From Candidatus Gastranaerophilales bacterium (GTDB taxonomy: Bacteria > Cyanobacteriota > Vampirovibrionia > Gastranaerophilales > Gastranaerophilaceae): a stretch of DNA of 64,000 nucleotides. Positions within the stretch are counted from its first letter, which is position 1. Every line of letters starts with the position of its first letter. Positions 1 to 64,000 of this stretch are shown here, piece after piece. The notes under the pieces were generated by a model that was not told the origin of the DNA, ran no database searches, and was given only the letters and a program-made list of their open reading frames with translations. Location: contig CALURK010000001.1 of the NCBI GenBank assembly GCA_944323165.1, positions 62,001 through 126,000 on the forward strand, read 5' to 3'. Made by a program: the position numbers and the translations under genes.

Positions 1-149
1 GCGGAATGTCAACCGAACAAGATTAAAAAAGCGTCCAGTGCAACCCGCAGGGCATAAGGTCAGCAGAGGTTGACCTGTAGTTGAAAATTAAATAATGTCG
101 GTTAATGGAATGTCAACCGATAAGTATAGTATAAAAAAGGAGAAATAAA
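1..149. other. Structured leader/upstream region before ferredoxin
   Basis: No coding frame is supported here. The 14-mer GGAATGTCAACCGA occurs twice (3-16 and 107-120). Two hairpins can be drawn: AGGTCA (57-62) with TGACCT (71-76), and TCGGTT (98-103) with AACCGA (115-120). It may be the end of an upstream non-coding RNA or the ferredoxin leader. I could not match it to a known RNA family. A Shine-Dalgarno-like AAGGAGA lies at 138-144, just before the ferredoxin ATG. Confidence 0.4.
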
Positions 150-326
150 ATGAACGTAACAATTAATGATTCATGTATTGGATGTGGCGCATGCGAATCA
201 ATTTGCGATGCAGTTTTCCACGTAGAAGATAGAGCAGTTGTGACAGAAGCAAATGTTGCAGGTAACGAAGAATGTGTAAAAGAAGCAGCTAATGCTTGTC
301 CTGTATCTGCTATAGAAGTTGAATAA
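150..326 (+). CDS. Small single-cluster ferredoxin
   Basis: A 58-residue protein with a C-x2-C-x2-C motif at residues 9, 12 and 15 and a distal Cys-Pro near residue 48. This is the pattern of monocluster [4Fe-4S] ferredoxins, which carry single electrons between cytosolic redox enzymes. An additional Cys at residue 19 could be part of a disulfide or alternative ligation. It is acidic, as ferredoxins usually are. The start is fixed by a good ribosome binding site (AAGGAGA, 6-8 bases upstream). It is monocistronic: a strong terminator follows and the next gene is on the other strand. No partner oxidoreductase lies next to it, so its electron donor and acceptor are unknown. The family call is secure; the cluster type (4Fe versus 3Fe) is inferred. 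Confidence 0.9.
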   Translation: MNVTINDSCIGCGACESICDAVFHVEDRAVVTEANVAGNEECVKEAANACPVSAIEVE

Positions 327-348
327 TTTATAGAATTATTTGATACAA

Positions 349-386
349 AAGTCGGACTCTTTTTTTTCAAAAAAGAGTCCGACTTC
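349..386. terminator. Bidirectional terminator between ferredoxin and acetolactate synthase
   Basis: A long hairpin has arms AAGTCGGACTC and GAGTCCGACTT, with T- and A-runs meeting at the loop. It sits between the stop codons of two convergent genes and can serve both. Confidence 0.85.
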
Positions 387-391
387 TTTGT

Positions 392-2020
392 TTATATATT
401 TTCAAACGAATCTATGACAATATCTACAATAGCAGTTCCCGGGTGGTTGATGGCTTTTTCGAGAGCGGGAATTAATTCTTCTTTTTTCTGAACTCTTATT
501 GCAAACAAGTCATACGCTTCTGCTATTTTAGTAAAGTCCGGGTTAATCATTTCGACTTGGTATCTGTTTTGGTAAATTTTTTCTTGAAGTTGTCTTACCA
601 TACCGAGATAGCTGTTATTCATGATAATTATTTTGACAGGAATTTGGTTTTCTCTGCAGGTAGCAAGTTCTTGCAGGTTCATCTGAAAAGAACCATCTCC
701 TGTTATATTTAAAATGAGGTTATTTGGCTTTGCAACGTATGCTCCAATGCTTGCAGGAAGCCCAAATCCCATAGTACCTAAGCCGCCTGAAGTTATAAAT
801 TTTCTTGGTTTATTAAAATTGAAAAACTGTGCGGTAAGCATTTGGTGTTGACCGACATCAGTTACTACAATCGGTTCATAATATTTTGTATATTCGGATA
901 AAGTTTCAAGTACAAATGATGAGTGCAGGTATTGCTGTTCTTTTTCAAGCGGGAAGAATTCATCTTTGTAAGCGTCTACCTCGTATCTCCATTTGGCTTG
1001 TGTTTGGAAATTTTGTTTATTCTCTAAACATTTTTGTAAGAAAATTTTTACATCAGTATTTATTTGTAACTCAAAATTTCTCTTAGATTTTTTAAGGTTA
1101 ACTGATACAACTTTGCAATTTTTTGCAAAATCATTCTTTTTGCAGGTTGATCTGTCTGAAAAAGCTGCTCCAAGGGCGATTAGTAAATCACATTGGCTTA
1201 AAGCTTCGTTAGCAGCTTCAATTCCGTTTAGTCCAATCATTCCAATATATAAATTGTTTTCGGAAGGGTAAATCCCTATACCCATAAGAGTTGAAACTAC
1301 AGGGATTTGTAGCATTGATACAAATTTTTCTACTTCTTCTGCAGAATCAATACAGCCTCCGCCGATTAGTAATAGTGGGCTTTGTGCTGAATTTATCAGC
1401 TTAATAAATTCACTTATTTTATCATCAACATTTTCACTAAAACTTGTGTTCTCATTTTGTAGCGTGTCTGTTGAAAAATTAGCCTCTGCTTCAAGAATAT
1501 TCCTAGGAAGAACCACAACAACCGGGCCTTTTATACCTGATTCAGCTTCGTCAAAAGCTTTTTTGATTACCATTGATACGTTATCGTCCTTGCCGAGTGT
1601 GAATGTTTTTTTACAGCAATTTTTTGTAATAGCTTCGATATTAATTTTTTGAAAAACTTTTTCACTGTTATTTGAGTTATTAACGTCGCCTGCCAGTATA
1701 ACAAGTGGTGTAGAATCGGCATAGGCATTTGCAATACCAGTAATTGTATTAGTAAATCCGGGGCCTGAAGTTACAAGAACAACTCCTGTCTTTCCGCTGG
1801 CTCTTGCGTATCCTTCTGCGGCGTGAACGGCTGCTTGCTCGTGTCTTACAAGATAATGCTTGATTTGTTCTGTTTTTGAAAGCTCATTATAAATACTGAG
1901 AACAGCTGCTCCCGGATAACCGAAAATACTGTCTACATTGAGCTTACACAAGGTATCTACAATTGCGGATGCTGAAGTTTTGACTTGTACAAGATTTGTC
2001 ATATTAAGGGTATTATACAT
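392..2020 (-). CDS. ilvB: Acetolactate synthase large subunit (thiamine diphosphate enzyme)
   Basis: Condenses two pyruvates to 2-acetolactate, or pyruvate with 2-ketobutyrate to acetohydroxybutyrate: the first common step of branched-chain amino acid synthesis. The thiamine-activating Glu is in the RHEQAAVHAAEGYAR stretch (residues about 60-74), and the GDGSF...NN thiamine/Mg motif is at about 442-471. About 540 residues, slightly shorter than the usual 550-590. In the conserved 'GMVRQ-W' segment the Trp is replaced by Leu (codon 587-589); that Trp sets 2-ketobutyrate preference and herbicide sensitivity in characterised enzymes. No regulatory subunit gene (ilvN) is adjacent. The start is uncertain: ATG 2020, or the internal ATG at 2002 which fits family N-termini. 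Assignment to anabolic IlvB rather than catabolic AlsS rests on the GMVRQ context. Confidence 0.9.
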   Translation of the reverse strand: MYNTLNMTNLVQVKTSASAIVDTLCKLNVDSIFGYPGAAVLSIYNELSKTEQIKHYLVRHEQAAVHAAEGYARASGKTGVVLVTSGPGFTNTITGIANAYADSTPLVILAGDVNNSNNSEKVFQKINIEAITKNCCKKTFTLGKDDNVSMVIKKAFDEAESGIKGPVVVVLPRNILEAEANFSTDTLQNENTSFSENVDDKISEFIKLINSAQSPLLLIGGGCIDSAEEVEKFVSMLQIPVVSTLMGIGIYPSENNLYIGMIGLNGIEAANEALSQCDLLIALGAAFSDRSTCKKNDFAKNCKVVSVNLKKSKRNFELQINTDVKIFLQKCLENKQNFQTQAKWRYEVDAYKDEFFPLEKEQQYLHSSFVLETLSEYTKYYEPIVVTDVGQHQMLTAQFFNFNKPRKFITSGGLGTMGFGLPASIGAYVAKPNNLILNITGDGSFQMNLQELATCRENQIPVKIIIMNNSYLGMVRQLQEKIYQNRYQVEMINPDFTKIAEAYDLFAIRVQKKEELIPALEKAINHPGTAIVDIVIDSFENI

Positions 2021-2140
2021 CAAATCATGGTCTTAGGTAAATAGTGAATATATGAATAAAAAAAGAACACTTGATTTCTAATTTTGTTTAACGTAGAATA
2101 TACATGCACTTTAAGCCTAGTGATATTGATAATTAAATAT

Positions 2141-2217
2141 CGGGATGTAGCGCAGTTTGGTAGCGCACCTCGCTTGGGACGAGGGGGTCGCACGTTCAAA
2201 TCGTGTCATCCCGACCA
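2141..2217 (+). tRNA. tRNA-Pro (anticodon TGG)
   Basis: Cloverleaf with acceptor CGGGATG/CATCCCG, D-arm GCGC...GCGC, and anticodon stem CCTCG/CGAGG with loop CTTGGGA giving TGG. The T-arm contains GTTCAAAT. The CCA end is encoded (2215-2217). Confidence 0.95.
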
Positions 2218-2225
2218 TTTAGAAA

Positions 2226-2252
2226 AGAAGCCTTTCGTGGGCTTCTTTTTTT
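2226..2252 (+). terminator. Terminator of tRNA-Pro
   Basis: Hairpin AGAAGCC/GGCTTCT followed by a T-run, directly after the tRNA CCA end. Confidence 0.85.
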
Positions 2253-2259
2253 GTTTCTC

Positions 2260-2460
2260 GACCCCACCCTATCCTTAAGTGGCGGGGAAATTATTTGTCA
2301 TTCCGAACTTGTTTCGGAATCTGTTTTTACCCCACCCTATCCCTCCCCTTCCAAGGGAGGGTAAGAGATTTTAATTGTCATCCTGAATTTATTTCAGGAT
2401 CTTCTTTCAAACCCCACCCCCTAACCCCCTCCCTCAAGGGGCGGGAGAAATATTTGTGTT
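2260..2460. repeat. Dispersed palindromic repeat cluster
   Basis: Non-coding. It holds a palindrome with arms ATTCCGAA/TTCGGAAT (2296-2322), another with arms TCCTGAA/TTCAGGA (2376-2403), and C-rich units of the type 'ccccaccct...ccaagggaggg' (about 2331-2362 and 2410-2450). The 28-base unit at 2376-2403 is repeated exactly at 13200-13227. The 2296-2322 unit recurs inverted at 13157-13184 with one mismatch. These resemble REP/MITE-like elements. Confidence 0.8.
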
Positions 2461-2472
2461 CCGAACCAAACT

Positions 2473-3384
2473 CTACTTTCCGTGAGGGTGTGCTGTTTCG
2501 TATACGTCTTTCATGTGTTTCATTGATATATGTGTATAAATCTGGGTATTAGAAATTCCGGCATGGCCTAAAAGCTCCTGAACAACTCTTAAATCGGCTC
2601 CGTTTTCTATTAGTTTTGTCGCAAAGCTGTGTCTGAAAACGTGCGGAGTTACTTTTTTCGGCAACTCTATTTTTTCAACTGTTTCATTTATTACTTTTCT
2701 TATTGTTTTATTCTGTAGTCTGTACCCGGTATTATTTATAAAAAGAGGCGAATCATCAGTAACTTCTCCGATATCATATCCAGGAGCAAGCAGTTTTCTT
2801 GCATAATTTATGTATTGAATAAGATATCCTTTAGCTCTGTCTGACATAAGCACAATTCTTTCTTTTGCACCTTTACCAAAAACGCGGATTTCATTCTCTT
2901 CAAGGTTAAGGTCGCCAAAGTTGAGGTTGCTTAATTCCGAAACACGCATTCCAGTAGCCCAAAGAAGTTCGAGTATAACTCTATTTCTAAAACCTGCCGG
3001 AGTGTCAATTTTTACATTGTTTAAAATTTGTTCCACTTCGTCAGGTGTAAGAAACTTTGGCAAAGATTTTGGTCTTTTAGGCGCCGTTAATGACAAAGCA
3101 GGATCTGAGTCGATATATCTTTCTCTAAATAAAAACTTATAAAAAGTTCTGATAGCTGCGACTTTTCTTGCAATAGTTGTTTTCTTATAATCAAATCTCT
3201 GGATAAAATGAAGATATTCTCTAAGTTTATTAAAATCAATATCCACGCAGCTTGTACCGTTTAGCCATAATACATAACTTACAATATCGGATTCGTAGGC
3301 ACTAAGTGTATGAGAAGAAAAATTTTTTTCTACACTCAAATAAGTTTTAAATGATTCTATATATTCTTTTTCTCTGCTATCCAT
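2473..3384 (-). CDS. Tyrosine recombinase, XerC/XerD type
   Basis: A 303-residue site-specific recombinase, the usual length for chromosome-dimer-resolving Xer proteins acting at dif. The N-terminal core-binding SAM-like domain covers about residues 5-90. The catalytic domain carries R147, K171, H248-x-x-R251, H274 and the nucleophile Y283, all in canonical context. Genomic setting is housekeeping: it lies next to engB, with no phage genes nearby, which favours XerC/D over an integron or phage integrase. XerC and XerD cannot be told apart here. It ends inside a repeat cluster. Confidence 0.88.
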   Translation of the reverse strand: MDSREKEYIESFKTYLSVEKNFSSHTLSAYESDIVSYVLWLNGTSCVDIDFNKLREYLHFIQRFDYKKTTIARKVAAIRTFYKFLFRERYIDSDPALSLTAPKRPKSLPKFLTPDEVEQILNNVKIDTPAGFRNRVILELLWATGMRVSELSNLNFGDLNLEENEIRVFGKGAKERIVLMSDRAKGYLIQYINYARKLLAPGYDIGEVTDDSPLFINNTGYRLQNKTIRKVINETVEKIELPKKVTPHVFRHSFATKLIENGADLRVVQELLGHAGISNTQIYTHISMKHMKDVYETAHPHGK

Positions 3385-3443
3385 TGTTTACATTTACCCT
3401 TGTATATTATACAATATTTGTACTAAAGTTTGAAGCGGTACGT

Positions 3444-3692
3444 ATGAATATTTTAAAGACTTTTGAGACATTTTTGAAAGAACCCCTAAGTATTTTAAGG
3501 GATAATTTTATACAAATTGTCAGCATTCAAACCGGAAACATATTTGAACATAAACCATCTGTAGATGTTTCTTTATTTAAGGATAAAGCTCAAATAACTG
3601 TTGTTAATAATGAGAAAGTTTATAAATTACTTTCCCTTGTGACACATAGGGCAAAAGAAAAAGAAAAGGAAAAAGAAAATGAGTCAGCTTAA
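3444..3692 (+). CDS. Small conserved-looking protein preceding engB
   Basis: An 82-residue soluble protein of unknown function, ending in a charged Lys/Glu repeat tail. The frame stays open upstream, but the ATG at 3444 is preferred because earlier starts run into the divergent xerC gene. The last 14 bases overlap the engB start (3679), indicating translational coupling. The short beta-like core (about residues 28-65) does not match a family I recognise. The purine-rich tail region doubles as the engB ribosome binding region. Real expression is likely from the overlap; function is unknown. Confidence 0.6.
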   Translation: MNILKTFETFLKEPLSILRDNFIQIVSIQTGNIFEHKPSVDVSLFKDKAQITVVNNEKVYKLLSLVTHRAKEKEKEKENESA

Positions 3693-4251
3693 TGCAAAAT
3701 TCATAATAAGTGCAGAAAAGCTTTCGCAATGTCCGGATTTTCAAATGCCGGAATTCCCGCTATTAGGGCGTTCTAATGTCGGCAAATCTTCTTTTATAAA
3801 TGCTCTTGCCAATCACAAAAAGCTTGCAAAAACTTCAAATACTCCCGGAAAAACCAGATTAATAAACTTTTTTAATTTTTCTGATATTTTTATGGTGGCA
3901 GATCTTCCGGGATATGGTTATGCGAAAGTTTCTAAGGAAGCGCAAGCAAGATGGCAAAAATATTTGGAAGAGTACCTTTTAAACAGAAAACAGATTAAAT
4001 CTCTAATACAATTTATTGATGCAAGGCATGATGTCCAGAAAAATGATTTTCAAATGCGAGAATGGGTTAGTGCGTACAACCTTCCTGTGTTTACAGTTTT
4101 AACAAAGATAGATTACGTTCCGAAAAGCAAACAGCTCAGTGTTATTTCTAAGGTAAAAAAAGAGTTGCAAGGTGATGTTTTACCTTTTAGTGCCGTTGAT
4201 AGACGCTATTGCGATACTATGATTGAATATTTAACCAATTTGTGCAAATAA
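3679..4251 (+). CDS. engB: Ribosome biogenesis GTPase EngB/YsxC/YihA
   Basis: Essential TRAFAC-class GTPase that assists late assembly of the large ribosomal subunit. G1 (P-loop) GRSNVGKSS is at residues 30-38, G2 Thr near residue 55, G3 DLPGYG at 75-80, G4 TKID at 142-145 and G5 SA at 171-172. At 190 residues it has the normal family length. It overlaps the small upstream gene and in turn overlaps the next GTG start, so it is probably part of one transcript running through to coaX. The ATG 3679 start gives the family-typical N-terminus ending in the '...FPLLGRSNVGKS' segment. Confidence 0.95.
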   Translation: MSQLNAKFIISAEKLSQCPDFQMPEFPLLGRSNVGKSSFINALANHKKLAKTSNTPGKTRLINFFNFSDIFMVADLPGYGYAKVSKEAQARWQKYLEEYLLNRKQIKSLIQFIDARHDVQKNDFQMREWVSAYNLPVFTVLTKIDYVPKSKQLSVISKVKKELQGDVLPFSAVDRRYCDTMIEYLTNLCK

Positions 4252-5198
4252 TAAGTAAAAGAGGGATTGTATTGTTAAAACTTGCAGATAATACAGAAAT
4301 TAATCAAGTATCTTTAACCGGCGTAAGAGCACTCGTTCTTCTTACACTTCTTTTGGATGAGCCAAAAACTTTTGAAGAAATTAAACAAGCTTTTATTAAT
4401 CTTAAAATCATGGAGCCGGATAGTTCGGATGATATTATAAGAATTGATTTAAACACTCTGAGAAATATAGGATGTGAAATTACTCGTGCCGGTTCTAAGA
4501 CTAATTATAAGTACAAACTTCTGGAGCACCCTTTTGCTTTAAAATTAAGCAAAGATGAAATCGGTGTTTTGCATAAAGTTTATAACAAAATGAGAAGTTA
4601 TGCCGGAATTGAAATTATATTAAAGTTTGACGAATTTATCAGAAAAATTGCAGCTCATGTTATGGATGAAGAAGCGAGGGAAGCTCTTTGCGGAATTTCT
4701 ATGTTAAAAGATTTTGATGTGAAATTTGTCAAAGATTTGCTTAATGATTGTAAGGAAAAGAGAATTTTAACTTTAAATTACAAAAAACCTGGAGAACAAG
4801 CTAATGAGAAGGTTGTTTCTGCACAAAGGTTAGTTGTCCAGAATGATAATATTTTCTTGTATTGCTATGATTTTAAGAGAAAAGAATCGGTTACATTAAA
4901 TATAAAAAGAATTTTGTCAATAATTTCGCGTGAGAGAGGAAATAATGATATTAATATAAAGACAATTGATGTAAAATTTTTCCTGAAAAATTCTTGTATT
5001 TTAGACACTGATGAAAATGAACAAATTGTAGAAAATTTGCCTGATGGGAAATTAATTATTGGAAAATATTATAACGAATTTCTTGCAATACAGCGTATAT
5101 TGTCATTTGGTGCTGATTGTACGGTAATTGAGCCGACGGATTTTCGGGCTAAGGTAATTGAAAAATTGAAAAGTATGAGAGGTGTTTATGGTGGCTAA
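4242..5198 (+). CDS. WYL-domain transcriptional regulator (first of a tandem pair)
   Basis: A 318-residue protein with an N-terminal helix-turn-helix-like region (about residues 20-85, with a family-style 'LNTLRNIGCEITR' segment). A WYL domain follows at about 165-230 ('KRILTLNYKKPGE...AQRLVVQNDNIFLYCYD'), then a C-terminal WCX-like extension. WYL proteins are ligand- or nucleic-acid-sensing regulators, often in pairs such as PafB/PafC that control DNA-damage genes. The listed start is GTG 4242, overlapping engB. A TTG at 4272 with AGAGGG about 7 bases upstream is a good alternative. It overlaps the next WYL gene. The target is unknown. Confidence 0.78.
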   Translation: MQIISKRGIVLLKLADNTEINQVSLTGVRALVLLTLLLDEPKTFEEIKQAFINLKIMEPDSSDDIIRIDLNTLRNIGCEITRAGSKTNYKYKLLEHPFALKLSKDEIGVLHKVYNKMRSYAGIEIILKFDEFIRKIAAHVMDEEAREALCGISMLKDFDVKFVKDLLNDCKEKRILTLNYKKPGEQANEKVVSAQRLVVQNDNIFLYCYDFKRKESVTLNIKRILSIISRERGNNDINIKTIDVKFFLKNSCILDTDENEQIVENLPDGKLIIGKYYNEFLAIQRILSFGADCTVIEPTDFRAKVIEKLKSMRGVYGG

Positions 5199-6057
5199 AC
5201 TTTCTGTTAAAAAAAATCTCTCTTCATTGCAAGTATTAAAAACTCTTTTAGTTATGCTTCAAGATAACTATACAATGCAAGAAATTGTTGATAAATTAAA
5301 TTCACTTGAGCCTGCTCCGATTTTTAATAATAGCGTTGTGAGTAAATATATTAATACTTGTAGATATGCCGGGTTTGAAATTCCTAAAATACATAACAGA
5401 TACTTTGTAACAAATATGCCGTTTGGCTTTGAACTTTCTTTTGATGATATTAGTGTTTTAGAATTTATGCAGAGCATAGTTAGGCAGGACTTGGGAAGTA
5501 AGTATAATAAATATTTTGATAGCTTTTTGGAAAAAATCGGCAGATTCTCTAACAAGAAAATTACAAGGATAGAAAAAGAAACTTATCAAGTTACTGTAGA
5601 ACTTTTTGAGCTTGCAATATCTGAGAAAAGAAAAATTAGACTTTTGTTTAAAAACAAATCTATTCAAGACTGTATTCCGATTGCGATAGTTGAAAATAAG
5701 AATAAGACTTATTTTCATGTAGTGTATAAAAACAAAGAAAAAATGGTGGACGCAAATCGTTTATCAGGAATTCAGTTGTTAAGCGAAAAATTTGCTAAAA
5801 ATTACAATGATCAAGTTGTCATTTTCGAATTGAAATCACCTCTTGCCGAAAGATACAAATTGCGTGAAAATGAACGTTTAATGAAGAGTTTTGACGGGCA
5901 TAGTATAACGGTTTCTAATCACGGTGAGAGTAAGGAAATTTTATTTTCAAGACTTTTGAGATATGATGACAAATGCGAAATAATTAACCCAAAATTGTAC
6001 AGAGAAGAAATGAAACAAATTCTCACCTCTGCACTTAGTAATTATGGAGAAGTATAA
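5188..6057 (+). CDS. WYL-like transcriptional regulator (second of the pair)
   Basis: A 289-residue homologue of the preceding gene in size and layout. It has an N-terminal HTH region ('YTMQEIVDKLNS...VVSKYINTCRYAGFEIPK', about residues 28-65) and a divergent WYL core at about 150-205 ('ISEKRKIRLLFKN...FHVVYKNKEKMVDANRLSGI'). The preferred start is ATG 5188 (GAGAGG upstream), inside the end of the first regulator. The stop overlaps the coaX ATG as TAATG at 6055-6059, so the three are translationally coupled. The tandem arrangement resembles PafBC, where the two proteins form a heterodimer; that they do so here is inference. Confidence 0.68.
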   Translation: MVAKLSVKKNLSSLQVLKTLLVMLQDNYTMQEIVDKLNSLEPAPIFNNSVVSKYINTCRYAGFEIPKIHNRYFVTNMPFGFELSFDDISVLEFMQSIVRQDLGSKYNKYFDSFLEKIGRFSNKKITRIEKETYQVTVELFELAISEKRKIRLLFKNKSIQDCIPIAIVENKNKTYFHVVYKNKEKMVDANRLSGIQLLSEKFAKNYNDQVVIFELKSPLAERYKLRENERLMKSFDGHSITVSNHGESKEILFSRLLRYDDKCEIINPKLYREEMKQILTSALSNYGEV

Positions 6058-6809
6058 TGCTTTTAGCTGTGGATATAGGTAATACGAACATAACTCTTGG
6101 AGTTTTTGAAAATGAAAGTATTTTGGAAACATTCAGGCTTCCTTCTGATAAAGAACTTCCTCAAGAAGAATATGAAATTTTACTTCATACTTTATTCAAA
6201 AAATACGATATAAACGCGTGTATTATTGCTTCAGTAGTTGATGAATTAAATAGGGTTTTTAAACATGCTGCGGATAATGTATTTCATTTAGATTCAATTC
6301 TTTTAAATTATAAATTAAATCTCGGTATAAAATTAAAACTGAAAAATCCCAAAGAAGCCGGTGCTGACAGGATTGCAAATGCTTGCGGAGCTTATGTTTT
6401 GTATTCTAAGCCAGCAATAACTGTGGATTTGGGAACGGCTACAACCTTTGATATTTTAGATAAAAATGGGGATTTCCTCGGCGGTGTTATAATGCCCGGA
6501 CTTAATTTACAGTTTCGAGCTTTAAATAATTGCACTTCTAAGCTACCAAAAATAGAGGCTGATACTGTAGAAACAGCTATCGGTAATAATACGGAAGATG
6601 CTATTTTATCAGGGGTAATAAGGGGCTCTGCTTGCGCAATTGACGGACTTATTGAACAGTGCGAAAAAGAACTTGGAGAAAAAGCCGTAATCGTTGCAAC
6701 AGGAGGGTATTCTTCTCTTATTTCCAAATACACAAAGCGCCAGTTTGATTTTGTTAATCCTTATCTGACGCTTGAAGGTTTAAGATTTTTGTATGAATTG
6801 AATAAATAA
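6057..6809 (+). CDS. coaX: Type III pantothenate kinase
   Basis: Phosphorylates pantothenate as the first step of coenzyme A synthesis. Type III enzymes are insensitive to CoA feedback and need a monovalent cation. It shows the N-terminal phosphate-binding D6-x-GNT motif, the GADR motif at 102-105 and the catalytic-region Asp at about 124 in 'ITVDLGTATTFD'. At 250 residues it has the family-normal length. It is the last gene of the engB-WYL-WYL-coaX run, with a TAATG junction to the second WYL gene, and converges with the minus-strand hydrolase four bases away. Confidence 0.95.
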   Translation: MLLAVDIGNTNITLGVFENESILETFRLPSDKELPQEEYEILLHTLFKKYDINACIIASVVDELNRVFKHAADNVFHLDSILLNYKLNLGIKLKLKNPKEAGADRIANACGAYVLYSKPAITVDLGTATTFDILDKNGDFLGGVIMPGLNLQFRALNNCTSKLPKIEADTVETAIGNNTEDAILSGVIRGSACAIDGLIEQCEKELGEKAVIVATGGYSSLISKYTKRQFDFVNPYLTLEGLRFLYELNK

Positions 6810-6813
6810 TTAA

Positions 6814-7464
6814 TTATTGTTCAATATTCATAATTCTAGGTAACTTACCGATTTCTCTTATTTGACGCTCAAATTCTGCAATATCAACTTCTATTGCATC
6901 AAACGTATTATAGTGCATAGGGATAATTTCGCTAGCTTCAAGCCATTCAGCTGCTTTTACTGCGTGTTCGATATCCATTGTGTATTTCCCGCCTATAGGA
7001 AGCATTGCTATATCGGGTTGATAAATTTCGCCTATTACTTTCATCTCAGAATTTAATCCGGTATCTCCGGCATGATATAATGTTTTACCTTCTATTTCGA
7101 AAATATATCCGCAAGGTGAACCTCCATAAATGCCGTCAGGAGTTGAACTTGAGTGAAATGCAGGTACTGCAGCTACTCTTCCCCAACTATATTCACGCCA
7201 AGAACCAATACCTATATCATTTGCTTTTGCACCTTTCATTTTGCAGTAATTGGCAAGTTCGTATATTGCAGTAATTGGTGCTCCTGTTTGCTTGGAAATT
7301 TCTATGGCACTGCCTAAATGATCTCCGTGAGCGTGAGTTACAAAAATGTCATATATATTTTCAGGTTTATAATTTGGAGAACAAGCTAAAAATGGATCTA
7401 TTAAAATCTTTTTTCCTGTTGTTTCAAGCTCAAATGCACTGTGACCTAAATATTTTATTTCCAT
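6814..7464 (-). CDS. Metal-dependent hydrolase, UPF0173 (metallo-beta-lactamase fold)
   Basis: A 216-residue stand-alone metallo-beta-lactamase-fold protein. The metal motif T-H-A-H-G-D-H places ligands at H44, H46, D48 and H49. Further ligands are expected in 'PAFHSS', 'HAGDTG' and the C-terminal 'PMHYNT'. This matches the YtkL/UPF0173 family, whose substrate is not established. The ribosome binding site (GGAGAG) just upstream of ATG 7464 supports the start. It is probably monocistronic. Function beyond hydrolase is unknown. Confidence 0.9.
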   Translation of the reverse strand: MEIKYLGHSAFELETTGKKILIDPFLACSPNYKPENIYDIFVTHAHGDHLGSAIEISKQTGAPITAIYELANYCKMKGAKANDIGIGSWREYSWGRVAAVPAFHSSSTPDGIYGGSPCGYIFEIEGKTLYHAGDTGLNSEMKVIGEIYQPDIAMLPIGGKYTMDIEHAVKAAEWLEASEIIPMHYNTFDAIEVDIAEFERQIREIGKLPRIMNIEQ

Positions 7465-7520
7465 AACTCTCTCCTTTTTCCTGTTATAAATCTTATTATA
7501 ACCTATTTGGTTAAATTTTA

Positions 7521-8036
7521 CTATTTATTTTTCACTTTTGGACCCTTTAATGAATTATAAAAATGCATTATATAATCATCATACTTTTTACCTTTGACTA
7601 AACCTTTAAAAACTTCTGCAACAAATTCTCTTCCGTCATTTTTTTTAATTGCATATTCAGAAACATCTTTTTTAACTTTTTCTGTATCAATATTCTTCCA
7701 AACCTCTCTACACTCACTTATAGGCGGCATTTGGGGAAAGTGAAGCCAATGACCTATTTCATGAAACAGGGCGTCAAATTTCTCGGAAGGTGGCTTTTTT
7801 AAATTTGATTTGGATATAAAGAGATACAATTTATCAAAAATTTTTACGCAGCTTGACTGAGTTATGAATTTGGGTCTGAAGGCTATTTTTTGAGGTAATT
7901 TATCAACTTTTCCGGCAATCAGTTGTAATCCTTCCTCCTGATATTGTTTCGTTTTTTTATTATTTTTATTTACAAAAAGGAGGGTATTATATGCCAATTT
8001 ATACCTCATAGCCGTTAGGCGGGAAGATATTTTCAT
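7521..8036 (-). CDS. Zincin-like putative metalloprotease
   Basis: A 171-residue protein with an HEIGH motif at residues 92-96 (HExxH class, followed by WLHF) and a downstream Glu (E137 or E141 in 'REFVAEVF') that could be the third zinc ligand, as in gluzincins. No signal peptide or membrane segment is evident; the N-terminus is basic. The start is set at ATG 8036, which overlaps the stop of the upstream acyltransferase-like gene as ATGA, so translation is coupled. The frame is open further upstream, but that would overlap the neighbour. The fold resembles zincins found in phage and toxin-like proteins. Substrate unknown. Confidence 0.6.
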   Translation of the reverse strand: MKISSRLTAMRYKLAYNTLLFVNKNNKKTKQYQEEGLQLIAGKVDKLPQKIAFRPKFITQSSCVKIFDKLYLFISKSNLKKPPSEKFDALFHEIGHWLHFPQMPPISECREVWKNIDTEKVKKDVSEYAIKKNDGREFVAEVFKGLVKGKKYDDYIMHFYNSLKGPKVKNK

Positions 8037-8995
8037 AACTTGTAAACCTCGCCGCTGCTGTTTTTTAAATCGGCTTTTGCCTCTTTTGTACAGCATTCAA
8101 GGTTTTTCATTAAAATTCCCGAAAGATAAGGAACTATGTTTTCCGAATTTACAGCTTCGCCCTTTTCTGTAATAAGAAGATTCTCATTTTCTCCATACAA
8201 TTTAGCAAGTTTTTTATCAAAAGACTTAGAATGAACGTTTCCGCGTGAGGCATAGAATTTATCGTTAGATTTTGTAAAAACTATTTCATCTCCAATATGA
8301 ATTGCGCTTTCGTTTTTGTTGTGAGCAATGCCCAAAGGAGTTACTCTTATATGATTTTTTACTTCCAAAACTTTTTTTATAATTGCGGAAACTCCGGCTT
8401 GGAATTTGTATTTTAAAGGTAAAAAGTTTAATATTGCAAGTCCGCCTTCAGGAAATAAAAATAGGTTAATTTTTCCTTCGATTAAATCTTTTGTCAGTTG
8501 TTTTATTGTTAATGCATTTTTATTTTTGGCATCTTTACCTTCAATTCCGGTATAAACCGGAACTGCACCCATCCATTTATATTCTTCACCTTTATCTCTT
8601 GTACGGCTTAACATACCGACACTTGCCATTACTTTGCTTCTCGGACAGGTTTCTGCCTTTGATTGATACAAATACTCTCTGTATAACAGCGTGTTAAAAA
8701 ATTTGGCTGCATTAATATCTCTGGTTTGGGCTTTTGTGTGATTCATTATGAAAATGCGCGGTTCATCAGTATTTACGATATCTTGAAGTTTGCCGGTTTC
8801 TACATTAATTTCAACAACTTCATTGCAAATTTTTTTAAATTTTTGATAAATGTATTTAATAAAGTCAGCAGAATTAACATCCAGTGCCTTATAAGCGGGA
8901 ATGGCTTTATTAGACAAGAGGGTAGAACTCTTAAAGCTCAACCCTCTTGTGTAATTTTTATTATTATCAACTGCTACAATCGAAGAAATTGGCAT
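8033..8995 (-). CDS. PlsC-like acyltransferase family protein
   Basis: A 320-residue protein with a NHT-x5-D motif (N85-H86, D93), which resembles the acyltransferase H-x4-D with one residue more spacing, and an FPEGG block at 181-185, the two signature blocks of glycerolipid (lysophosphatidate) acyltransferases. The extended N-terminus contains 'GLSFKSS', like other lineage-type proteins in this window. The start is ATG 8995, forming TAATG with the stop of the Cys-rich gene. Three genes are thus coupled head to tail: Cys-rich protein, this one, zincin. No clear membrane helix is present, which is unusual for PlsC, so the acyl acceptor may not be a lipid. Confidence 0.65.
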   Translation of the reverse strand: MPISSIVAVDNNKNYTRGLSFKSSTLLSNKAIPAYKALDVNSADFIKYIYQKFKKICNEVVEINVETGKLQDIVNTDEPRIFIMNHTKAQTRDINAAKFFNTLLYREYLYQSKAETCPRSKVMASVGMLSRTRDKGEEYKWMGAVPVYTGIEGKDAKNKNALTIKQLTKDLIEGKINLFLFPEGGLAILNFLPLKYKFQAGVSAIIKKVLEVKNHIRVTPLGIAHNKNESAIHIGDEIVFTKSNDKFYASRGNVHSKSFDKKLAKLYGENENLLITEKGEAVNSENIVPYLSGILMKNLECCTKEAKADLKNSSGEVYKL

Positions 8996-9246
8996 TAGCA
9001 GCATTCTTCTCGTTGATCTTCAGGAGTGCCGCAAGCAGCATCACAACAAGGATCTACAGGATTCCAACCTTCATCATTGCCCTTTAGAATTTCATTTTCT
9101 TTAGCTTTATCAGGCTTTGATAAACCTTTTACAAACGTGTCAGCTGCCAGTCCGGCACCTGTTGCTGCCATAAAGCCTGTGGCAGCTTTTTTCATTACTT
9201 GTGATTTGTTTCCGAAAGTTGTAACACCAATAGCACTAATTTTCAT
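8995..9246 (-). CDS. Small protein with Cys-rich C-terminal tail
   Basis: An 83-residue protein. The N-terminus 'MKISAIGVTTFGNKS' has the short phenylalanine motif seen in several lineage-type proteins. A glycine/alanine-rich segment follows (about residues 20-38), possibly a weak membrane helix. The last 22 residues hold five cysteines (CC, C, CC). The clustered cysteines suggest metal binding or disulfides. It has an AAAGGA ribosome binding site and is the first of three coupled genes. No family recognised. Confidence 0.6.
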   Translation of the reverse strand: MKISAIGVTTFGNKSQVMKKAATGFMAATGAGLAADTFVKGLSKPDKAKENEILKGNDEGWNPVDPCCDAACGTPEDQREECC

Positions 9247-9268
9247 TTTCTAAATTCCTTTCTTCCAT

Positions 9269-9499
9269 TTAGGATGGTAGTTTTATACTGTTCTTCACTT
9301 TTATAATTTTAGATAATATTGCAGAAATCGATATTCTTCTTGTTATAATATTTTTTGCAACCTGATATCCTACAAAGCATGTTTTACCTGCCTGCTTGAG
9401 TAAGGATTTTGGTTGAGGATTAAATGAGGCCTTAGCGGTATTGTTATCAAACTGAATTTTTGCGCTAAAACTTATGTTATTCATACTGTAAACATTCAT
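9269..9499 (-). CDS. Small hypothetical protein with N-terminal ISFSAK motif
   Basis: A 76-residue basic protein of unknown function. It begins with 'MNVYSMNNISFSAKIQF', the short hydrophobic-F motif also seen in neighbours. An internal start at 9484 (MNNISF) is possible. It lies just upstream of the three-gene coupled group with a 22-base gap and may be in the same transcript. Coding status is supported only by context and the shared motif. Confidence 0.45.
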   Translation of the reverse strand: MNVYSMNNISFSAKIQFDNNTAKASFNPQPKSLLKQAGKTCFVGYQVAKNIITRRISISAILSKIIKVKNSIKLPS

Positions 9500-9573
9500 A
9501 TCTTAAGCATGATTTTAGCATAGGTTTTGATTTGTGCAATAAAAGTATATACGATTTTTATAAAAATTTACAT

Positions 9574-10368
9574 TTATTTTGATTTTGTTAATTTTTCTTG
9601 GAGTTTTTGTATTCCTAATATTCCAAAAAATAATGAAAAGAATATTATTGGTATACGTTTTTTGAGGCTGAGATTTTTTGTTAATGCGCTTGATGTAGAG
9701 AGGAATATTAGTGGGATTAGGGTATCGTTGATTAAGTATTTAGTTGTATTTTCCAATCTTTTGTCAAACTCTTTGTCTTTAGCAAGTTCTATAGCATCTG
9801 CTCCAAGCATGCTGGAAGCTATAATTCTCACTTTAGGAAGGTCTGAAACGCTTGTATAAATTATATCTCTTGTGTTCTCATTCGTGATTTTAGAAAGGTT
9901 ATTGTCTATATATGTTGAGAACTTAGTTTTGTCGGGATGAAAATCTTTGTATTTTGGTTGTTTAAAAGAGGTTTTTGATAACAAATAATCTGAGCCTAAT
10001 GCTCCGAGAATCCCTGCTGTAGTTGATAGAAAACTGGATGCGAGTTCCTTTACTATATCAGTTGTGTATTGAATAGAAGTTTTTATACCATTTTTAACAC
10101 CCGATTTGTTAACTTTTTTTGAGATGTTGGTGATTATTTGATTATACATTTTTGAATTTGTAAAGTGTTTTGAGGTTGTGTGAAACGCAAACATACCGAG
10201 AGCTGCACCGGAAAGTACCACACAATCTTTTGTCAAGAAACGATCTTTATACTTGGGACTGGCGGTTTTGTAATCTTTATAGGTCTTGTAACAGCTGCTT
10301 GTGAGAAACATTCCTGTTGACAGGGCTGTGGAATCTAGTATTCTATTTATTGCTTTCGGCGATTTCAT
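9574..10368 (-). CDS. Hypothetical membrane-associated protein
   Basis: A 264-residue Lys- and Ser/Thr-rich protein. Hydrophobic stretches lie at about residues 12-26, 48-62, 105-128 ('ELASSFLSTTAGILGALGSDYLL') and 215-250 ('LIPLIFLSTSSALT', 'IPIIFFSLFFGILGIQKLQEKL'), so two to four membrane helices are likely. No family recognised; it has the look of lineage-specific Gastranaerophilales membrane proteins. It is divergent from the ABC permease at 10413, with a short shared promoter region between them. Confidence 0.6.
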   Translation of the reverse strand: MKSPKAINRILDSTALSTGMFLTSSCYKTYKDYKTASPKYKDRFLTKDCVVLSGAALGMFAFHTTSKHFTNSKMYNQIITNISKKVNKSGVKNGIKTSIQYTTDIVKELASSFLSTTAGILGALGSDYLLSKTSFKQPKYKDFHPDKTKFSTYIDNNLSKITNENTRDIIYTSVSDLPKVRIIASSMLGADAIELAKDKEFDKRLENTTKYLINDTLIPLIFLSTSSALTKNLSLKKRIPIIFFSLFFGILGIQKLQEKLTKSK

Positions 10369-10412
10369 GATAAATTTCTAACACAAAGTTTATTTTATAA
10401 TAAAATAATCCT

Positions 10413-11219
10413 ATGAGAAAACTTTTTTTGCATTTTGTATTAATAATTCTTGCATTATCTATGATTTTTCCGTTTTTTATGATGTTTCTGATTTCACTTA
10501 GCGGAAATGAAAATATTTTTACGGATTATAAGAATATAAATTTAACTTTTGCGGCTTATAAAAATGTTTTCTCATCTATTCCTGTTGTCAGATATTTTTT
10601 AAATAGCCTTATTGTGGCGTTATTTACGACTCTAGGTCAGGTAATAATTGCTTCTCTTGCTGGATATGGTTTTGCAAGGACTGATTTTAAGGGGAAAAAT
10701 GTTTTATTTTTCATAATCATTCTTACGATGATGGTTCCGCCTCAGGTTAATATTGTTCCTTTATTTTTTATAATGAGCAAGCTGGGTTGGATAAATACAT
10801 ATCAAGCACTTATTGTTCCGGGAATTTTTGGCGGGTTTGGGGTGTTTATGATGAGGCAGTATTTTTTAGGGTTATCAAAAGAGTTGGAGGATGCTTCAAA
10901 GCTTGATGGGTGTAACATGTTTCAAACTTTTTACAAAATTGCGCTTCCGTGTGCGCTTCCTGCAGTGGTAACTCTCAGTATTTTTACGTTTGTTACAACT
11001 TGGAATAGTTTTATGTGGCCTTTGATTGTTACAAACACAGAAAGTATGAGAACTTTAGCTGTCGGGCTTACAATTTTTAAGAGTTCTTTTAGAGAAATAA
11101 CTCTTTGGGGCGAATTAATGGCGTGCTCGTGTATTTGCTCTATTCCTGTTATTTTAATATTTATTCTGGGCAAAAAATACTTAATCAATAATCCGATGGA
11201 TGGTGCGATTAAAGAATAA
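10413..11219 (+). CDS. Sugar ABC transporter permease, MalG type
   Basis: A 268-residue inner-membrane permease with six predicted helices. The cytoplasmic EAA loop, which docks the ATPase, is at about residues 158-175 ('LEDASKLDGCNMFQTFYKIALP'). This is the MalG/carbohydrate-uptake CUT1 family. The gene is unusual in standing alone: no MalF-type partner, substrate-binding protein or ATPase is adjacent. It has almost no leader; a TATAAT-like box lies just upstream of the ATG. Substrate cannot be predicted. It converges with the TPR gene, whose stop is two bases away. Confidence 0.9.
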   Translation: MRKLFLHFVLIILALSMIFPFFMMFLISLSGNENIFTDYKNINLTFAAYKNVFSSIPVVRYFLNSLIVALFTTLGQVIIASLAGYGFARTDFKGKNVLFFIIILTMMVPPQVNIVPLFFIMSKLGWINTYQALIVPGIFGGFGVFMMRQYFLGLSKELEDASKLDGCNMFQTFYKIALPCALPAVVTLSIFTFVTTWNSFMWPLIVTNTESMRTLAVGLTIFKSSFREITLWGELMACSCICSIPVILIFILGKKYLINNPMDGAIKE

Positions 11220-11220
11220 A

Positions 11221-12909
11221 TTAGGCATCTACGGAAGCCAGAAGTGCGTTAATTTCTGAGATTAAATCTTCGTTGGTTGTTTTGACAGCATTTACTAAGG
11301 CTTTCTTTAATAATGATTTTGCCTTATTTGGACTTTTAAAATCTATCATAAGTTCCGCTGCAGCCTTGTAATTTTGGGCGATTTCTTCTCTTGAATTTGT
11401 TAATTCATAATTTTTTACAGCTTCTGCGTAATACTTTAAAGCTTTGTCATTTTTCTTAAATTGAACGCAAGCATCTGCAGTGTTACTTAAAACGTAGCCT
11501 TTCATAGAGTTATCAGTAGTTTGTTCGATTAATTTTCTGGCTACATCGTAGTAATCAAAAGCCCCTTCATCGTATTTATCCGTAAAAATATTTGCCATTC
11601 TTGTTAGAGAATCTGATTGTCCGATTAGATCATCTGATTTTCCGGCATAAGAAATTGATGTCATGTAGTGGTTAAGAGCTGGTTCAATTTCATTAATGTC
11701 ATCATAAATTTGTGCCATTGAATAGTGAGCTCTTGATTTTACATTAACATCTGTTGTGTATTGCAATGACCTGTTGTAACTGTTTAGAGCTTGAACGTAG
11801 TGATCGTTATCATCATAAATTTTTCCGATTTCAAGACAAATTCTTGATTGAGTTTCATTGTCTTTAAGCTCCTGTGCGCGAGTGAATGCTTCTTTGAAGA
11901 TTTGCATTGCTCTTTGCGGATTGTTTGAGAAAGCTTGTTTTTTAGCCTCTACAAATAATGATTTTAATTTTGTATCTTGCGGAATGATGGTTATATTTGG
12001 TTTTTTTGAAATAGTTTGTTTAGCCTGAATAAATTCTTCTTCGAGAGTCAATTCTTCCGGCTCAATTTCTATTACTTCAGAATTTTCGGGAATTGGCTGT
12101 TCAGAAGCTGCTGGTTGTATATTTTGTTCTTGAACGGGTTCTGCTTTTGGAGAAGCTTCTTCTTTCGGCTTCTTTTCTTCCGTTCTGTTTTCAGGGAATT
12201 TTACTAAGAAGTTCGGATTTACTTCTGCTTCGTCATAGTTGTAGTTAATTTTTTGTAAGAATAAGGCGTCAAGCCAGTTTTGAACTACTTTCGAATCCTT
12301 GTGCAAAGTATCTGAAATGTATCTGTCGAGCATTGAAGCTGCTATTTTCAAATTACTTTGGATTAAATTAACTTGCGGATGAGCTTCCCTTACCTGCTGA
12401 TCTACAATTTGCAAATAATGATTAACTTGTTCTTCGATTTCAGGCGGAGTTGCGATTGCTTTGATTGTGTTTCTGAAATCCTTTAGAATTTGGGCAATGT
12501 TAACTTTGTTGCTTCTCTGAGGTGAAGCCGGTGCTGCTGGGGCAGGTGCAGGGTTGTTGTTTATTGGTTGATAACCTGCGCTTGCAGCCTGATATTGCAT
12601 CGGATTTACCTGATGCGGGTTGTATCTGATAGGAGGCGGGGTTTGAACCTGATATGTCTGCCTCTGAGGATAGCTTGAAGGATATGCATTTGATGCAGGA
12701 GAATATATTGCCTGACGCGGAGGAATGTTTTGAGATTGAACATCTTCTACTCTTCCACGGGCTACGGTACGCTGATTTTGTTGCTGGCGCGGATCTTGCG
12801 AATTACCGTTGTGACCGTCCTTGTCTGTACTGTCACTGCCTGCATTATAATTCCCGGTTTCCCTTTGAGGATAAGGGCGCGGGCGCACTGTATTCATTGT
12901 GTTAAACAA
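11221..12909 (-). CDS. Proline/glutamine-rich TPR protein
   Basis: A 562-residue protein in two parts. Residues 1-140 are low complexity, rich in Pro, Gln, Tyr and Asn, and likely disordered. Residues about 150-215 are helical, and an acidic linker with repeated PKAEP/QPE runs follows. Residues about 320-560 hold at least six tetratricopeptide repeats (for example 'ALNSYNRSLQYT', 'ALNHYMTSISYA', 'ALKYYAEAVKNYE'). There is no signal peptide. TPR arrays are protein-protein scaffolds; the disordered N-terminus suggests a scaffold or hub role, but partners are unknown. Confidence 0.75.
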   Translation of the reverse strand: MFNTMNTVRPRPYPQRETGNYNAGSDSTDKDGHNGNSQDPRQQQNQRTVARGRVEDVQSQNIPPRQAIYSPASNAYPSSYPQRQTYQVQTPPPIRYNPHQVNPMQYQAASAGYQPINNNPAPAPAAPASPQRSNKVNIAQILKDFRNTIKAIATPPEIEEQVNHYLQIVDQQVREAHPQVNLIQSNLKIAASMLDRYISDTLHKDSKVVQNWLDALFLQKINYNYDEAEVNPNFLVKFPENRTEEKKPKEEASPKAEPVQEQNIQPAASEQPIPENSEVIEIEPEELTLEEEFIQAKQTISKKPNITIIPQDTKLKSLFVEAKKQAFSNNPQRAMQIFKEAFTRAQELKDNETQSRICLEIGKIYDDNDHYVQALNSYNRSLQYTTDVNVKSRAHYSMAQIYDDINEIEPALNHYMTSISYAGKSDDLIGQSDSLTRMANIFTDKYDEGAFDYYDVARKLIEQTTDNSMKGYVLSNTADACVQFKKNDKALKYYAEAVKNYELTNSREEIAQNYKAAAELMIDFKSPNKAKSLLKKALVNAVKTTNEDLISEINALLASVDA

Positions 12910-13522
12910 TATAAACCGTCCTTCCTTATTTATTATCGGATATTATTTGACGTTCTTTACCGTTTTATACAAATATCGTTTATATGGATGATATTTTTTT
13001 AATGAATATTTTTTCAAAGTCATGTGTTTGGCTAAAAATTTGTTGTATTGTATTACTTCCATTTTTAGGGGGACTCAATTTGAGTCGAGTGTTTATCTGC
13101 CATGCTGAACTCTATTCAGCATCTTATAAAACTTAAATCCACAAATTAAACAAAACAGATTCCGAAACGAGTTCGGAATGACAGATTCTACTTATCAAAT
13201 GTCATCCTGAATTTATTTCAGGATCTTTTACCCCACCACCTAACCCACTCTATCAAGGGGCGGGGGAATTTGGAGTAGGAACCAATGAGGAACACAAGGA
13301 GTTCAAAAATAATTAGTAAAGTTTTACTCTGTGTTCCGACAAAAGGTCTACGTGCGTAGGAGCTCAAGGGGCTTAAAAACTTTTATTAGTCATTCCAGAC
13401 TCATTTCGAAGTTTCTTCCTACTTCCTACTATAAGTATTTCCCCCCCCCCACACCCATATTTACCCCTACTGGTATAAAAACCTATTTAATGGTAATATA
13501 TATATCAAAGAGGATTATAATT
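12910..13522. repeat. Repeat-rich intergenic region
   Basis: About 600 bases without a convincing gene. It holds GACTCAATTTGAGTC (13073-13087), a GCTGAA/TTCAGC palindrome (about 13102-13121) and inverted and direct copies of the two dispersed palindromes (13157-13184; 13200-13227 identical to 2376-2403). A C-rich unit (about 13230-13268), one arm of a 24-base inverted repeat (13336-13359) and a run of about ten C (13441 onward) also lie here. It is a hot spot for small repeats. Confidence 0.75.
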
Positions 13523-13918
13523 ATGAAAGCAGTTGAGTATTTTAATAACGGATTTTCTTGCTCCGAAAGTATTATTAAAGAAGCTATAGAAAAAGGAATT
13601 GTTCCAGAAGAATTACTTCCTGTTGCAACATCGTTTTCAGGAGGAATGGGCTCAGGTTGCCTTTGCGGAGCTGTTGCCGCTTCTCAAATGGTTATTGGAT
13701 GGCTTTATGGTAGAAATAACAAAGACGGTAATGAAGTTAAAGCAAGAGCTTTGGCAAAGCAGTTTATTGAAGAATTCAAGAAAAATCATAAAGCTACTTG
13801 TTGCAGGGTTTTGATTTCCGGCTTAGATATGGCTTCTCCAGAGAGAAAAGCACACTGCTCTAATATGGTTAATGATTGTTCTAAAATTTTAGAAGAAATG
13901 ATTAAGGTTAAGGTCTAA
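13523..13918 (+). CDS. Redox-active protein, C_GCAxxG_C_C family
   Basis: A 131-residue protein with the family signature: an N-terminal FNNGFSCSES segment, a central GSGCLCGAVAAS motif (normally GxxCGAxxG) at about residues 48-60, and further conserved Cys in 'ATCCRVL' and 'AHCSNMVNDC'. Members are predicted to bind a metal cluster or use redox-active cysteines; the physiological reaction is not established. The longer frame upstream is ignored because AGAGG precedes ATG 13523. The stop overlaps the next start as TAATG, so it is coupled to the formyltransferase. The pair is flanked by 24-base inverted repeats. Confidence 0.85.
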   Translation: MKAVEYFNNGFSCSESIIKEAIEKGIVPEELLPVATSFSGGMGSGCLCGAVAASQMVIGWLYGRNNKDGNEVKARALAKQFIEEFKKNHKATCCRVLISGLDMASPERKAHCSNMVNDCSKILEEMIKVKV

Positions 13919-14859
13919 TGTTCAATAGAACCCTGTTCAAAAAAAGAATACTTTTTGTCGGAATTCCTGATATGGCTTATATCGGGCTTGATGGACTGTT
14001 GATGGCAGGAGTTAATATTGTAGGTGTTTTGGGACCTAAAAAAAATCATAATATGTATTATGATTTTAAGAATTTTGTGCTTTCAAGAAGGTTAAACTAT
14101 ATTGACTATGACGAACTTGATGAGCCGCAATTGATTGAAACTATTCGCTCGTTAGATATTGATGCAGCAGTTGTTTGCTCTTTTAATTACAAAATACCAA
14201 GAATTTTACTTGAAGCTGTAAAAGACGGATTTTTGAACGTTCACCCTTCAATGCTTCCTAAATACAGAGGCGGAAATCCGTATTCTAGAGTTATTATGAA
14301 CGGGGAAACGGAAACGGGTGTTACTATTCACTTTATGGATGAAAATTTTGACACGGGTGATATTGTTGCTCAAAAACCTTATCATATTCATTCTAAAGCG
14401 ACAATGGGAACTATTTTTAACGAATTAAACGTTCTTGGAATAGAGCTTTTACTTCAAGTTCTCAGAGCCTACGAAAATCAACCGCTTCCGAGAATTAAAC
14501 AACCTGTTGGGGATTTTATTTCAGGAAAAGGGTTGGATGAAAGAGAAGTTTTTATAAATTACAACAAAACCGCAGAAGAAATCGAAAGATTTGTTCGAGC
14601 GCTTAATCCTTTTATTTTGGCAAGTACGACTTTCAGGGGAAATATGATGAAGATTATGAAAGTCGAAGTGGCTTCTGACGCTTTCTGTGTTCCTCATCCT
14701 GCGGGGACTGTGGCTAAAATTGAGGATGATAAATTCTTTATTGCGACTTCTAAAGGGCTTGTTGTACCGACTGTTATGCAGTTTGGAAGCTTCTTTATGG
14801 GGGATAGCAAGGATTTTATTAGGATAGTGAATCCAAAGATAGGAGAAGAATTCAAGTAG
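13918..14859 (+). CDS. Formyltransferase family protein (Fmt-like)
   Basis: A 313-residue protein with the folate-dependent formyltransferase core: 'NVHPSMLPKYRGGNPY' (catalytic Asn and His at about residues 107-109) and 'ETGVTIHFMDENFDTGDI' (catalytic Asp at about 143). A C-terminal OB-like domain follows at about 205-310, as in methionyl-tRNA formyltransferase and ArnA. It could be Fmt itself, but the sequence is divergent and its partner is a redox protein rather than peptide deformylase. A sugar or other amine formyltransferase is therefore equally possible. Translation is coupled to the upstream gene. Confidence 0.75.
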   Translation: MFNRTLFKKRILFVGIPDMAYIGLDGLLMAGVNIVGVLGPKKNHNMYYDFKNFVLSRRLNYIDYDELDEPQLIETIRSLDIDAAVVCSFNYKIPRILLEAVKDGFLNVHPSMLPKYRGGNPYSRVIMNGETETGVTIHFMDENFDTGDIVAQKPYHIHSKATMGTIFNELNVLGIELLLQVLRAYENQPLPRIKQPVGDFISGKGLDEREVFINYNKTAEEIERFVRALNPFILASTTFRGNMMKIMKVEVASDAFCVPHPAGTVAKIEDDKFFIATSKGLVVPTVMQFGSFFMGDSKDFIRIVNPKIGEEFK

Positions 14860-14880
14860 TGCTACGCACGTAGACCTTTG

Positions 14881-15125
14881 GTCGGGTGACATCAGTGGAA
14901 ACTACAAGAACAAAAAAGAATACCAAGTCACCCTCAAAGTGGAACTACAGACTTGATAAAAAGAAAAAGTCACCAAAAAGAAAAGAACCATTCAGTCGGG
15001 TGACAAAGGCAGGAACTACAAAAACAAAGAAGAAAACCAAGTCACCCTCAAAGTGAAACTACAAACTTAACGAAAAAAAACAAAAGGAAAAGAACTATTC
15101 AGTCGGGTGACATTACAAAAAAGAA
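14881..15125. repeat. Tandem repeat of about 107-114 bases
   Basis: Three successive units each start with GTCGGGTGAC (14881, 14995 and 15102), the last one truncated. Units share 'ACCAAGTCACCCTCAAAGT' in the middle and 'GAAAAGAACCATTCA'-like ends. GGGTGAC and GTCACCC within one unit can pair into a hairpin. It is purine-rich and has no coding frame. Confidence 0.8.
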
Positions 15126-15137
15126 AATGGGATTAAA

Positions 15138-15959
15138 ATGGATAAACTAAATTTTTTGACAGCGGGTGTTCCTATAAAAGCAGGAAATAAGGGGTATGAA
15201 GAAGGTTTTAAAGTCCTTGACAATATGGGACTTGACGGGCTTGAGTTGGAATTTGTAAGAGGTGTAAGAATTAGTGACAAAAGCCGTGATGCGGTTAGCG
15301 CTACTACAAAAGTTATTACTGCTCACGCTCCTTTCTACGTTAATCTTAACGCCAGAGAAGAAGATAAGCTGGAAGCAAGCGTACAAAGAATTATTGAAAC
15401 AGCGGAAGTGACAAATTCCTTGGGCGGATTTAGTATAACTTTTCACGCAGGATTTTATTTGGGACAAGATAAAGAATTGGTTTATAACAATATAAAATCT
15501 AAAATTAAAATTATTGCAGATGCGCTTGAAAAATCTCAAAATAAAATTTGGATACGTCCTGAAACAACAGGTAAAGCAACTCAATGGGGTGATTTACAAG
15601 AGATTGTAAGACTTTCGCGCGAGTTTGAAACTGTTCTTCCTTGCGTAGATTTTTCACACCTTCATGCAAGATACAATGGTGCGGTAAATACTCACAAAGA
15701 TTTTTGCGAAATTTTTGAATATATAGGAAAAGAATTGGGACAAATTGCCCTCGATAATTTCCACGCCCACGTTGCGGGAATTGAGTACGGAGAAAAGGGA
15801 GAGAAAAAACATTTGAACCTTCAAGAATCTGATTTTAATTACAAAGATTTATTGAAAGCTTTCAAAGAATTTAATGTTAAAGGTGCGCTGGTTTGCGAAA
15901 GCCCGAATATCGAAGATGATGCAAAACTATTGAAAGAGTATTATTTAAGTTTGAAATAA
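15138..15959 (+). CDS. Endonuclease IV-type TIM-barrel protein
   Basis: A 273-residue AP-endonuclease-2/xylose-isomerase-fold protein. Metal-site segments expected of endonuclease IV are present: 'ITAHAPFYVNL', 'TFHAGFYLG', 'RPETTGKATQWGD', 'PCVDFSHLHAR', 'DNFHAHVAG' and 'ALVCESPN' near the C-terminus. It is most like the archaeal or deep-branching endonuclease IV group, which repairs abasic sites. The classical ENT residue context is altered to PET, so activity on DNA is likely but not certain. It has no operon partner; the tandem repeat lies just upstream. Confidence 0.78.
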   Translation: MDKLNFLTAGVPIKAGNKGYEEGFKVLDNMGLDGLELEFVRGVRISDKSRDAVSATTKVITAHAPFYVNLNAREEDKLEASVQRIIETAEVTNSLGGFSITFHAGFYLGQDKELVYNNIKSKIKIIADALEKSQNKIWIRPETTGKATQWGDLQEIVRLSREFETVLPCVDFSHLHARYNGAVNTHKDFCEIFEYIGKELGQIALDNFHAHVAGIEYGEKGEKKHLNLQESDFNYKDLLKAFKEFNVKGALVCESPNIEDDAKLLKEYYLSLK

Positions 15960-15961
15960 GT

Positions 15962-16297
15962 TTATGTTTTCCAAAAAGGCGAAAAGTTTTCTATTTCAAG
16001 CAGAGTTTTTTCAAAATCGCCATTAAATTTTAAAGCTCTATCGTCTATTATTATACTAGCGTATGGTTCTTTAATATTTGTAATGTCACATATATATTTA
16101 TCTAAATTATATTTGATAAGCCATTGAAGAGTTTGCTTTTTATTTCTGACTGTAAAAATTTTTATCTTGTATTTTTCTGAAAGTTTTTTGAGAAATGTGT
16201 CAACATTTTTGCGAGGTTCTGGAATTTTTTCATCTTTATAATTACCGCTATAGGTATTGAGAACTCCGTCTAAATCTATTAATAATGTTTTAGTCAT
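15962..16297 (-). CDS. HAD-superfamily small phosphatase-like protein
   Basis: A 111-residue protein with motif I D8-L-D10-G-V-L, motif II T in 'IKIFTVRNK', and a C-terminal 'IIIDDRALKF' that supplies the acidic motif IV. This is the minimal HAD core without a large cap, as in small nucleotidase-like or adaptor HAD proteins. It is shorter than most HAD enzymes. It ends two bases from the endonuclease IV gene (convergent). Substrate unknown. Confidence 0.72.
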   Translation of the reverse strand: MTKTLLIDLDGVLNTYSGNYKDEKIPEPRKNVDTFLKKLSEKYKIKIFTVRNKKQTLQWLIKYNLDKYICDITNIKEPYASIIIDDRALKFNGDFEKTLLEIENFSPFWKT

Positions 16298-16437
16298 ATA
16301 TTTTAATATTTTTAAAAGTATTACTATCGGAACGTTTATTTTTTTAATCAGTGAAACTTGGTATTTAAAAGGATAAATACAATAAAATACTATCCCATAG
16401 TTTCAAATTTGTCAAACAATTATTTAGAATTTTGTAT

Positions 16438-16671
16438 ATGGGAAACAGAGCTTTCAAATATGATAAAGTTTTAGTAAAAAAATTTGGGAAAAAGATTGTT
16501 ACTCTTAGGAAACAATTGAATTTCACCCAAGAGGAGCTTGCTTTCAAGGTCAATATTTCAACAAGTTATTTGAGTGCTATAGAACGTGGAATCACAGATA
16601 CAACTATTTCTACAGCAAAGAGACTTGCAAAAGCTTTGGATAAAAATTTGGGTGAATTATTTGATTTTTAA
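16438..16671 (+). CDS. XRE-family helix-turn-helix regulator
   Basis: A 77-residue single-domain Cro/C1-type repressor. The HTH lies at about residues 14-68 ('LNFTQEELAFKVNISTSYLSAIERGITDTTISTAKRLAKAL'). It has no extra sensor domain, so DNA binding is probably controlled by concentration or partner proteins. The start is ATG 16438. Its target is not evident; it stands alone between the HAD gene and a terminator. Confidence 0.85.
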   Translation: MGNRAFKYDKVLVKKFGKKIVTLRKQLNFTQEELAFKVNISTSYLSAIERGITDTTISTAKRLAKALDKNLGELFDF

Positions 16672-16693
16672 TTTATATTTATTCAAATGAAGA

Positions 16694-16724
16694 GGCGGGG
16701 AATTTTAATTCCCCGCCGCTTCTT
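16694..16724. terminator. Terminator, bidirectional
   Basis: Stem GGCGGGGAATT/AATTCCCCGCC with a short loop, followed by a T-rich tract. It lies between the XRE gene and the convergent symporter gene. Confidence 0.8.
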
Positions 16725-16741
16725 TGTTTATTTTTAAAAAT

Positions 16742-18244
16742 CTAAAATCTCATAAAATTCATATTATGTTTATCCAAATATGTTTTCAAATCCCTCTTGA
16801 TTTCAGGAGCTAAGATATAAAGTACAATGATATTTGGAATACAAAGTGCAATCATCATAGCATCTGTAATATCAATAACGGATTTAACATTCATAGCTGA
16901 TCCGATAATTATGAATAAGCAATATATTAAATTGAAAGCTAAAACTCTTTTCTTACCTTCACCCAACAAGAAAGTCCAAGCTTTCTGTCCGTAATAAGCC
17001 CAAGAAATTAATGTAGACAAAGCAAACATAACAGCGATAGCTGAAAGAATTATTGGGAAGAACGGAATTACTGATTGGAAAGCGTTAGATGCAAGTTCTA
17101 TACCTGAAATTTCTTTTGTAGCTTGCGTGCAAGCTCCTGAGAAAACAATTGCAAAGGATGTAAATAAACATAAAACACCTGTCAAGAATGTTTCAATAAG
17201 AGCTACAAAACCTTGTGACACAGGTTCTTTAGTTTGCGCTGTAGCATAAACGATTGCAGCTGCACCCGTACCTGCTTCATTAGATTGAACGGATCTTCTC
17301 AAACCGATAATTATAGTTCCGAAAATACCACCTGCAACTGCTGTAGGGTGGAAAGCTTCTTTTAGAATTAAAGCAATTGCGTGAGGTATGTTCATAAAGT
17401 TTGCAAATATAACGATTAATCCTGAAACAATATACATAATACACATTGTAGGAGTAAGAATTGTAGTAACTTTAGCTATACTTTTAATACCTCCGACTAT
17501 AACCATACCGATTAATATAGCAACGATTAAACCGACAATCCAAGTGTGTCCGTGCAGGAAGCTGTGGCTTCCGCCTGTTATGAATACCATTTGGTGTGCA
17601 GTTTGGTTAATTTGAATCATATTACCGCCGGTTATACCGCCACCGATACAAAGTATTGCGTATAAAACTGACAAAGGTTGTCCGAGCCAGCGTAATTTTT
17701 TTCTTGTAAGTCCGTGAGCGATATAGTGCATAGGGCCGCCTGACACAGAACCGTCAAGATTAAATCTTCTATATTTAACAGCGAGAGTTGCTTCAACAAA
17801 TTTTATAGACATTCCCAATAATGCTCCGAAGAATATCCAAAAAGCAGCACCAGGCCCACCGATAGAAATAGAAATTGCAACACCTGCAATACTTCCGATA
17901 CCTATTGTTCCGGAAAGAGCTGTTGCTAATGCTTGGAATGATGAAACTTCACCAAATCCGTCGTGATGTTTTTCAGTAGGTTTAGCAACTATATCAATTG
18001 CGTGTTTAAATCCCCAAACGGATATTCCTTTAAAATAGAATGTAAAGAAAAATCCTGCGATAAGTACCCAAAAAATAATTAACGGTACATCATAACCGCA
18101 TATTTTTATAGGGAAAAAGATTAATTTCGCAACCGCATCGGATACAGGCGCGACATGTTTATCCATAAACGCATCTACGTTCATTGCCTGTACTGATTGC
18201 AGGGTCATTAACATACTAAAAAACAACATCATAAATCTCTTCAT
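16742..18244 (-). CDS. Amino acid carrier protein, alanine/glycine:cation symporter (AGCS)
   Basis: A 500-residue inner-membrane symporter with about ten to eleven helices. The signature 'SGTIGIGSIAGVAISISIGGPGAAFW' region (about residues 108-135), followed by 'GMSIKFVEATLAVKYR', is diagnostic of the AGCS family. This family takes up alanine or glycine with Na+ or H+. A signal-like N-terminus precedes the first helix, and an extra hydrophobic N-terminal stretch is visible. 'QSNEAGTG' (about residues 312-320) is also family-typical. Monocistronic; substrate (Ala, Gly or Gln) not determinable. Confidence 0.92.
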   Translation of the reverse strand: MKRFMMLFFSMLMTLQSVQAMNVDAFMDKHVAPVSDAVAKLIFFPIKICGYDVPLIIFWVLIAGFFFTFYFKGISVWGFKHAIDIVAKPTEKHHDGFGEVSSFQALATALSGTIGIGSIAGVAISISIGGPGAAFWIFFGALLGMSIKFVEATLAVKYRRFNLDGSVSGGPMHYIAHGLTRKKLRWLGQPLSVLYAILCIGGGITGGNMIQINQTAHQMVFITGGSHSFLHGHTWIVGLIVAILIGMVIVGGIKSIAKVTTILTPTMCIMYIVSGLIVIFANFMNIPHAIALILKEAFHPTAVAGGIFGTIIIGLRRSVQSNEAGTGAAAIVYATAQTKEPVSQGFVALIETFLTGVLCLFTSFAIVFSGACTQATKEISGIELASNAFQSVIPFFPIILSAIAVMFALSTLISWAYYGQKAWTFLLGEGKKRVLAFNLIYCLFIIIGSAMNVKSVIDITDAMMIALCIPNIIVLYILAPEIKRDLKTYLDKHNMNFMRF

Positions 18245-18403
18245 AATCTTTTCCTTAAATAAAATTAATTCCTCGTACGACTAGTTATAATCTCTCGCAT
18301 TTTTTTATTATATCAAAAACATGTCAAGTCATTACAAAATCTTTACATTAGGGGGTAAATGTAACATTTTATGTTAAACTTTATTTATACAACAGGTTAA
18401 AAT

Positions 18404-19249
18404 ATGTTCAAGAAAATAACGAGTAAAGCATTAATTCATACAGTTTTAATATTGGTATCACTACTTTCAATATTCCCTTTTATATGGTTAACCTCAACCT
18501 CTCTAAAGGGATTGAATGAAGATATTTTTGCTTATCCTCCAAGTATAATTCCATCAGACTTTACCTGGTCAAATTATATAGATGTTTGGGGCAAGGTAAA
18601 TTTTATGGGATATTTTTGGAACAGTGTTATAGTAGCTGCTCTTACGGTTATATTAAACCTCGTTTTATCATCTCTTGCTGCGTATCCGCTTGCGAGAATG
18701 AATTTTAGAGGTAAAAAAATCGTGTTCTTTTCAATCTTAGCAACCATAATGATACCGTTTCAGGCAATTATGCTTCCTGTTTACATAATTACAATGAAAC
18801 TACATTTAATTGACAGCGTAAATAATGTAATGGGATATATCGGTCTTGTAATGCCTTTTGCAGTGAGCGCTTTCGGAATCTTTTTGATGAGGCAGGCTTT
18901 CTTGAAAGTTCCGAGAGAAGTCGAAGAAGCAGCTATTGTTGACGGGTGTAACGTGTTTCAGATGTTTGTAAGAGTCGTAATTCCTATGGTTAAACCTACT
19001 CTTGCCGTGCTTGCAGTTTTTACGTTTATTGGCTCTTGGGGCGAATTTCTCTGGCCAAGCATTATGCTTACAAAAGATGCTATGTATACTTTGCCTGTTG
19101 GTATTAATAATTTGCAGGGAATGTTTTCTTCAAATTGGAGATTTATTGCCGCAGGTTCTATAATTTCTACAATACCTATAATCATTTTCTTTTTGATGAT
19201 GCAAAGATATTTTATTTCGGGCGAAAATGACGGAGCTGTTAAGGGATAA
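18404..19249 (+). CDS. Sugar ABC transporter permease, MalG type (second orphan)
   Basis: A 281-residue CUT1-type permease with six helices and the EAA loop at about residues 168-188 ('REVEEAAIVDGCNVFQMFVRVVIP'). It is similar in plan to the permease at 10413 but clearly a different gene. As there, no MalF partner, binding protein or ATPase is adjacent; those are presumably elsewhere on the chromosome. A weak CAGGTT ribosome binding site precedes the ATG. Substrate unknown. Confidence 0.9.
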   Translation: MFKKITSKALIHTVLILVSLLSIFPFIWLTSTSLKGLNEDIFAYPPSIIPSDFTWSNYIDVWGKVNFMGYFWNSVIVAALTVILNLVLSSLAAYPLARMNFRGKKIVFFSILATIMIPFQAIMLPVYIITMKLHLIDSVNNVMGYIGLVMPFAVSAFGIFLMRQAFLKVPREVEEAAIVDGCNVFQMFVRVVIPMVKPTLAVLAVFTFIGSWGEFLWPSIMLTKDAMYTLPVGINNLQGMFSSNWRFIAAGSIISTIPIIIFFLMMQRYFISGENDGAVKG

Positions 19250-19253
19250 ATTT

Positions 19254-20873
19254 TTATAGAATATCTTTTCTTGTAACAATTCCCAAAACTTTTTTATTTT
19301 TATCAATGACGATAGCCCACTCAGTAGAGTTTTCGTGCAAACGATAATATGCTGTGTACAAATTCTCTTCAGGATAAACTGTGACAGGAGAAGTTTCAAC
19401 AATCCTGCTTACGCTAGCATTTTGCATGTTTTTATCGACAAGAACATCTTCTATATCGGATTTGGTCACAATTCCTATCAAAGTTGTGTTTTTATCAACA
19501 ATCGGATAAGCATGATGACCTTCTTTTTTCATACATTCAAGAATGTCCACAATCTTTGTATTATCCGAAAAACATTTTACACTCCCACTCATAACATCTT
19601 TTACACAAGCCTTATTTTCAATATTAACTCCTGCATTTTTGTACTGATTAACAACAAGTTTGGCGTAAATCGGTTTGTGGTTTAATTTTCCTGCCGTAAT
19701 ATCAGCAATCGCCGCAGTTAACATAAGTGGCAAAATACAATCGTACCCTCCTGTCATTTCAAAAACCATGACAACTGCAGTAAGCGGAGTTCTTGCAACA
19801 GATGCTAAAAAGCCTGCCATACCGAGGGATGCAACGGCTGTGAAGCTAATTTCTGGAATAAATAAATTTGCGCTGTATCCTGTAATGTATCCGAGAAAAG
19901 AGCCTAACATTAACATCGGAAGAAATATTCCGCCAGCGGCACCGGATCCGAAACATAGGGGAGTTATTATGAATTTTGCAATAAAAATTATGACTACTAA
20001 TGAGATTGGAAATTCACCTTTCATAAGCATATTTACACTTCCGTTTCCGGAAGATAGAATGTATGGAAGAAATAACCCAACAAGTCCTGTTAAAAAACCT
20101 GCAATTGCGGGTTTTGTGTAGTTTGGAAGTCTAATTTTTGAATATAAATTGTTAAAGAAAAATATGGTTTTAGAGAACAAAACTCCTAAAACTCCGCATA
20201 ACAAACCTAAAATTATGCAGACAAAAATCATACTCCCTTCAAGCGTAATAGGGGGTAAAGTTACGTCAAAAGAGGGGTTGCTTCCGAGGAAATGTCTGGC
20301 AGCAGATGCTGCAACTGTAGTTGCAATAAGAGTCGGAAAAAGCATTGAAGGTGAGAATTTATGAATTAATTCTTCCAAAACAAATAAAGTTCCGGCAATA
20401 GGAGCATTAAAAGTTGCGCCGATTGCAGCTCCTGCCCCGGAGGCGATAAGTTTATCCCGATTATTACCGTTTAATCTAAAAATTTTCCCGACAAAAGAGC
20501 CGACTCCTGCCCCCAATTGAACACTTGGTCCCTCACGCCCGAGAGAAAGCCCTGTGCCTATTCCCAAAACCCCGGATATGAATTTTACAAAAACTGTTCT
20601 GACTCTAATTAATTTACCGCTTCTTAAAAGCGACATTTTAACGTACGGAATTCCGCTTCCTGAAGTTTCCGGAGCAAATTTGTATACCAAAAATCCTGCA
20701 ATAAGCCCGCCTAAGGTTGTTACACAAAGAAAAATTAACGGGGTGGAATAAAAATGTGCCATAACAAAGTTGAATAAATTTTCAATTCCAAGCCTAAAGA
20801 GTACAACAATTAAGCCTGTTAATAAACCTACAAGAATTGATTGCCAAAAAATTTTTGAGAACCCTTTTTCCAT
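19254..20873 (-). CDS. CLC-family chloride channel/transporter with CBS pair
   Basis: A 539-residue membrane protein. Ion-path motifs are GSGIP (72-76), GREGP (112-116, with the gating Glu at 114) and 'GSGAAGGIFLPML' (about 312-325). The gating Glu is present in both CLC channels and H+/Cl- exchangers. Residues about 420-539 form two CBS domains ('VKDVMSG...DILECMKKEGHHAYPIVDKNTTLIGIVTKSDIEDVL', then a second copy) that usually bind adenosine nucleotides and regulate transport. Convergent with the permease. It may serve pH or chloride homeostasis; fluoride export is unlikely as the CLC-F motif is absent. Confidence 0.92.
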   Translation of the reverse strand: MEKGFSKIFWQSILVGLLTGLIVVLFRLGIENLFNFVMAHFYSTPLIFLCVTTLGGLIAGFLVYKFAPETSGSGIPYVKMSLLRSGKLIRVRTVFVKFISGVLGIGTGLSLGREGPSVQLGAGVGSFVGKIFRLNGNNRDKLIASGAGAAIGATFNAPIAGTLFVLEELIHKFSPSMLFPTLIATTVAASAARHFLGSNPSFDVTLPPITLEGSMIFVCIILGLLCGVLGVLFSKTIFFFNNLYSKIRLPNYTKPAIAGFLTGLVGLFLPYILSSGNGSVNMLMKGEFPISLVVIIFIAKFIITPLCFGSGAAGGIFLPMLMLGSFLGYITGYSANLFIPEISFTAVASLGMAGFLASVARTPLTAVVMVFEMTGGYDCILPLMLTAAIADITAGKLNHKPIYAKLVVNQYKNAGVNIENKACVKDVMSGSVKCFSDNTKIVDILECMKKEGHHAYPIVDKNTTLIGIVTKSDIEDVLVDKNMQNASVSRIVETSPVTVYPEENLYTAYYRLHENSTEWAIVIDKNKKVLGIVTRKDIL

Positions 20874-21004
20874 ACTCTTATTATAACTATAAAAAAATAA
20901 CCTGATTTGGTTTTACATATCTTAATAAACCTCTTATAACTAGCAATTTTTATAGCAAAATATACTTTGTATAAATGTAGCAGGTTTAAAAAGGTAATAT
21001 ATCT

Positions 21005-22501
21005 ATGTCATTTGGTTTGTACACTAATATAAATCAACCGAATAAGGATACTTATATGAATTTTTCAAGTGCAGCATCAGGTGCATCTGAAATAATTAAT
21101 AAGCCTATTCAAAAGGTGGAATCTGCTATCAACACAACGGTAGACACCTTTGTAAAAGAACCGCAGGATGAAGAGAAGAAAAAATCAAACAAAGCTGCAA
21201 TTGCTGCAGGAAGTACAGCGCTTGTTATTTCTGCTATTATAGCTCTTTTGAACCCGAGATTTTCAGGGAAATTTGTTAATAAGTTAAAATTAATGTCCCA
21301 AAAAGCAGGAAATAATGTTCAGAAAAACAGGAATGATTTTATAACCAGCAAATTTTATAAGGCTTGTGAAAGAGGTTTACAGAAAGTTGTAGATATTTTC
21401 CAGTTTACAAACTCGATTAACGCTTGTAAGGATGTGGGGTTTAAGTGGTTATGTAAGGAAGAAAAATTTAATAATGTAAAAAATGAACATACAAAAACTG
21501 TCTTAAAAAAATGTGATGCCGGTTTTAGGAAAGTTATGGGCTCTGTTCACGATGGGATTACTAATTGGTTTGATAACATAAGTAAAGCTACTGTTTATAG
21601 GAAATATAATTCTGCAAATAAAAAAATGAATTATGTAGATGATTTGATAAATACCTATAAATCAAAACTTACTCCCGCAGAGCAAAAACAATTGGAAAAT
21701 AAGTTGAGTGAAATAAAGAAAGCACAAGAATATTTTTCTCACGACAAAACTTCTGAACGCCTTTTAATGCAAGAAAAATCAATGTCAAATATCGAGAAGG
21801 ATTTTAAAGACAAGTTGTTTAACGGGTATTTGAAAAAGTTCGAGGGTCCAAAATCTTCAGGAACATTTAAGCAAAAGATGGAGCATAATAAAAAACTCGT
21901 TAAGGATAATATGTCATTTTGGGCAGAAGATATGTTAATGCCTGCAAGAAATAATTTTGAACAAGAAGGCAAAAAAGCTGTTAATGAGCTTATGGGTGAC
22001 GGAAAAGGTGTTCAAGGAAAATATAATGAGATTGTTAATTTACTTTCCCCTCACATAACCCAAGAAGAAAAAGCATTGTTGGATTCAAGTTTAAAATCTG
22101 CAAAGAAAAAACTAAATAAGGCAAATCATAGTGAATGTATAGAATATTTTGATAAAAAAAGAGATTTGGTACTTGGTGGTGCACCAACCGATATATTAAC
22201 CGGTATAGGAACAATCGGTTTGAGCGGAATTGCAGTTGGTACAGCTGATACAAAAGAGGAAAGATTGTCTAAAGCTCTTACGTTAGGTTTTCCTGCGGTT
22301 GCAGGTATCGGGGCTTCTATGACCTTTGCTGCGATGCTGTTTTCAGGGGTTCAGAGTTTAATATACGGTTCGCTGGCAAGTATCGGACTCAGCCAAATCG
22401 GAAGCGCTGCGGATAGAATTTTATTACCTAAAAAACCTGCTCAAAATCTACAAGCATCTGCAGCAAAACAACAAAATAAGGAGGTAACTAATAATGCTTA
22501 A
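21005..22501 (+). CDS. Large lineage-type hypothetical protein, membrane-associated
   Basis: A 498-residue Lys-rich protein that I cannot place in a family. One hydrophobic helix lies at about residues 63-82, and a hydrophobic C-terminal region at about 400-465 (Gly/Ala-rich, probably two to three helices). A long helical, partly coiled-coil middle separates them. It starts 'MSFGLYTNINQ', again with an N-terminal F motif, and ends in a Gln/Ala/Lys tail. It overlaps the convergent kinase-like gene by four bases. It resembles the other Gastranaerophilales-style membrane proteins in this window. Confidence 0.7.
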   Translation: MSFGLYTNINQPNKDTYMNFSSAASGASEIINKPIQKVESAINTTVDTFVKEPQDEEKKKSNKAAIAAGSTALVISAIIALLNPRFSGKFVNKLKLMSQKAGNNVQKNRNDFITSKFYKACERGLQKVVDIFQFTNSINACKDVGFKWLCKEEKFNNVKNEHTKTVLKKCDAGFRKVMGSVHDGITNWFDNISKATVYRKYNSANKKMNYVDDLINTYKSKLTPAEQKQLENKLSEIKKAQEYFSHDKTSERLLMQEKSMSNIEKDFKDKLFNGYLKKFEGPKSSGTFKQKMEHNKKLVKDNMSFWAEDMLMPARNNFEQEGKKAVNELMGDGKGVQGKYNEIVNLLSPHITQEEKALLDSSLKSAKKKLNKANHSECIEYFDKKRDLVLGGAPTDILTGIGTIGLSGIAVGTADTKEERLSKALTLGFPAVAGIGASMTFAAMLFSGVQSLIYGSLASIGLSQIGSAADRILLPKKPAQNLQASAAKQQNKEVTNNA

Positions 22502-23022
22502 CGTATTTGTTCAACAATTTTTAGCACATTTGTTCTCAATGTTTCATAATCCTTGTTATTGTCGATTAGAAAATCCCAGTCTTGAATATTATCTAAATCA
22601 ACTTCAGTAATATCGTTTTCTCCGACTAATTTGCCGCCTCTGGCTTCTCTTATTTCTCTTGAAGCTTCGACTCTGATTGAAATTGCACCGGCTTTCTTGA
22701 AAACTTCGTACTCGTGCTTTATTCTAACGTCTGTTACAACAATATTACCATCCTGCGCTACAATTTTTTCTAACCAATAATCAGGGCTGATACTTCTGCC
22801 CCAGTTGCCTAAATCTATTAATCCTTGGCGGTATTTGGGCTTGTGGGCTTCTATTTCTTCGTAAGTTATATTATTTTCTTTTGCGTATTCAATTTTGATG
22901 ATATCGCCCATTGCGCAACGCCTAAAGTCCGGCATGGCTTCCATTAAGATTTTAGCTGCCGTATCTTTACCTGCGTATTGTTTGCCCGAAAAAATTATTA
23001 TTCTATCTGCCATAGTAACCAT
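22498..23022 (-). CDS. P-loop (deoxy)nucleoside monophosphate kinase-like protein
   Basis: A 174-residue P-loop kinase. Walker A GKQYAGKDT is at about residues 13-21. 'NIVVTDVRIKHEYEVFKKAGAISIRVEAS' resembles the second Asp motif and lid region of dNMP kinases and the phosphomevalonate kinase fold. Substrate unclear: dNMP and phosphomevalonate kinase are both possible from the fold. The start may be ATG 23022 or 23013 (MADRII). A terminator hairpin lies just upstream at 23029-23058. Confidence 0.7.
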   Translation of the reverse strand: MVTMADRIIIFSGKQYAGKDTAAKILMEAMPDFRRCAMGDIIKIEYAKENNITYEEIEAHKPKYRQGLIDLGNWGRSISPDYWLEKIVAQDGNIVVTDVRIKHEYEVFKKAGAISIRVEASREIREARGGKLVGENDITEVDLDNIQDWDFLIDNNKDYETLRTNVLKIVEQIR

Positions 23023-23028
23023 TATAGC

Positions 23029-23058
23029 AAAAAAGACTCTTTTATAAGAGTCTTTTTT
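23029..23058 (-). terminator. Terminator downstream of the lytic transglycosylase
   Basis: Hairpin AAAGACTCTT/AAGAGTCTTT with A-run on one side and T-run on the other; it serves the minus-strand gene at 23067. Confidence 0.8.
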
Positions 23059-23066
23059 AAATTCCT

Positions 23067-23681
23067 TTAAAGTATTTCCATTGCCGGTTCCGAATGTCTA
23101 ACTTCAGGTATTTCACTTAAATTAGGTAATTCAATTTCTTTCGGAGCTTTTTTAGCTTCAGTTTGTTTTTCCGGCATTTTTGCTTTTGCTTGTGTAATTT
23201 TTACAATTGCAGGATCAGGATTTGTTTTTTGCCTGTTGTATTCCAGCATAATCTGGGACACAAATCTTTTTGTTTCGCTGTATGGCGGAATTGTTCCACC
23301 AAATTTTTTGACATTGCCAGGGCCTGCATTGTATGCCGCAAGAGCAAGTTCTGTTGAACCAAACATTTTGTACATCATTTTGTAATATGTTAGGCCTGCT
23401 TTAATATTTTCACTCAAGTAATAAGGGTTAAAACCCATTCTCTGGGCTGTTGACGGGAGTAGTTGGAATACGCCTACTGCGCCATAAGGACTCCTCAATT
23501 CGTGTTTAAATCCTGATTCTTTCTTTGCAATACTTAGAGCCAACGCCGGATCTACATTCATTTCAATTGAATGTTTTACAATGGTCTCTTTTACTACACT
23601 CTCAGGAGTGGGAGCAGCTTGAACCCTAACGCACAGCAAAGCTAGCAATGCAATAGTTGTTAAGACTGTTTTTCTAATCAT
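23067..23681 (-). CDS. Lytic transglycosylase, SLT domain
   Basis: A 204-residue exported enzyme that cleaves peptidoglycan glycan strands. A signal peptide is clear (residues 1-22, ending VQAAP). The SLT family-1 domain follows at about 38-150, with the catalytic Glu in 'SIAKKESGFK' (about 54), 'GAVGVFQLLPSTA' and 'LALAAYNAGPGNVKK'. The C-terminal 50 residues are Lys/Pro/Glu-rich and probably disordered. Monocistronic. Likely periplasmic cell-wall remodelling. Confidence 0.93.
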   Translation of the reverse strand: MIRKTVLTTIALLALLCVRVQAAPTPESVVKETIVKHSIEMNVDPALALSIAKKESGFKHELRSPYGAVGVFQLLPSTAQRMGFNPYYLSENIKAGLTYYKMMYKMFGSTELALAAYNAGPGNVKKFGGTIPPYSETKRFVSQIMLEYNRQKTNPDPAIVKITQAKAKMPEKQTEAKKAPKEIELPNLSEIPEVRHSEPAMEIL

Positions 23682-23961
23682 TGAAATCCTCTTATCTTTT
23701 GTAAATTGGATTCTGCAAACTATTATAAAAAATCCTCCCTACGGTTTCACTTTGTTCTCGTTTGGTTCCCTATACGGCGTCTTTCCTAAATTTTTTGTTA
23801 CCCTGCACCAAAATTTGTTAGGCGACTGTCCTCATATTTCCCCGCACTCCGGCTTGGATAAATAATTATACAGAATTTATGTCAAACTCATACTAATACA
23901 AATATGAAAATTTTTCAACCCCAAACCATGTTTTTGTAACATTTTTAGCCGATATGGCTAT
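23682..23961. other. Intergenic region with no gene seen
   Basis: About 280 bases with a GC-richer stretch at 23742-23860 ('tccctacggtttcactttg', 'ctatacggcgtctttcc'). No open frame with start and ribosome binding site was found. It may be a dispersed repeat of a different kind from those at 2.3 and 13.1 kb, but I see no second copy here. Confidence 0.4.
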
Positions 23962-24288
23962 TTATACGATACTAAAATGTCGATTTAAAAGTCGGCGACG
24001 ATGGCTTAGAAAATCTTCTTCGGTTGTGTATAGTTCTGTTGTTTTATCAATATCCATGAGTATTAAAAGTGAAAATACGTCTGATTGGATATTGAAAAAT
24101 CCTGCCTTCAGTTTTTTTATCGTTTCCAAAAATTCTATTGTACAATCCTCTACATAATTCAAGTCTATGCCGATATTCTTGTCAGAATTCTCTGAAATTG
24201 CAGTTTTTAGCCTGTCTGTTTCTCTTGAATCCAGCTTGGGACTGAGTGGAGTTATTATACAATATTTTTGTGAAGTTCGGATTTCCAT
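23962..24288 (-). CDS. STAS-domain protein
   Basis: A 108-residue single STAS domain, the fold of anti-sigma-factor antagonists. The pattern 'LSPKLDSRETDRLKTAI...IGIDLNYVEDCTIEFLETI' matches the beta-strand and helix region around the regulatory site. The usual phosphorylatable Ser/Thr (D-S/T-x-G) is replaced here by 'VEDCTIEFLE', with Cys and Thr at the position, so phosphorylation control may differ. No anti-sigma kinase is adjacent. Confidence 0.75.
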   Translation of the reverse strand: MEIRTSQKYCIITPLSPKLDSRETDRLKTAISENSDKNIGIDLNYVEDCTIEFLETIKKLKAGFFNIQSDVFSLLILMDIDKTTELYTTEEDFLSHRRRLLNRHFSIV

Positions 24289-24369
24289 ACTTCTATTTTA
24301 ATAACTCTTTCAAAAAATATTAATTATCCGAAACTATAAAAAATCTATAACTAAGGTAGGAAAATTTTT

Positions 24370-25047
24370 TTAATACCCGAATTGTTTCATCAATTCTTCA
24401 ATAATAATCCAGTCTTCCGGCTCATCTATTTCGTATGAGGTGTAAGATGGCATTTGAAAAGCGCCAATTCTTCCGGATAACCTGCATTTATCTTGGAGAA
24501 TATTTTTTACTGAATTGATATAACAAGCACCGTTTTCGGCTATTAGTCCTTCAAATTCCTGCCTTCTCGGACGGTTTTTGTAATCATAATTTACGGGAAT
24601 GACTCCGTTTTTGTCAAATCTCCAGTGGAATTGCTTCTCTAAAACGCCTGTAAACATTGAATCATAATCTCTTCCCATAAATGTCTTATACATATTTTCT
24701 ATGTCACATTTTTTTAGCATTGGTGATGTTGCCTGTATCAGGAAAAATAAATCATTATCTTTAAGGTCTTTTTTATTTAAATACTCAAGCATGACACTTT
24801 CTGTAGACGCTCTATCTGTTGCGTTTTCAGGTTTTCTGTCATAGATTTCAACTTTTGTCAGGCTAAAAGATTTTATAACTGCCTTAATTTCTTCACTATC
24901 AGTTGCGATAACTACTTTGTCTATACATTCAGCATCATTAGCGGCTTTGGCTGTCCAATAAACAAGTGGTTTGCCGTTTAAAATTTTTATATTTTTTAAA
25001 GGTATGGACTTACTTCCACCTCTAACAGGAATGAAGGCTATGTTCAT
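24370..25047 (-). CDS. CMP-sugar synthetase-like cytidylyltransferase (NeuA family)
   Basis: A 225-residue enzyme activating a nonulosonic-type acid with CTP. The N-terminal 'IPVRGGSKSIPLKNI' nucleotide-binding motif (about residues 5-20), 'LIQATSPM' and the 'Y...PRRQ...ENGACYI' block are those of acylneuraminate/pseudaminate-type cytidylyltransferases. The start is ATG 25047, with GAGGAAG 8 bases upstream; this lies inside the end of the preceding reductase gene. Sugar substrate (sialic, legionaminic, pseudaminic or other) cannot be told. No other nonulosonate biosynthesis genes are in the window. Confidence 0.82.
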   Translation of the reverse strand: MNIAFIPVRGGSKSIPLKNIKILNGKPLVYWTAKAANDAECIDKVVIATDSEEIKAVIKSFSLTKVEIYDRKPENATDRASTESVMLEYLNKKDLKDNDLFFLIQATSPMLKKCDIENMYKTFMGRDYDSMFTGVLEKQFHWRFDKNGVIPVNYDYKNRPRRQEFEGLIAENGACYINSVKNILQDKCRLSGRIGAFQMPSYTSYEIDEPEDWIIIEELMKQFGY

Positions 25048-25918
25048 TATTTTCTTCCTCAATTTTTATCAAATCATAAAACACCTGATTGTACGGAGTA
25101 GGAATATTAAATTCCTTGCCAAGTCTTATAATTTCTCCCGCAAACATATCGACTTCCGTTTTTCTGCCAGCCAAAATGTCCTGATGCATGGAAGTTTTTC
25201 CTTCATCACACATTCTATCAAGTGAAGCTAGGGCGTCTTTTTCTAAATTATCTAAATTCTTAATCCCCTTCTTTTGGGCAATTTGTCTTACTTCTTGGAT
25301 AATTTTTTTTGCTGTTTCTCGGAAAGTCTTGTTGCGCTTCAATTCTCCAAAGTTCATTTTGAGTATTGCTGAAGTTTGGTTAGAAAAAATATTCATTGTG
25401 AATTTTAACCAAAGTGCGTAATCGATATCTTCAGGAATATGATAATTTATTCCGCAAGATTCAAAAAGTTTGATTGTTTCGTGATCATATTCAATGACAA
25501 TCTCTCCTACTCCGTCTTGGGTAACTTTGTTTCCATCCCTTACCGCACTATGACCTATAAAATAAGATTTTAACACCTTAGCTTTGGGATAAATCTTTGA
25601 AATACTTTCTTCTGAAGATATACCGTTCAGTAGTGAAATTATTCTGGTATTTGGGGTTACAAAATTTTTAATATTTTTTATTGCCGATTCTAACCCTTGG
25701 AATTTGGTTGAGATTATTATTAAACCGGCTTTAAAATCTTTGTTTTCCGGCAAAATATATTCAAATTCTTGTATTTCCTCATTAAAAACGGGTTTGTTTT
25801 TCAAATACCTTTCAAGCCTAGCTTCATCAACAAGAACTTTAAGATTACATTTTCCCCTGAATTTGACCGCATAAGTAAGCCCTACAGCTCCAAGACCACA
25901 GATTAAAACATTTTTCAT
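25022..25918 (-). CDS. Ketopantoate reductase-like (PanE/ApbA family)
   Basis: A 298-residue NADPH-dependent reductase. The Rossmann GLGAVGLTYA is at residues 8-17. 'STKFQGLESAIKNI' contains the family Lys region, and 'LWLKFTMNIFSNQTSAI' and 'TEVDMFAGEIIRLGKEFNIPTPYN' form the C-terminal substrate domain. PanE makes pantoate for coenzyme A. Here it overlaps a CMP-sugar synthetase by 26 bases, so it could instead act on a sugar-derived keto acid. Family secure; substrate inferred. Confidence 0.82.
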   Translation of the reverse strand: MKNVLICGLGAVGLTYAVKFRGKCNLKVLVDEARLERYLKNKPVFNEEIQEFEYILPENKDFKAGLIIISTKFQGLESAIKNIKNFVTPNTRIISLLNGISSEESISKIYPKAKVLKSYFIGHSAVRDGNKVTQDGVGEIVIEYDHETIKLFESCGINYHIPEDIDYALWLKFTMNIFSNQTSAILKMNFGELKRNKTFRETAKKIIQEVRQIAQKKGIKNLDNLEKDALASLDRMCDEGKTSMHQDILAGRKTEVDMFAGEIIRLGKEFNIPTPYNQVFYDLIKIEEENNEHSLHSC

Positions 25919-25954
25919 AAGTTCATTTTACATCAAGATTTGGTTTGTGTGAAG

Positions 25955-26149
25955 TTAAATTGTTTTTAATAATTTAATAATTTGTTCTTGATTTTTTAGT
26001 GAATATTCTATTCCTGCAATAACATCAGTAGTATCCTCTGTAATACCTAGGTCATACAAAAAATATCCCTTTAGAGCGTTGAGTAAGTAAAAGTTTTTAT
26101 TAACAAGTTCTTTGACTGTTTGCAAGTTGTCTATGTTGTCCATGTTCAA
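25955..26149 (-). CDS. Small hypothetical protein, divergent from an XRE regulator
   Basis: A 64-residue acidic helical protein of unknown function. It faces the XRE regulator at 26244 across a 94-base gap containing two repeated palindromes. This arrangement suggests joint control by that regulator and resembles a small toxin-antitoxin or regulatory pair, but no toxin motif is visible. It has an AAAGGAAAT ribosome binding site. Confidence 0.55.
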   Translation of the reverse strand: MNMDNIDNLQTVKELVNKNFYLLNALKGYFLYDLGITEDTTDVIAGIEYSLKNQEQIIKLLKTI

Positions 26150-26189
26150 ATTTCCTTTTTAATATATATGCATATAATATTATACTATA

Positions 26190-26244
26190 TTACGTGAAAC
26201 TGTCACGTATAATAAATAAATTTTTACGTGTAAACTTTACGTAA
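26190..26244. promoter_or_regulatory. Divergent promoter with two palindromic operators
   Basis: Two near-palindromes with ACGT cores lie close together: TTACGTGAAACTGTCACGTA (26190-26209) and TTACGTGTAAACTTTACGTAA (26224-26244). A TATAAT box is at 26208-26213. The second site abuts the start codon of the XRE gene, which suggests autorepression by that gene. Confidence 0.55.
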
Positions 26245-26465
26245 TGACATACGATGAAGTTTATAAGAATATAGGTCTGAATATAAAAAAGTATCGTAAA
26301 GCAAAAGGTTTAACCCAGCAGCAATTGGCTGATAAGCTCGGTATGTCATTAAACTTCATAGGTAAAATAGAAGTGGGATATGACCGACCATCTCTTTATA
26401 CCATTATAGATATAAGTAATTGTTTGGAAATACCGCTTGAAGAGTTGTTTAAAGTTAAGTGTTAA
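26244..26465 (+). CDS. XRE-family helix-turn-helix regulator
   Basis: A 73-residue Cro/C1-type DNA-binding protein with HTH at about residues 13-66 ('KGLTQQQLADKLGMSLNFIGKIEVGYDRPSLYTIIDISNCL'). No sensor domain. No ribosome binding site is visible upstream of the ATG; the presumed operator reaches the start codon, so the leader may be very short. It likely controls itself and the divergent small gene. A terminator follows. Confidence 0.85.
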   Translation: MTYDEVYKNIGLNIKKYRKAKGLTQQQLADKLGMSLNFIGKIEVGYDRPSLYTIIDISNCLEIPLEELFKVKC

Positions 26466-26468
26466 AAT

Positions 26469-26509
26469 AAAAACACCCTGTCCTGAAACAGAGTGTTTTT
26501 TATTTTTTT
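26469..26509 (+). terminator. Terminator after the XRE gene
   Basis: Stem AAACACCCTGT/ACAGAGTGTTT with one mismatch, followed by a long T-rich tail. Confidence 0.8.
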
Positions 26510-26531
26510 CTTGATTTGTGTGATGCTTTGA

Positions 26532-26828
26532 TTATTCTATAATTGCATCGTCTGTGGCCTGAAGCTGTTTTGACTTGTAATTGTGGATGACTGCATCAAC
26601 CAGTAAGTCGTATGAAGAACTCTTTTCAATATTCGGAAATTCTTCTTTTAATTGTTGTCTGACCATTGCTTCCAGCCTTTGTTCGTCAGCTTTTATTTTT
26701 AGCTCATTGCTTGACAATGAAGCTATATAATCCTCATTTGCTTGTTTTTGTGAACTTGCAAACGTTAATAAATTTGCCTTAGTATCTAATGCTTGTTTTA
26801 GTGACTTTAAGAATTTCAGGTTGAACAT
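26532..26828 (-). CDS. Hypothetical small helical protein
   Basis: A 98-residue soluble, mostly helical, Lys/Gln/Glu-rich protein of unknown function. It has no signal peptide or membrane segment. An AGAGGTCG ribosome binding site precedes the ATG. It sits downstream of glyS on the same strand with a 99-base gap, but probably has its own promoter. No family recognised. Confidence 0.6.
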   Translation of the reverse strand: MFNLKFLKSLKQALDTKANLLTFASSQKQANEDYIASLSSNELKIKADEQRLEAMVRQQLKEEFPNIEKSSSYDLLVDAVIHNYKSKQLQATDDAIIE

Positions 26829-26927
26829 AACGACCTCTTTTATTAGTTTTTACTACCTTCACTTGTACTTTATTAAAGTCTCCTCAAGGTAAAAATTGAC
26901 TCTTTTTATTTAACTTGTTACAAATTT

Positions 26928-28919
26928 TTACATTCTTGAGAAATCTGTTAGTATTATATACTTATTTTTCAAACTCTTCAATAGTGCAAGTCTGTTGTTT
27001 TTAATTTTTTCGTCTTTGTCCATTACTAAAACATCATCGAAAAACTTCGTTACAACAGGGTTTATTTCTGTTAAGTCGTTTAAATATTTTTTGTAATCTC
27101 CATTGAATGTTATAGAATTAATTGTTTTGTATAATTCTTTTTCTGCATCCAAAACAAACAATTCAGGTTTAATTTCTGATGAAACTTCGTCTTTAAGTAT
27201 ACGAAGAACTCTGTTAGCATTTTCAACTAATTTTTCATCAACGCCTGCAGAAATTGCTTTTACTCTTTCCAAATAGTCGCAAAAATCTTTGCAAGGATTT
27301 GTTGTAGAGCATGCTTCAAGCGCATTCTTGCTGTAATCATTGTTCAAGAAAATAATTAATCTTTGAACAAAGAATTCTTCCACATCCTTTTTCACATCCC
27401 CTTTCATAGGAAGAAGTGCTAAAGTTTCGTCGATTAATTTTGAAACATCAAGCTTAAGATTGTGTTCAAGTATTGTTTTAATAATACCTAAAGCTGCACG
27501 TCTTACACCAAGTGGGTCAGAGGAGCCTGTTGGTTTTTTGCCTGAAACAAATACCGCGCAAATTGTATCAATCTTATCGGCGATTCCGACTACTTGACCT
27601 TCTATTGATTGAGCGGTTTCGCTATCAGCGTTTAGAGGGAAGTAATGTTCTTTAATTCCTTCTGCGACTTCTGAGCTTTCTCCTGATACTCTTGCGTAAT
27701 CTGCTCCGATAAAGCCTTGTAGTTCTGTAAATTCAAATACAAGGTTTGTAGCTAAATCAGCTTTGCATAATTCAGCGGTTCTCTTGATTGATGGCTTGTT
27801 GATTCCAAGTTCGGAAGATATTTTCTCTGAAAGTTTAACAATTCTTTGAGTTTTATCGTAAACAGAGCCCATACCTTTTTGGAAAGTCATACCCTTAAGG
27901 TTTTCGACATAAGATTCCAAAGGACGTTTTGTATCTTCATTAAAGAAGAATACAGCGTCATCCAATCTTGCTTTTATAACTCTTAAATTACCTGCTTTTA
28001 TGTTTTCAAATTCATTTCCGACGTAGTTAGTAATCGTTATAAATTTATTAGTTAATTTGCCGTCTTTTGTGTAAAGGGCAAAATATCTTTGATGCGTTTC
28101 CATAACAGTAACTGCAACTTCTTGCGGAATTGTAAGGAATGCTTCATCAAAGTTGCAAACCACAGCTACAGGATATTCGCAAAGGAATGTAACTTCTTCC
28201 AACAAATCGTCTGAAATCTTTGTAATCGCATTAAGTTTGTCAGCTTCTTTTTTTGTTAATTCTAAAATACGTTCTTTTCTTTCTTCCTGATCAACAATTA
28301 CGCAAGCATCTTTTAATTTGTCTACATATTCATCAGGGTTATTGATTACTATATTTTGTTTAGAAAATCTGTGTCCGTTTGTAATATTAGAAGAGTCTTT
28401 ATCAATAATTCTTATTTTAACTTCTTCATTATCTAAAATTGATAAAACCCATCTGATAGGACGTGAAAACTTAACATCATTGTTTCCCCATCTCATAAAA
28501 TGTGGGCCTTGGAGTTTTGAAAATATTGTTGGAACATTTTCTTGAAGTAATTCTTTTGTATTTTTACCTTTGATTAAAATTTTTGCGTACACATAATTGT
28601 CTTCAACGTATAAATCTTGAGGATTTACTCCGTTCTTTTTCGCAAAACCTTCACCGGCTTTTGTTAAATTATTATTCTCATCAAAAGCAACTTTTGCGAT
28701 AGGTCCCTTAACAACTTTTTCTACGTCAGGCTGTGTTGTTGAAAGACCTTCTACTAATACTGCCAAACGTCTTGGAGTTGCCATTACTTTTATATTATCA
28801 AATTTAACTTTATTACTTTCTAAAAAATTCTTAAATCCATTTTCAAGTTGAGAAATTGCCATCGGTATAAATTTGTATGGTAATTCTTCAACACCTACTT
28901 CCAATAAATATTTACTCAT
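26928..28919 (-). CDS. glyS: Glycine-tRNA ligase beta subunit
   Basis: A 663-residue beta chain of the alpha2-beta2 glycyl-tRNA synthetase. The N-terminal 'LLEVGVEELPYKFIP' and the 'PTGSSDPLGVRRAALGIIK' block (about residues 455-475) are diagnostic. The HD-like domain and a C-terminal DALR-type anticodon-binding region follow. It is slightly shorter than the usual ~690. The alpha subunit gene (glyQ) is not in the window, so the two are unlinked here. Monocistronic. Confidence 0.96.
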   Translation of the reverse strand: MSKYLLEVGVEELPYKFIPMAISQLENGFKNFLESNKVKFDNIKVMATPRRLAVLVEGLSTTQPDVEKVVKGPIAKVAFDENNNLTKAGEGFAKKNGVNPQDLYVEDNYVYAKILIKGKNTKELLQENVPTIFSKLQGPHFMRWGNNDVKFSRPIRWVLSILDNEEVKIRIIDKDSSNITNGHRFSKQNIVINNPDEYVDKLKDACVIVDQEERKERILELTKKEADKLNAITKISDDLLEEVTFLCEYPVAVVCNFDEAFLTIPQEVAVTVMETHQRYFALYTKDGKLTNKFITITNYVGNEFENIKAGNLRVIKARLDDAVFFFNEDTKRPLESYVENLKGMTFQKGMGSVYDKTQRIVKLSEKISSELGINKPSIKRTAELCKADLATNLVFEFTELQGFIGADYARVSGESSEVAEGIKEHYFPLNADSETAQSIEGQVVGIADKIDTICAVFVSGKKPTGSSDPLGVRRAALGIIKTILEHNLKLDVSKLIDETLALLPMKGDVKKDVEEFFVQRLIIFLNNDYSKNALEACSTTNPCKDFCDYLERVKAISAGVDEKLVENANRVLRILKDEVSSEIKPELFVLDAEKELYKTINSITFNGDYKKYLNDLTEINPVVTKFFDDVLVMDKDEKIKNNRLALLKSLKNKYIILTDFSRM

Positions 28920-29029
28920 TGATATTTCTCCGTTTCTTTTCTAAATTATACATGGTAAAGACAAAATATAAATTTTTTGAAAATATTGTTAATGAATATA
29001 TAAAATAATAGCAATTTTTTAGGATTAGG

Positions 29030-29770
29030 ATGCTTATTATATATATGAAAGTTCTATGTAAAATGGGAAGATTGTGGACAAATGATGAGTTTGTTCACAA
29101 TACATATAAAAAATTTTCTAATAGCTGTTTTGATAAAAACACCGACATCTTGACCTTAAAACGTGGGTTCAAAGATATTGGAGATATGTTTATACGTTCG
29201 AATAAACTGGATGATTTTTATGACAAAACGCTTAATCTTACAGAAAGACTTAAGTCTAATGGTAATATGAAATTAAGTGATATGCTTGTTAATGAATTAG
29301 GCAAAATGTGTTTGTATTTTAACAAACCTAATCATGCAGAAGAAGTACTTAAAATGGCTGTCGAGAATTGTCGACGTAAAAATGACGGTTTGCACGAACT
29401 TGCAAGACTTAGTGATCTGGAAATACTTTATAGAAATAATAATTCAAGACATGATTTATTTAGAGTCCTTAGGAGAAAGAAGGAATGTTGTAAAAGGATT
29501 TTAAAAAATTATGAAGAAAATGTAGCAAATTATGATAGTATCGTAAAAGCTCCAACTTCCAAAGAAGGAGTACAGGTTCAGTTGGCATTTACATATTCTG
29601 ACTTGGCAAAGATGATTGAAAAAAGGAAACCTTTGGATGCTATAAAAATGTATCAAAAATCAAGAGATATCTACAGTTCTCTTAATGCTCTGAAAGAAGT
29701 TAGATATTATGATAAACGAATTGGCTGGCTAAAAGAGAGATACGATATGCTATCTCTTAACAATAAATAA
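29030..29770 (+). CDS. Hypothetical TPR-like helical protein
   Basis: A 246-residue all-helical protein with TPR-like pairs (about residues 55-120 'LTERLKSNGNMKLSDML...HAEEVLKMAVENC', and 190-240 'DLAKMIEKRKPLDAIKMYQKSRDIYSSL'). It is Lys-rich and soluble. The first ATG (29030) has an AGGATTAGG-like sequence ahead, but inner ATGs at 29045 or 29060 are possible. No recognised function; likely a scaffold protein. Confidence 0.6.
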   Translation: MLIIYMKVLCKMGRLWTNDEFVHNTYKKFSNSCFDKNTDILTLKRGFKDIGDMFIRSNKLDDFYDKTLNLTERLKSNGNMKLSDMLVNELGKMCLYFNKPNHAEEVLKMAVENCRRKNDGLHELARLSDLEILYRNNNSRHDLFRVLRRKKECCKRILKNYEENVANYDSIVKAPTSKEGVQVQLAFTYSDLAKMIEKRKPLDAIKMYQKSRDIYSSLNALKEVRYYDKRIGWLKERYDMLSLNNK

Positions 29771-29843
29771 GAAATTTTTGCCTCTTGACTGATAGTAACT
29801 CTAAGGTCTTATAATATATTTATAAGAAAGAAGAGGAAGTATT

Positions 29844-30383
29844 ATGTCAAAAAATGTATTGATTATAGCAACAAGTCCCAGAAAAAAAGGTAATTCAACC
29901 AGATTAGCAGAAGAATTTAAAAAGGGTGCTGAAAGTGCCGGTAATAAAGTAGAAATTGTTTATTTGTGTGATAAAAATATAAATTTTTGCAAGGGATGTT
30001 TGGCTTGTCAAAAGACGAAAAAATGTGTGATAAAGGATGACGCGAATGAGATTGTTGATAAGATGAAGCATTCTGATGTAATTGTTTGGTCAACTCCTGT
30101 TTATTATTACGAAATGTCAGGTCAGATGAAAACTATGATTGACAGGTCTAATCCATTGTTTTCTGATGAATATGATTTTAGAGATATTTATTTACTTGCA
30201 ACTGCAGCTGATAGCGGGGATTATGCTATGGATGGCGCGATAAACGGGCTTAAAGGCTGGATTGAATGTTATTCTAAAACTCAGCTCAAAGGTGTAATAA
30301 AAGGCTTAGGTTTAGAAAGTGTCGGGGATGCTGAAAGTTCCCCTGCACTTAAGGAAGCTTATGATATGGGGTTATTAGTATGA
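29844..30383 (+). CDS. Flavodoxin-fold NAD(P)H-dependent FMN reductase
   Basis: A 179-residue flavoprotein of the NADPH-dependent FMN reductase/iron-sulfur flavoprotein group. The FMN phosphate site is 'TSPRKKGNSTRLA' (residues 10-22), and 'CKGCLACQKTKKCVIKDD' (about 51-68) is the Cys motif of multimeric flavodoxin-like proteins. 'STPVYYYEMSGQMKTMIDR' is the flavin-loop block. It overlaps the next gene by four bases (ATGA). The operon link to an exported CMD-cupin protein suggests a detoxification or redox pathway. Confidence 0.85.
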   Translation: MSKNVLIIATSPRKKGNSTRLAEEFKKGAESAGNKVEIVYLCDKNINFCKGCLACQKTKKCVIKDDANEIVDKMKHSDVIVWSTPVYYYEMSGQMKTMIDRSNPLFSDEYDFRDIYLLATAADSGDYAMDGAINGLKGWIECYSKTQLKGVIKGLGLESVGDAESSPALKEAYDMGLLV

Positions 30384-31630
30384 TAAATTTAAAAAAAATA
30401 ACTGCTGCAATATTGTGTTTATTGTCATTAAACCAAGGAACTATATTTGCGGCGGTTAAGAAAGAAGGTTCTCAAATGAATAGAGCAGATATTTGTAAAA
30501 AGAATTATGAAATGTTATTCAACTCGACTTGGAATCCAAATGTCGGTAATGATCCCGAGATGATGGAAATACTTCAAAAATATATTTTTGGAGAAGTGTT
30601 TACTGTTGGTAATCTTGATGTGAAAATGAGAGAATTGATAACAGTTACATCACTTTCAGTACAGCAAACCCTACCTCAGCTTAATGCGCATATTAATGCC
30701 GCTTTAAACGTTGGAGTTAAGCCTTTAGAGATTAGAGAAGCGATATATTTGTGTGCACCGTTTATAGGTTTTCCTAAAACTTTAAACGCATTAGGGGTTT
30801 TGAATGAAGTTTTGGCTTCAAGAAAAATTTCACTTCCTCTCGAAAAAGCAGGAACAGTAAGTGAAAACGAGAGATTTGTTAAAGGTTCAGAAATTCAAAC
30901 ACCTTTATACGGAGATGAAATTGCAAGGGAAATGCAGGGACTTCCTGATAATGTCGGAGAGAGTGTTTCTAAATTCCTTACTGAATTTTGTTTTGGTGAT
31001 ATTTATACAAGAGGCGGTTTGGATACAAAAACAAGAGAATTACTTGCAGTATGTATTTTGACTACAACAGGTAATAACGTAACTTTAAAAAGCCATATTG
31101 AAGGAAGTATGAAAGCCGGTAACAGCAAGGAAACTATTGCTGCTGCTATTGTACAATGCCTTCCTTATGTCGGTTTTCCTAATGCTTTAGGAGCTTTGAG
31201 GGTTCTAAAGAATGTGGATGGTGAAAATAAAATTACAAGTGATTTTAAACAGCCGTTCAAATTTGGAGAGGTTAATCCGTATAGCAAATATTTTACGGGA
31301 ACAACATACTTAAATATGTTGTGTACAAAAGATGATGTTTGGAATTCTTCTATCGGAAATGTAACTTTTGAAAAAGGCGCAAGAACTAATTGGCATAAAC
31401 ATACCGGCGGTCAAATCCTACTTGTAACGGCAGGAGAGGGAAGATACCAGGAAAGGGGTAAAGAACTTAGAATTCTTAAACCCGGTGATGTTGTGAAAAT
31501 CCCGCCGAATGTAGAACACTGGCATGGGGCTGCACCTGACAGCACTTTTGCTCATATATCTATTGAGACAAATTTACCAAACAATACTTCAATTTGGTTA
31601 GAGCCTGTAAAAGATAGAGATTACAAATAA
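30380..31630 (+). CDS. Exported double carboxymuconolactone decarboxylase-cupin fusion
   Basis: A 416-residue protein with a signal peptide (residues 1-25, ending IFAA). Two CMD/AhpD-like domains follow at about 60-155 and 190-285; each has the 'RELxxVxxL...Lxx(A/S)Hixxxxxxg...EixEaixxxxPyxGFP' pattern. A C-terminal cupin at about 305-405 carries 'NWHKHTGGQ' and 'HWHGAAP' as metal ligands. The AhpD CxxC pair is absent, so peroxidase activity is not expected. It is translationally coupled to the flavoprotein and followed by a terminator. Substrate unknown. Confidence 0.85.
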   Translation: MINLKKITAAILCLLSLNQGTIFAAVKKEGSQMNRADICKKNYEMLFNSTWNPNVGNDPEMMEILQKYIFGEVFTVGNLDVKMRELITVTSLSVQQTLPQLNAHINAALNVGVKPLEIREAIYLCAPFIGFPKTLNALGVLNEVLASRKISLPLEKAGTVSENERFVKGSEIQTPLYGDEIAREMQGLPDNVGESVSKFLTEFCFGDIYTRGGLDTKTRELLAVCILTTTGNNVTLKSHIEGSMKAGNSKETIAAAIVQCLPYVGFPNALGALRVLKNVDGENKITSDFKQPFKFGEVNPYSKYFTGTTYLNMLCTKDDVWNSSIGNVTFEKGARTNWHKHTGGQILLVTAGEGRYQERGKELRILKPGDVVKIPPNVEHWHGAAPDSTFAHISIETNLPNNTSIWLEPVKDRDYK

Positions 31631-31637
31631 ATAAAAA

Positions 31638-31665
31638 TGCCTGCTAATCATAGCAGGTATTTTTT
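31638..31665 (+). terminator. Terminator after CMD-cupin gene
   Basis: Stem CCTGCTA/TAGCAGG with a four-base loop, followed by a T-run. Confidence 0.8.
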
Positions 31666-31709
31666 ATGATAGAATCGTTCATAAGTATATTATGAAGAGG
31701 GTTTTAGAA

Positions 31710-32264
31710 ATGAATGAAAAAGAAAAAATGTTGAATGGTTTACTATATGATGCAATGGTTGATAAGACTTTGTTTGACGAAAGAATTAGATGTAAAAGTT
31801 TGTGCTATGAGTATAACAACCTGCATCCTGCAAATTTGGATGAGAGAAAATCTAAGATAAAAGAAATTTTGGGAAAAAGTGGCGAAAATGTTTTTATTGA
31901 GCCAAATTTCTATTGTGATTACGGATATAATATTGAGATTGGTGAAAATTTTTATTCAAATCACAATTTGGTGATTTTGGATCCTGGTAAAGTTGTTTTC
32001 GGTGATAATGTTTTTGTTGGGCCGAATTGCGGTTTTTATACAGCTGAGCATCCGTTGGATTATGAAACGAGAAATAAGGGCTTGGAGACTGCAAAGCCTA
32101 TAAAGATTGGGAATAATGTTTGGTTTGGAGGCGGTGTTACCGTCCTTGGCGGAGTCACCATTGGAGATAATGCGGTAATCGGAGCCGGAGCCGTTGTTAC
32201 AAAGGATATTCCGTCAAATGTTGTTGCGGTTGGAAATCCTTGTCGGGTAATTAAGCAAATTTAG
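31710..32264 (+). CDS. Hexapeptide-repeat O-acetyltransferase (maltose/galactoside type)
   Basis: A 184-residue left-handed beta-helix acetyltransferase, acetyl-CoA dependent. The N-terminal 'MNEKEKMLNGLLYDAMVD' cap and the hexapeptide repeats from about residue 60 match the Maa/LacA family. So do 'YTAEHPLDYETR' (catalytic His at about 115) and 'GGGVTVLGGVTIGDNAVIGAGAVVTK'. The start is ATG 31710, because AAGAGGG lies about 9 bases upstream; an earlier in-frame ATG at 31692 would overlap that site. Acceptor sugar unknown. Confidence 0.9.
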   Translation: MNEKEKMLNGLLYDAMVDKTLFDERIRCKSLCYEYNNLHPANLDERKSKIKEILGKSGENVFIEPNFYCDYGYNIEIGENFYSNHNLVILDPGKVVFGDNVFVGPNCGFYTAEHPLDYETRNKGLETAKPIKIGNNVWFGGGVTVLGGVTIGDNAVIGAGAVVTKDIPSNVVAVGNPCRVIKQI

Positions 32265-33539
32265 TTATGAATATTTTTTGACATAGCTTTCAGTATCAAA
32301 CTTTGTTTTTAGAGAATTATAGGTCATTCTTCGGATTTTTCCTGTAACGGGAAAATCTCTAAATGCTCTGTCGTGTAACCCTCCGATTGCCCATAGGATT
32401 CCTGTGTAGCCGTTTGGGGAGGGAGCGTCATACCCGTATTTGTCGTTTAGATAAATCGTAATTTCTAATGCAGTTTTAGCTAATTGAGTCCATTCTAAAA
32501 TTTTTTTAGCCCAATACATTCGTAAATAACTGTGGATTTTTCCCTCTTTGATTAATTGAATTTGGGCTGCGTTCCATAATCTGTCGTGCGTGTCTGCGTT
32601 TTCTAATTTTTCTTGTGTATATGTGTAACTTCTTAAATCATAGCGGTGGTTGGTAAGAGAAGTTTTTGCCCAATTGGGAATACAATTTAGACTTTTAAAG
32701 TTTTTGCAATACAGACAAAAATTTTCGGCAAGCTCCTTTCTTATGATTAATTCTTCTAAGAAAGCTTCTTTGTTAATCTCTGGGACATCTGATTTTATAA
32801 CTTCAAGAGCGATTCTTTGTGAAGAGATGAAACCATTGCTTATGTATGGGGAAAGGTTAGATAATACATCTTTATTCGGATTATTTCTGAATTCATTGTA
32901 GTAAGGAAGTTTATTTTTTATGAAATCTTTTAAGACTAAATCGGCTTCTGAATTGTAATTTATAATTGGCTCGTATTCATTCAGGTAGGGGTAAATATTA
33001 TGATAAATTTTCGGGCGTAAAGTTGAGGCAGCGTATTCTTGTTTGTTAGAGAGGAACCTTGAAGGAATTATATTGTGGCTGTCTATTTCTAAAATCTTAA
33101 AGCTTGTTTTTGAAAGCCAAGTTCTATTTAAAATCGGGTTAAAGTCGATGATTAATAGGGCTGTATTTAGGCTTTTAAGATAATTTAAAAGATTTTCAAA
33201 ACTGCCTTCAAAGATTTCAAAATCAATATTGTTCTTTAAAAAAACTTGCTTGCTTTTGAGGATTTGTTCGTTGATAAATTTTTGTTTGGGCTGATATTCA
33301 AAACTTATTTTGGGATGAACGATTTTAAAAGGCAAATTTATTTCAGAGGATTTTTCTAAGCCAAATTGTAGTGCAAAGTTGTCTTTGGCTCGTATCTCTC
33401 TTTCGCATAAGTAGATTACACAATCGCCTTTTATTTCCTTATTATTAATACTAAAAATCCTATTTGGGTTGATTTTATCTTCTGTATTAAAGGAGAGCGG
33501 AATGTATTGTAAAAGGGTGTTTCTGACAACTTGAACCAT
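32265..33539 (-). CDS. Class II CPD photolyase
   Basis: A 424-residue DNA photolyase that repairs cyclobutane pyrimidine dimers using FAD and light. The C-terminal FAD-binding half shows the class II hallmarks: 'WNAAQIQLIKEGKIHSYLRMYWAKKILEW', 'YLNDKYGYDAPSPNGYTGILWAIGGLHDRAF' and 'PVTGKIRRMT'. It is a little shorter than typical class II enzymes (450-480). A light-dependent enzyme is notable if the host is a gut bacterium. It ends directly against the convergent acetyltransferase gene. Confidence 0.9.
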   Translation of the reverse strand: MVQVVRNTLLQYIPLSFNTEDKINPNRIFSINNKEIKGDCVIYLCEREIRAKDNFALQFGLEKSSEINLPFKIVHPKISFEYQPKQKFINEQILKSKQVFLKNNIDFEIFEGSFENLLNYLKSLNTALLIIDFNPILNRTWLSKTSFKILEIDSHNIIPSRFLSNKQEYAASTLRPKIYHNIYPYLNEYEPIINYNSEADLVLKDFIKNKLPYYNEFRNNPNKDVLSNLSPYISNGFISSQRIALEVIKSDVPEINKEAFLEELIIRKELAENFCLYCKNFKSLNCIPNWAKTSLTNHRYDLRSYTYTQEKLENADTHDRLWNAAQIQLIKEGKIHSYLRMYWAKKILEWTQLAKTALEITIYLNDKYGYDAPSPNGYTGILWAIGGLHDRAFRDFPVTGKIRRMTYNSLKTKFDTESYVKKYS

Positions 33540-33600
33540 TTAATCATTTTAGGGATAAAAAGATAAAATACATTCTCCGACCAGACGTAATTAATATGAT

Positions 33601-33912
33601 TTAATTATGTTCATGTTTAGGTCTTAAAAGAAGCATTTTTGTATCTTCAATTGCTTTTAAGCCGTGTGGTATACGCGCCGGCATGACTATCATTTCTCCG
33701 GAATGAAGTCTGAAAACTTCTTTTCCAACTGTAATATCGGCAACACCTTCTATAATTTGTGCCACTTCATCTTTTTCATCCACGTGAATGCTTCTTTCTA
33801 CACCACTTTTGAATGAAAGGAGTGTTAGTGAACTCTGTTCATTATCAAATACGAATTTTTTATTTATGGTATCAAGGTATTCAATGTTTTTTAGATTTAT
33901 TATTTGTGTCAT
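33601..33912 (-). CDS. Small cupin-domain protein
   Basis: A 103-residue single cupin. The metal site lies in 'ERSIHVDEKDEVAQIIEG' (His and Glu) and 'MPARIPHGLKAIED' (His). Such one-domain cupins are sugar isomerase-, dioxygenase- or storage-like; function cannot be assigned. It is the last chromosomal gene left of the integrated element. Confidence 0.82.
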   Translation of the reverse strand: MTQIINLKNIEYLDTINKKFVFDNEQSSLTLLSFKSGVERSIHVDEKDEVAQIIEGVADITVGKEVFRLHSGEMIVMPARIPHGLKAIEDTKMLLLRPKHEHN

Positions 33913-33966
33913 ACTGTATCTTCTTCCTATTAAAATTTGTACTTATTACTTCATATCTTACAAAAT

Positions 33967-34000
33967 AAAAAAGACGATAACAATTGTCATCGTCTTTTTT
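33967..34000. terminator. Presumed original terminator of tRNA-Ala, displaced by the element
   Basis: A strong symmetric hairpin with arms AAAAAAGACGAT/ATCGTCTTTTTT. It lies directly against the 9-base tRNA-Ala 3'-end copy at 34001. With the element removed it would follow the tRNA CCA immediately, so it is best read as the tRNA's own terminator before insertion. It may also end the cupin-side transcripts. Confidence 0.75.
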
Positions 34001-34009
34001 ATGGTGGAG
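34001..34009. other. Left attachment site (attL core)
   Basis: ATGGTGGAG, identical to the 3' end of tRNA-Ala (CCA plus acceptor-stem bases, reverse strand) at the right boundary. Similarity stops on the inner side after this core. Confidence 0.75.
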
Positions 34010-34218
34010 CTTGACATACAGCTTGAAACTGGCAAATTACCAAAGCGTTACATAGTCTATGTTTTAAGCCAATTGAAATTCTAAAAAATATTAGTCGATA
34101 TTTTTGTGGAATTTTAGAAAAATTTTCAATATCTCTAAATAGCTTAATTTTATTGAAATATATCCAAAATTGTAATAAAAGTTATTTTTCAAAAAATTAG
34201 AAAAGAAAGGACGAAAAT

Positions 34219-34440
34219 ATGAACACACTTAAAGGTTTTCTATTTACCGCAGATGAAGTAAAAACTCTTGAGAATTTAGCTGATAGTATCTACAACATAG
34301 TTGTCGTACTTAATTATTATTGTTCTAATAAAAGAGAAATTGAAGAACTTTATAATATAACCCCTATTTTGGCAAATTTACACCAATTAGCAGATAAGCT
34401 TAACTCAATATTTATTAATCTTAATTCAAGTAAGATTTAA
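34219..34440 (+). CDS. Small hypothetical protein of the element
   Basis: A 73-residue soluble helical protein of unknown function, rich in Leu and Asn. AGAAAGGACG gives a good ribosome binding site. It is the first gene of the element, about 210 AT-rich bases from attL, and ends at a bidirectional terminator shared with the convergent DUF2188 gene. Its edge position, opposite the integrase, is where excisionase or regulatory genes are sometimes found, but no HTH is visible. Confidence 0.6.
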   Translation: MNTLKGFLFTADEVKTLENLADSIYNIVVVLNYYCSNKREIEELYNITPILANLHQLADKLNSIFINLNSSKI

Positions 34441-34443
34441 AAC

Positions 34444-34470
34444 AAAAGTCGGACTATTGTCCGACTTTTA
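34444..34470. terminator. Bidirectional terminator
   Basis: Hairpin AAAAGTCGGAC/GTCCGACTTTT with a TATT loop, between two convergent small genes. Confidence 0.85.
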
Positions 34471-34473
34471 GTG

Positions 34474-34695
34474 TTACCCTCGTGGAGGAAAAGGATCCTT
34501 CCCATAAGAGTTCCTTTGCCTAATTTGTCCTTGCATATTGTGAACAAATAGTTCAGAACCTTGATTAATAGCTATCTGTCGACCAATTTCATAAGCTTGT
34601 TGCTGAGTATCTGTTCGAACTGTTGCCCTTGATGCTCCGGCTGCCTTCACTTGCCACCCACCATCCGGATGTGGCGTAATATGTTGATTTGTCAT
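34474..34695 (-). CDS. DUF2188 family protein
   Basis: A 73-residue protein with the family pattern: 'HITPHPDGGWQVKAAGASRAT' at the start, a middle helix 'TQQQAYEIGRQIAINQG', and the end 'RQRNSYGKDPFPPRG'. DUF2188 proteins are small, widespread on mobile elements and of unknown function. AAGGAGATTT just upstream of the ATG supports the start. Confidence 0.85.
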   Translation of the reverse strand: MTNQHITPHPDGGWQVKAAGASRATVRTDTQQQAYEIGRQIAINQGSELFVHNMQGQIRQRNSYGKDPFPPRG

Positions 34696-34792
34696 TTTAC
34701 AAATCTCCTTATCGCGATTTTACACAAATAACAAAGCTCGCTTTACTTTGTTACCACATCCTTTATTTATTATTTACATGCTTTCGTGAAGA

Positions 34793-34814
34793 TTCTTGAC
34801 AAAGTTGTCAAGAA
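34793..34814. promoter_or_regulatory. Perfect palindrome, operator-like
   Basis: TTCTTGACAA and TTGTCAAGAA arms of ten bases separated by AG, about 100 bases upstream of the DUF2188 gene. It contains a TTGACA-like hexamer. It could be an operator or a hairpin. Confidence 0.45.
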
Positions 34815-34888
34815 CAAGTTTTTATGTAAAAATACTTAAAGGAAATGGGGGCAAAGCCCCCTTAGATAGAATTTAAATACGTGTTGCT

Positions 34889-35026
34889 TTATGCAGCACG
34901 TTTCTTTTTAATTGGAAATTTCCAGCATTTTCCAGAAGAAAAAATAATCTTATTTTTAACATTTTTCCAATTAGTTATCATATATAAGATCCCATCTTCT
35001 TCTTTAATGAATCTAATTTTTTTCAT
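34889..35026 (-). CDS. Very small basic protein (45 residues)
   Basis: A 45-residue protein beginning 'MKKIRFIKEEDGILYMIT' and ending in a basic 'KKKRAA' tail. It has a strong ribosome binding site (GGAGGAAAG, 6-8 bases from the ATG). A GGGGGC/GCCCCC hairpin at 34847-34861 may end the transcript. The compact beta-like start and basic tail suggest a nucleic-acid-binding role, but no family is recognised. Support is the ribosome binding site and clean reading frame. Confidence 0.5.
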   Translation of the reverse strand: MKKIRFIKEEDGILYMITNWKNVKNKIIFSSGKCWKFPIKKKRAA

Positions 35027-35569
35027 ACTTTCCTCCGCTTAATTTACCTTACGACTATTGGTTAGGTTTTCACCTCTCTACGCTGCAAATCCAGCTCCCC
35101 ATGCATGTTAAGGCATTTTTTTATCTAAATCAAGATTGTAATAAATCTTCACAATCATTCTATTTGAACTATTGTAGTATATTTTATATATCATATAACT
35201 TAATGCTAACGTAGTTTTATTGAAGATTAATCCTAGATATATATGATGATTTTCTATGCTCAACCAATCTTGCAGAATTTACAAAAAAAAATATTATCAC
35301 ATTTTGAAATTTTTTTTTTTACCAAATCATAAAAAAAAAATAAATAGGGAAAACTTCTTCATTTATTTTTTCATGATGAAGTTTGGTATATGTTTTGAGA
35401 AAGCTAGGTATTGTAGAATAAATATTGAAGTATTGTAAAAATGCAAAAGTATGTCATAATATAAATACACTAGGCAAATGAAGTTAAATTAATTAATATA
35501 TGTTAATATAATGTCAAAAAGCTGTACATACTTTTATTGATAATGTAAAATTGTCAAGGAAGGAGTATT
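35027..35569. other. AT-rich intergenic region
   Basis: About 540 bases with no supported gene. A somewhat GC-richer stretch at 35040-35115 (minus-strand leader of the 45-residue gene) could form structure. 35280-35345 holds long A and T runs. The right end carries promoter-like sequences for the 51-residue gene. Confidence 0.5.
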
Positions 35570-35725
35570 ATGAAAAGTAAAGAAGTTAAACTTCCTGGTT
35601 TTGATTCTTGTGCAAAAGAATATATTAAATTTTCTGGAAAAGGGCAAGAGAGACTAGCTGCAAAAGCTATGTATGAATATTTTAATACTGCTAAATATAT
35701 AAAACAAATACAAGCTTCTACTTAG
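35570..35725 (+). CDS. Small protein (51 residues)
   Basis: A 51-residue protein, 'MKSKEVKLPGFDSCAKEYIK...', ending in 'IKQIQAST', with a strong ribosome binding site (AAGGAAGGAG) and ATG 35570. It is basic and helical. Function unknown. Its stop overlaps the end of the convergent GAF-like membrane gene by eight bases. Confidence 0.5.
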   Translation: MKSKEVKLPGFDSCAKEYIKFSGKGQERLAAKAMYEYFNTAKYIKQIQAST

Positions 35726-36746
35726 TGACATTTTCTAATAATGTTTTTAAGTCATCTGTTACTTGATCTGGGCGTTTTGATAGATATTCCCTAATAGTAT
35801 GCCATAGTATAGCATTATTATTGGTAGGAAATCTGTTATTTAGTATAATTTCAATTATTTGTGCAATAGCCTGAAAATAACTTATGAGAATTGTATTGCA
35901 TTGATTTTTAAATACATTATTGGATTTTCTATCAAATCTATTAATATAATTACTTGTTACAGATAGCACTGCTCGGATTTGTTTATTATTAAAATATATT
36001 GGAATAGATATTGAAGAAACATAATTTTCATTATCAGTTTTCGCTGCATTCATAGGGGTAGGTAAATCTTCATTGATATTATTAAAAATAAATTCTGTAT
36101 GTTCTGGATGTCTTGCTACATAGCATATATGAGCATCGTCATTTTTATCCCATACTCTTCCTTTCAATTGCGTAGAAATATATGGTTTATAACTAATAAA
36201 ATCTAAGAATTTTCCTGTTTCACAAGAATAAATATATAGTGCCAGTGTTATTTTTTCTTGATAATCTTCAAAATTATTGTGTAAACTGTTGTAGATAGAA
36301 AAGAAAGCATTTTCTAAAAGTCTTCTTACTTGCTCAAAATTTAATGATTCATTATTTAAAATATTTTTTTCACAATCTAGCATAAAATCTAAAGCTGCAA
36401 CAAATCCTTGGATTTGAGTTAAAAGTCTAAAATTTAAGTTAGTTTGTCTTTGTTGATTTTCGAGTTCGTGTGCATATTCTTTTAATAGTAAAACTTCTTC
36501 ATCTAGATAATTTTTATCAGCTTCAATTTTTTTATATGCTTGACGAACAAAAAAGCGAATATAAATCAAAATACCAAGAACGATTGTTATCAAAATGAAT
36601 AATGTAAATTTAGGTATAGAACTAGGTGCAAATGGAGATAATATACCTAATATAGAAATAATAACAACAATTGTTTCATCAATTCCATCTAAAGTTATCT
36701 TTCCTTGTATAATATTTAATCGATATTGTTTAAGTTTTTCACTCAT
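35718..36746 (-). CDS. Two-TM protein with GAF-like cytoplasmic domain
   Basis: A 342-residue membrane protein. Two adjacent helices lie at about residues 27-45 and 50-72, followed by a coiled coil at about 75-112. A C-terminal globular region at about 130-320 has the look of a GAF domain ('TLALYIYSCETGKFLDFISYKP', 'DDAHICYVARHP', 'VSSISIPIYFNNKQIRAVLSVTSNYINRF'). The start is ATG 36746 with CGAGGTA upstream. No kinase or cyclase output domain is attached. In a mobile-element defence region, a GAF-like sensor joined to a membrane anchor could be an effector; that role is inference. Confidence 0.6.
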   Translation of the reverse strand: MSEKLKQYRLNIIQGKITLDGIDETIVVIISILGILSPFAPSSIPKFTLFILITIVLGILIYIRFFVRQAYKKIEADKNYLDEEVLLLKEYAHELENQQRQTNLNFRLLTQIQGFVAALDFMLDCEKNILNNESLNFEQVRRLLENAFFSIYNSLHNNFEDYQEKITLALYIYSCETGKFLDFISYKPYISTQLKGRVWDKNDDAHICYVARHPEHTEFIFNNINEDLPTPMNAAKTDNENYVSSISIPIYFNNKQIRAVLSVTSNYINRFDRKSNNVFKNQCNTILISYFQAIAQIIEIILNNRFPTNNNAILWHTIREYLSKRPDQVTDDLKTLLENVTK

Positions 36747-37174
36747 AAATACCTCGAGATTTTGGTAATAGTGTAACATGCTAATGATAAAGCGAAATTG
36801 TATTATTCGCAACAAATTTTAAAAACTTAACAGTAAAATTATCTCATGTATATTAAAGTGTAAATTCTATATATGAAAATTATTTATAATCTGATATTCA
36901 ATTATTGGTTTTGGTTTTAAAAGAGACAAACTTCTATCTTGAAACGATTGAGGTTAGAATTGTCCTAGTTGTTTGTGTTTAAATACAAATTCCCGTTTGC
37001 TGTGATATTTTATATTGTGCAAAATTCTTTATTTTTAGATTATTCATGTTGAAATCCTTGAAAATTGCTAAAATGACAAATTGTACATTTTACCAAAAAT
37101 TAAAACTCAAACTAACTATTCTTAATTTAGAAAAATATGATATAATGCCACTGTATAATAAACAGGAGCTATTA
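36747..37174. other. AT-rich divergent intergenic region
   Basis: About 430 bases between two divergent genes. No gene or strong structure seen. It presumably carries both promoters. The upstream extension of the plus-strand frame (from 37046) lacks a ribosome binding site and is left out. Confidence 0.5.
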
Positions 37175-38155
37175 ATGGAAAAGATAATTTGTAACAATAA
37201 GATATACAGTAAATATGATTTTTCTTTAGAGAAAGAGTTTGAATCCAAGGTTGTTGAGTATTCAAAATCGATATTCGGAAATGATACTGTATATTTTGAT
37301 ACAAAGAAAAGACTTTCCAAAGGAGAAGTGATAGCTATTCCAGATGGATATCTAATAGATTTTACTTTTGAGAATAACCCTCGCTTATATATAGTTGAAA
37401 ATGAGCTTTCAAGTCATGATGTATTTAGGCATATAGGAGAGCAAATTTTAAAATTTGCCGTTTCATATAAAGCTAGCGGACACAAATTAAAAGAGGTTTT
37501 ATTACAATATCTTGATAGCCATGATGAAGATAAAACATTAATTAATGAAAAGTTGAGACAGTCAAATTATAGAAATATCGATGCTTTTTTAGAAGATATA
37601 ATTTTCAAGAAAGATGTTGGTTGTATCGTAATCATAGATGAACAATCTGAGGATTTAGAAAATATTTTAAGTCAATTAACGATAAATACAGATATCATTA
37701 TTTTTCAGGCATTTAAAAATAAGAATGACCTTGTATATAAATTTACTCCTTTTCAAGAAGATATTAGAGAAAGTGAAGAACTTGCACCTCAAATTGATGT
37801 TGAGGAACTAGATACAATTGTTGTTCCTGCACGTGAAGAAGGTTTTAATAGAGTATTTTTAGGTGAAAATAGTTGGTATGAAATAAAAATATCTTCTTCA
37901 ATGTTATCTAAAATAAAATACATAGCAGCTTATCAAACTTCTCCAATTTCAGCAATTACATATTACGCAGAAGTTGAACATATAGCAAAATATAAGGATT
38001 CTAATAAATATATAGTATACTTTAAAGATAAAGCAATAAAACTTGATAAAGCTATTAAGCTAGGAACAAATAAAAACCTTGCTCCCCAAGCTCCTAGGTA
38101 TACAACATTACAAAAAATCAAACAAGCAAAAACACTTGATAATGTTTTTTCATAA
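37175..38155 (+). CDS. PD-(D/E)XK nuclease-like protein
   Basis: A 326-residue protein whose N-terminal 110 residues fit the PD-(D/E)XK fold: E25 region, 'AIPDGYLIDF' (Asp at about 57), 'RLYIVENELSS' (E75, E77 in place of ExK) and 'HIGEQILKFAVSY' (Gln at about 90). The lysine of the classic triad is not obvious. The rest is mixed alpha/beta without recognised motif. CAGGAG 5-8 bases before ATG 37175 sets the start. Related proteins are common on mobile elements as putative restriction or defence nucleases. No methyltransferase is adjacent, so a classical restriction system is not indicated. Confidence 0.55.
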   Translation: MEKIICNNKIYSKYDFSLEKEFESKVVEYSKSIFGNDTVYFDTKKRLSKGEVIAIPDGYLIDFTFENNPRLYIVENELSSHDVFRHIGEQILKFAVSYKASGHKLKEVLLQYLDSHDEDKTLINEKLRQSNYRNIDAFLEDIIFKKDVGCIVIIDEQSEDLENILSQLTINTDIIIFQAFKNKNDLVYKFTPFQEDIRESEELAPQIDVEELDTIVVPAREEGFNRVFLGENSWYEIKISSSMLSKIKYIAAYQTSPISAITYYAEVEHIAKYKDSNKYIVYFKDKAIKLDKAIKLGTNKNLAPQAPRYTTLQKIKQAKTLDNVFS

Positions 38156-38319
38156 AAAGGTAATAATATAAGTAAATCATTTTAACTACAGATATTTAAT
38201 CAAAATAAGATGAAAGAAACTTATCAAAATATTAATGGAATTATTAAAAGGTTTTGAGTTATTAAATCTAGAGATGATTTAAGTTAATTACATAGTTTAG
38301 ATTTAAAACTTAAGGTGAT

Positions 38320-39057
38320 TTATTTATTATTTTGAGATAACTCAACTTTGGTATTAATATCAGTTATTAATTCTTTAAGCAATTCGTTTTGAATTTTTAT
38401 TAATTTTGTTTGCTCTTTTTCTTCTGCTAATGTTTCTATACTTATTTGATTTTGTTGTTCCAAGAGGGATATTATTCGTTTATTTTGCTCAGAATCTTCT
38501 TTATTTAGAACAATTGTCCAAATAAATATTACAATTGGAATAATTAAGGATAATATCATTAAATGATTCTCTTTTAAGTAGATTTTATATGCAGAGTTTT
38601 TTTCTTGTTCAATTTTATTATATTGATTTTCTAATGTTTCAATATTTACGGTTTCAAGTATATCATCTAGATTCTTTTCATCTACATTTTTATTTTCAAA
38701 CTGTTTAAATTTAGTAAATATCTCTTGTTGAAAATTTAATATATTTTGATACTCATAAATTTTCGGAAATAATACTTGATTATATGAGGAAAGTGTATCC
38801 ATTTTTTGATAAACTTGGTTTAAATAAGTAAATGTATTATTTTCATAAAATTTAGCAAACGATGTTATCGACCAAAGGTTTTTATAAAAATTTAAGGCAT
38901 TATTTGTAGAAATTTGGTTCATTGTCCTTTGAATATTATTAAAAGATTCAAGATTGTTACTTAACTGATATAGAGCTGAATAAGGTAATGCCATCTGAGA
39001 AATCAATTGTAAAGATTCCTGTTGTTTTATTAATCTACTTAGAGAGTTGTTGTACAT
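38320..39057 (-). CDS. Coiled-coil membrane protein, hypothetical
   Basis: A 245-residue protein, largely helical and rich in Asn, Gln and Tyr. A single membrane helix lies at about residues 168-186 ('LMILSLIIPIVIFIWTIVL'), with coiled coil before and after it. No enzymatic motif. It lies between the nuclease-like gene and the Panacea antitoxin, in the candidate defence part of the element. Function unknown. Confidence 0.55.
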   Translation of the reverse strand: MYNNSLSRLIKQQESLQLISQMALPYSALYQLSNNLESFNNIQRTMNQISTNNALNFYKNLWSITSFAKFYENNTFTYLNQVYQKMDTLSSYNQVLFPKIYEYQNILNFQQEIFTKFKQFENKNVDEKNLDDILETVNIETLENQYNKIEQEKNSAYKIYLKENHLMILSLIIPIVIFIWTIVLNKEDSEQNKRIISLLEQQNQISIETLAEEKEQTKLIKIQNELLKELITDINTKVELSQNNK

Positions 39058-39530
39058 ATGTTTATACTATCATGAATAATCTTTTAAAACTAACTTGTAA
39101 TAAAGCTGTAAAAAGGGCATAGAAATTAAAAATATTGAAATATATTAAAAAATTGTTCTATGTTTTTACAGTTATAAATAAGATTTATTGAAAAAAAAAC
39201 AAAAAACATTTGTTTAGTATACATTTTGAACAATTCAGAATTTTAAAAATATCTAAATTTATAGGAATTAGATTCTTGATTTTGAGATTTTACAAAAATT
39301 TACAAGTTGCAATTTAGCAAACACTCTGTATTATCATGGTTGCAACCATATTGGCTTAATTATGTATGAATACTGCTTTTGGGTTGAATTTTTAAGATAA
39401 TAGTGTATAATAGTTATATGAGCTTATCGTATATCTGTGGGATTTTATGTTAGATACGCTCTAAAATAGTATTAAAATTCTTATTTTAGTGATAACATAA
39501 AATAAGAGGAAAGCGTAAGAAGGTTTTATT
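39058..39530. promoter_or_regulatory. Intergenic region with interrupted palindrome before the Panacea pair
   Basis: About 470 AT-rich bases without a gene. Near its right end TTATGTTA (39445-39452) and CTAAAATA (39461-39468) are mirrored by TATTTTAG (39482-39489) and TAACATAA (39493-39500). This two-part inverted repeat sits about 30 bases before the antitoxin ATG and could be its operator or an mRNA hairpin. AGAGGAAAG and GAAGG lie between it and the ATG. Confidence 0.5.
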
Positions 39531-39968
39531 ATGTCATTTCAAGTAATGGATGTGGCTAGATATATAATTAACTATTGTACTGAACAGGGTAAACCTGTAA
39601 GTAATTTAAAGTTACAAAAAATGTTGTATTATTTATGGATTGATTACTATAAAAATACTAATGAGTATTTATTTGATGAAGATATTTGTGCATGGCCATT
39701 TGGTCCGGTTGTACCTAGTGTATATTTTGAATATTGTTCTTATGCAGGAACTCCTATTGTACGAAGATATTCTGATTTACAAGACATTTTCAATGGAGAT
39801 ATATCAATTGAAATTAATAATATTATTGACAAATATATAGATTTTACACCAAATCAGCTAGTTCATAAATCGCATGAGTCTAATTTACCTTGGGATAAAA
39901 TTTATAATCAGCAAAAAGGATATAAAGAAATAATTCCTTTTGACCTAATTGTTCAATTGGAGTGTTAA
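39531..39968 (+). CDS. Panacea-domain antitoxin (SocA/DUF4065 type)
   Basis: A 145-residue protein with the Panacea signature: 'VARYIINYCTEQGKPVSNLKLQKMLYYLWIDYY' at the start and 'AWPFGPVVPSVYFEYCSYAG' in the middle. Panacea domains are antitoxins found with many unrelated toxins, including membrane-acting ones, and often on prophages and mobile elements. The stop is six bases before the next start, the usual antitoxin-toxin spacing. The partner toxin here would be the downstream membrane protein. Confidence 0.85.
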   Translation: MSFQVMDVARYIINYCTEQGKPVSNLKLQKMLYYLWIDYYKNTNEYLFDEDICAWPFGPVVPSVYFEYCSYAGTPIVRRYSDLQDIFNGDISIEINNIIDKYIDFTPNQLVHKSHESNLPWDKIYNQQKGYKEIIPFDLIVQLEC

Positions 39969-39974
39969 TTTCTT

Positions 39975-40811
39975 ATGATGTTGCTTGAACAAAGAAATAA
40001 ATGCGATGAAACGCTTTGTAAATATATTAAAGAACTTGCAAGTGAATCATTAAATGAGGAAGAAATAAAAAAATATGCATACCTACTAAAAGATTTATAT
40101 ACCCTAGAGTATCGTCATTCGTATTCTTTATTTTTCCCGATAATAACAGAAATTGAAAAAGATAAAAGTTCTAGTGTAGAATATTTAACAAGTAACTTGG
40201 AAACACTTAAAGGAATTGTTGAACGCGACAAGTTAAAAGATGATAAAGAATTTGAAAAACTTTATTTGCCATTATTTAAACTTATTGACCATATTAATTT
40301 AGAAATTGCTCGATACCTTAATTATATGGAAAAAGAAGAACAAGCCACAACTCTAGAACAAAAAATAGAAAAGTTAAATGTTTCACTTAATCAAGCAAAA
40401 AATGAATTAGGAATTGCCTCAAGAAAAATTAAATCTGTACAAGGAGAACTTATAGCAGTTTTGAGTATTTTTGCGGCTATTGTAATGACATTTTCAGGCG
40501 GTTTAAACATATTAAATGGTGTATTAGCAAGTTGTAATGACTTAATATTCCCAGAAAGAGTATTGTTTTTATTAATTTGTGGCTTGATATTAATCAATTT
40601 TATTTTTGCTATGATGTATTTTGTTGCTAAAATCACAGATAGAAGTATCTATGCACGTTGTGAAACAGAAAACTGTACATGCAAAAACAACAAAAGTCCT
40701 AAATGTAATGGGATAACAAGAATAATGAAACGATTACCCTATGTATTTTGGTTAAATCTTGTAATTATAGCCTTAATACTACTAGATATATTGTGGATAA
40801 TATTTTATTAA
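39975..40811 (+). CDS. Membrane protein, candidate toxin paired with Panacea antitoxin
   Basis: A 278-residue protein. Residues 1-150 are charged and helical with a coiled coil at about 115-155. Then come three membrane helices at about 158-178, 190-217 and 255-278. A Cys cluster between helices 2 and 3 ('CETENCTCKNNKSPKCN', four Cys) looks like a small metal-binding knuckle. No enzyme motif. Position directly after a Panacea gene makes it the candidate toxin, probably acting by membrane disruption; that is inferred from gene order. Confidence 0.6.
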   Translation: MMLLEQRNKCDETLCKYIKELASESLNEEEIKKYAYLLKDLYTLEYRHSYSLFFPIITEIEKDKSSSVEYLTSNLETLKGIVERDKLKDDKEFEKLYLPLFKLIDHINLEIARYLNYMEKEEQATTLEQKIEKLNVSLNQAKNELGIASRKIKSVQGELIAVLSIFAAIVMTFSGGLNILNGVLASCNDLIFPERVLFLLICGLILINFIFAMMYFVAKITDRSIYARCETENCTCKNNKSPKCNGITRIMKRLPYVFWLNLVIIALILLDILWIIFY

Positions 40812-40825
40812 AAAATATTTAATAA

Positions 40826-40861
40826 ACTCCTTAAATTTATTCAAATGGATTTAAGGAGTTA
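40826..40861 (+). promoter_or_regulatory. Hairpin covering the ribosome binding site of the split gene
   Basis: AACTCCTTAAA (40826-40836) pairs perfectly with TTTAAGGAGTT (40851-40861). The second arm contains the Shine-Dalgarno AAGGAG, three to eight bases before ATG 40864. No T-run follows, so it is not a terminator; it should mask translation initiation. Confidence 0.6.
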
Positions 40862-40863
40862 TT

Positions 40864-41383
40864 ATGTACTATTTTCCAAACCTAGATGATACAACACGCT
40901 TAATCATGATTACTGAGCTTGAAATGGATTTAAAGAATGGCTTGTTTTATGTTCCAAAGTCAATTAAGCCTGATTTTGTTTGTACATATAAGAAAATACT
41001 TAGAAACACTTTTGAAAAAGGAGATGTAAATAGCTTAAGAAGAAATCTTATTCCCAACTTTTTTAAGGAAAAAGATAAAAATGGTAAAAAAAATGCCATC
41101 AAATATTCGTGAAATGCTAGCTTTTTCAGATTTTAATAGATATTATATGAGAGCTATATTATTAAGAGCTATTGATGAAAGAAAATCTGTTATAGTATAT
41201 AGAGCAAAAAGTTCTGTTTCTGAAAGAGTTGATTCCAAATTACTGATTAATCAAAGTTTTTCGATAAAATCTACACTTACACAAATGTTAAATATTCTGA
41301 GAAATTATAAGATATTATTCAATGAGCAAAATACTTTATTATTTTGCAAACCAAATTCAGGTTTGAGCTTAAAATTATTCTAG
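40864..41383 (+). pseudogene. Two-frame gene split at an A8 run (mobile-element family of unknown function)
   Basis: Two overlapping frames, 40864-41112 (82 residues, 'MYYFPNLDDTTRLIMITELEMD...') and 41081-41383 ('MVKKMPSNIREMLAFSDFNRYYMRAILLRAID...YRAK...'). Together they look like the N- and C-terminal halves of one family known from mobile elements. Members I recall have 'FPNLD..TR..M..E' at the start and 'P.nA.E.LAEGEFNRFYIR....A......VYRAK' later in one chain. The frames meet at an A8 run (41086-41093); with seven A the two halves fuse in frame. It is either a frameshift mutation, a sequencing error, or slippage-controlled expression. Confidence 0.55.
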
Positions 41384-41692
41384 CAGGCTATTTATTATTT
41401 TATATATGTTTTTTAGTTCTTCTTCATTCGCTTTTTTCAGAAGGGAGATAATTTGTTTAAGTAAAAGGTCTTTGCTCTGTAAATGTTCTGTTCTAAATAA
41501 TTTTGTATATTCAACATCTAAAGCTTCTGCAAACTTTTCAATTAAATCAGCTTTGGGAAAACTTCTGCCCGTTTCAATATGGCTCATGTGTTTAGGGTCA
41601 ATCCCAACTATTTCAGCTAATTGATATTGAGTAATTCCCTTTTTGCTTCTAAGTTCTTTTAATCTCATTCCAAAGTCTTTTTTTAAGTCCAT
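41375..41692 (-). CDS. XRE-family regulator with C-terminal helix
   Basis: A 105-residue DNA-binding protein. HTH at about residues 12-66 ('KGITQYQLAEIVGIDPKHMSHIETGRSFPKADLIEKFAEAL'), then a leucine-rich helical tail at 75-105 likely for dimerisation. GGAGGG precedes the ATG. It is divergent from the glycan cassette (154-base gap) and is the obvious candidate for its regulator. It overlaps the end of the split gene by nine bases. Confidence 0.85.
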   Translation of the reverse strand: MDLKKDFGMRLKELRSKKGITQYQLAEIVGIDPKHMSHIETGRSFPKADLIEKFAEALDVEYTKLFRTEHLQSKDLLLKQIISLLKKANEEELKNIYKIINSLLE

Positions 41693-41846
41693 AAGCCCTC
41701 CTTCATGAGGATATATGCACTCATCAAACTTATAAACCGTATTTAAAACATCCAGATGGGTAATATGTCTGTTTTTAATATTGTAATTCTGTATTCAATA
41801 TGGTAAAATATTCCCAAAATATGTTCTAAATAAGGAATATAAAGTT

Positions 41847-43097
41847 ATGGAAGTGAAAATTAGTATAATAATTCCCGTATATAATGTGGAAAAATACCTG
41901 CGAGAATGTTTGGATAGCATTCTTAATCAATCATTTCAAGATTTTGAAATAATCTGCGTAGATGACGGTTCTACAGATAGATCCTTAGCGATTTTACAGG
42001 AATACAAAACAAGAGATGATAGATTTGTAATTTTGCAACAAAGACATTCGGGTGCCGGAGCTGCTAGAAATAATGGTATAAGACTCGCAGAGGGGAAATA
42101 TATACAATTCCTCGATGCTGATGATTATTTTGAACGAACTTTATTAGAAGATATGTTTACGTATGCAGAACAGCATAATGCGGATTTAACTGTTTGTTCG
42201 TCTAAAAAAGTTGACATAGATGGTAATGTTATAGAAACAGGAAGCCCAAATTTCCCAATAAATATAGACAAAATTCCTTTGGGACAGAATTTTAGCAGGC
42301 ATGATTTCAAGGATGAAATATTTTGCCTGTTAATTCCTGTTGTTTGGAATAAGCTGATTCGGAAATCGTTCTTAAAAGAAAATTGTTTAGAGTTTCCACC
42401 TTTGACAATTTATGAAGATATAGCATTTATTCATAGCTTGGTTATTTGTGCAGAGAGAATCATTGCTTTTAATAAAGAACTTATTAATTATAGATTTAAT
42501 CGACCGGGAAGTCTTGTAAGTACTCGTTCAAAACATACAATCGATGCTGTTAAATCTTGTGTTTATTTAGGACAATTCTTAAAATCACGAGGCTTTTTAC
42601 CAGAGTACGAAAATGCTTATAGAAAGGTCTTTATTAATCATATAAGGGCAGAAATTAGTTATTGTAATGATGAAGAATATAGAAAATTTTTAGAAGATTT
42701 CAAAACATACCTCCCTAATGATTGGCAAAAGTATCAATCAGCTCTCAGAAAAGATTACATCACGCCCGAATATCTCAAAAAGTTTATAGGTAATAAAAAA
42801 GTTATGCTCTGGGGTGGAAGTCTTTTTATAAGGCAGGTGTTAGAAAGGGAAACTGAAAAAAATCCGAATATCTTAGGGATAATTGACAGAAACGTAGCCT
42901 CTGCAGGTAAACAATTCTGTAACTATACAATTTACCCTCCGGATTCGATAAACGAATTAAAACCTGATGGAGTAATATTAACAGTTTTATCTAATAATGA
43001 ATCTATTTATGAGTCATTGAAAGAAGAGTTTAATGAAAAATATCCGAGTATTGAATTAATGCCAAATATTTTTGAAGAGGAGATAGTGTTTTGTTAA
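41847..43097 (+). CDS. Family 2 glycosyltransferase with C-terminal WGxSLYL domain
   Basis: A 416-residue GT-A fold transferase. The N-terminal 'ISIIIPVYNVEKYLRECLDSILNQSFQDFEIICVDDGSTD' (residues 5-44) and 'QFLDADDYFE' (metal-binding DxD at about 91-94) are classic for GT2, as in cell-surface polysaccharide synthesis. Residues 319-416 form a separate Rossmann-like domain ('VMLWGGSLFI...ILGIIDRN...DGVILTV') also found at the ends of the next two proteins. First gene of a three-gene cassette; the next gene overlaps its stop. Cytosolic or membrane-peripheral. Confidence 0.88.
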   Translation: MEVKISIIIPVYNVEKYLRECLDSILNQSFQDFEIICVDDGSTDRSLAILQEYKTRDDRFVILQQRHSGAGAARNNGIRLAEGKYIQFLDADDYFERTLLEDMFTYAEQHNADLTVCSSKKVDIDGNVIETGSPNFPINIDKIPLGQNFSRHDFKDEIFCLLIPVVWNKLIRKSFLKENCLEFPPLTIYEDIAFIHSLVICAERIIAFNKELINYRFNRPGSLVSTRSKHTIDAVKSCVYLGQFLKSRGFLPEYENAYRKVFINHIRAEISYCNDEEYRKFLEDFKTYLPNDWQKYQSALRKDYITPEYLKKFIGNKKVMLWGGSLFIRQVLERETEKNPNILGIIDRNVASAGKQFCNYTIYPPDSINELKPDGVILTVLSNNESIYESLKEEFNEKYPSIELMPNIFEEEIVFC

Positions 43098-44365
43098 ACT
43101 CATTAGGCACACCGTACGAAATAATACCAATATTTAGCAAGAGCTCTATAAATATAGCTTTTTCGTTTAATGATGAGTACAGCAAGTTTTTTAGTGTTAC
43201 TTTGCAATCTCTGATATGTAATTCTGATAGCAATAAAAACTATGATATTGTTGTGTTTTCTTCTGATATAAAAGAGCGTAGTATGAAAATGCTACTGCGC
43301 ATGATTCCTCAAAATTTTAGTTTGCGTTTTTACAGTTTAACAGATTTTATTCAAGAAAGTTTTAGGGATATAAAGTTTGAAGAAAAAGATTATTGGTCTG
43401 TTGAAATGTACTACAGGATTTTTATACCTATAATCATGCATAAATATGAGAAAGTTTTATACCTTGATTCTGATACATTAATCAATAACAATATTGATGA
43501 GCTCTTCAGTATATCTTTTGATAATAAAAAACTTTTAGCAGTATGCGATACTACTTCGCCTGAATTGTACTTAGATAAAAATAGATCTAGGTGTGAACAT
43601 ATAAAAAATGTTTTAGGGTTAAAAGACGAAACAAAGTATTTTAATTCCGGCATGCTTTTATTCAATATCTCATTAATTGATGTTAAAGAATACTCAAAAG
43701 ATATTTTAAGAGTTTTACATATTGATAAGCTACTTTATCCCGATCAAGATATGTTAAATGTTTTGTTTGAAAAAAGTGTTAAATTTATATCAAGCAAATG
43801 GAATTATGGCTCTAATGTGCTTGTTTGCAATAGAAATTACCTTAGAGAGATTCCTGAACAAGCAAAACAAGAATTTTTAGAAAGCCGCAAAAATCCCAAA
43901 ATAATTCATTTTATTTCACCTAAAAAACCTTGGAATTCTATAGGCGAAGAATTTTATGAAACTTTTTGGCTCTATGCTCGTAAGAGTCCTTTTTATGAAG
44001 AGATTTTGTTTGTAATGTATAAAAATGAAATTTTCGAATCAAGGTATGCTACAAATTTATACCTAATGCTACAAAATAACAAAAAAATAATATTTTGGGG
44101 AGCAAGCCTATATCTGGAAAATTTCTTAAAAAAATATGAAATTAACAAAAAATTTTATCCTCAAATTATTGGAATTATTGATACAAATTCAACAAGAAGA
44201 GGTAACTTTTTAGGTGATTATGAAATTTTTTCTCCTGATATATTAAAAGACTGTAAAGTTGATGAAGTTATATTAACTGTTATTAACTCTCTTAACGAAC
44301 GATACGAGGAAGTGAAAATTTATTTAGAAGAACAGGGGCTGGATATTAAGCTAACACGATTATGA
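43091..44365 (+). CDS. Family 8 glycosyltransferase with C-terminal WGxSLYL domain
   Basis: A 424-residue GT8 retaining transferase (galactosyl/glucosyl type in lipopolysaccharide or capsule assembly). Typical blocks: 'MYYRIFIPIIMHKYEKVLYLDSDTLINNNIDEL' with the DxD (DSD), 'YFNSGMLLFN', 'PDQDMLNVLF' and 'IIHFISPKKPW' near the end of the catalytic domain. The start is TTG 43091 with GAGGAGA 8-9 bases upstream, overlapping the GT2 stop. Residues 333-424 repeat the domain seen in the GT2. The non-ATG start and overlap suggest tight co-translation. Confidence 0.86.
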   Translation: MLNSLGTPYEIIPIFSKSSINIAFSFNDEYSKFFSVTLQSLICNSDSNKNYDIVVFSSDIKERSMKMLLRMIPQNFSLRFYSLTDFIQESFRDIKFEEKDYWSVEMYYRIFIPIIMHKYEKVLYLDSDTLINNNIDELFSISFDNKKLLAVCDTTSPELYLDKNRSRCEHIKNVLGLKDETKYFNSGMLLFNISLIDVKEYSKDILRVLHIDKLLYPDQDMLNVLFEKSVKFISSKWNYGSNVLVCNRNYLREIPEQAKQEFLESRKNPKIIHFISPKKPWNSIGEEFYETFWLYARKSPFYEEILFVMYKNEIFESRYATNLYLMLQNNKKIIFWGASLYLENFLKKYEINKKFYPQIIGIIDTNSTRRGNFLGDYEIFSPDILKDCKVDEVILTVINSLNERYEEVKIYLEEQGLDIKLTRL

Positions 44366-44375
44366 GGATTTTTAA

Positions 44376-46850
44376 ATGAAATTAACCCAAAATTGTACGG
44401 GCTGTATGGCTTGTTATAACAAGTGCCCAAACGGAGCGATTACGATTTCTTACAATGATGCCGGATTCTATACTCCACATATTGACCCGAATAAATGTAT
44501 CGATTGCTGTTTATGCACTTCTGTATGTCCTCAAGAGAAAGAAATATCAAAAAGGAAAGAAGCAACAACATGTTATGCGGTTATGGCTGATGATGACATT
44601 AGAGAACAGAGTGCTTCTGGTGGGGTTTTTGCAGCAATAGCAAAAGAATACTTTACAAATAATGGTTATGTCTGCGGAGCTGCTTTTTCGAAAGATTTTA
44701 AGCACGTCAATCATATAATTATAAATGATGAAAAAGATTTAATTCATTTGCAAAATTCAAAATATGTTCAAAGCAATATTGGTAATACTTTTTCTGAAAT
44801 AAGAATTTTGCTTGAAAACGGGAAAGAAGTTCTTTTTAGTGGAACTCCCTGTCAAGTTGCGGGGTTAAACAGTTATTTAGGTAAAAATTATAATAATTTA
44901 TTAACAATAGATCTTGTTTGCCATGGAATTCCGTCTCCACTTGTATGGGAAAAGTACATATCTGAAATTGCAGGAAACAAACAAATTAAAAAATTGAGTT
45001 TCAGAAATAAAGATAAAGAATGGGGAGCTCCATATGAGCTATTAGTGTTGTTTAAAAACAATTCTAAATTTAAGGAACAGTGCTCTTCTAACATATTTTA
45101 TAGAAGTTTTTTTGAACATCTTATTCTCAATGAACCTTGTTATAATTGTAAATATACCAATCTAAGTCGTCAGGGGGATATAACAATAGGTGATTTTTGG
45201 GGCATAAATAATTTTGATACAGATTTAGATGATGGCTTAGGAACATCGTTAGTAATTATCAATTCTGTAAAAGGTGAGAGAATAGTAAAAAAAAATTATG
45301 ATAATTTAAAAAAGATTAAAGAAATTCCTATTAACTATGCTATTAATTTTAATCCCAGATTAAAAACACCAAGTGAAAGAAATCTTAAGAATAATATTTT
45401 TTTAGCAAATTTAGATAAGAAAACAATTATTAAAAATATGAAGGAAAATTTGGTTCCAAAATATGAAGGAATTATTTGCAATTATTGGAATATTCCAAAT
45501 TTCGGTGCCACACTTTCTGCTTATGCTATTCAGCAATATTTTTTTAAACACGGAAAATATTATTATTTATTAAAAACAAAAGCATCACCTGCTTTTGTTG
45601 ATGAATTTGCAAAAAAATATTTAAAAACTACGCATATTGTAAAATCAAAATTACACTTATTAGAACTTAATAAAAGTACCAATAATTTTGTTATTGGTAC
45701 AGATCAGGTCTTGAGAGAAGATTTTGTTATTAAAGATTTAACAAAATCATTGTTAGGTTATACAAATTTTAATAAAAAAAGAGTAGTTTTTTCTGGAAGT
45801 TTTGGTAATGATAAATTGTTCATTCTTAATAATATAGAAAAATTATTATATTCAAAGTACATTAAAAGGTTTGATGCCATATCTACAAGAGAAATTTCTG
45901 GAAAAGATATTTGTAAGAATGAATTTGGCTTAAATGCCGAATATATAATTGACCCAGTTTTCTTGGTTAATAAAGAGATATGGGATAATATGGCTGCTAA
46001 TACAGGAGATAAATATAAAGGGAAAATTGTTACATATTTGTTTTACGTAAATTCAGAAACAAACAAAATGTTAAAATATCTAGAAAAAAAATATAACAAA
46101 AAGATTGTAGCATTAGAAAATGGAAAAATTTCACCTGAAGAATTTTTATCAGGTATTAAAAATGCAGACTATGTTGTTACAAATTCTTTTCACGGGATGT
46201 GCTTTTCATTAATTTTTAATAAAAAGGTGCTGTGTATAAAAAGTATCACATCTGGAAGATTTAATAGCCTAATTAAGCTTTTTAATATTACAAATTTATT
46301 TGTTAATAACTATAATGAAATTTATTCTAAAAATGATTTATTTTCTGAGTATGATAGAAATAATATAGAAAAAGTGATTAATCAAGAACGATTGAAAGCA
46401 GAAGAATGGTTTGATAAAGCTATAAATAATGGCAAACAAATTACTTTAAAAAATATTCTTGCTGAATTGGATTATAAAATGTTTTCATTATTCGAAAAAG
46501 CCTTAAGGTTTGTTATTAATAAATACATAAAATTTAAGTTTTTACTTCTTTGTTTTATGACTAAGAGAAAAGTTATTTTATGGGGAGCAAGTTTATATCT
46601 GGCTGATTTACTAAAGAAAAACCCTAAAATATCAGAGAATATATTAGGAATAATTGACAATAATTCTGCATGGCATTATAAAAGATTTCACGGCTGCATG
46701 GTCTATCCTCCGGAAAAACTGGCAGAACTTAAGCCGGAACTTGTTATTTCTACAGTAAAAAATAATCACGAAAAAGTATATAGAGAGATAAAGGACTACC
46801 TGACGGAATGTTATCCTGATATAAAACTTTTGCAAGATTTATTCAACTAA
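44376..46850 (+). CDS. FrhB-type ferredoxin/polysaccharide pyruvyltransferase fusion with WGxSLYL domain
   Basis: An 824-residue three-part fusion. Residues 1-55 hold two [4Fe-4S] motifs ('CTGCMACYNKCP', 'CIDCCLCTSVCP'). Residues about 65-345 are FrhB/F420-hydrogenase-beta-like ('SASGGVFAAIA', 'FSGTPCQVAGL', 'CHGIPSPLVWEKY', 'GDITIGDFWG'). Residues about 365-700 form a polysaccharide pyruvyltransferase-like domain ('NIPNFGATLSAYAIQ', 'VIGTDQVLR', 'DPVFL', 'TNSFHGMCFSL'). Residues 733-824 repeat the domain shared with the two upstream glycosyltransferases. FrhB-pyruvyltransferase fusions occur in capsule loci; the first part may supply electrons for sugar modification, but the reaction is not established. 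Confidence 0.85.
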   Translation: MKLTQNCTGCMACYNKCPNGAITISYNDAGFYTPHIDPNKCIDCCLCTSVCPQEKEISKRKEATTCYAVMADDDIREQSASGGVFAAIAKEYFTNNGYVCGAAFSKDFKHVNHIIINDEKDLIHLQNSKYVQSNIGNTFSEIRILLENGKEVLFSGTPCQVAGLNSYLGKNYNNLLTIDLVCHGIPSPLVWEKYISEIAGNKQIKKLSFRNKDKEWGAPYELLVLFKNNSKFKEQCSSNIFYRSFFEHLILNEPCYNCKYTNLSRQGDITIGDFWGINNFDTDLDDGLGTSLVIINSVKGERIVKKNYDNLKKIKEIPINYAINFNPRLKTPSERNLKNNIFLANLDKKTIIKNMKENLVPKYEGIICNYWNIPNFGATLSAYAIQQYFFKHGKYYYLLKTKASPAFVDEFAKKYLKTTHIVKSKLHLLELNKSTNNFVIGTDQVLREDFVIKDLTKSLLGYTNFNKKRVVFSGSFGNDKLFILNNIEKLLYSKYIKRFDAISTREISGKDICKNEFGLNAEYIIDPVFLVNKEIWDNMAANTGDKYKGKIVTYLFYVNSETNKMLKYLEKKYNKKIVALENGKISPEEFLSGIKNADYVVTNSFHGMCFSLIFNKKVLCIKSITSGRFNSLIKLFNITNLFVNNYNEIYSKNDLFSEYDRNNIEKVINQERLKAEEWFDKAINNGKQITLKNILAELDYKMFSLFEKALRFVINKYIKFKFLLLCFMTKRKVILWGASLYLADLLKKNPKISENILGIIDNNSAWHYKRFHGCMVYPPEKLAELKPELVISTVKNNHEKVYREIKDYLTECYPDIKLLQDLFN

Positions 46851-46865
46851 ATCAAGAGATTAAAC

Positions 46866-47345
46866 AAAGAGTTTTTGGAACTTTTGGGGATATACCTCTT
46901 ATTTGTTTACGAGTGATGCTAATCCAAAATATTCGGATTCTACTTTTAGAAATGTGTCTAAAATAGCTTTTTTATATAGTTATGATAGTGTAATAATGTT
47001 GAATATATTCCCAAGTTTATTAACGACAGGAATTTTTGAAATTGATAGTAAAATTCTTGATAAAATCTTAAAACTATAGAAAAAGTTATAAGCGCATTTG
47101 AAAAAAAGAACAATGAGGTAGATATACGATGTGCTTGGGGTAGTGGTGTTAAACGAAAAAACTACTCAGAATATTTCCAAAAACTTTGGAAAATTCTTAA
47201 TAAACATAACATAAAATACTTCAGAATTTTAGGAGATGAAAAATACCCTAGAAAACCAAATCGAATAAGAATAGAGAAAGTTTTAACAGAATTTGTGCTT
47301 CAAACATATCTTAATGATGACTTTCATTTGGAAAATAAAAGTTAA
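46866..47345 (+). pseudogene. DUF1643 remnant, truncated and frameshifted
   Basis: Two frames encode parts of one DUF1643-like protein. The first runs from about 46875 to a TAG near 47080 ('YSDSTFRNVSKIAFLYSYDSVIMLNIFPSL' content). The second starts about one base out of frame after it and ends at TAA 47345 ('IRCAWGSGVKRKNYSEYF', 'RILGDEKYPRKPNRIRIE'). No start codon or ribosome binding site precedes the first part. A one-base frameshift lies around 47075-47085. A decayed gene downstream of the glycan cassette. Confidence 0.65.
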
Positions 47346-47419
47346 AAACCTTTTTCAGATTAGTACATAAAATTTATCAAAATATTTAAATAAACGGAAG
47401 TGATATATTATAGCTAAAT

Positions 47420-48235
47420 CTAAAAATTTTGCATATCAAGGAGTTCTCCTACTGGTATTATAAAAGGTGACATATAATTACTGATATGTTCTATCCTGCT
47501 AAGCAAAAAATCAGAGTTATTGATATTTTTAATTTTTACCTTAAGATTGTTTAGAGATAAATTATTATCTACAATTTCATCTATCAAATTAAATTCATAC
47601 AATGGTAATTTAAAATCCTTTGATGAGTATTTATTAAATTTTTGTTCAACATCATACGGAAAATTTATACACATATCAGTGTCATTATTACTAAAAATTA
47701 CATTCTGGCATATTATATGTTGATTTGTTTTTATAATAAAAATAACATTTGTTCTTTTATTATTATTTTGAAGTAATTCTATACTTTTATAATACGGTGT
47801 ACTATTTTTAGTTGTTCCTATAGTTGCAAAGTCGTTTTTTCTAAAAATCTCAACAATGTTAGATTCTTTTATGCTAAGTAAGTATGGACGTTCAATCTCA
47901 TGCCACTTCTGAAAACTTATTTTAGATTCAGTTTTCATATAATATTTTTTTGAAGTAAAAACTATGCTACAACCTCTTGCTATAGTTTCGCGTATAATTT
48001 GGGGATTAAAATTAGAATTATATTTGTTATATACTTTTTGAGCAATATTCTTAAAAAAATCATCAGGAAATTTGTTCAACAATCTTTTAATCACATTATT
48101 AATATTAGAGTAGTTGCCTTTCAAGTTAATGAAACCATCAATTGTTATTATTTGATGATTTAATAATTGCTCTAAATTTTCATTAGATAACCCCAATATA
48201 TATCTATTTTCAAGTTTAAATTTATCTATATTCAC
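47420..48235 (-). CDS. Hypothetical protein of the element
   Basis: A 271-residue Asn/Lys/Ile-rich soluble protein that I cannot place. N-terminal residues 10-75 are helical ('LGLSNENLEQLLNHQIITIDGF...VIKRLLNKFPDDFFKNIAQKVYNKY'). The middle has a short beta-rich stretch ('NVIFIIKTNQHIICQNVIFSNN'). It is probably cotranscribed with the upstream gene (48241-48633), five bases away. Very AT-rich, like recently acquired DNA. Confidence 0.55.
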   Translation of the reverse strand: MNIDKFKLENRYILGLSNENLEQLLNHQIITIDGFINLKGNYSNINNVIKRLLNKFPDDFFKNIAQKVYNKYNSNFNPQIIRETIARGCSIVFTSKKYYMKTESKISFQKWHEIERPYLLSIKESNIVEIFRKNDFATIGTTKNSTPYYKSIELLQNNNKRTNVIFIIKTNQHIICQNVIFSNNDTDMCINFPYDVEQKFNKYSSKDFKLPLYEFNLIDEIVDNNLSLNNLKVKIKNINNSDFLLSRIEHISNYMSPFIIPVGELLDMQNF

Positions 48236-48240
48236 TGTTA

Positions 48241-48633
48241 CTAATAAACCTCATATACTATAAGTGTTTCTTCTCGCCAATCTTTTTCAGGATTTATTTC
48301 TGATAAAAATACTGCTAATGGTTTATTAAAACGTTTTTTGCTATCCACCATCTTTTTAAAATTTGTCCATGAAATTTTTACTTTTTCTACTTTGTATTTA
48401 TAACTACAAAATGCTTCTTGCTCATTACCTTCATCATCATACTCAACGGCTTCTTCCCAAACATAATCTTCTTCGTTTGGGAAACTATTTATTAGCTCTA
48501 AAGCTAAATTAAGTAGTTTATTCTTTTCCATCAAATCCATTTCGCTGCATGTTTTCTTGCAAACTGCACATTGATAGCGCTGTTTTCCTCTTACAGTACC
48601 ATTTTTTCTCCACTTATGTTGTTCACAAATCAA
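48241..48633 (-). CDS. Protein with IS1-type zinc ribbon and unknown C-terminal domain
   Basis: A 130-residue protein. Residues 1-35 ('CEQHKWRKNGTVRGKQRYQCAVCKKTC') carry an N-terminal Cys and His and a CxxC, the pattern of zinc ribbons heading IS1-type transposases. Instead of a transposase, an acidic helical region and a compact domain follow ('VWEEAVEYDDEGNEQEAFCSYKYKVEKVKISWTNFKKMVDSKKRF'). This suggests a DNA- or RNA-binding adaptor rather than a transposase. Operon with the downstream hypothetical gene. Confidence 0.55.
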   Translation of the reverse strand: MICEQHKWRKNGTVRGKQRYQCAVCKKTCSEMDLMEKNKLLNLALELINSFPNEEDYVWEEAVEYDDEGNEQEAFCSYKYKVEKVKISWTNFKKMVDSKKRFNKPLAVFLSEINPEKDWREETLIVYEVY

Positions 48634-48850
48634 TCCACTATCCCCCTATATCACTACATGTATTGAATTTAGAGTAGCTTAAAACTCTTCACTTGTCAAT
48701 AATATAGCGATTTTGTAAAGAAAATTATCAATTACTTAGATAAAACAGTGTAAAAAAATATAATAAACATATAGCACCTTGATAATTTAATAAGTATATC
48801 TTCTGTAATTTTGTCGAAGCTTACAGTTTACATAAAGGAGGTGGTGTAAT

Positions 48851-48865
48851 ATGACGGAGGTCTAG
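48851..48865 (+). CDS. Four-codon mini-ORF ahead of a small gene
   Basis: ATG ACG GAG GTC TAG, preceded by a strong AAGGAGGTGGTG Shine-Dalgarno (48835-48846). It contains GGAGGT (48857-48862), which serves as ribosome binding site for the next small gene (ATG 48868, three bases after the TAG). The layout looks like a coupling or leader device. Confidence 0.35.
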   Translation: MTEV

Positions 48866-48867
48866 AA

Positions 48868-48972
48868 ATGAATAAATCTAAAAGCTTAGAGTCGGTAAGT
48901 TTTACCGACTCAGAAAAAGAAGAGCTCAAACAATTACTCGAAATTATTTTACATAGCTTGAGCTCAACTTAA
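48868..48972 (+). CDS. Small protein of 34 residues with an internal hairpin
   Basis: A 34-residue acidic peptide, 'MNKSKSLESVSFTDSEKEEL...' ending LSST. Ribosome binding site GGAGGT at 48857-48862. Its codons 8-15 form a perfect ten-base-stem hairpin, GAGTCGGTAA/TTACCGACTC with a three-base loop (48889-48911). A GGGGAA/TTCCCC hairpin follows at 48974-48987. Function unknown; it may be a regulatory leader peptide of the 49084 gene. Confidence 0.45.
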   Translation: MNKSKSLESVSFTDSEKEELKQLLEIILHSLSST

Positions 48973-49083
48973 CGGGGAAAGTTCCCCTGCCAAAAGTCCT
49001 TAAAATACAGGCTCTTTTAGGGATAGTATAACACAAAACAAGATTTCTATCCTGTAATAGAAAATCTAAAAGGAGATTGTTTT

Positions 49084-49608
49084 ATGACAATGAATGTCAA
49101 AATAGAAAAACAATATAACAATGTGGTTAAAATCCACGCATTACCAATAGCAGAGGCTATTGAAAGCATTGATAAAGAAAACAGAGCTATGTTAGAAAAG
49201 TATAGTTTTGTTGATTTTGAAGGTGCTATCAAAAAATACAGTAAGGAATTAGAACCCTCTGAATGTTACGGCATATTACAGTTGTATCTATCAGCGGTCT
49301 TGCAGTCAGTTTCTGAACAAGACCTTAAAGATAAAACAGTTGTAATTATGACTCCAGATGAATTACACACGTGTACTAGTTATTTGCGTCAGCAAATGTT
49401 TCTATTCCAAAAGGGTATGAGCGTTTTCCAAATAGTCGTTAATAATGTGTACGAGTTATTAGTGCAATACTATGGAGAAGTCAAGCCGGAAGAAATAACT
49501 TGGCATCCAAATATTCTCGGAATAGTTGGCGTAGATTATATCGTTAAAGACGATAGCTATTTTGATTTTTGGACGGTTCAGAATTCTAAAGAACCTATTA
49601 CTGTATAG
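49084..49608 (+). CDS. Hypothetical protein preceding the ATPase
   Basis: A 174-residue acidic soluble protein of unknown function, with a mixed alpha/beta look. It ends in an aromatic stretch ('DDSYFDFWTVQNSKEP'). AAAAGGAGA gives a good ribosome binding site for ATG 49084. A 69-base gap, with a short hairpin-like CTCACTCC region (about 49625-49650), separates it from the ATPase gene; it probably belongs to the same replication/maintenance transcript. Confidence 0.6.
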   Translation: MTMNVKIEKQYNNVVKIHALPIAEAIESIDKENRAMLEKYSFVDFEGAIKKYSKELEPSECYGILQLYLSAVLQSVSEQDLKDKTVVIMTPDELHTCTSYLRQQMFLFQKGMSVFQIVVNNVYELLVQYYGEVKPEEITWHPNILGIVGVDYIVKDDSYFDFWTVQNSKEPITV

Positions 49609-49677
49609 TAATTGATAATATCTTTGGAGTGAGGAAACCTCACTCCTTTCTTTATGAGTTTATTACAAGGGAAAATC

Positions 49678-51339
49678 ATGGTTAAATATATAGAAAATAT
49701 AAACTACGCACTTCACTTATGTGATACAGAAGACGATGAATGGCAAGTTAAGATTGCAAATTACGGATTGAGTCCGCTTGTCGTAATAAATGAAATTTTA
49801 GCAACAAAGAATAAAGAAGAAACTACTCAAAAGTTACTCATACGCTTGTGCAAAGAATCAGAGCCAAATGTATCTTATTCAATTAAATTATGCGGAGAAG
49901 ATGAGATTGATATAAAATCATTCGTTAGAGCTGTGCACAGAAATATTATTGGTTTATGGGAAAACTTTAGTAAAACAACTTTTAATATTCTCCGGCATGA
50001 ACTTAGCTTCTGTGAAGTTAAAATTGATATTTATAAAAACATAGGATACCAGTATTCACTACCAGTATATGTATTAGGAGATAAGCTCTTTAATTTTGAA
50101 GTTAAGCAGCTTGAAAAATATTTATCTGTATTAGATAAATTACAATTAACTGAAATGGAAAAACTCCAAATTTTAGAGTTTAGCTCTCCTAAAATTAAGA
50201 TTTATGAGTCAGAAAATCCAAAACAAATTTTATTAGAATTTGTTGAAACAATGCTAAAATTTTTTAATGATTCAGCAGTTATTGTAGCAATTGGTGTTTG
50301 TTTAGGAATTCCGTTTTTTGATTTATTCACCCAATATGCTCAAGGTTTTCCGTATATTATGTTCTATGGTGACTCACAAGCAGGAAAAACAGTATTACTT
50401 CACTGTTTAGCATCTATTTTTGGAATCAATAATAATAAAGATATTACAAGTGGAACATCAACAATAAAAGTTATTAGAAGGAATTTATCAAGGTATAATT
50501 GTTTCCCTCTTTTTATTGATGAAATAGAACAGAAACGCATTGAAGAATATGAGGATTTAGGAAAAGATAGTTTTTCTGGAATTCCTCGTAAAGTATGTTC
50601 AAAAGATGGTGGAGAAATAGTAACGGATATAAATACAACGTTTTGTGCTACGACAAATTATTTTTTCGAAAATATGACTTTAGCGAATTTTTCAAGGTGT
50701 ATTCTTGTAAATATGCCTTTTGAGCGTTTTAACCTTGATAATTTTAAGTATTTTTCAAAAGTAGAACGAGAAAAATTATCAGCAATATTGCCTTTAATTT
50801 TATCATATCGAACAGAGGTTATTGAAAGATACAAGCAACATTTTGAAATAGCTAAAAAGTATTCTAACCGTAGTAGGCTTTGTAATAATCTTGCAATCGG
50901 AATGACTATATGGTCTGTAATTAATGATATTCTTGAGGTTGAAGTTGTTAATACTGATAACTTGGCAAAAGGGTATTTTGAGTATTTTCAGCGCTATGAA
51001 GATACTGAACTAAAATATTCAGATATTTTTCTTAGTACTGTGTATCGTTTATTTAATGAAGGGCAACTTTTATATGGTAGAGATTTTGTTATTACTAGAA
51101 ATCAAGTTTTGCGCATAAATCTAAGTAAATTTTGTGCTATTTTTAACAGTTTGAATAGTAAACAAAAACTCAACACAGCACAATTAAAGCTCAAAATTGG
51201 TAATGATAGGTGCTTCGATTTTAATGCCACAGATTTAAGACCAATTGGTAAGGCAATTAAAGTTAATATTGCGGACAATGAAACTCTTTTAGACATTAAA
51301 AATCGTGTTAGCGTAAACGTAGGAGGTGAGGATGAGTAA
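49678..51339 (+). CDS. DUF927/SF3-helicase-like P-loop ATPase
   Basis: A 553-residue ATPase. Walker A GDSQAGKT is at residues 231-238, Walker B 'LFIDEIE' at about 278-284 and a sensor-type 'CATTN' soon after. The layout resembles the replicative or primase-associated DUF927/VirE-type ATPases of integrative elements and plasmids. The N-terminal 220 residues are without motif; no primase catalytic motif was seen. The start is ATG 49678, behind AAGGGA, rather than the earlier ATG at 49654. It overlaps the first recombinase gene. Likely part of the element's replication or maintenance. Confidence 0.7.
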   Translation: MVKYIENINYALHLCDTEDDEWQVKIANYGLSPLVVINEILATKNKEETTQKLLIRLCKESEPNVSYSIKLCGEDEIDIKSFVRAVHRNIIGLWENFSKTTFNILRHELSFCEVKIDIYKNIGYQYSLPVYVLGDKLFNFEVKQLEKYLSVLDKLQLTEMEKLQILEFSSPKIKIYESENPKQILLEFVETMLKFFNDSAVIVAIGVCLGIPFFDLFTQYAQGFPYIMFYGDSQAGKTVLLHCLASIFGINNNKDITSGTSTIKVIRRNLSRYNCFPLFIDEIEQKRIEEYEDLGKDSFSGIPRKVCSKDGGEIVTDINTTFCATTNYFFENMTLANFSRCILVNMPFERFNLDNFKYFSKVEREKLSAILPLILSYRTEVIERYKQHFEIAKKYSNRSRLCNNLAIGMTIWSVINDILEVEVVNTDNLAKGYFEYFQRYEDTELKYSDIFLSTVYRLFNEGQLLYGRDFVITRNQVLRINLSKFCAIFNSLNSKQKLNTAQLKLKIGNDRCFDFNATDLRPIGKAIKVNIADNETLLDIKNRVSVNVGGEDE

Positions 51340-52759
51340 GGAAATAATAGCAGATTTATACATCAGATTATCCTCTAAAAAACAAGAAAAAGGTATGTCT
51401 AAAACGTTTCAAATTTATGAATGTAAGAAATATTGTAAAAATAAGGGGTACAAAGTACGTAATATTTACTATGAAAATAAAAGTGCTAAAACCCCTGAAA
51501 AAAGACAGGTTTTTAATGAATTGATAGCAAGGCAGAAAACAAAAGAAAGAGCGGATGTTATAGTTGTTTATGCTGTTAATCGTTTGGCAAGAAATCCTGT
51601 AGATTTTTATCAAATACGTGAGCCTGTAGATAAATACAATACTGAGTTTGTTTTTGTTAGGGAATATTTAACAGTTAAAAAACCGTTTAAAGCGCATCAA
51701 AAATATTTAACAAGTATTCTAGTCGCTACGGCTGAATATGAGGTTGATGCTATGACAGAAATTCGCATGCGTGGTTCTTTAGAACGAGCATTAAGTGGAA
51801 TTCGCCCAACTAAACTGAATTATGGTTATGGGAAGCGTAACGGCAAAGTTGTGATTATTCCTAAAGAGGCGGAATTTGTTAAACAAGCTTTTACTTTATA
51901 TGCTAGTGGAAGATTTTCACTTAATTCTTTGGCTGATGAGCTTTTTCAACTTGGTTATTATTATAAGAATCAGCGTAACGGAAAAATTCCACGAGCTAGT
52001 TTGGCAAGTATGCTGAAAAGTATTTTCTATACAGGAAAGTATTACTTTCCTGGGCATGAAGGGATTATCCAAGGAAAGCATAAACCTATTATTGATGAAG
52101 AACTTTTTAATCAAGTTCAAAAGGTTTTAAAAAAGCCTTCCAGTGAAATCAAAGAGAAACATCAATTTTTGTATAATGGATTGATTAGGTATAAAGAAAC
52201 TGGTGGTTTTATGAGCGGTGAGGTTAAAAAAGGGGGTAAATATATTTACTATACTGCTCGTAATGCGGATAATTCTTGTTGTTGTATAAATGAAGAGATT
52301 ATTAATGAAAATGTACTTAATCGTCTTAAGCTTATTAAGTTAAATAAAATCCCTAAAAATATTGCAAATGAGGTTTTTAAAGAACATTTAAAACCAATGT
52401 CACAAGCACTTAGTACTGCAAAACGAGCCTTAAGCCGTCAATATCATGAGGAGTTAAAACTCAAAGAATATGTTGATATTAATGGGATTGAAGATACTGA
52501 TTTTATTGAGTCGGAGTATGCTGAGATTAAAGAAAAGTATAAGGATGTTTCAAGTAATATTCAGATGTTGGAAGATAGAATATCTTTGCAAAAATCTAAT
52601 TATCAAGAGGTTTTAAACAAGAATCTTGCAGAAGTCTTTAGAAATTTAGGTTTTGAACAGAAGCGACAAGTACTAGAACTTGTCAAAAGTAAATTTGATG
52701 GGAATTTTGATAAAAAAGTAAAAATAACCTTCAAATCTGCGTTTAGAAAACTTCTGTAA
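51332..52759 (+). CDS. Large serine recombinase with degenerate zinc ribbon
   Basis: A 475-residue recombinase. N-terminal resolvase domain with nucleophile Ser in 'YIRLSSKKQ' (S14) and 'VVYAVNRLARN'. The recombinase domain is at about 175-290 ('LNYGYGKRNGKVVIIPKEAEFVKQAFTLYASGRFSLNSLADEL'). In the next region the zinc-ribbon cysteines are largely gone: 'GLIRYKETGGFM' replaces the CxxC and only 'SCCC' remains. A coiled coil at about 375-430 and a C-terminal DNA-binding part follow. AGGAGGTGAGG precedes ATG 51332. A terminator follows. It may act with or regulate the second recombinase. Confidence 0.85.
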   Translation: MSKEIIADLYIRLSSKKQEKGMSKTFQIYECKKYCKNKGYKVRNIYYENKSAKTPEKRQVFNELIARQKTKERADVIVVYAVNRLARNPVDFYQIREPVDKYNTEFVFVREYLTVKKPFKAHQKYLTSILVATAEYEVDAMTEIRMRGSLERALSGIRPTKLNYGYGKRNGKVVIIPKEAEFVKQAFTLYASGRFSLNSLADELFQLGYYYKNQRNGKIPRASLASMLKSIFYTGKYYFPGHEGIIQGKHKPIIDEELFNQVQKVLKKPSSEIKEKHQFLYNGLIRYKETGGFMSGEVKKGGKYIYYTARNADNSCCCINEEIINENVLNRLKLIKLNKIPKNIANEVFKEHLKPMSQALSTAKRALSRQYHEELKLKEYVDINGIEDTDFIESEYAEIKEKYKDVSSNIQMLEDRISLQKSNYQEVLNKNLAEVFRNLGFEQKRQVLELVKSKFDGNFDKKVKITFKSAFRKLL

Positions 52760-52797
52760 AAGTATAATCCTTTCATTTTTAATTCTTTATGTCTATA

Positions 52798-52826
52798 GCC
52801 ACGCTAATACTAGCGTGGCTTTTTCT
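52798..52826 (+). terminator. Terminator after the first recombinase
   Basis: Perfect stem GCCACGCTA/TAGCGTGGC with a four-base loop, then a T-run. Confidence 0.9.
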
Positions 52827-52946
52827 TTGACTTCTTTCACTTTTTAGAAAACTTTTCTAAGAGTTTTTCTTGAAAAGTATTTACTTTTTGCAAAAAAGAT
52901 AAAAAATTAAATCAAATAAAGTTCAGATTTTTGCGGAGTATTGATT

Positions 52947-53387
52947 ATGCTTACTTATTCAGATGTGCAAGAAATTTATTACCGAAATCACGGTACAACA
53001 CAGTATTTTAAAAGAGGATATTGTAATAATCTGTTTTATACTGATGGAGTTATGGACTTTCAACGCTCTTTGGATGCTTATTGGGTTGTAGATAATGTTA
53101 TAAGTTATATGCCAAAAGTCTTAAAGCGTTTTCGTGAATATGAGTCAACTTATTATACTGTGGAAATAGTTTTAAATCGTGAATATATGGGTTACATGGA
53201 AGTTTATGCAGAAGATTATAACGATAATGGTGATTTTGATGAACATATAACTATTATTAAGCAAAACATACCATTTATAGATCTACCATATAATGAAGAT
53301 GAGGAATTAACTTCTTATAAAATGTATTTAAGGATTTTGAGCTATGAAAAAGAACAGTTTGTTTTACTGCTGCCTTCGGAAGATTAA
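52947..53387 (+). CDS. DUF6876-like small protein
   Basis: A 146-residue protein with the pattern of DUF6876 proteins of mobile elements: 'RNHGTTQYFKRG...LFYTDGVMDFQRSLDAYWVVDNVISYMPKVL', followed by acidic beta strands. These proteins are common on integrative elements and of unknown function. ATG 52947 (GGAG nine bases upstream) is preferred over the TTG at 52941. Confidence 0.75.
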   Translation: MLTYSDVQEIYYRNHGTTQYFKRGYCNNLFYTDGVMDFQRSLDAYWVVDNVISYMPKVLKRFREYESTYYTVEIVLNREYMGYMEVYAEDYNDNGDFDEHITIIKQNIPFIDLPYNEDEELTSYKMYLRILSYEKEQFVLLLPSED

Positions 53388-53619
53388 CCGACTAAATAAA
53401 CTACTAATAACTTCAGTGATAACGACTATTTTCAAAAATATATAACCCTTAATTTTAGTAACGGTAACTTTAAAAACGACCAAACGACCTCTTTTTAAAA
53501 ATATATCGACATTATAGCTTTTTGTTCTTAGAAATTTGTCCGCCAACTTTTATTTACTTTTTTGGAAAAACGTAAATAATTAAAAACAGAATGTAGCCCA
53601 ATGTTGAGGAATAAAATTT
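53388..53619. other. Intergenic region upstream of the second recombinase
   Basis: About 230 bases with no gene supported. It probably holds the promoter of the integrase gene. No clear palindrome was seen. Confidence 0.4.
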
Positions 53620-55218
53620 ATGGAACATAAGCCAGTTGTAATTTATGCAAGAGTATCAAGCCGTGAACAGGAACGAGAAGGTTTTTCTATACCTGCACAA
53701 TTAAAGTTACTTAAAGAATATGCTCTTAAAAATGGTTTTCAAATTGTTAAGGAATATTCAGACGCTGAAACCGCTAAGAAGGTTGGAAGAACAAATTATA
53801 ATGAAATGCTTGCATTTCTGAGAGAAAATCCAAATATAAAAACTGTTCTTGTAGAAAAAACAGATAGGCTTTATAGAAATTTTAAAGATTATGTAACTCT
53901 TGAAGATTATGATCTTGAAGTACATTTAGTTAAAGAAAGTACTATTATAAGTAAAAATTCAAAATCACATGATAAATTCATTCATGGGATAAAAGTTTTA
54001 ATGGCAAAGAACTACATAGATAATCTTTCTGAAGAAATTTCAAAGGGTTTAAAAGAAGCTGTAGAAGAAGGATATTGGCCATTCCAACCACCTTATGGAT
54101 ATTTAAGAGGTGCTAAAAAGAATCTAATCATTGATAATTCAAGGATTTTATTTGTAAAAAGAGCTTTTGAATTATTTGCCACTGGTAAATATTCACTTAG
54201 AAAACTTTGTGAACAACTATTTATAGAGGGATATTATTACAAGGCTGACAGACTTAAAATAACTAATTCAGTTCTTGAATCAATGTTAAAAAACGTTATC
54301 TATATAGGTCAAATGAATTGTAACGGTATAATTTATCAAGGAAAACATCCTGCTATAGTAAGTCGTGAGCTTTTTGACAAGGTACAAAAAGCATTTTTAA
54401 AAACTGATAGATCAAAGGTTCGTAAAAATTTTGAATTTATATATCCAGGAATTGCAAAATGTGGAGTATGTGGATACGCTTTTTGCGGAGAACGTCAAAA
54501 AGGTAATGTTTATTACAGATGTTCACACTATGACAGAAGTTGTCCTAATACTGAGTATATTTCTGAAAAACAATTAACTCAGGCATTAAGAATGCACTTG
54601 AAAAGAATAGGGTTAAAACCTGAAATTTATGATTTAGTGAAGCTTTCTTTAAAAATGGCTGTTGGTGATGAGCAAGAATATCATAAGCAAGAAGTGACAA
54701 GAATTAATGCAGAGTTAGAAGATTGCAAGGAAATTTTAAAAAAGATGTATTTAGATCAGGTAAATAATATTTTAGAATACGATTTATGGGTAAATCTAAA
54801 AAATGAATATGAAATAAAGCTAAGCCGTCTTATGTCAGAACTTCAACTTCATAATAAAGCTAATACAAATTTCTTTGATACAGGTCTTAAAATCCTTGAT
54901 TTATGTGGACGTGCAAGCTTACCAGCCACCGAACTTTCTGCTCAAGAAGTAGCAGATATTGTACGACAGACATATTTATCCGTTAAAATTACCAATCGTA
55001 AAGTTAATGTAATTTTCGCTGAACCATATGCTACTATTGAAAAATTGGTAAATTTAGCAAAAATAGGAATATCAGAGTTTGGATATGAAAATTTTAAGCA
55101 AAAAATAATTTCTTCTTATGATAAAAATAATGCAAATACTAAAAAAGAGCCCGAAGGCTCTGATTTAAATTGTTCTGTTTGTTTTAAATGGTGGAGGTTA
55201 GGAGATTCGAACTCCTGA
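53620..55218 (+). CDS. Large serine integrase whose 3' end runs into tRNA-Ala
   Basis: A 532-residue serine integrase. Resolvase domain with nucleophile Ser in 'IYARVSSREQ' (S13) and 'LVEKTDRLYRN'. The recombinase domain is at about 160-260 ('PPYGYLRGAKKNLIIDNSRILFVKRAFELFATGKYSLRKL'), and an intact zinc ribbon at about 285-325 ('KCGVCGYAFCGER...YYRCSHYDRSCPN'), then a coiled coil at about 355-415. The last codons cross the tRNA terminator (55141-55161), the attachment core and end within tRNA-Ala at TGA 55216-55218. It adjoins attR, as expected of the enzyme that placed the element. Confidence 0.9.
   Translation: MEHKPVVIYARVSSREQEREGFSIPAQLKLLKEYALKNGFQIVKEYSDAETAKKVGRTNYNEMLAFLRENPNIKTVLVEKTDRLYRNFKDYVTLEDYDLEVHLVKESTIISKNSKSHDKFIHGIKVLMAKNYIDNLSEEISKGLKEAVEEGYWPFQPPYGYLRGAKKNLIIDNSRILFVKRAFELFATGKYSLRKLCEQLFIEGYYYKADRLKITNSVLESMLKNVIYIGQMNCNGIIYQGKHPAIVSRELFDKVQKAFLKTDRSKVRKNFEFIYPGIAKCGVCGYAFCGERQKGNVYYRCSHYDRSCPNTEYISEKQLTQALRMHLKRIGLKPEIYDLVKLSLKMAVGDEQEYHKQEVTRINAELEDCKEILKKMYLDQVNNILEYDLWVNLKNEYEIKLSRLMSELQLHNKANTNFFDTGLKILDLCGRASLPATELSAQEVADIVRQTYLSVKITNRKVNVIFAEPYATIEKLVNLAKIGISEFGYENFKQKIISSYDKNNANTKKEPEGSDLNCSVCFKWWRLGDSNS
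55141..55161 (-). terminator. Terminator of tRNA-Ala supplied by the element
   Basis: On the minus strand AGAGCC-TTCG-GGCTCT followed by T-run, 30 bases downstream of the tRNA CCA. It is located inside the 3' end of the integrase gene, so the element provides a replacement for the terminator displaced to 33967-34000. Confidence 0.75.
55188..55196. other. Right attachment site (attR core) in tRNA-Ala 3' end
   Basis: ATGGTGGAG, comprising the reverse complement of the CCA end, discriminator base and first acceptor-stem bases of tRNA-Ala plus one flanking base. Identical to 34001-34009. Confidence 0.75.
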
Positions 55219-55264
55219 CCCCCTGCGTGCAAAGCAGGTGCTCTACCAGCTGAGCTAAACCCCC
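55189..55264 (-). tRNA. tRNA-Ala (anticodon TGC)
   Basis: Cloverleaf with acceptor GGGGGTT/AACCTCC (one G-T pair), D-arm GCTC...GAGC, and anticodon stem CCTGC/GCAGG with loop TTTGCAC giving TGC. T-loop TTCGAAT. CCA encoded at 55189-55191 on the minus strand. It is intact despite the adjoining element. Confidence 0.95.
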
Positions 55265-55374
55265 ACATCTATTAACTTGTCACGTAACCTCCAAGCGCTA
55301 TTTTCAAACTCACCTATCGGCTACATTTTTTATTTTACATGATGATTTTTTTTTGTAAAGAGGGTTTTGTTATT

Positions 55375-56544
55375 TTACCCAAATAACTTTTCAAAACGAG
55401 CCATTGCTTCTACTGTATTCTCTTTTGAACCAAAGGAGGTTAGTCTGAAATACCCTTCTCCGTTGTTTCCAAAGCCTGAGCCTGGAGTACCTACAACTTG
55501 AGCATTTTCTAAAAGATAGTCAAAGAATTCCCAAGATTTCATATTATTTGGACATTTTAACCAAATGTACGGAGAATATTTGCCGCCAACATGCCAAACA
55601 TTACATTTTTTTAGCGTTTCAGAAATTATTTTGGCATTTTCTTTATAATAATTTAAGTTTTCTTTTATTTCTTTTTGACCTTCTTCAGTAAATACAGCCT
55701 CTGCTGCTCTTTGTACGATATAAGGTACTCCGTTGAATTTTGTTGTTTGGCGTCTTAACCACATTTTATTTAATTTCCCAAGAGCATTCGGAACTATTGT
55801 ATATCCGCATCTTGTTCCGGTAAAGCCTGCCATTTTAGAAAGCGAGCAGAATTCTATAGCACAATCTTTAGCACCGTCTATTTCATATATGCTATGAGGA
55901 ATTTCTTTATCTGATATAAAGCATTCATAAGCTGCGTCAAATAAGATTATTGCGCCCATTCCTCTTGCGTAATCAACCCAAGCTTTTAGCTGCTCTCTAT
56001 TATATGCTGCACCTGTCGGGTTATTTGGAGAACAAATATATATCAAATCTGCTTTAACATTTTTATCCGGCAGTGGTAAGAAGCAGTTATCTCCGTTTGC
56101 GTCTATAAAAATAACTTTTCTTCCTGCCATAATATTTGTATCAACATAAACAGGATACACAGGATCAGGAACTAATACTGTATTATCTTGATTGAATAAG
56201 TCTAAAATATTTCCCAAATCGCTTTTTGCACCGTCAGAGATAAATATTTCGTCCAAATCCAATTCCACATTATGAGTTTTGTAATAACCTTGAACAGCTT
56301 TTCTTAAAAAATCATAACCTTGTTCTGGGCCATAACCGCGAAAAGTTGCTTGAACTCCCATTTCATCAACTGCTTTGTGCATTGCATCTATTACTTTCTT
56401 GCACAAAGGTAAGGTCACATCGCCTATTCCAAGTTTAATAATTTTTTTATCAGGATTTTTAGACGAAAATTCACTTACTTTTTTTGCTACTGTAGAGAAT
56501 AAATAACTTTGTTCAAGATTTTCATAATTTTTGTTTATGTTCAT
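55375..56544 (-). CDS. dapL: LL-diaminopimelate aminotransferase
   Basis: A 389-residue fold-type I aminotransferase that converts tetrahydrodipicolinate to LL-2,6-diaminopimelate in one step, for lysine and peptidoglycan. The Schiff-base lysine is K237 in 'CSLSKMAGFTGTRCGYT'. The early 'LGIGDVTLPL', 'TFRGYGPEQGYDFLRKA' and 'CSPNNPTGA' blocks are typical of DapL rather than aspartate aminotransferase. The start is ATG 56544 behind AAAGGT; an earlier ATG-like start is less likely. This pathway is typical of plants, Cyanobacteria, Chlamydiae and relatives, supporting the lineage call. Confidence 0.93.
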   Translation of the reverse strand: MNINKNYENLEQSYLFSTVAKKVSEFSSKNPDKKIIKLGIGDVTLPLCKKVIDAMHKAVDEMGVQATFRGYGPEQGYDFLRKAVQGYYKTHNVELDLDEIFISDGAKSDLGNILDLFNQDNTVLVPDPVYPVYVDTNIMAGRKVIFIDANGDNCFLPLPDKNVKADLIYICSPNNPTGAAYNREQLKAWVDYARGMGAIILFDAAYECFISDKEIPHSIYEIDGAKDCAIEFCSLSKMAGFTGTRCGYTIVPNALGKLNKMWLRRQTTKFNGVPYIVQRAAEAVFTEEGQKEIKENLNYYKENAKIISETLKKCNVWHVGGKYSPYIWLKCPNNMKSWEFFDYLLENAQVVGTPGSGFGNNGEGYFRLTSFGSKENTVEAMARFEKLFG

Positions 56545-56568
56545 ACTTTTACCTTTTAATTCCAAATT

Positions 56569-57078
56569 TTATTGATCAGACTCTTCGTGTTTACCCTTCA
56601 TCATTTTTTCAAAATCAGAAGGTTTAATATTTTGTATAAAGTCCTTAAATTCTTGCGCTTCTTCTTCATCTTTTGCGGTATCTGTGGAGACAGAGCCGTT
56701 CATAAGTACATTTGCCGTAACATAAATCGGCGCTTCCATTCTCATTGCAATAGCAATAGCGTCAGAAGGACGAGCGTCAATTTCTAAAGTTTCGCCATCT
56801 TTTACAAGGTACAATGTTGCAAAATATGTTTCTTTTTCAACATCATTTATCTCGATTTTTTCAAGCGAATACCCTGTTTTTTCGATAATATTTGCGATTA
56901 AGTCATGAGTCATAGGGCGAGCGACAACGAGCCCTTCAATACATCTGATAATTGCACTTGCTTCAGCTGAGCCTATCCAAATAGGAAGAGCTTTTCTGTT
57001 ATCCAAATCGTGAAGAACAACTATTGGTGAATTTGTTCTTACATCAAGTGCTATACCCATTACTTTCATTTCTATCAT
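56569..57078 (-). CDS. Bifunctional nuclease-domain protein (DUF151)
   Basis: A 169-residue protein with the BFN domain: 'MKVMGIALDVRTNSPIVVLHDLDNRKALPIWIGSAEASAI' at the start and 'EIDARPSDAIAIAMRMEAPIYV' in the middle. Plant homologues have DNase and RNase activity; bacterial roles are unclear. The acidic C-terminal 40 residues are probably disordered. ATG 57078 with GAGGGC upstream is preferred over 57093. It lies 24 bases upstream of dapL and is likely cotranscribed. Confidence 0.9.
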   Translation of the reverse strand: MIEMKVMGIALDVRTNSPIVVLHDLDNRKALPIWIGSAEASAIIRCIEGLVVARPMTHDLIANIIEKTGYSLEKIEINDVEKETYFATLYLVKDGETLEIDARPSDAIAIAMRMEAPIYVTANVLMNGSVSTDTAKDEEEAQEFKDFIQNIKPSDFEKMMKGKHEESDQ

Positions 57079-57148
57079 AAAATTTGCCCTCAACCAGTGT
57101 TTTCGATTATTATATCACAAAACCTAATTATATGATATAATCCCAGAT

Positions 57149-57934
57149 ATGAGAATTAATGTTGTGTACAATAATCAAATAGCCGGCTGGACTGATGTTC
57201 TTGAGGTGTTAAAAAAATCCTTAGACAAAGAACAAGTCGATTTTAAGGTTTTTGATATTGATAATCTGGAAAATTATGGTGATTTTACTTTTGTAATCGG
57301 AGGAGATGGAACTCTTCTTAAAGCTGCCAGATTTTATTCTGAATCAGGAGTTCCTGTTTTGGGTATAAATTTGGGAAGACTAGGTTTTTTATCTCAGGCA
57401 AATGTGAATGAAATTGATACTGTAGTTGATAAAGTATTAAGGAAAGAATTTTCAATAGAAGAAAGATTGATGTTGAAATCTGAAAATTCGCTTGCTTTGA
57501 ATGATTTTGTAATCAAGGGATGCAACACTTACAGGACTTCAAAATTTTATTTGGAAATTAATGATAAATTTGTATGTGATTATATTGCCGACGGGCTTAT
57601 AATATCAACTCCGACTGGTTCAACCGCCTATGGGCTATCAGCAGGCGGGCCTGTGTTATATCCGACTCTTGATGCGCTTGTTATTGTGCCGATTTGTCCG
57701 CATACGCTCAACGCTCGTCCTCTTGTTGTACCTTCTTCCGAAACTATTACGGTTAAAACTAGCGATAAACTTTTATCTGTGGCAGTAGATGGTGCAGACA
57801 CTGAAGGCTGCGTTAAACAAATTTCTATAAAATTGTCCGAACAAAAGGCAAAACTTGCATTTTTGGATGATGACAGTTTTTATTCCGTTCTCAGAAATAA
57901 ACTTCACTGGGGAGTTTCGCCGGAACTAAATTAA
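57149..57934 (+). CDS. nadK: NAD kinase
   Basis: ATP- or polyphosphate-dependent NAD kinase that makes NADP. 261 residues. GGDGT is at 51-55, 'GINLGRLGFL' follows, and the Gly-rich 'DGLIISTPTGSTAYGLSAGGP' substrate-binding region is at about 148-170. 'DPICPHTL' family positions read 'VPICPHTLNARPLVVP' here. It overlaps the hemerythrin stop by four bases on the opposite strand. Confidence 0.95.
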   Translation: MRINVVYNNQIAGWTDVLEVLKKSLDKEQVDFKVFDIDNLENYGDFTFVIGGDGTLLKAARFYSESGVPVLGINLGRLGFLSQANVNEIDTVVDKVLRKEFSIEERLMLKSENSLALNDFVIKGCNTYRTSKFYLEINDKFVCDYIADGLIISTPTGSTAYGLSAGGPVLYPTLDALVIVPICPHTLNARPLVVPSSETITVKTSDKLLSVAVDGADTEGCVKQISIKLSEQKAKLAFLDDDSFYSVLRNKLHWGVSPELN

Positions 57935-58341
57935 GAAGCCCCTTTTTCTAATAGAAACGGAACGTATTGTTTGTCTACTTGTTCGATATGGTTAACAATC
58001 CAGGATTTTATAAATATTGCCAGGTTAAAGTAGAGCATTACATTATGATCATCGTATGCTTGGTGGAATTCGTTTATCTTTTTGACAAAAAATTCGTGTA
58101 ACTTTTTATGTTCTTCTAAATCCGGATAGCCATATTTTTCAAGTATTGCTTCTTCTGTTTCTAAATGTTCTTTAGAATATAATAACAAATTATCAATAAC
58201 TTTTCCTAAAGCTTTTTTGTCGCTCTTATCTTCCATCGCTTCATAAAGAGCTCTTAAGGTATCAAAAAGTTGTTTATGTTGTTTGTTTAATATTTCAATT
58301 TTTACGTCGTGTTTCATTCTATTCCAATCAATAGCACTCAT
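57931..58341 (-). CDS. Bacteriohemerythrin
   Basis: A 136-residue four-helix diiron protein. All seven iron ligands are visible in order: H22, H59, E63, H78, H82, H118 and D123. It binds O2 reversibly; in bacteria it serves oxygen sensing, storage or delivery, and in an anaerobe-like host possibly oxygen protection. No methyl-accepting or kinase domain is attached. Cytosolic. Confidence 0.93.
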   Translation of the reverse strand: MSAIDWNRMKHDVKIEILNKQHKQLFDTLRALYEAMEDKSDKKALGKVIDNLLLYSKEHLETEEAILEKYGYPDLEEHKKLHEFFVKKINEFHQAYDDHNVMLYFNLAIFIKSWIVNHIEQVDKQYVPFLLEKGAS

Positions 58342-58509
58342 ATTTTACCTCTAATTTAAAAAATACATTTTCAACTTATTGTACAGCCGGATAATATCTT
58401 GTAAACTTATGTAATTTTATAATAACTTAATGTAACAAAATGAACATAAATTCATTTTTGTCGTTTATAATATTATAAACGATGGTAGTATAAAAGAAAA
58501 ACGAAGAGG

Positions 58510-60072
58510 ATGAAAATTAGAATAAAGAAGATATTGGTCGTAATCCTTTTAGCTACGGGTTTGCAGGCACAAGCTATTCAGACTATACAAATAGAGAAGG
58601 ATGCAGCGTTATCTTTAAACGATTGTATACGTATTGCTTTAAACAATAGTCCTGTTGTAAAGAAATCTATTTTTAATTATGATATAGCAATTTCTTCAGT
58701 AGGTGTTGCAAAATCCGCCTATTTCCCGACAATATCACTTGGGGTTGGATATAACCAGAATTTTGGCGAAAGAAGTAATGGGAGAGGAAGTTATCAGTCA
58801 AGAACTTTACCTGGGTTTGACGCTTCTTTGTCTCAACTTTTGTGGAATTTTGGTAAAGCTGATGCAAATATCAGAATGGAGAAATTTAATCGTATTGCTG
58901 CAGAATTTGATTTTGATGAGACGGTTTTATCTACTATTTTTAATGTAAAACTTCAATATTACGGGGTTTTGGCTGCTCGCTCTTTGGTTGAGGTCGAAAA
59001 ATTAAACGTTCAGATTAATGAGAGAAATTATCAGAGAACTTTGGCTTATTATGAAGAGGGGATAAAATCTAAGATTGATTTGGTAAATGCGGAAGTTAAT
59101 TTAAGTGATTCTAAAATTGCATTAGTAAGGGCTGAAAACACTTATAAAAACTCTATTGTAAGTTTGAATAATGCAATGTATGTTGCTTATGCTCCTGAAT
59201 ACAGAATTACTAATACAGAAACTTTTAATTTGGCTAACCCCTACGTTCCGATGAGTCTTACGCATATTGATCATTACAACAAGTTATTGAAACTTCCAAA
59301 TGACATAAGTGATGCTGTTTATGCTGTAAAAGCTGAGAAAGGCGATTTTTTAAAGAATTACACTTTTGAAAAATATCCGTATACTTTTGAAAAATCGGTC
59401 GAGATTGCAAAAGAAAATAGACCTGACCTAAAAGCTTTGAAAGCAACGGTTAAGGCTATGCAGCAATATGTTTTGTTAACAAAGCGCCAATATTTGCCTA
59501 ATCTTACAGGAAATGTAGGTTACAGCTATGCAAATACACGCTTTTATAATGATAATGGAATGAATGTTTCTGTGAATTTGAGTTCGACATTCAATATGAA
59601 ACAGGTAAAACACGAAGTTGATATTGCAAATTCTCAATTAAATCTTGCAAAGACGGAAGTTGAGCTTCTTAATCAAAATTTGTATTTTGATATCCAAAGT
59701 GCTTATGTAGATATGATTCAGTTAGAAAAGCAAATTCCGCTTTTGGAAACAAATGTTCGCCAGACTTTGGAAAATCTTGAGTTGGCAGACGGAAGATATA
59801 TGGTTGGCTTGGGTGATTATATCCAGCTTCAGGACGCAAGAGTAAATTATAATAATGCTCAAAGTTCTTATATTCAAGCGGTGTATAATTATAATGTTGC
59901 TCGTGCGACTTTAGAAAGACAAATTGCACTTCCGCAGGAAAATACTTTGACGGTTGAAGATATAAAGGATTATTCAAAGGACTTGAAAAAGCAGGAAAAA
60001 CAGGAAGCTAAAGCTGCAAAAAAAGTTAAAAAAGACTCAAAAAAAGAAAGTAATAAGAAGGATAATGTATGA
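58510..60072 (+). CDS. TolC-family outer-membrane efflux protein
   Basis: A 520-residue outer-membrane channel of the TolC/OEP family. Signal peptide at residues 1-22 (ending LQAQA). Two internal repeats of long alpha-helical coiled coils (about 35-215 and 265-470) contain 'LSLNDCIRIALNNSP...' at the start and 'LADGRYMVGLGDYIQLQDARVNYNNAQSSYIQAVYNYNVARATLER' near the end. An unusual Lys-rich tail (about 485-520) follows. It overlaps the adaptor gene by four bases (ATGA). It should form a tripartite pump with it; the inner-membrane component is not in the window. Confidence 0.93.
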   Translation: MKIRIKKILVVILLATGLQAQAIQTIQIEKDAALSLNDCIRIALNNSPVVKKSIFNYDIAISSVGVAKSAYFPTISLGVGYNQNFGERSNGRGSYQSRTLPGFDASLSQLLWNFGKADANIRMEKFNRIAAEFDFDETVLSTIFNVKLQYYGVLAARSLVEVEKLNVQINERNYQRTLAYYEEGIKSKIDLVNAEVNLSDSKIALVRAENTYKNSIVSLNNAMYVAYAPEYRITNTETFNLANPYVPMSLTHIDHYNKLLKLPNDISDAVYAVKAEKGDFLKNYTFEKYPYTFEKSVEIAKENRPDLKALKATVKAMQQYVLLTKRQYLPNLTGNVGYSYANTRFYNDNGMNVSVNLSSTFNMKQVKHEVDIANSQLNLAKTEVELLNQNLYFDIQSAYVDMIQLEKQIPLLETNVRQTLENLELADGRYMVGLGDYIQLQDARVNYNNAQSSYIQAVYNYNVARATLERQIALPQENTLTVEDIKDYSKDLKKQEKQEAKAAKKVKKDSKKESNKKDNV

Positions 60073-61265
60073 ACATTCCCGAAAAGTTTAAGGAAAAGTT
60101 AGATAAATTAAAAAACGTAAACAGAAAACAAGTTTTGATAGGAATACTTGTAGTTATAGTTTTTTCAATAATAATTTCTACGATAGAGAAAAATCACGTA
60201 GAATATCAAACAGCAAGAATAAAGCGTAGAACAATAACACAGGTAGTAGAGGCTTCAGGAACAATAAATCCTGTAAACACAGTTTCTGTAGGTTCTACAG
60301 TATCAGGGTTGATAAGTGCAATTTATGTTGATTTCAATTCAAAAGTAGAAAAGGGGCAACTTTTGGCAGAAATTGACCCAAGAACTTTTCAGGCTACAGT
60401 TGATCAAAATGCAGCTAATGTAGCTTCGGCAGAAGCTGATTTAGCAAACAGACAAGCAACTTTTGAGATGTGTGCTAAGACTTTAAGAAGATATAAAAAT
60501 TTGTACGCAAAGAATTTTATTCCAAAATCAGAATTGGATCAGGCGGAAGCTGATTACGGTTCCGCTTTAGCGCAGGTTAATGCGGCAAGAGCCAAGATTA
60601 GTCAGACAAAGGCTCAGTATGATCAGTCGCTTGTAAATTTGAATTATACAAAAATTACTGCACCGGTTAGCGGAATGATAATTTCTCGTGAAATTGACTT
60701 GGGACAGCCTGTTGCTGCAAGCTTCCAAGCTCCTGAACTTTTTACAATCGCTCAGGATTTGGAGAAAATGCAAATAGAAGTTAATGTATCAGAGGCTGAT
60801 ATCGGCGAGGTAAAAGAGGGACAAGACGTAACTTATACACTTGACGGGTATCCAAACAGTGTTTTTGAAGGTAAAGTTACTCAGGTCAGAATTTCTCCGA
60901 CTACCGTTTCAAACGTTGTAACATATTCTGTCATAGTTTCGGTCGACAACAAGGATTTGAAGTTAAAGCCCGGCATGACTGCAAATGTCTCTATTATTAC
61001 TGCAAAAAATGAAAATGTTCTTGCGGTTCCGAATGTTGCTTTGAAATTTACTCCCGAAACTGATGGTAAAAAATACAAAACTCAAGGTTTGTGGGTTAAA
61101 GATGGTTTGAAAATTGCACGTGTTGATATAGAAACAGGGGCTAGTGATGATTCATACACGGAAGTTAAAGGCGATAATATTTATGAGGGCGAAAGAATTT
61201 TAGTTGGTATAAAAAACGGAAAAAATAAAAAATCTCAACAATCAATGAGACCTCCAAGATTGTAA
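60069..61265 (+). CDS. Periplasmic adaptor (membrane fusion protein, MacA/HlyD type)
   Basis: A 398-residue adaptor linking the TolC channel to an inner-membrane transporter. One N-terminal membrane helix lies at about residues 24-40. The biotinyl-lipoyl half-motif 'GTINPVNTVSVGSTVSGLISAIYVDFNSKVEKGQLLAEID' comes next, then the coiled-coil hairpin (about 105-190), the second half-motif 'KITAPVSGMIISREIDLGQPV' and a beta-barrel domain. Most like MacA, which partners ABC exporter MacB; no macB follows. A terminator follows instead. Confidence 0.92.
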   Translation: MNIPEKFKEKLDKLKNVNRKQVLIGILVVIVFSIIISTIEKNHVEYQTARIKRRTITQVVEASGTINPVNTVSVGSTVSGLISAIYVDFNSKVEKGQLLAEIDPRTFQATVDQNAANVASAEADLANRQATFEMCAKTLRRYKNLYAKNFIPKSELDQAEADYGSALAQVNAARAKISQTKAQYDQSLVNLNYTKITAPVSGMIISREIDLGQPVAASFQAPELFTIAQDLEKMQIEVNVSEADIGEVKEGQDVTYTLDGYPNSVFEGKVTQVRISPTTVSNVVTYSVIVSVDNKDLKLKPGMTANVSIITAKNENVLAVPNVALKFTPETDGKKYKTQGLWVKDGLKIARVDIETGASDDSYTEVKGDNIYEGERILVGIKNGKNKKSQQSMRPPRL

Positions 61266-61280
61266 GTTTATAGAATTAAA

Positions 61281-61316
61281 GGCGGCGCCGAGTTGAAAAC
61301 TCGGCGCCGCTTTTGT
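61281..61316 (+). terminator. Terminator after the efflux genes
   Basis: Very GC-rich hairpin GCGGCGCCGAGTT/AACTCGGCGCCGC with a three-base loop followed by TTTT. It lies between convergent genes. Confidence 0.92.
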
Positions 61317-61337
61317 CTTGTTTTTAATTTATACTAT

Positions 61338-61886
61338 TTATTTTTCAGCTTTGTCAGTATTTTCTGCTTTTGCATCCGAAGCTTCAGGTTTTTTACCTTC
61401 ACTTGCAGCTTCAGTTTTTGTTGTACCAGTTTTTTTCGCTTCAGCTTTTGCTTTCATTGCAGCTTTTCTTGCTTCTTGTTCCTCTTTTGTTAAGCCGTAA
61501 TTCGGATTAAAAAATCTTTTAAATCTTTCCGTACGGGTCAAAGTCCTCTCTTTATCAAGAGCTTGAGTTGCTTCATCCTTCAATCTAACAGCTTCGTCTT
61601 TTAATTTGAGTGCTGCATCTTTTTCTGAGCTAAGTTGAGCGATTTCTTGTTTTAAGCCTGAAACTTTTTTCTCTTTAACTATACCATAACCAAGACCAAC
61701 AGCTGCAAGTACACCTAATGCGGTCATTCCTAGCATGTTGGATGAAGCAGATTTCTTCTGTTCAACTTCAGGTTCATATACCATAGGCATGGATGACGGA
61801 TCCGGGTATTCTTGTACTTGATTATTTTGTTGCGGCGGCAATGTCAATGCATAATTAGCCATATTTGCGCTGGTAATTGGTTCCAT
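61338..61886 (-). CDS. Hypothetical protein with one membrane helix and Lys/Ala-rich tail
   Basis: A 182-residue protein. The Pro/Gln-rich N-terminus (1-48) precedes one helix at about 50-68 ('MLGMTALGVLAAVGLGYGIV'). A coiled coil follows at about 73-115 ('LKQEIAQLSSEKDAALKLKDEAVRLKDEATQALDKER'), and the tail is rich in Lys, Ala and Glu. No family recognised. It looks like a small scaffold anchored in the membrane. Confidence 0.65.
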   Translation of the reverse strand: MEPITSANMANYALTLPPQQNNQVQEYPDPSSMPMVYEPEVEQKKSASSNMLGMTALGVLAAVGLGYGIVKEKKVSGLKQEIAQLSSEKDAALKLKDEAVRLKDEATQALDKERTLTRTERFKRFFNPNYGLTKEEQEARKAAMKAKAEAKKTGTTKTEAASEGKKPEASDAKAENTDKAEK

Positions 61887-61990
61887 ATTTACCTTCTTTC
61901 ATATAATTCTACACTTTTATATTCTTTTTAAAACAAATGAATATTGAAAATTGCTTCTTTATGATTCTTTGTAAACAAATCGTTACAAAT

Positions 61991-63790
61991 TTAAGCGTTT
62001 CTTTGGAAAAATTTTGCAATATCTTTATGCTCAATAATTTTAGAAATCGGGCGTCCATGAGGGCAGGTATACGGTTTTTCACAAGTTCGCCAATTTCTTA
62101 TTATTTCTTGCATTTGGAATTGGTTTAAGTACGTATTTGCTTTTACGGCAGCTTTACAAGAGGTCGTAATTAGTATTTGTTCTTCAATATTATCTATGTC
62201 GCCTGAAATATTTTCTAATATATCTGATAAAATTTCTTTTGGAGAAACTTTCGAAATTAGTTGAGGAACTTTTCTAAAAATTGCCTCATTTTCTGATACG
62301 AAGTCAATTTCATATCCGAATTCTTCTAATTTTTCTTTATTGTTTTCTAATAATTCTCTGTCGCTTGGTGAAATCGGAAGTAAATCAGATATGAAAAGTA
62401 ATTGGCAGTCAATATTTTTCGATTTTTTTAACTTTTCATATATGTATCTTTCTTCTGCGATATGCTGGTCTACAATTTCTAAGCCTTCTTCACGCTCTAT
62501 CAGGATATAAGTCTTTCTATATTGACCGATTATTAATTCTTCTTTTTCAACATGTTTTTCTTCTATAAATTTTGATTGTTCAAATGTTTTTGGTTCAATT
62601 TTTTTAGGCTCTTGTGTAATTTGAGTTTTTTCATACACTGTCTGCTGAGTCGGAAAAGTTATTATTTTTTCTTCTTCATCCTTATAATTAGGCTTGTTTA
62701 AAACTTTACTCAAATCAAGACTTCCGCTTACATAAATGTCATCAGAGGTTGGAGTTTTTTCTTCTTCTTTTGGTTTTAAAATTTCTTCTTTTTTTTCTTT
62801 TTCAATAATTCCTGATAATGCCATATCTATTGATGAATATATGAAATTAAATACCTGATTAGGATTTTTATATCTTACTTCTTTTTTTGATGGATGAACA
62901 TTAACATCAATATCCTCTGGCGGGAGTTCCAAATTAAGTATAATGAATGGGTAACGTGAGCCGATTAGGTCTTTGTATACCATATCTATTGATTTTTGAA
63001 AAACTGGACATTTTACGATACGTGAATTTACGTATGTATAGTAATCTTTTTTGCTTGATCTTGTATAGTCAGGAGTGCTTACGTAACCTGAGATTTTCAA
63101 ACCAGAAATTTTATCTGTCTTTAATACAGGTCTTAGATTTTTTGATAAATCTTCTGAAAAAACTTCTTTTACTGTTTGCAAAGTATCACCTTGTCCTGTT
63201 GTTTTTAGAACGGTTTTATTAAGGTTTTTAAGTTCAAATGATATTTCAGGATGAACAAGTGCAAGAGATTGAACCAGTTCATTGATGTAAGCGAATTCCG
63301 TTTTTGCAGATTTTAGAAATTTTAGTCTTGCGGGAATATTGTAGAATAAATCCTTAACTTCCATAATTGTTCCAATTGCGCAGCCTGTTTTTGATTGCTT
63401 TACTTCGGAATTTTCGCACTCCACCTTGGTTCCGTAGTCAAAATCCTTTGTTCTTGTAATACAAGTAAGTTTTGATATGGAAATTATACTTGCAAGAGCT
63501 TCTCCTCGAAATCCCATCGTTTTAACTGAATATAAGTCTTCGCTTGTAGCAATCTTGCTTGTAGCGTGTTTTGCAAAAGCCAGCATAATGTCATCAGGGT
63601 GAATGCCTGAGCCGTTATCTGCAATTCTTATATTTCTGCATTCGTTAGAAATTTCTATGCTGATTTTTGTAGCGCCTGCGTCAATGGAGTTTTCAACCAG
63701 CTCTTTTACAACAGAAAATGGTCTTTCAATTACTTCTCCGGCTGCAATTTGGTTTATCAAATGCTTTGAAAGTTGAACGATTCTTCCCAT
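61991..63790 (-). CDS. mutL: DNA mismatch repair protein MutL
   Basis: A 599-residue MutL. N-terminal GHKL ATPase with 'INQIAAGEVIERPFSVVKELVENSIDAGAT', 'IRIADNGSGI' and 'TMGFRGEALASI'. After a variable linker, the C-terminal dimerisation domain has 'DQHIAEERYIYE', which fits the DQHA-x2-E-x4-E endonuclease motif with Ile for Ala, plus 'SCKAAVKAN' and 'CPHGRPI'. It is therefore expected to be an endonuclease-type MutL with metal-dependent nicking, as in bacteria lacking MutH. The start is ATG 63790 (MGRIVQLS...). Confidence 0.95.
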   Translation of the reverse strand: MGRIVQLSKHLINQIAAGEVIERPFSVVKELVENSIDAGATKISIEISNECRNIRIADNGSGIHPDDIMLAFAKHATSKIATSEDLYSVKTMGFRGEALASIISISKLTCITRTKDFDYGTKVECENSEVKQSKTGCAIGTIMEVKDLFYNIPARLKFLKSAKTEFAYINELVQSLALVHPEISFELKNLNKTVLKTTGQGDTLQTVKEVFSEDLSKNLRPVLKTDKISGLKISGYVSTPDYTRSSKKDYYTYVNSRIVKCPVFQKSIDMVYKDLIGSRYPFIILNLELPPEDIDVNVHPSKKEVRYKNPNQVFNFIYSSIDMALSGIIEKEKKEEILKPKEEEKTPTSDDIYVSGSLDLSKVLNKPNYKDEEEKIITFPTQQTVYEKTQITQEPKKIEPKTFEQSKFIEEKHVEKEELIIGQYRKTYILIEREEGLEIVDQHIAEERYIYEKLKKSKNIDCQLLFISDLLPISPSDRELLENNKEKLEEFGYEIDFVSENEAIFRKVPQLISKVSPKEILSDILENISGDIDNIEEQILITTSCKAAVKANTYLNQFQMQEIIRNWRTCEKPYTCPHGRPISKIIEHKDIAKFFQRNA

Positions 63791-63832
63791 AAACTTTATT
63801 ATACTCCAAAATGTTTTTATTATGTTATAATG

Positions 63833-63863
63833 AAGGGGTAAATACAAGGGGTAAATACAAGGG
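63833..63863. repeat. Short tandem duplication in the mutL/activase divergent region
   Basis: The 13-mer AAGGGGTAAATAC occurs twice in tandem (63833-63845 and 63846-63858), with a partial third copy. It lies between divergent genes. Confidence 0.7.
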
Positions 63864-63893
63864 TTTAATCATTAAGGATTGAAGGGAATATAA

Positions 63894-64000
63894 ATGGCAA
63901 AGAATAAGAAGATTAAAGTTGCATTTCCGCATATGGGTACTATTTCAATAGCTTGGGCGGCAGGGCTTAGGAAAATAGGAGTTGAGCCTTATGTTCCTCC
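63894..64000 (+). CDS. Partial gene, acyl-CoA dehydratase activase-related (start only)
   Basis: Only 35 codons are present: 'MAKNKKIKVAFPHMGTISIA' onward. The 'FPHMG...LRKIGVEPYVPP' pattern recalls the DUF2229/CoA-substrate-specific activase-like family associated with 2-hydroxyacyl-CoA dehydratases. AAGGGAA lies upstream of the ATG. The window ends inside the gene, so the call is tentative. Confidence 0.45.
   Translation, partial: MAKNKKIKVAFPHMGTISIAWAAGLRKIGVEPYVP

Follow-up and report, generated by a model that had tools for sequence, protein, structure and literature searches.

The window, the 64,000-nucleotide stretch of Gastranaerophilales DNA analysed here, holds three adjacent glycan genes whose unrelated catalytic domains all end in the same Rossmann-type tail. 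The best reading of this tail, in which we place about even confidence, is that of a shared module binding a nucleotide or nucleotide-sugar; it probably gives the enzymes a common hold on one shared ligand, rather than being a part that spread recently, because many kinds of enzyme carry the same module in comparable short runs of genes. The genes and their tails are as follows (positions in the window).

41847 to 43097, plus strand: GT2 glycosyltransferase with C-terminal Rossmann tail, 416 aa, PF00535 match
42771 to 43076, plus strand: shared tail 1 (GT2 residues 309-410), WGGSLFI...ILGIIDRN, homologous to tails 2 and 3
43091 to 44365, plus strand: GT8 glycosyltransferase with C-terminal Rossmann tail, 424 aa, TTG start, PF01501
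44063 to 44356, plus strand: shared tail 2 (GT8 residues 325-422), WGASLYL...IIGIIDTN
44376 to 46850, plus strand: ferredoxin/FrhB-polysaccharide pyruvyltransferase fusion with C-terminal Rossmann tail, 824 aa
46548 to 46847, plus strand: shared tail 3 (fusion residues 725-824), WGASLYL...ILGIIDNN, with Ser15 and Asp37 numbered on the 100-residue model

The cassette is closely packed and operon-like, the GT2 and GT8 genes overlapping by 7 nt and the fusion following after a gap of 10 nt. Pfam profile search places PF00535 on residues 6-137 of the GT2 (140 bits, cut-off 23.3), and PF01501 lies on residues 21-284 of the GT8 (145.2 bits, cut-off 24.3). The fusion consists of Fer4 (residues 6-53), FrhB_FdhB_N (67-135), FrhB_FdhB_C (150-310) and PF04230, PS_pyruv_trans (375-621; 98.7 bits, cut-off 25.3), its FrhB part scoring 76.2 bits, above the curated cut-off. 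The earlier note had proposed that these three enzymes share a C-terminal domain, and this is confirmed: the tails, of about 98-102 residues, are homologous, with local BLOSUM62 scores of 151, 218 and 161 for the three pairs (z = 23, 43 and 27 against 1000 shuffles) and, in a MAFFT alignment, 34-41% identity and 23 invariant columns. The motifs named there, WG(G/A)SL(Y/F), (I/L)(I/L)GIIDxN, PP/SP, VI(L/S)TV and a last helix, are likewise correct. The DNA likeness that it had pointed out between the GT8 and pyruvyltransferase tails is real but small, extending over about 58 nt at the WGASLYL codons (score 46 against a shuffle maximum of 39), and is no sign of recent copying, since the window's tail pairs show, as proteins, the similarity usual between tails of these enzyme classes from different species.

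The tail is not a universal part of the GT2, GT8 or pyruvyltransferase families, other members of which lack it in the same genome. There it is carried by one of 20 GT2 matches, one of two GT8 matches and one of three pyruvyltransferase matches, leaving some 18 other GT2s, one GT8 and two pyruvyltransferases without it. The three copies described here are the only strong ones, and a fourth, weak relative (G000:C26, 24 bits) lies on a different contig. Sister GT2s (37-38% identity) mostly measure 306-367 aa, too short to include a tail, and tandem GT2s of like length in loci L200-L207 have different C-termini. The tail marks short cassettes, and the genome otherwise lacks it.

A survey of gene neighbourhoods that reuse the tail, covering 44 fetched loci plus the window with 112 tailed genes, found the arrangement to recur across the order Gastranaerophilales, and 98 of the 112 genes adjoin another tailed gene. 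This supports the earlier note's view that neighbouring genes with catalytic domains of unrelated kinds share one module. Its partners in these loci include GT2, GT8, Stealth and GT-B enzymes as well as pyruvyl-, acyl- and methyltransferases, among them left-handed beta-helix acyltransferases in L087, L091 and L100; in relatives at least ten further enzyme types bear the module, in short runs of genes like this one, and its position in the chain may be N-terminal, C-terminal, internal or tandem. Relatives were sought at the DNA level with an alignment of nine closer tails as query. Carriage by known phages or plasmids was considered and dropped, tblastn of phage and plasmid records being empty, and the viral contigs searched held no relative of the tail.

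Recent spread of the domain, as the earlier note had suggested, is contradicted both by the tail tree, in which tails sort by enzyme partner (25 label changes against 52.9 when shuffled, and 100 by locus), and by the identities within cassettes. Two tails from one cassette resemble each other no more than tails from different cassettes or species do: identity within and across cassettes is 0.361 and 0.360 for GT2-GT8 pairs (one-sided p 0.02), 0.413 and 0.397 for GT2-PST pairs (p 0.10), and 0.359 and 0.380 for GT8-PST pairs (p 0.87). That duplication or gene conversion recently spread one tail over the cassette, with no particular function, is accordingly extremely improbable; it could draw on the short likeness at the WGASLYL codons and on one clear change of partner, the window pyruvyltransferase tail grouping with that of the L087 acyltransferase (67% identity), but the window GT2 tail shares up to 93% of its residues with the GT2 tails of other species and only 34-41% with the tails of its own neighbours. 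The fusions would instead be old and passed down together with their enzymes, the cassettes being re-assorted as whole units, several of them apparently in genomic islands adjoining tRNA or tmRNA genes. The surroundings of the window's own cassette are given below.

41375 to 41692, minus strand: XRE-type helix-turn-helix regulator, upstream of the cassette (PF12844, 52 bits)
51326 to 52759, plus strand: large serine recombinase 1 of the island (PF00239 and PF07508)
53620 to 55218, plus strand: large serine recombinase 2 of the island (PF00239, PF07508 and PF13408)
55189 to 55264, minus strand: tRNA-Ala(TGC) (ARAGORN)

The stretch from 40936 to 43093 shares about 76% identity with L104 and L107. 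The end of the second recombinase gene overlaps the tRNA-Ala gene, and this tRNA is also found 0.7-1.9 kb away from the cassettes in L092, L093 and L094, tRNA-Ala(TGC) being a probable integration hotspot common to other cassettes. L090 was rejected as a clean empty site of the island: its flanks are juxtaposed but form a decayed remnant with a truncated second recombinase, so that an attachment site is not claimed. No defence-system match was found among the ten neighbouring genes.

Fold and sequence assign the tail, as a divergent member, to the PF08484/PglD-N Rossmann group. The AlphaFold2 model of tail 3 (100 residues, pLDDT 92.3, pTM 0.82) superimposes, as a predicted model, on the C-terminal domains of KijD1 and TcaB9 with VIA-align Z 11.0-11.5 and rmsd 2.2-2.5 A over 95-96 of 100 residues, followed by 3NKL (Z 10.6), Rex (9.2), the WbaP accessory domain 8T53 (9.0) and PerB (8.6). 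In TcaB9 this C-terminal domain is said to anchor the dTDP-sugar. Profile comparison by hhalign with PF08484 C-terminal sequences gave 96-97% (E 3e-9 to 2e-11), compared with 70% for PglD-type N-terminal domains and at most 13% for seven unrelated control families. The window tails are below every Pfam cut-off: neither the window proteins nor the isolated tails match PF08484 at E <= 10 (curated cut-off 23.5 bits), and the window proteins match neither PF17836 (PglD_N) nor, at E <= 10, PF13727 (CoA_binding_3/WbaP accessory domain). TIGR03570, of NeuD/PglD type, reaches E 0.0011 and 18.6 bits against a cut-off of 160.8. Among relatives, the N-terminal tail of L112 (26.0 bits) and the tandem protein of L120 (24.8 bits) pass the PF08484 cut-off, most others scoring 16-23 bits.

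Across 113 tails, G13, S15, G34 and D37 are present in 100%, F/Y17 in 99% and W12 in 95%, whatever the partner enzyme. Conservation is concentrated after the strands (3.64, 2.86, 2.72 and 2.51 bits), compared with about 2.0-2.1 bits at the opposite edge, where one loop reaches 2.5; the cleft is conserved and the outer helices are the most variable parts. The tail loop reads G-(A/G)-S-(L/I)-(F/Y)-(L/I), and the GxGxxG of NAD(P)-binding Rossmann domains is absent. In the PglD homologue Pcryo_0637 a Ser and an Asp touch the ribose, the domain forming a platform for UDP; the PglD equivalents are Ser13 and Asp35, and a second Asp of PglD anchors the uracil (PMC8040287). Judged by motif order and spacing, S15 and D37 of the tails correspond to this pair, the interval of 22 being the same, whereas position 38, where PglD has its second Asp, is basic in 79% of tails (Lys 55%, Arg 24%).

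Fold, homologues and conserved pocket together favour a substrate-handling role, one of the two that the earlier note had offered. A nucleotide or nucleotide-sugar would lie in the cleft at the C-terminal edge of the sheet, held by Gly13, Ser15, the aromatic residue 17 and Asp37; each enzyme would grip the same nucleotide-bearing ligand through its tail, and its own catalytic domain would then add a sugar, pyruvyl, acetyl or methyl group. As the glycine-rich loop is gone (WGASLFL) and the second Asp replaced, the tail may bind another ligand, or its pocket may have a structural role. A tentative and rather doubtful extension is that the nucleotide serves as a common handle, the cassettes building or decorating an oligosaccharide that is still nucleotide-attached while glycosyl-, pyruvyl-, acetyl- and methyltransferases all hold it by the same handle in an assembly-line logic, which is conceivable because the homologous domain in PglD, and reportedly also in TcaB9, holds the nucleotide-linked sugar under modification and not the donor.

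The conserved pocket would also suit an allosteric sensor binding UMP, UDP or another by-product and tuning all enzymes of the cassette, a role suggested for the accessory domain of WbaP and other large phosphoglycosyl transferases; the WbaP domain has a similar fold, binds uridine nucleotides and UDP-sugars and helps to dimerise the enzyme (PMC10942596). This is unlikely, though, for a tail that is limited to enzymes of certain short cassettes and, being absent from the genome's other GT2s, is no general flux sensor; methyl-, acetyl- and pyruvyltransferases, moreover, release neither UDP nor UMP. The docking role that the earlier note had also proposed, with the tails of cassette enzymes associating into a multienzyme complex, fits the adjacency of tailed genes, the free position in the chain, expected of an interaction module, and the dimerisation of WbaP by a domain of similar fold (PMC10942596), and is again improbable, variable outer helices around a conserved cleft pointing the other way and the lack of matching between tails of one cassette speaking mildly against pair-specific docking. 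Lower still stands the possibility of a structural relic that stabilises the fold of each enzyme and binds nothing important. Loss of the glycine-rich loop and the full-length GT2 AlphaFold2 model (pLDDT 93.6, pTM 0.89), compatible with fixed packing of tail against enzyme, agree with such a relic, but packing alone is hard to reconcile with four positions kept invariant against the unrelated surfaces of more than ten partners.

The parent fold of the module is already known. No account of the tail as a tag that marks a whole pathway, placed on more than ten kinds of glycan enzyme, was found in the literature searched, nor was any paper naming PF08484 or the domain. If the tail does hold a common ligand, it would provide a sequence tag by which enzymes of one and the same glycan pathway could be recognised in uncultured gut bacteria, and would allow a direct test between glycan assembly on a nucleotide handle and control by a shared nucleotide sensor.

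Among the closest known systems is an arrangement in Robertmurraya (L130), where three adjacent glycan genes, for an FkbM methyltransferase, a GT8 and a GT-B enzyme, carry the canonical form of the same module (z 9.6-21.7) beside an MptE/Maf-like gene; this single example comes from another phylum, and its loops are nearer the canonical glycine-rich form (GASSFG, GTGKAS, GAGEHT). PF08484 (Methyltransf_14; TcaB9, KijD1) provides the best structural match and an aligned motif, (Y/W)GA(S/P/A)...D(R/K)NP.K.G...P(E/D)...KPD, but in the C-methyltransferases it comes third within a single enzyme, after a Zn and a SAM domain, whereas the window partners are a GT2, a GT8 and an FrhB-pyruvyltransferase without the set of SAM and N-terminal zinc domains, and the tail loop lacks the later glycine, with GASLFL in place of GAxxKG. 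The N-terminal domain of PglD (PF17836), found in NeuD, PglD, VioB and PerB acetyltransferases, shares the fold, as the PerB match indicates, but its sequence match to the tail is weak. The WbaP accessory domain, of similar fold, is a nucleotide-binding domain likewise reused on unrelated glycan enzymes, being common to two unrelated classes (PMC10942596), the large monoPGTs and PglF-like dehydratases; the tails differ in having no transmembrane bundle and in sitting on enzymes of common cassettes.

The window's glycan cassette contains a closely packed trio of genes whose products each end in the same Rossmann-type module (hereafter the tail):

41847-43097, GT2 gene, with a tail of ~100 residues at the C-terminal end (tail 1)
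43091-44365, GT8 gene, with a tail of ~100 residues at the C-terminal end (tail 2)
44376-46850, ferredoxin/FrhB and polysaccharide pyruvyltransferase fusion gene, with a tail of ~100 residues at the C-terminal end (tail 3)

The three tails share 34-41% pairwise identity, and their pairwise scores exceed those of shuffled sequences by 23, 43, and 27 standard deviations. A profile search with all three, proposed in the earlier note, recovered no strong copies from the 1.93 Mb genome other than these, and one weak relative, against 20 GT2, 2 GT8, and 3 pyruvyltransferase matches. The resemblance is thus not due to chance, and the tail does not normally belong to these families, which excludes its being universal to them and upholds the claim of one module on three unrelated, adjacent enzymes. 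Structure prediction, likewise proposed, gave a confident fold for tail 3 (AlphaFold2 from 53 tails; pLDDT 92.3, pTM 0.82), best matched by residues 310-409 of the dTDP-sugar C3'-methyltransferases KijD1 and TcaB9 (Z 11.0-11.5 over 95-96 residues), followed by 3NKL (10.6), Rex (9.2), the WbaP accessory domain (9.0), and PerB (8.6). 3NKL is also matched by sequence profile (E 3e-6 to 1e-5). The window tails do not reach the 23.5-bit cut-off of PF08484, the C-terminal domain family of sugar C-methyltransferases; their relatives match it at 16-26 bits, two of them above the cut-off. With hhalign, the tail scores 96-97% against cyanobacterial PF08484 C-terminal sequences, compared with at most 13% for seven control families.

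The module occurs in 32 of 97 genomes of the family (E <= 0.001) and 57 of 386 of the phylum (E <= 1e-8). In 44 fetched loci, ORFs were called and tails marked with the family profile; counting the window, 98 of 112 strong-tail genes directly adjoin a same-strand gene that is also tailed, a fraction that is not a probability because loci were selected for holding a tail and include near-duplicates (L093/L094, L107/L123). Runs of tailed genes reach five at most. In L088, three GT2s without a tail lie ~4 kb downstream of a tailed trio, and the tag therefore singles out the cassette, not its wider surroundings. By similarity, the partners of 113 tails are 56 GT2, 24 GT8, and 8 pyruvyltransferases, the others being several methyltransferase types, acyltransferases, Stealth, and unassigned proteins; Pfam matches extend the list to GT group 1, Capsule_synth, and a radical-SAM fusion. 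The module may be C-terminal, N-terminal, internal, or tandem. One 1147-aa protein (L117:6594-10037) has a mid-chain tail and Capsule_synth (PF05159) at its end. A single 743-aa protein (L100:7050-9281) combines a GT2 and an acyltransferase with two tails in tandem, which makes it well suited to studying contacts between tails. FkbM methyltransferase genes recurrently flank tailed cassettes (L087:5519-6658, L102:11715-12881, L100:3464-4624), that of L087 having an N-terminal segment similar to this Rossmann domain in its canonical form. The glycan loci also hold stand-alone proteins, ~250-270 aa long, that carry the YGAG-type Rossmann domain twice and are possibly scaffolds or binding proteins (L051:7916-8671, L054:6022-6831, L120:8299-9066).

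The recent domain spread suggested earlier is not borne out. On a weakly resolved tree of 113 tails (102 columns), partner labels change 25 times, compared with 52.9 when shuffled, and locus labels 100 times; identity between the window GT2 tail and that of a GT2 from another species reaches 93%. Tails on different partners are equally similar within and across cassettes (0.361/0.360, 0.413/0.397, 0.359/0.380). The tails are therefore old fusions that travel with their enzymes. Partners do change occasionally, as for the window pyruvyltransferase tail, which is 67% identical to the acyltransferase tail of L087 and shares with it a four-row group of 99% SH-aLRT.

G13, S15, G34, and D37 (tail numbering) are invariant in all 113 tails, with Phe/Tyr at position 17 in 99% and Trp at position 12 in 95%, a pattern independent of partner and chain position. 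The conserved positions cluster in the loops that follow the strands, at the edge where this fold usually holds its ligand. In TcaB9 the domain holds the dTDP-sugar. The tail would most likely bind some nucleotide or nucleotide-sugar shared across the pathway. The N-terminal domain of Pcryo_0637, a PglD homologue, serves as the platform for UDP, Ser11 and Asp40 contacting ribose and Asp41 uracil, equivalent to Ser13, Asp35, and Asp36 of PglD (PMC8040287). The tails retain the Ser and Asp of PglD at a spacing of 22 but in place of the third residue mostly carry Lys or Arg; a glycine-rich loop is absent. The ligand may be the handle of the acceptor, or the tail may act as a scaffold or, by analogy with the proposal for WbaP (PMC10942596), as a regulator.

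The cassette sits in a plastic region, with an XRE regulator upstream and genomic-island features downstream (49654-55264), namely a DUF927/primase-like protein, two large serine recombinases, and a tRNA:

55189-55264, tRNA-Ala(TGC), overlapping the end of the second large serine recombinase

The same tRNA-Ala(TGC) lies 0.7-1.9 kb from the L092, L093, and L094 cassettes, and others follow tRNA-Gln (L088), tmRNA (L099), or tRNA-Met (L129). The cassette islands are likely mobile; a search for a clean empty site found none. Also upstream are a Panacea (SocA-like) antitoxin domain protein (39531-40811) and, after it, a membrane protein of 278 aa with a match to the phage family phrog_5763.

The superfamily and its tendency to fuse with glycan enzymes are already known. 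What seems new is the derived form (WGASLFL loop) tagging whole short cassettes on over ten types of enzyme; searches of an open-access library turned up no paper on it, which is limited evidence. Tandem GT2s of other genera without the Rossmann tail (L200:669-3079, L201:2560-4964, L203:1905-4310) have a different common C-terminal motif, roughly KK(R/H)xxxxDI(W/Y)YxND(K/R)(I/L)Y...KF(N/D)F...(Y/F)S(K/E)LE, so neighbouring GTs may more widely tend to carry a C-terminal module in common. In another phylum, Robertmurraya siralis (L130:4511-8309) has an adjacent FkbM methyltransferase, GT8, and glycerophosphotransferase-like GT-B, each with a Rossmann module in more canonical form than the window tails, next to an MptE/Maf-like gene and likely in a flagellin glycosylation context.

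Follow-up and report, generated by a model that had tools for sequence, protein, structure and literature searches.

A family of tRNA-targeting serine integrases whose C-terminal tail changes with integration state, a possible degradation switch

What happens to an integrase whose gene runs across its own attachment site? The question is raised by a gene near the right end of a mobile element in a 64,000-nucleotide stretch of DNA from a Candidatus Gastranaerophilales bacterium (the whole analyzed stretch is termed the window herein). The open reading frame (ORF) at positions 53620 to 55218 (forward strand) encodes a protein of 532 amino acids when integrated, with Resolvase, Recombinase, and Zn_ribbon_recom domains (all above the Pfam cutoff), and by these domains its product is a large serine recombinase (serine integrase). 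The YxRVSS motif, which we take to be the catalytic motif of the serine recombinase, is nearly invariant across 26 aligned relatives. Full-length relatives with 81 to 73% identity were found among 144 related genomes (in G007, G036, G015, and G071), and several of the closest named relatives, in a scan of named genomes, are from Candidatus Gastranaerophilales.

The last codons of the ORF lie within a tRNA-Ala (TGC) gene, which was detected by ARAGORN at 55189 to 55264 (reverse strand) and is the insertion site, with the intact copy at attR. The stop codon TGA (55216 to 55218) is inside the tRNA gene, and the final 30 bases of the ORF are antisense within it; the integrated-state tail RLGDSNS, together with this stop codon, occupies 55195 to 55218 (forward strand, antisense to tRNA-Ala). 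An earlier note on this DNA had claimed that the integrase crosses the core, stops in tRNA-Ala, and ends in ...WW-RLGDSNS, and the ORF and ARAGORN coordinates agree with it. Of the two terminal copies of the 9-bp core, ATGGTGGAG, the one on the right is located at 55188 to 55196 (forward strand, attR) and the one on the left at 34001 to 34009 (forward strand, attL), the latter being supported by relatives with the same boundary; with ATGGTGGAG at both ends, the element is ∼21.2 kb long. By chance, 0.14 copies of ATGGTGGAG would be expected in the window, as estimated from shuffles. A third exact copy is present inside the element at 50606 to 50614. Integration is predicted to occur between attP and attB sites with a short core, based on the 9-bp core and on unoccupied sites in relatives.

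When the right end is joined to the left end across the core, the integrase frame reads ...CFKWWSLTYSLKLANYQSVT*, with a TAG at 34053 to 34055; the note had anticipated a frame that stays open across the circular junction up to a TAG at about 34056. After the residues WW, the tail comprises 7 residues (RLGDSNS) in the integrated form versus 15 residues (SLTYSLKLANYQSVT) in the circular form, and both lengths had been given correctly. The 3' piece of the frame that encodes SLTYSLKLANYQSVT and the TAG (34008 to 34055, forward strand), for which homologous left ends are found elsewhere, is dormant at the left end and becomes joined to the integrase gene only in the circle. An exact search of viral contigs for the window's left-end junction pattern gave no matches.

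Next to the left core is a chromosomal hairpin followed by a T-run (33965 to 34002, reverse strand), identified from its inverted repeat and from empty sites as the native tRNA-Ala terminator that was displaced by the element. Unoccupied tRNA-Ala genes lie directly against a terminator of this kind at four loci (L180, L182, L183, and L178), which fixes the element boundaries. Another terminator-like hairpin with a T-run lies within the integrase coding sequence at 55139 to 55161 (reverse strand) and reads away from the tRNA. Two hairpins of this type were found, versus 0.1 expected, and the one at 55139 to 55161 is kept in relatives, including a locus in G047 (L323) at which the stem sequence is different and the hairpin is retained. 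It would end transcription of tRNA-Ala after integration, the native terminator being displaced, and it accounts for the constraint upstream of the core.

Random starts within the element stay open for at least 15 codons in 40% of cases, so that the open frame of the window element alone proves nothing; it is the family-wide sequence pattern, not the window element, that carries the argument against chance, and chance was rejected as the cause of the open frame on the family data, not on the window. The relatives comprised 30 loci from the 144 related genomes and 79 of the best 80 of 549 from named genomes, which after removal of duplicates gave 96 distinct loci: 68 cross an RNA gene, 1 stops before it, 17 have no detected RNA gene, 6 end at contig edges, and 4 are truncated. 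Hence, at 68 of the 69 loci with an RNA gene at the integrase end (among the 30 loci and the best 80 of 549), the ORF enters this gene antisense with no earlier stop. The crossed genes cover 14 tRNA types and tmRNA, namely, tRNA-Asn (22 loci), Gln (10), Ala (9), Ile (6), Glu (5), Asp (4), Arg (3), and Gly (2), with Val, Pro, Ser, His, Met, Trp, and tmRNA crossed once each. The exception is L024, in which the integrase stops 160 bp before the tRNA. The earlier note had asked whether the frame is conserved among homologues and would have taken related integrases that stop ahead of the core as evidence against its proposal; such a stop was rejected as the family pattern (1 of 69 loci), and a C terminus that depends on integration state is, as judged by sequence, a trait of the family, given that the RNA gene is entered at all but one of the 69 informative loci. 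Hosts among the matches listed include Gastranaerophilales, Alphaproteobacteria, Zixibacteria, Acidobacteria, and Omnitrophica. For the alphaproteobacterial members, a search for left ends yielded ambiguous candidates and none that was convincing, and a search of isolate phages and plasmids for the family returned only distant matches (<60% identity). Members that end in tmRNA (ssrA) genes are represented by L042 and L025/L126; in such cases, the gene for the host's own degradation tag would be the insertion site of an element whose integrase tail is itself possibly ssrA-like.

Free forms of the family were found among viral contigs. Of 37 distinct contigs with a family member, 11 carry the integrated form or break off at the site and 3 contained truncated recombinases; the 23 that were kept encode a full-length integrase, contain no tRNA, and have a frame that continues beyond the core into a phage-encoded tail. 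Genes for an endolysin (L031 and L205), a tail assembly chaperone (L202 and L205), and a possible endonuclease (L208) follow beyond the core, where the other ORFs tested gave weak or no matches; the remaining contigs were called free from the absence of a tRNA. Within a subfamily, paired free and integrated members match up to the core and then diverge (L205/L046, L202/L029, L041/L042, and L031/L005). For example, free L205 reads NGG-IYKPKLEP...LDLAA versus NGG-TDEARTRDLLRDRQAL in integrated L046, free L202 reads YGA-RELPT...LLDVA versus YGA-GDEARTRDILLGKEAFYH in integrated L029, and L041 ends in ...KYAAA where L042 instead enters tmRNA.

The free tails share their final residue. Alanine is C-terminal in 19 of the 23 free integrases (LVA, LAA, DVA, KCA, LCA, KIA, and AAA), compared to 3 of 56 integrases in the integrated form, 6 of 172 neighboring ORFs, and none of 47 unique tails of distant serine integrases (ORFs of >380 amino acids; from 48 tails, L409 was removed as a duplicate of a family member, being on the same contig as L212). 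The excess is retained after clustering, with alanine ends in 15 of 19 clusters at 90% identity, 11 of 15 at 70% (P = 1e-13), and 5 of 9 at 50% (P = 6e-6), the P values being computed against the 6 of 172 neighboring ORFs. Terminal alanine codons are GCA (10), GCT (6), GCC (2), and GCG (1), and all three stop codons (TAA, TAG, and TGA) are used. Many of the tails end in a single alanine after V, C, or I and not in the canonical AA. The four free forms without terminal alanine end in PLQNQ (L031, the closest free phage relative of the window), KNAV, LAMC, and KKAE.

Tails of the free form are also stored in chromosomes. The G080 chromosome contains two 3' pieces behind a terminator, ending in RKVA and KKVA, and G054 carries the same stored piece ending in KVD (two of the six matches in this search, L414 and L415, were judged to be chance). 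Among 14 Ala-type left ends and tandem junctions (L307 was dropped as a chance match, and the chance-like L320 to L322 were left out), 7 end in alanine (SVA, KIA, QIA, and TA), including those of G007, G015, and G071, genomes that also have a full-length integrase. The 7 others, some of them in decayed-looking elements, end in threonine (2; the window and G034), isoleucine (2), phenylalanine (2), or leucine (1). The circular tail of the window ends in -SVT and that of its closest relative, G007, in -SVA; with threonine as the last residue where G007 has alanine, a degradation signal (degron) is uncertain for the window element, in which it may have been weakened. Tandem arrays at tRNA-Ala were observed in L310 (G007), L313 (G011), and L318 and L323 (both G047). 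In these three genomes, the left end of one element lies directly against an older integrase tail, so that the fused frame of the free state is present naturally in the chromosome.

The note had suggested that the swap could tune excision versus integration and had offered no mechanism; the comparison suggests one, a C-terminal degron that only the free form would carry. The best explanation for these patterns is probably that the free tail is an ssrA-like degron, which would be replaced upon integration by an antisense-tRNA peptide. In this model, the integrase gene of the tRNA-targeting family contains its own attP. As long as the element is a free circle or phage, translation would pass the core and continue through a short 3' piece supplied by the element, adding a helical tail that in most relatives would end ssrA-like (-LAA, -LVA, -DVA, -KCA, or -KIA). 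Since its tail would end in such a degron, the free-form integrase is probably short-lived. Integration would carry the 3' piece over to the opposite end and leave a protein that ends in a degron-free antisense-tRNA peptide; with the degron replaced, the integrase of an integrated element should have greater stability and be available for excision. Once the element is excised, this would restore the degron, so that newly made integrase would be removed and reintegration discouraged. Integrase made from the circle would thus be labile, limiting both integration and reintegration, and integrase from the integrated element would persist until excision is triggered. The tmRNA tags of the host class end in AA (the tag of this genome is ATDNVVVADFSRAAARRAA); most free tails also have a final alanine, often with V, C, or I immediately before it. 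The host genome encodes a ClpX-type zinc domain. Sequence data show the frame, the swap, conservation across the family, alanine at the tail ends, and purifying selection in the tail; we infer that ClpXP or a protease like it recognizes the tail and that integration and excision are affected. The broader proposition, that widespread tRNA- and tmRNA-targeting serine integrases use their own attP as a protein stability switch by which integration state controls integrase lifetime, we regard as evenly balanced.

An unlikely alternative, though the best of those considered, is that the free tail is a working segment of the recombinase that favors synapsis of attP with attB and is lost for excision, the terminal alanine being incidental. 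Divergent free forms, 43 to 60% identical to the alignment reference, still align along the tail (LE-x-FI-x-L-x-F-x-LK-x-A), and pN/pS along it is <1, mostly 0.1 to 0.65 (for L205/L207, pS is 0.57 and pN is 0.11), indicating that purifying selection acts on the protein sequence of the tail. AlphaFold places two low-confidence helices in the tail (residues 488 to 500 and 503 to 510) in a model with a mean pLDDT of 76.5 and a pTM of 0.39 that was built from 14 sequences only. These are features that a working segment would have, but the low model confidence in the tail counts against it, as does tail length, which ranges between about 15 and 40 residues, with the Ala-type tails being short. Moreover, the most constant feature of the tail is its last residue (19 of 23). 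The last four residues are unstructured in the model, which fits an exposed end without proving one.

Less likely again is that the overlap arose as a by-product of the tight packing of attP and the integrase gene, with a frame that is open by accident and tails that have no function. The ease with which a 15-codon run stays open in the element is in line with this, as are an integrated-state tail that is dictated by the tRNA and the lack of terminal alanine in the tail of the window and in several Ala-type tails. A by-product would not, however, account for the crossing at 68 of 69 loci, nor for an excess of C-terminal alanine that is strong, occurs only in free forms, and is accompanied by synonymous codon variation and low pN/pS. 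That selection acts instead on the overlap DNA, comprising attP arms and an antisense terminator that replaces the one lost by the tRNA and shields the integrase gene from transcription in the antisense direction, with the tail as a passenger, is highly improbable, because the hairpin (here 55146 to 55161), kept in relatives and reading away from the tRNA as it is, explains the stretch before the core but not the alanine-ended tails after it.

Archaeal integrases of the SSV type are tyrosine recombinases whose gene contains attP and is split by integration. The integrase described here likewise has attP within its gene, but whereas integration breaks the SSV-type gene, here merely the last residues change. 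Closer to the proposed degron switch is the integration-dependent immunity of BPs-type mycobacteriophages, in which, according to the available parts of the reports, attP lies in the repressor gene and integration at a tRNA gene removes a degradation tag (PMC9262239, PMC8092301, PMC9934374, PMC4557955). Those parts also state that the tyrosine integrases of these phages may be tagged, describe no removal of that tag, and report that serine integrases of Mycobacterium abscessus prophages insert in protein genes (PMC9262239, PMC8092301, PMC9934374, PMC4557955). As far as BPs is described there, the two systems have in common an attP inside a coding sequence and the removal of a C-terminal end by integration at a tRNA gene. 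Unlike in BPs, with its split repressor and tyrosine integrase, attP lies here in the gene of a large serine integrase, and a candidate tag would be swapped for an antisense-tRNA peptide on the integrase instead of being removed from the repressor. A terminal alanine, the candidate tag of the viral form, is found in 19 of 23 free relatives, the window's own tail ending in -SVT. The BPs principle would thus be applied to the serine integrase itself, in a system that works like integration-dependent immunity without being a member of it.

Integration of serine recombinase elements into tRNA genes has been called rare, the examples given being mycobacterial AICEs (tRNA-Leu) and the filamentous phage phiRSM1 (tRNA-Ser), which also use a serine recombinase and a tRNA 3' end as attB; the available part of that account speaks neither of an integrase frame that overlaps attP nor of a tail swap or a degron (PMC3218068). 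No description of a tail swap in serine integrases was found in our literature search, which had most subscription papers beyond its reach. Accessory directionality factors are usually credited with keeping serine integrases from reversing their reaction or carrying it out again. If the degron explanation is true, a switch built by recombination within the gene would add a second level of control, which could be reused as a part for genetic circuits, and it would explain the antisense-tRNA peptides at the ends of recombinases read from integrated elements. Integrases cloned from prophages may be without the tail that is carried by the phage form.

The element itself (34010 to 55187) encodes glycosyltransferase-like and ferredoxin-domain proteins, a SocA/Panacea-type gene product, and a protein with a weak DUF927-type match; no phage structural genes were identified among the proteins tested from this region, and the element has the look of a genomic island, not of a phage. 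Two genes before the integrase (51326 to 52759, forward strand), it encodes another large serine recombinase, of 477 amino acids and without a zinc-ribbon match, and weaker serine recombinase matches are also found beside the integrases of G015, G036, and G071.
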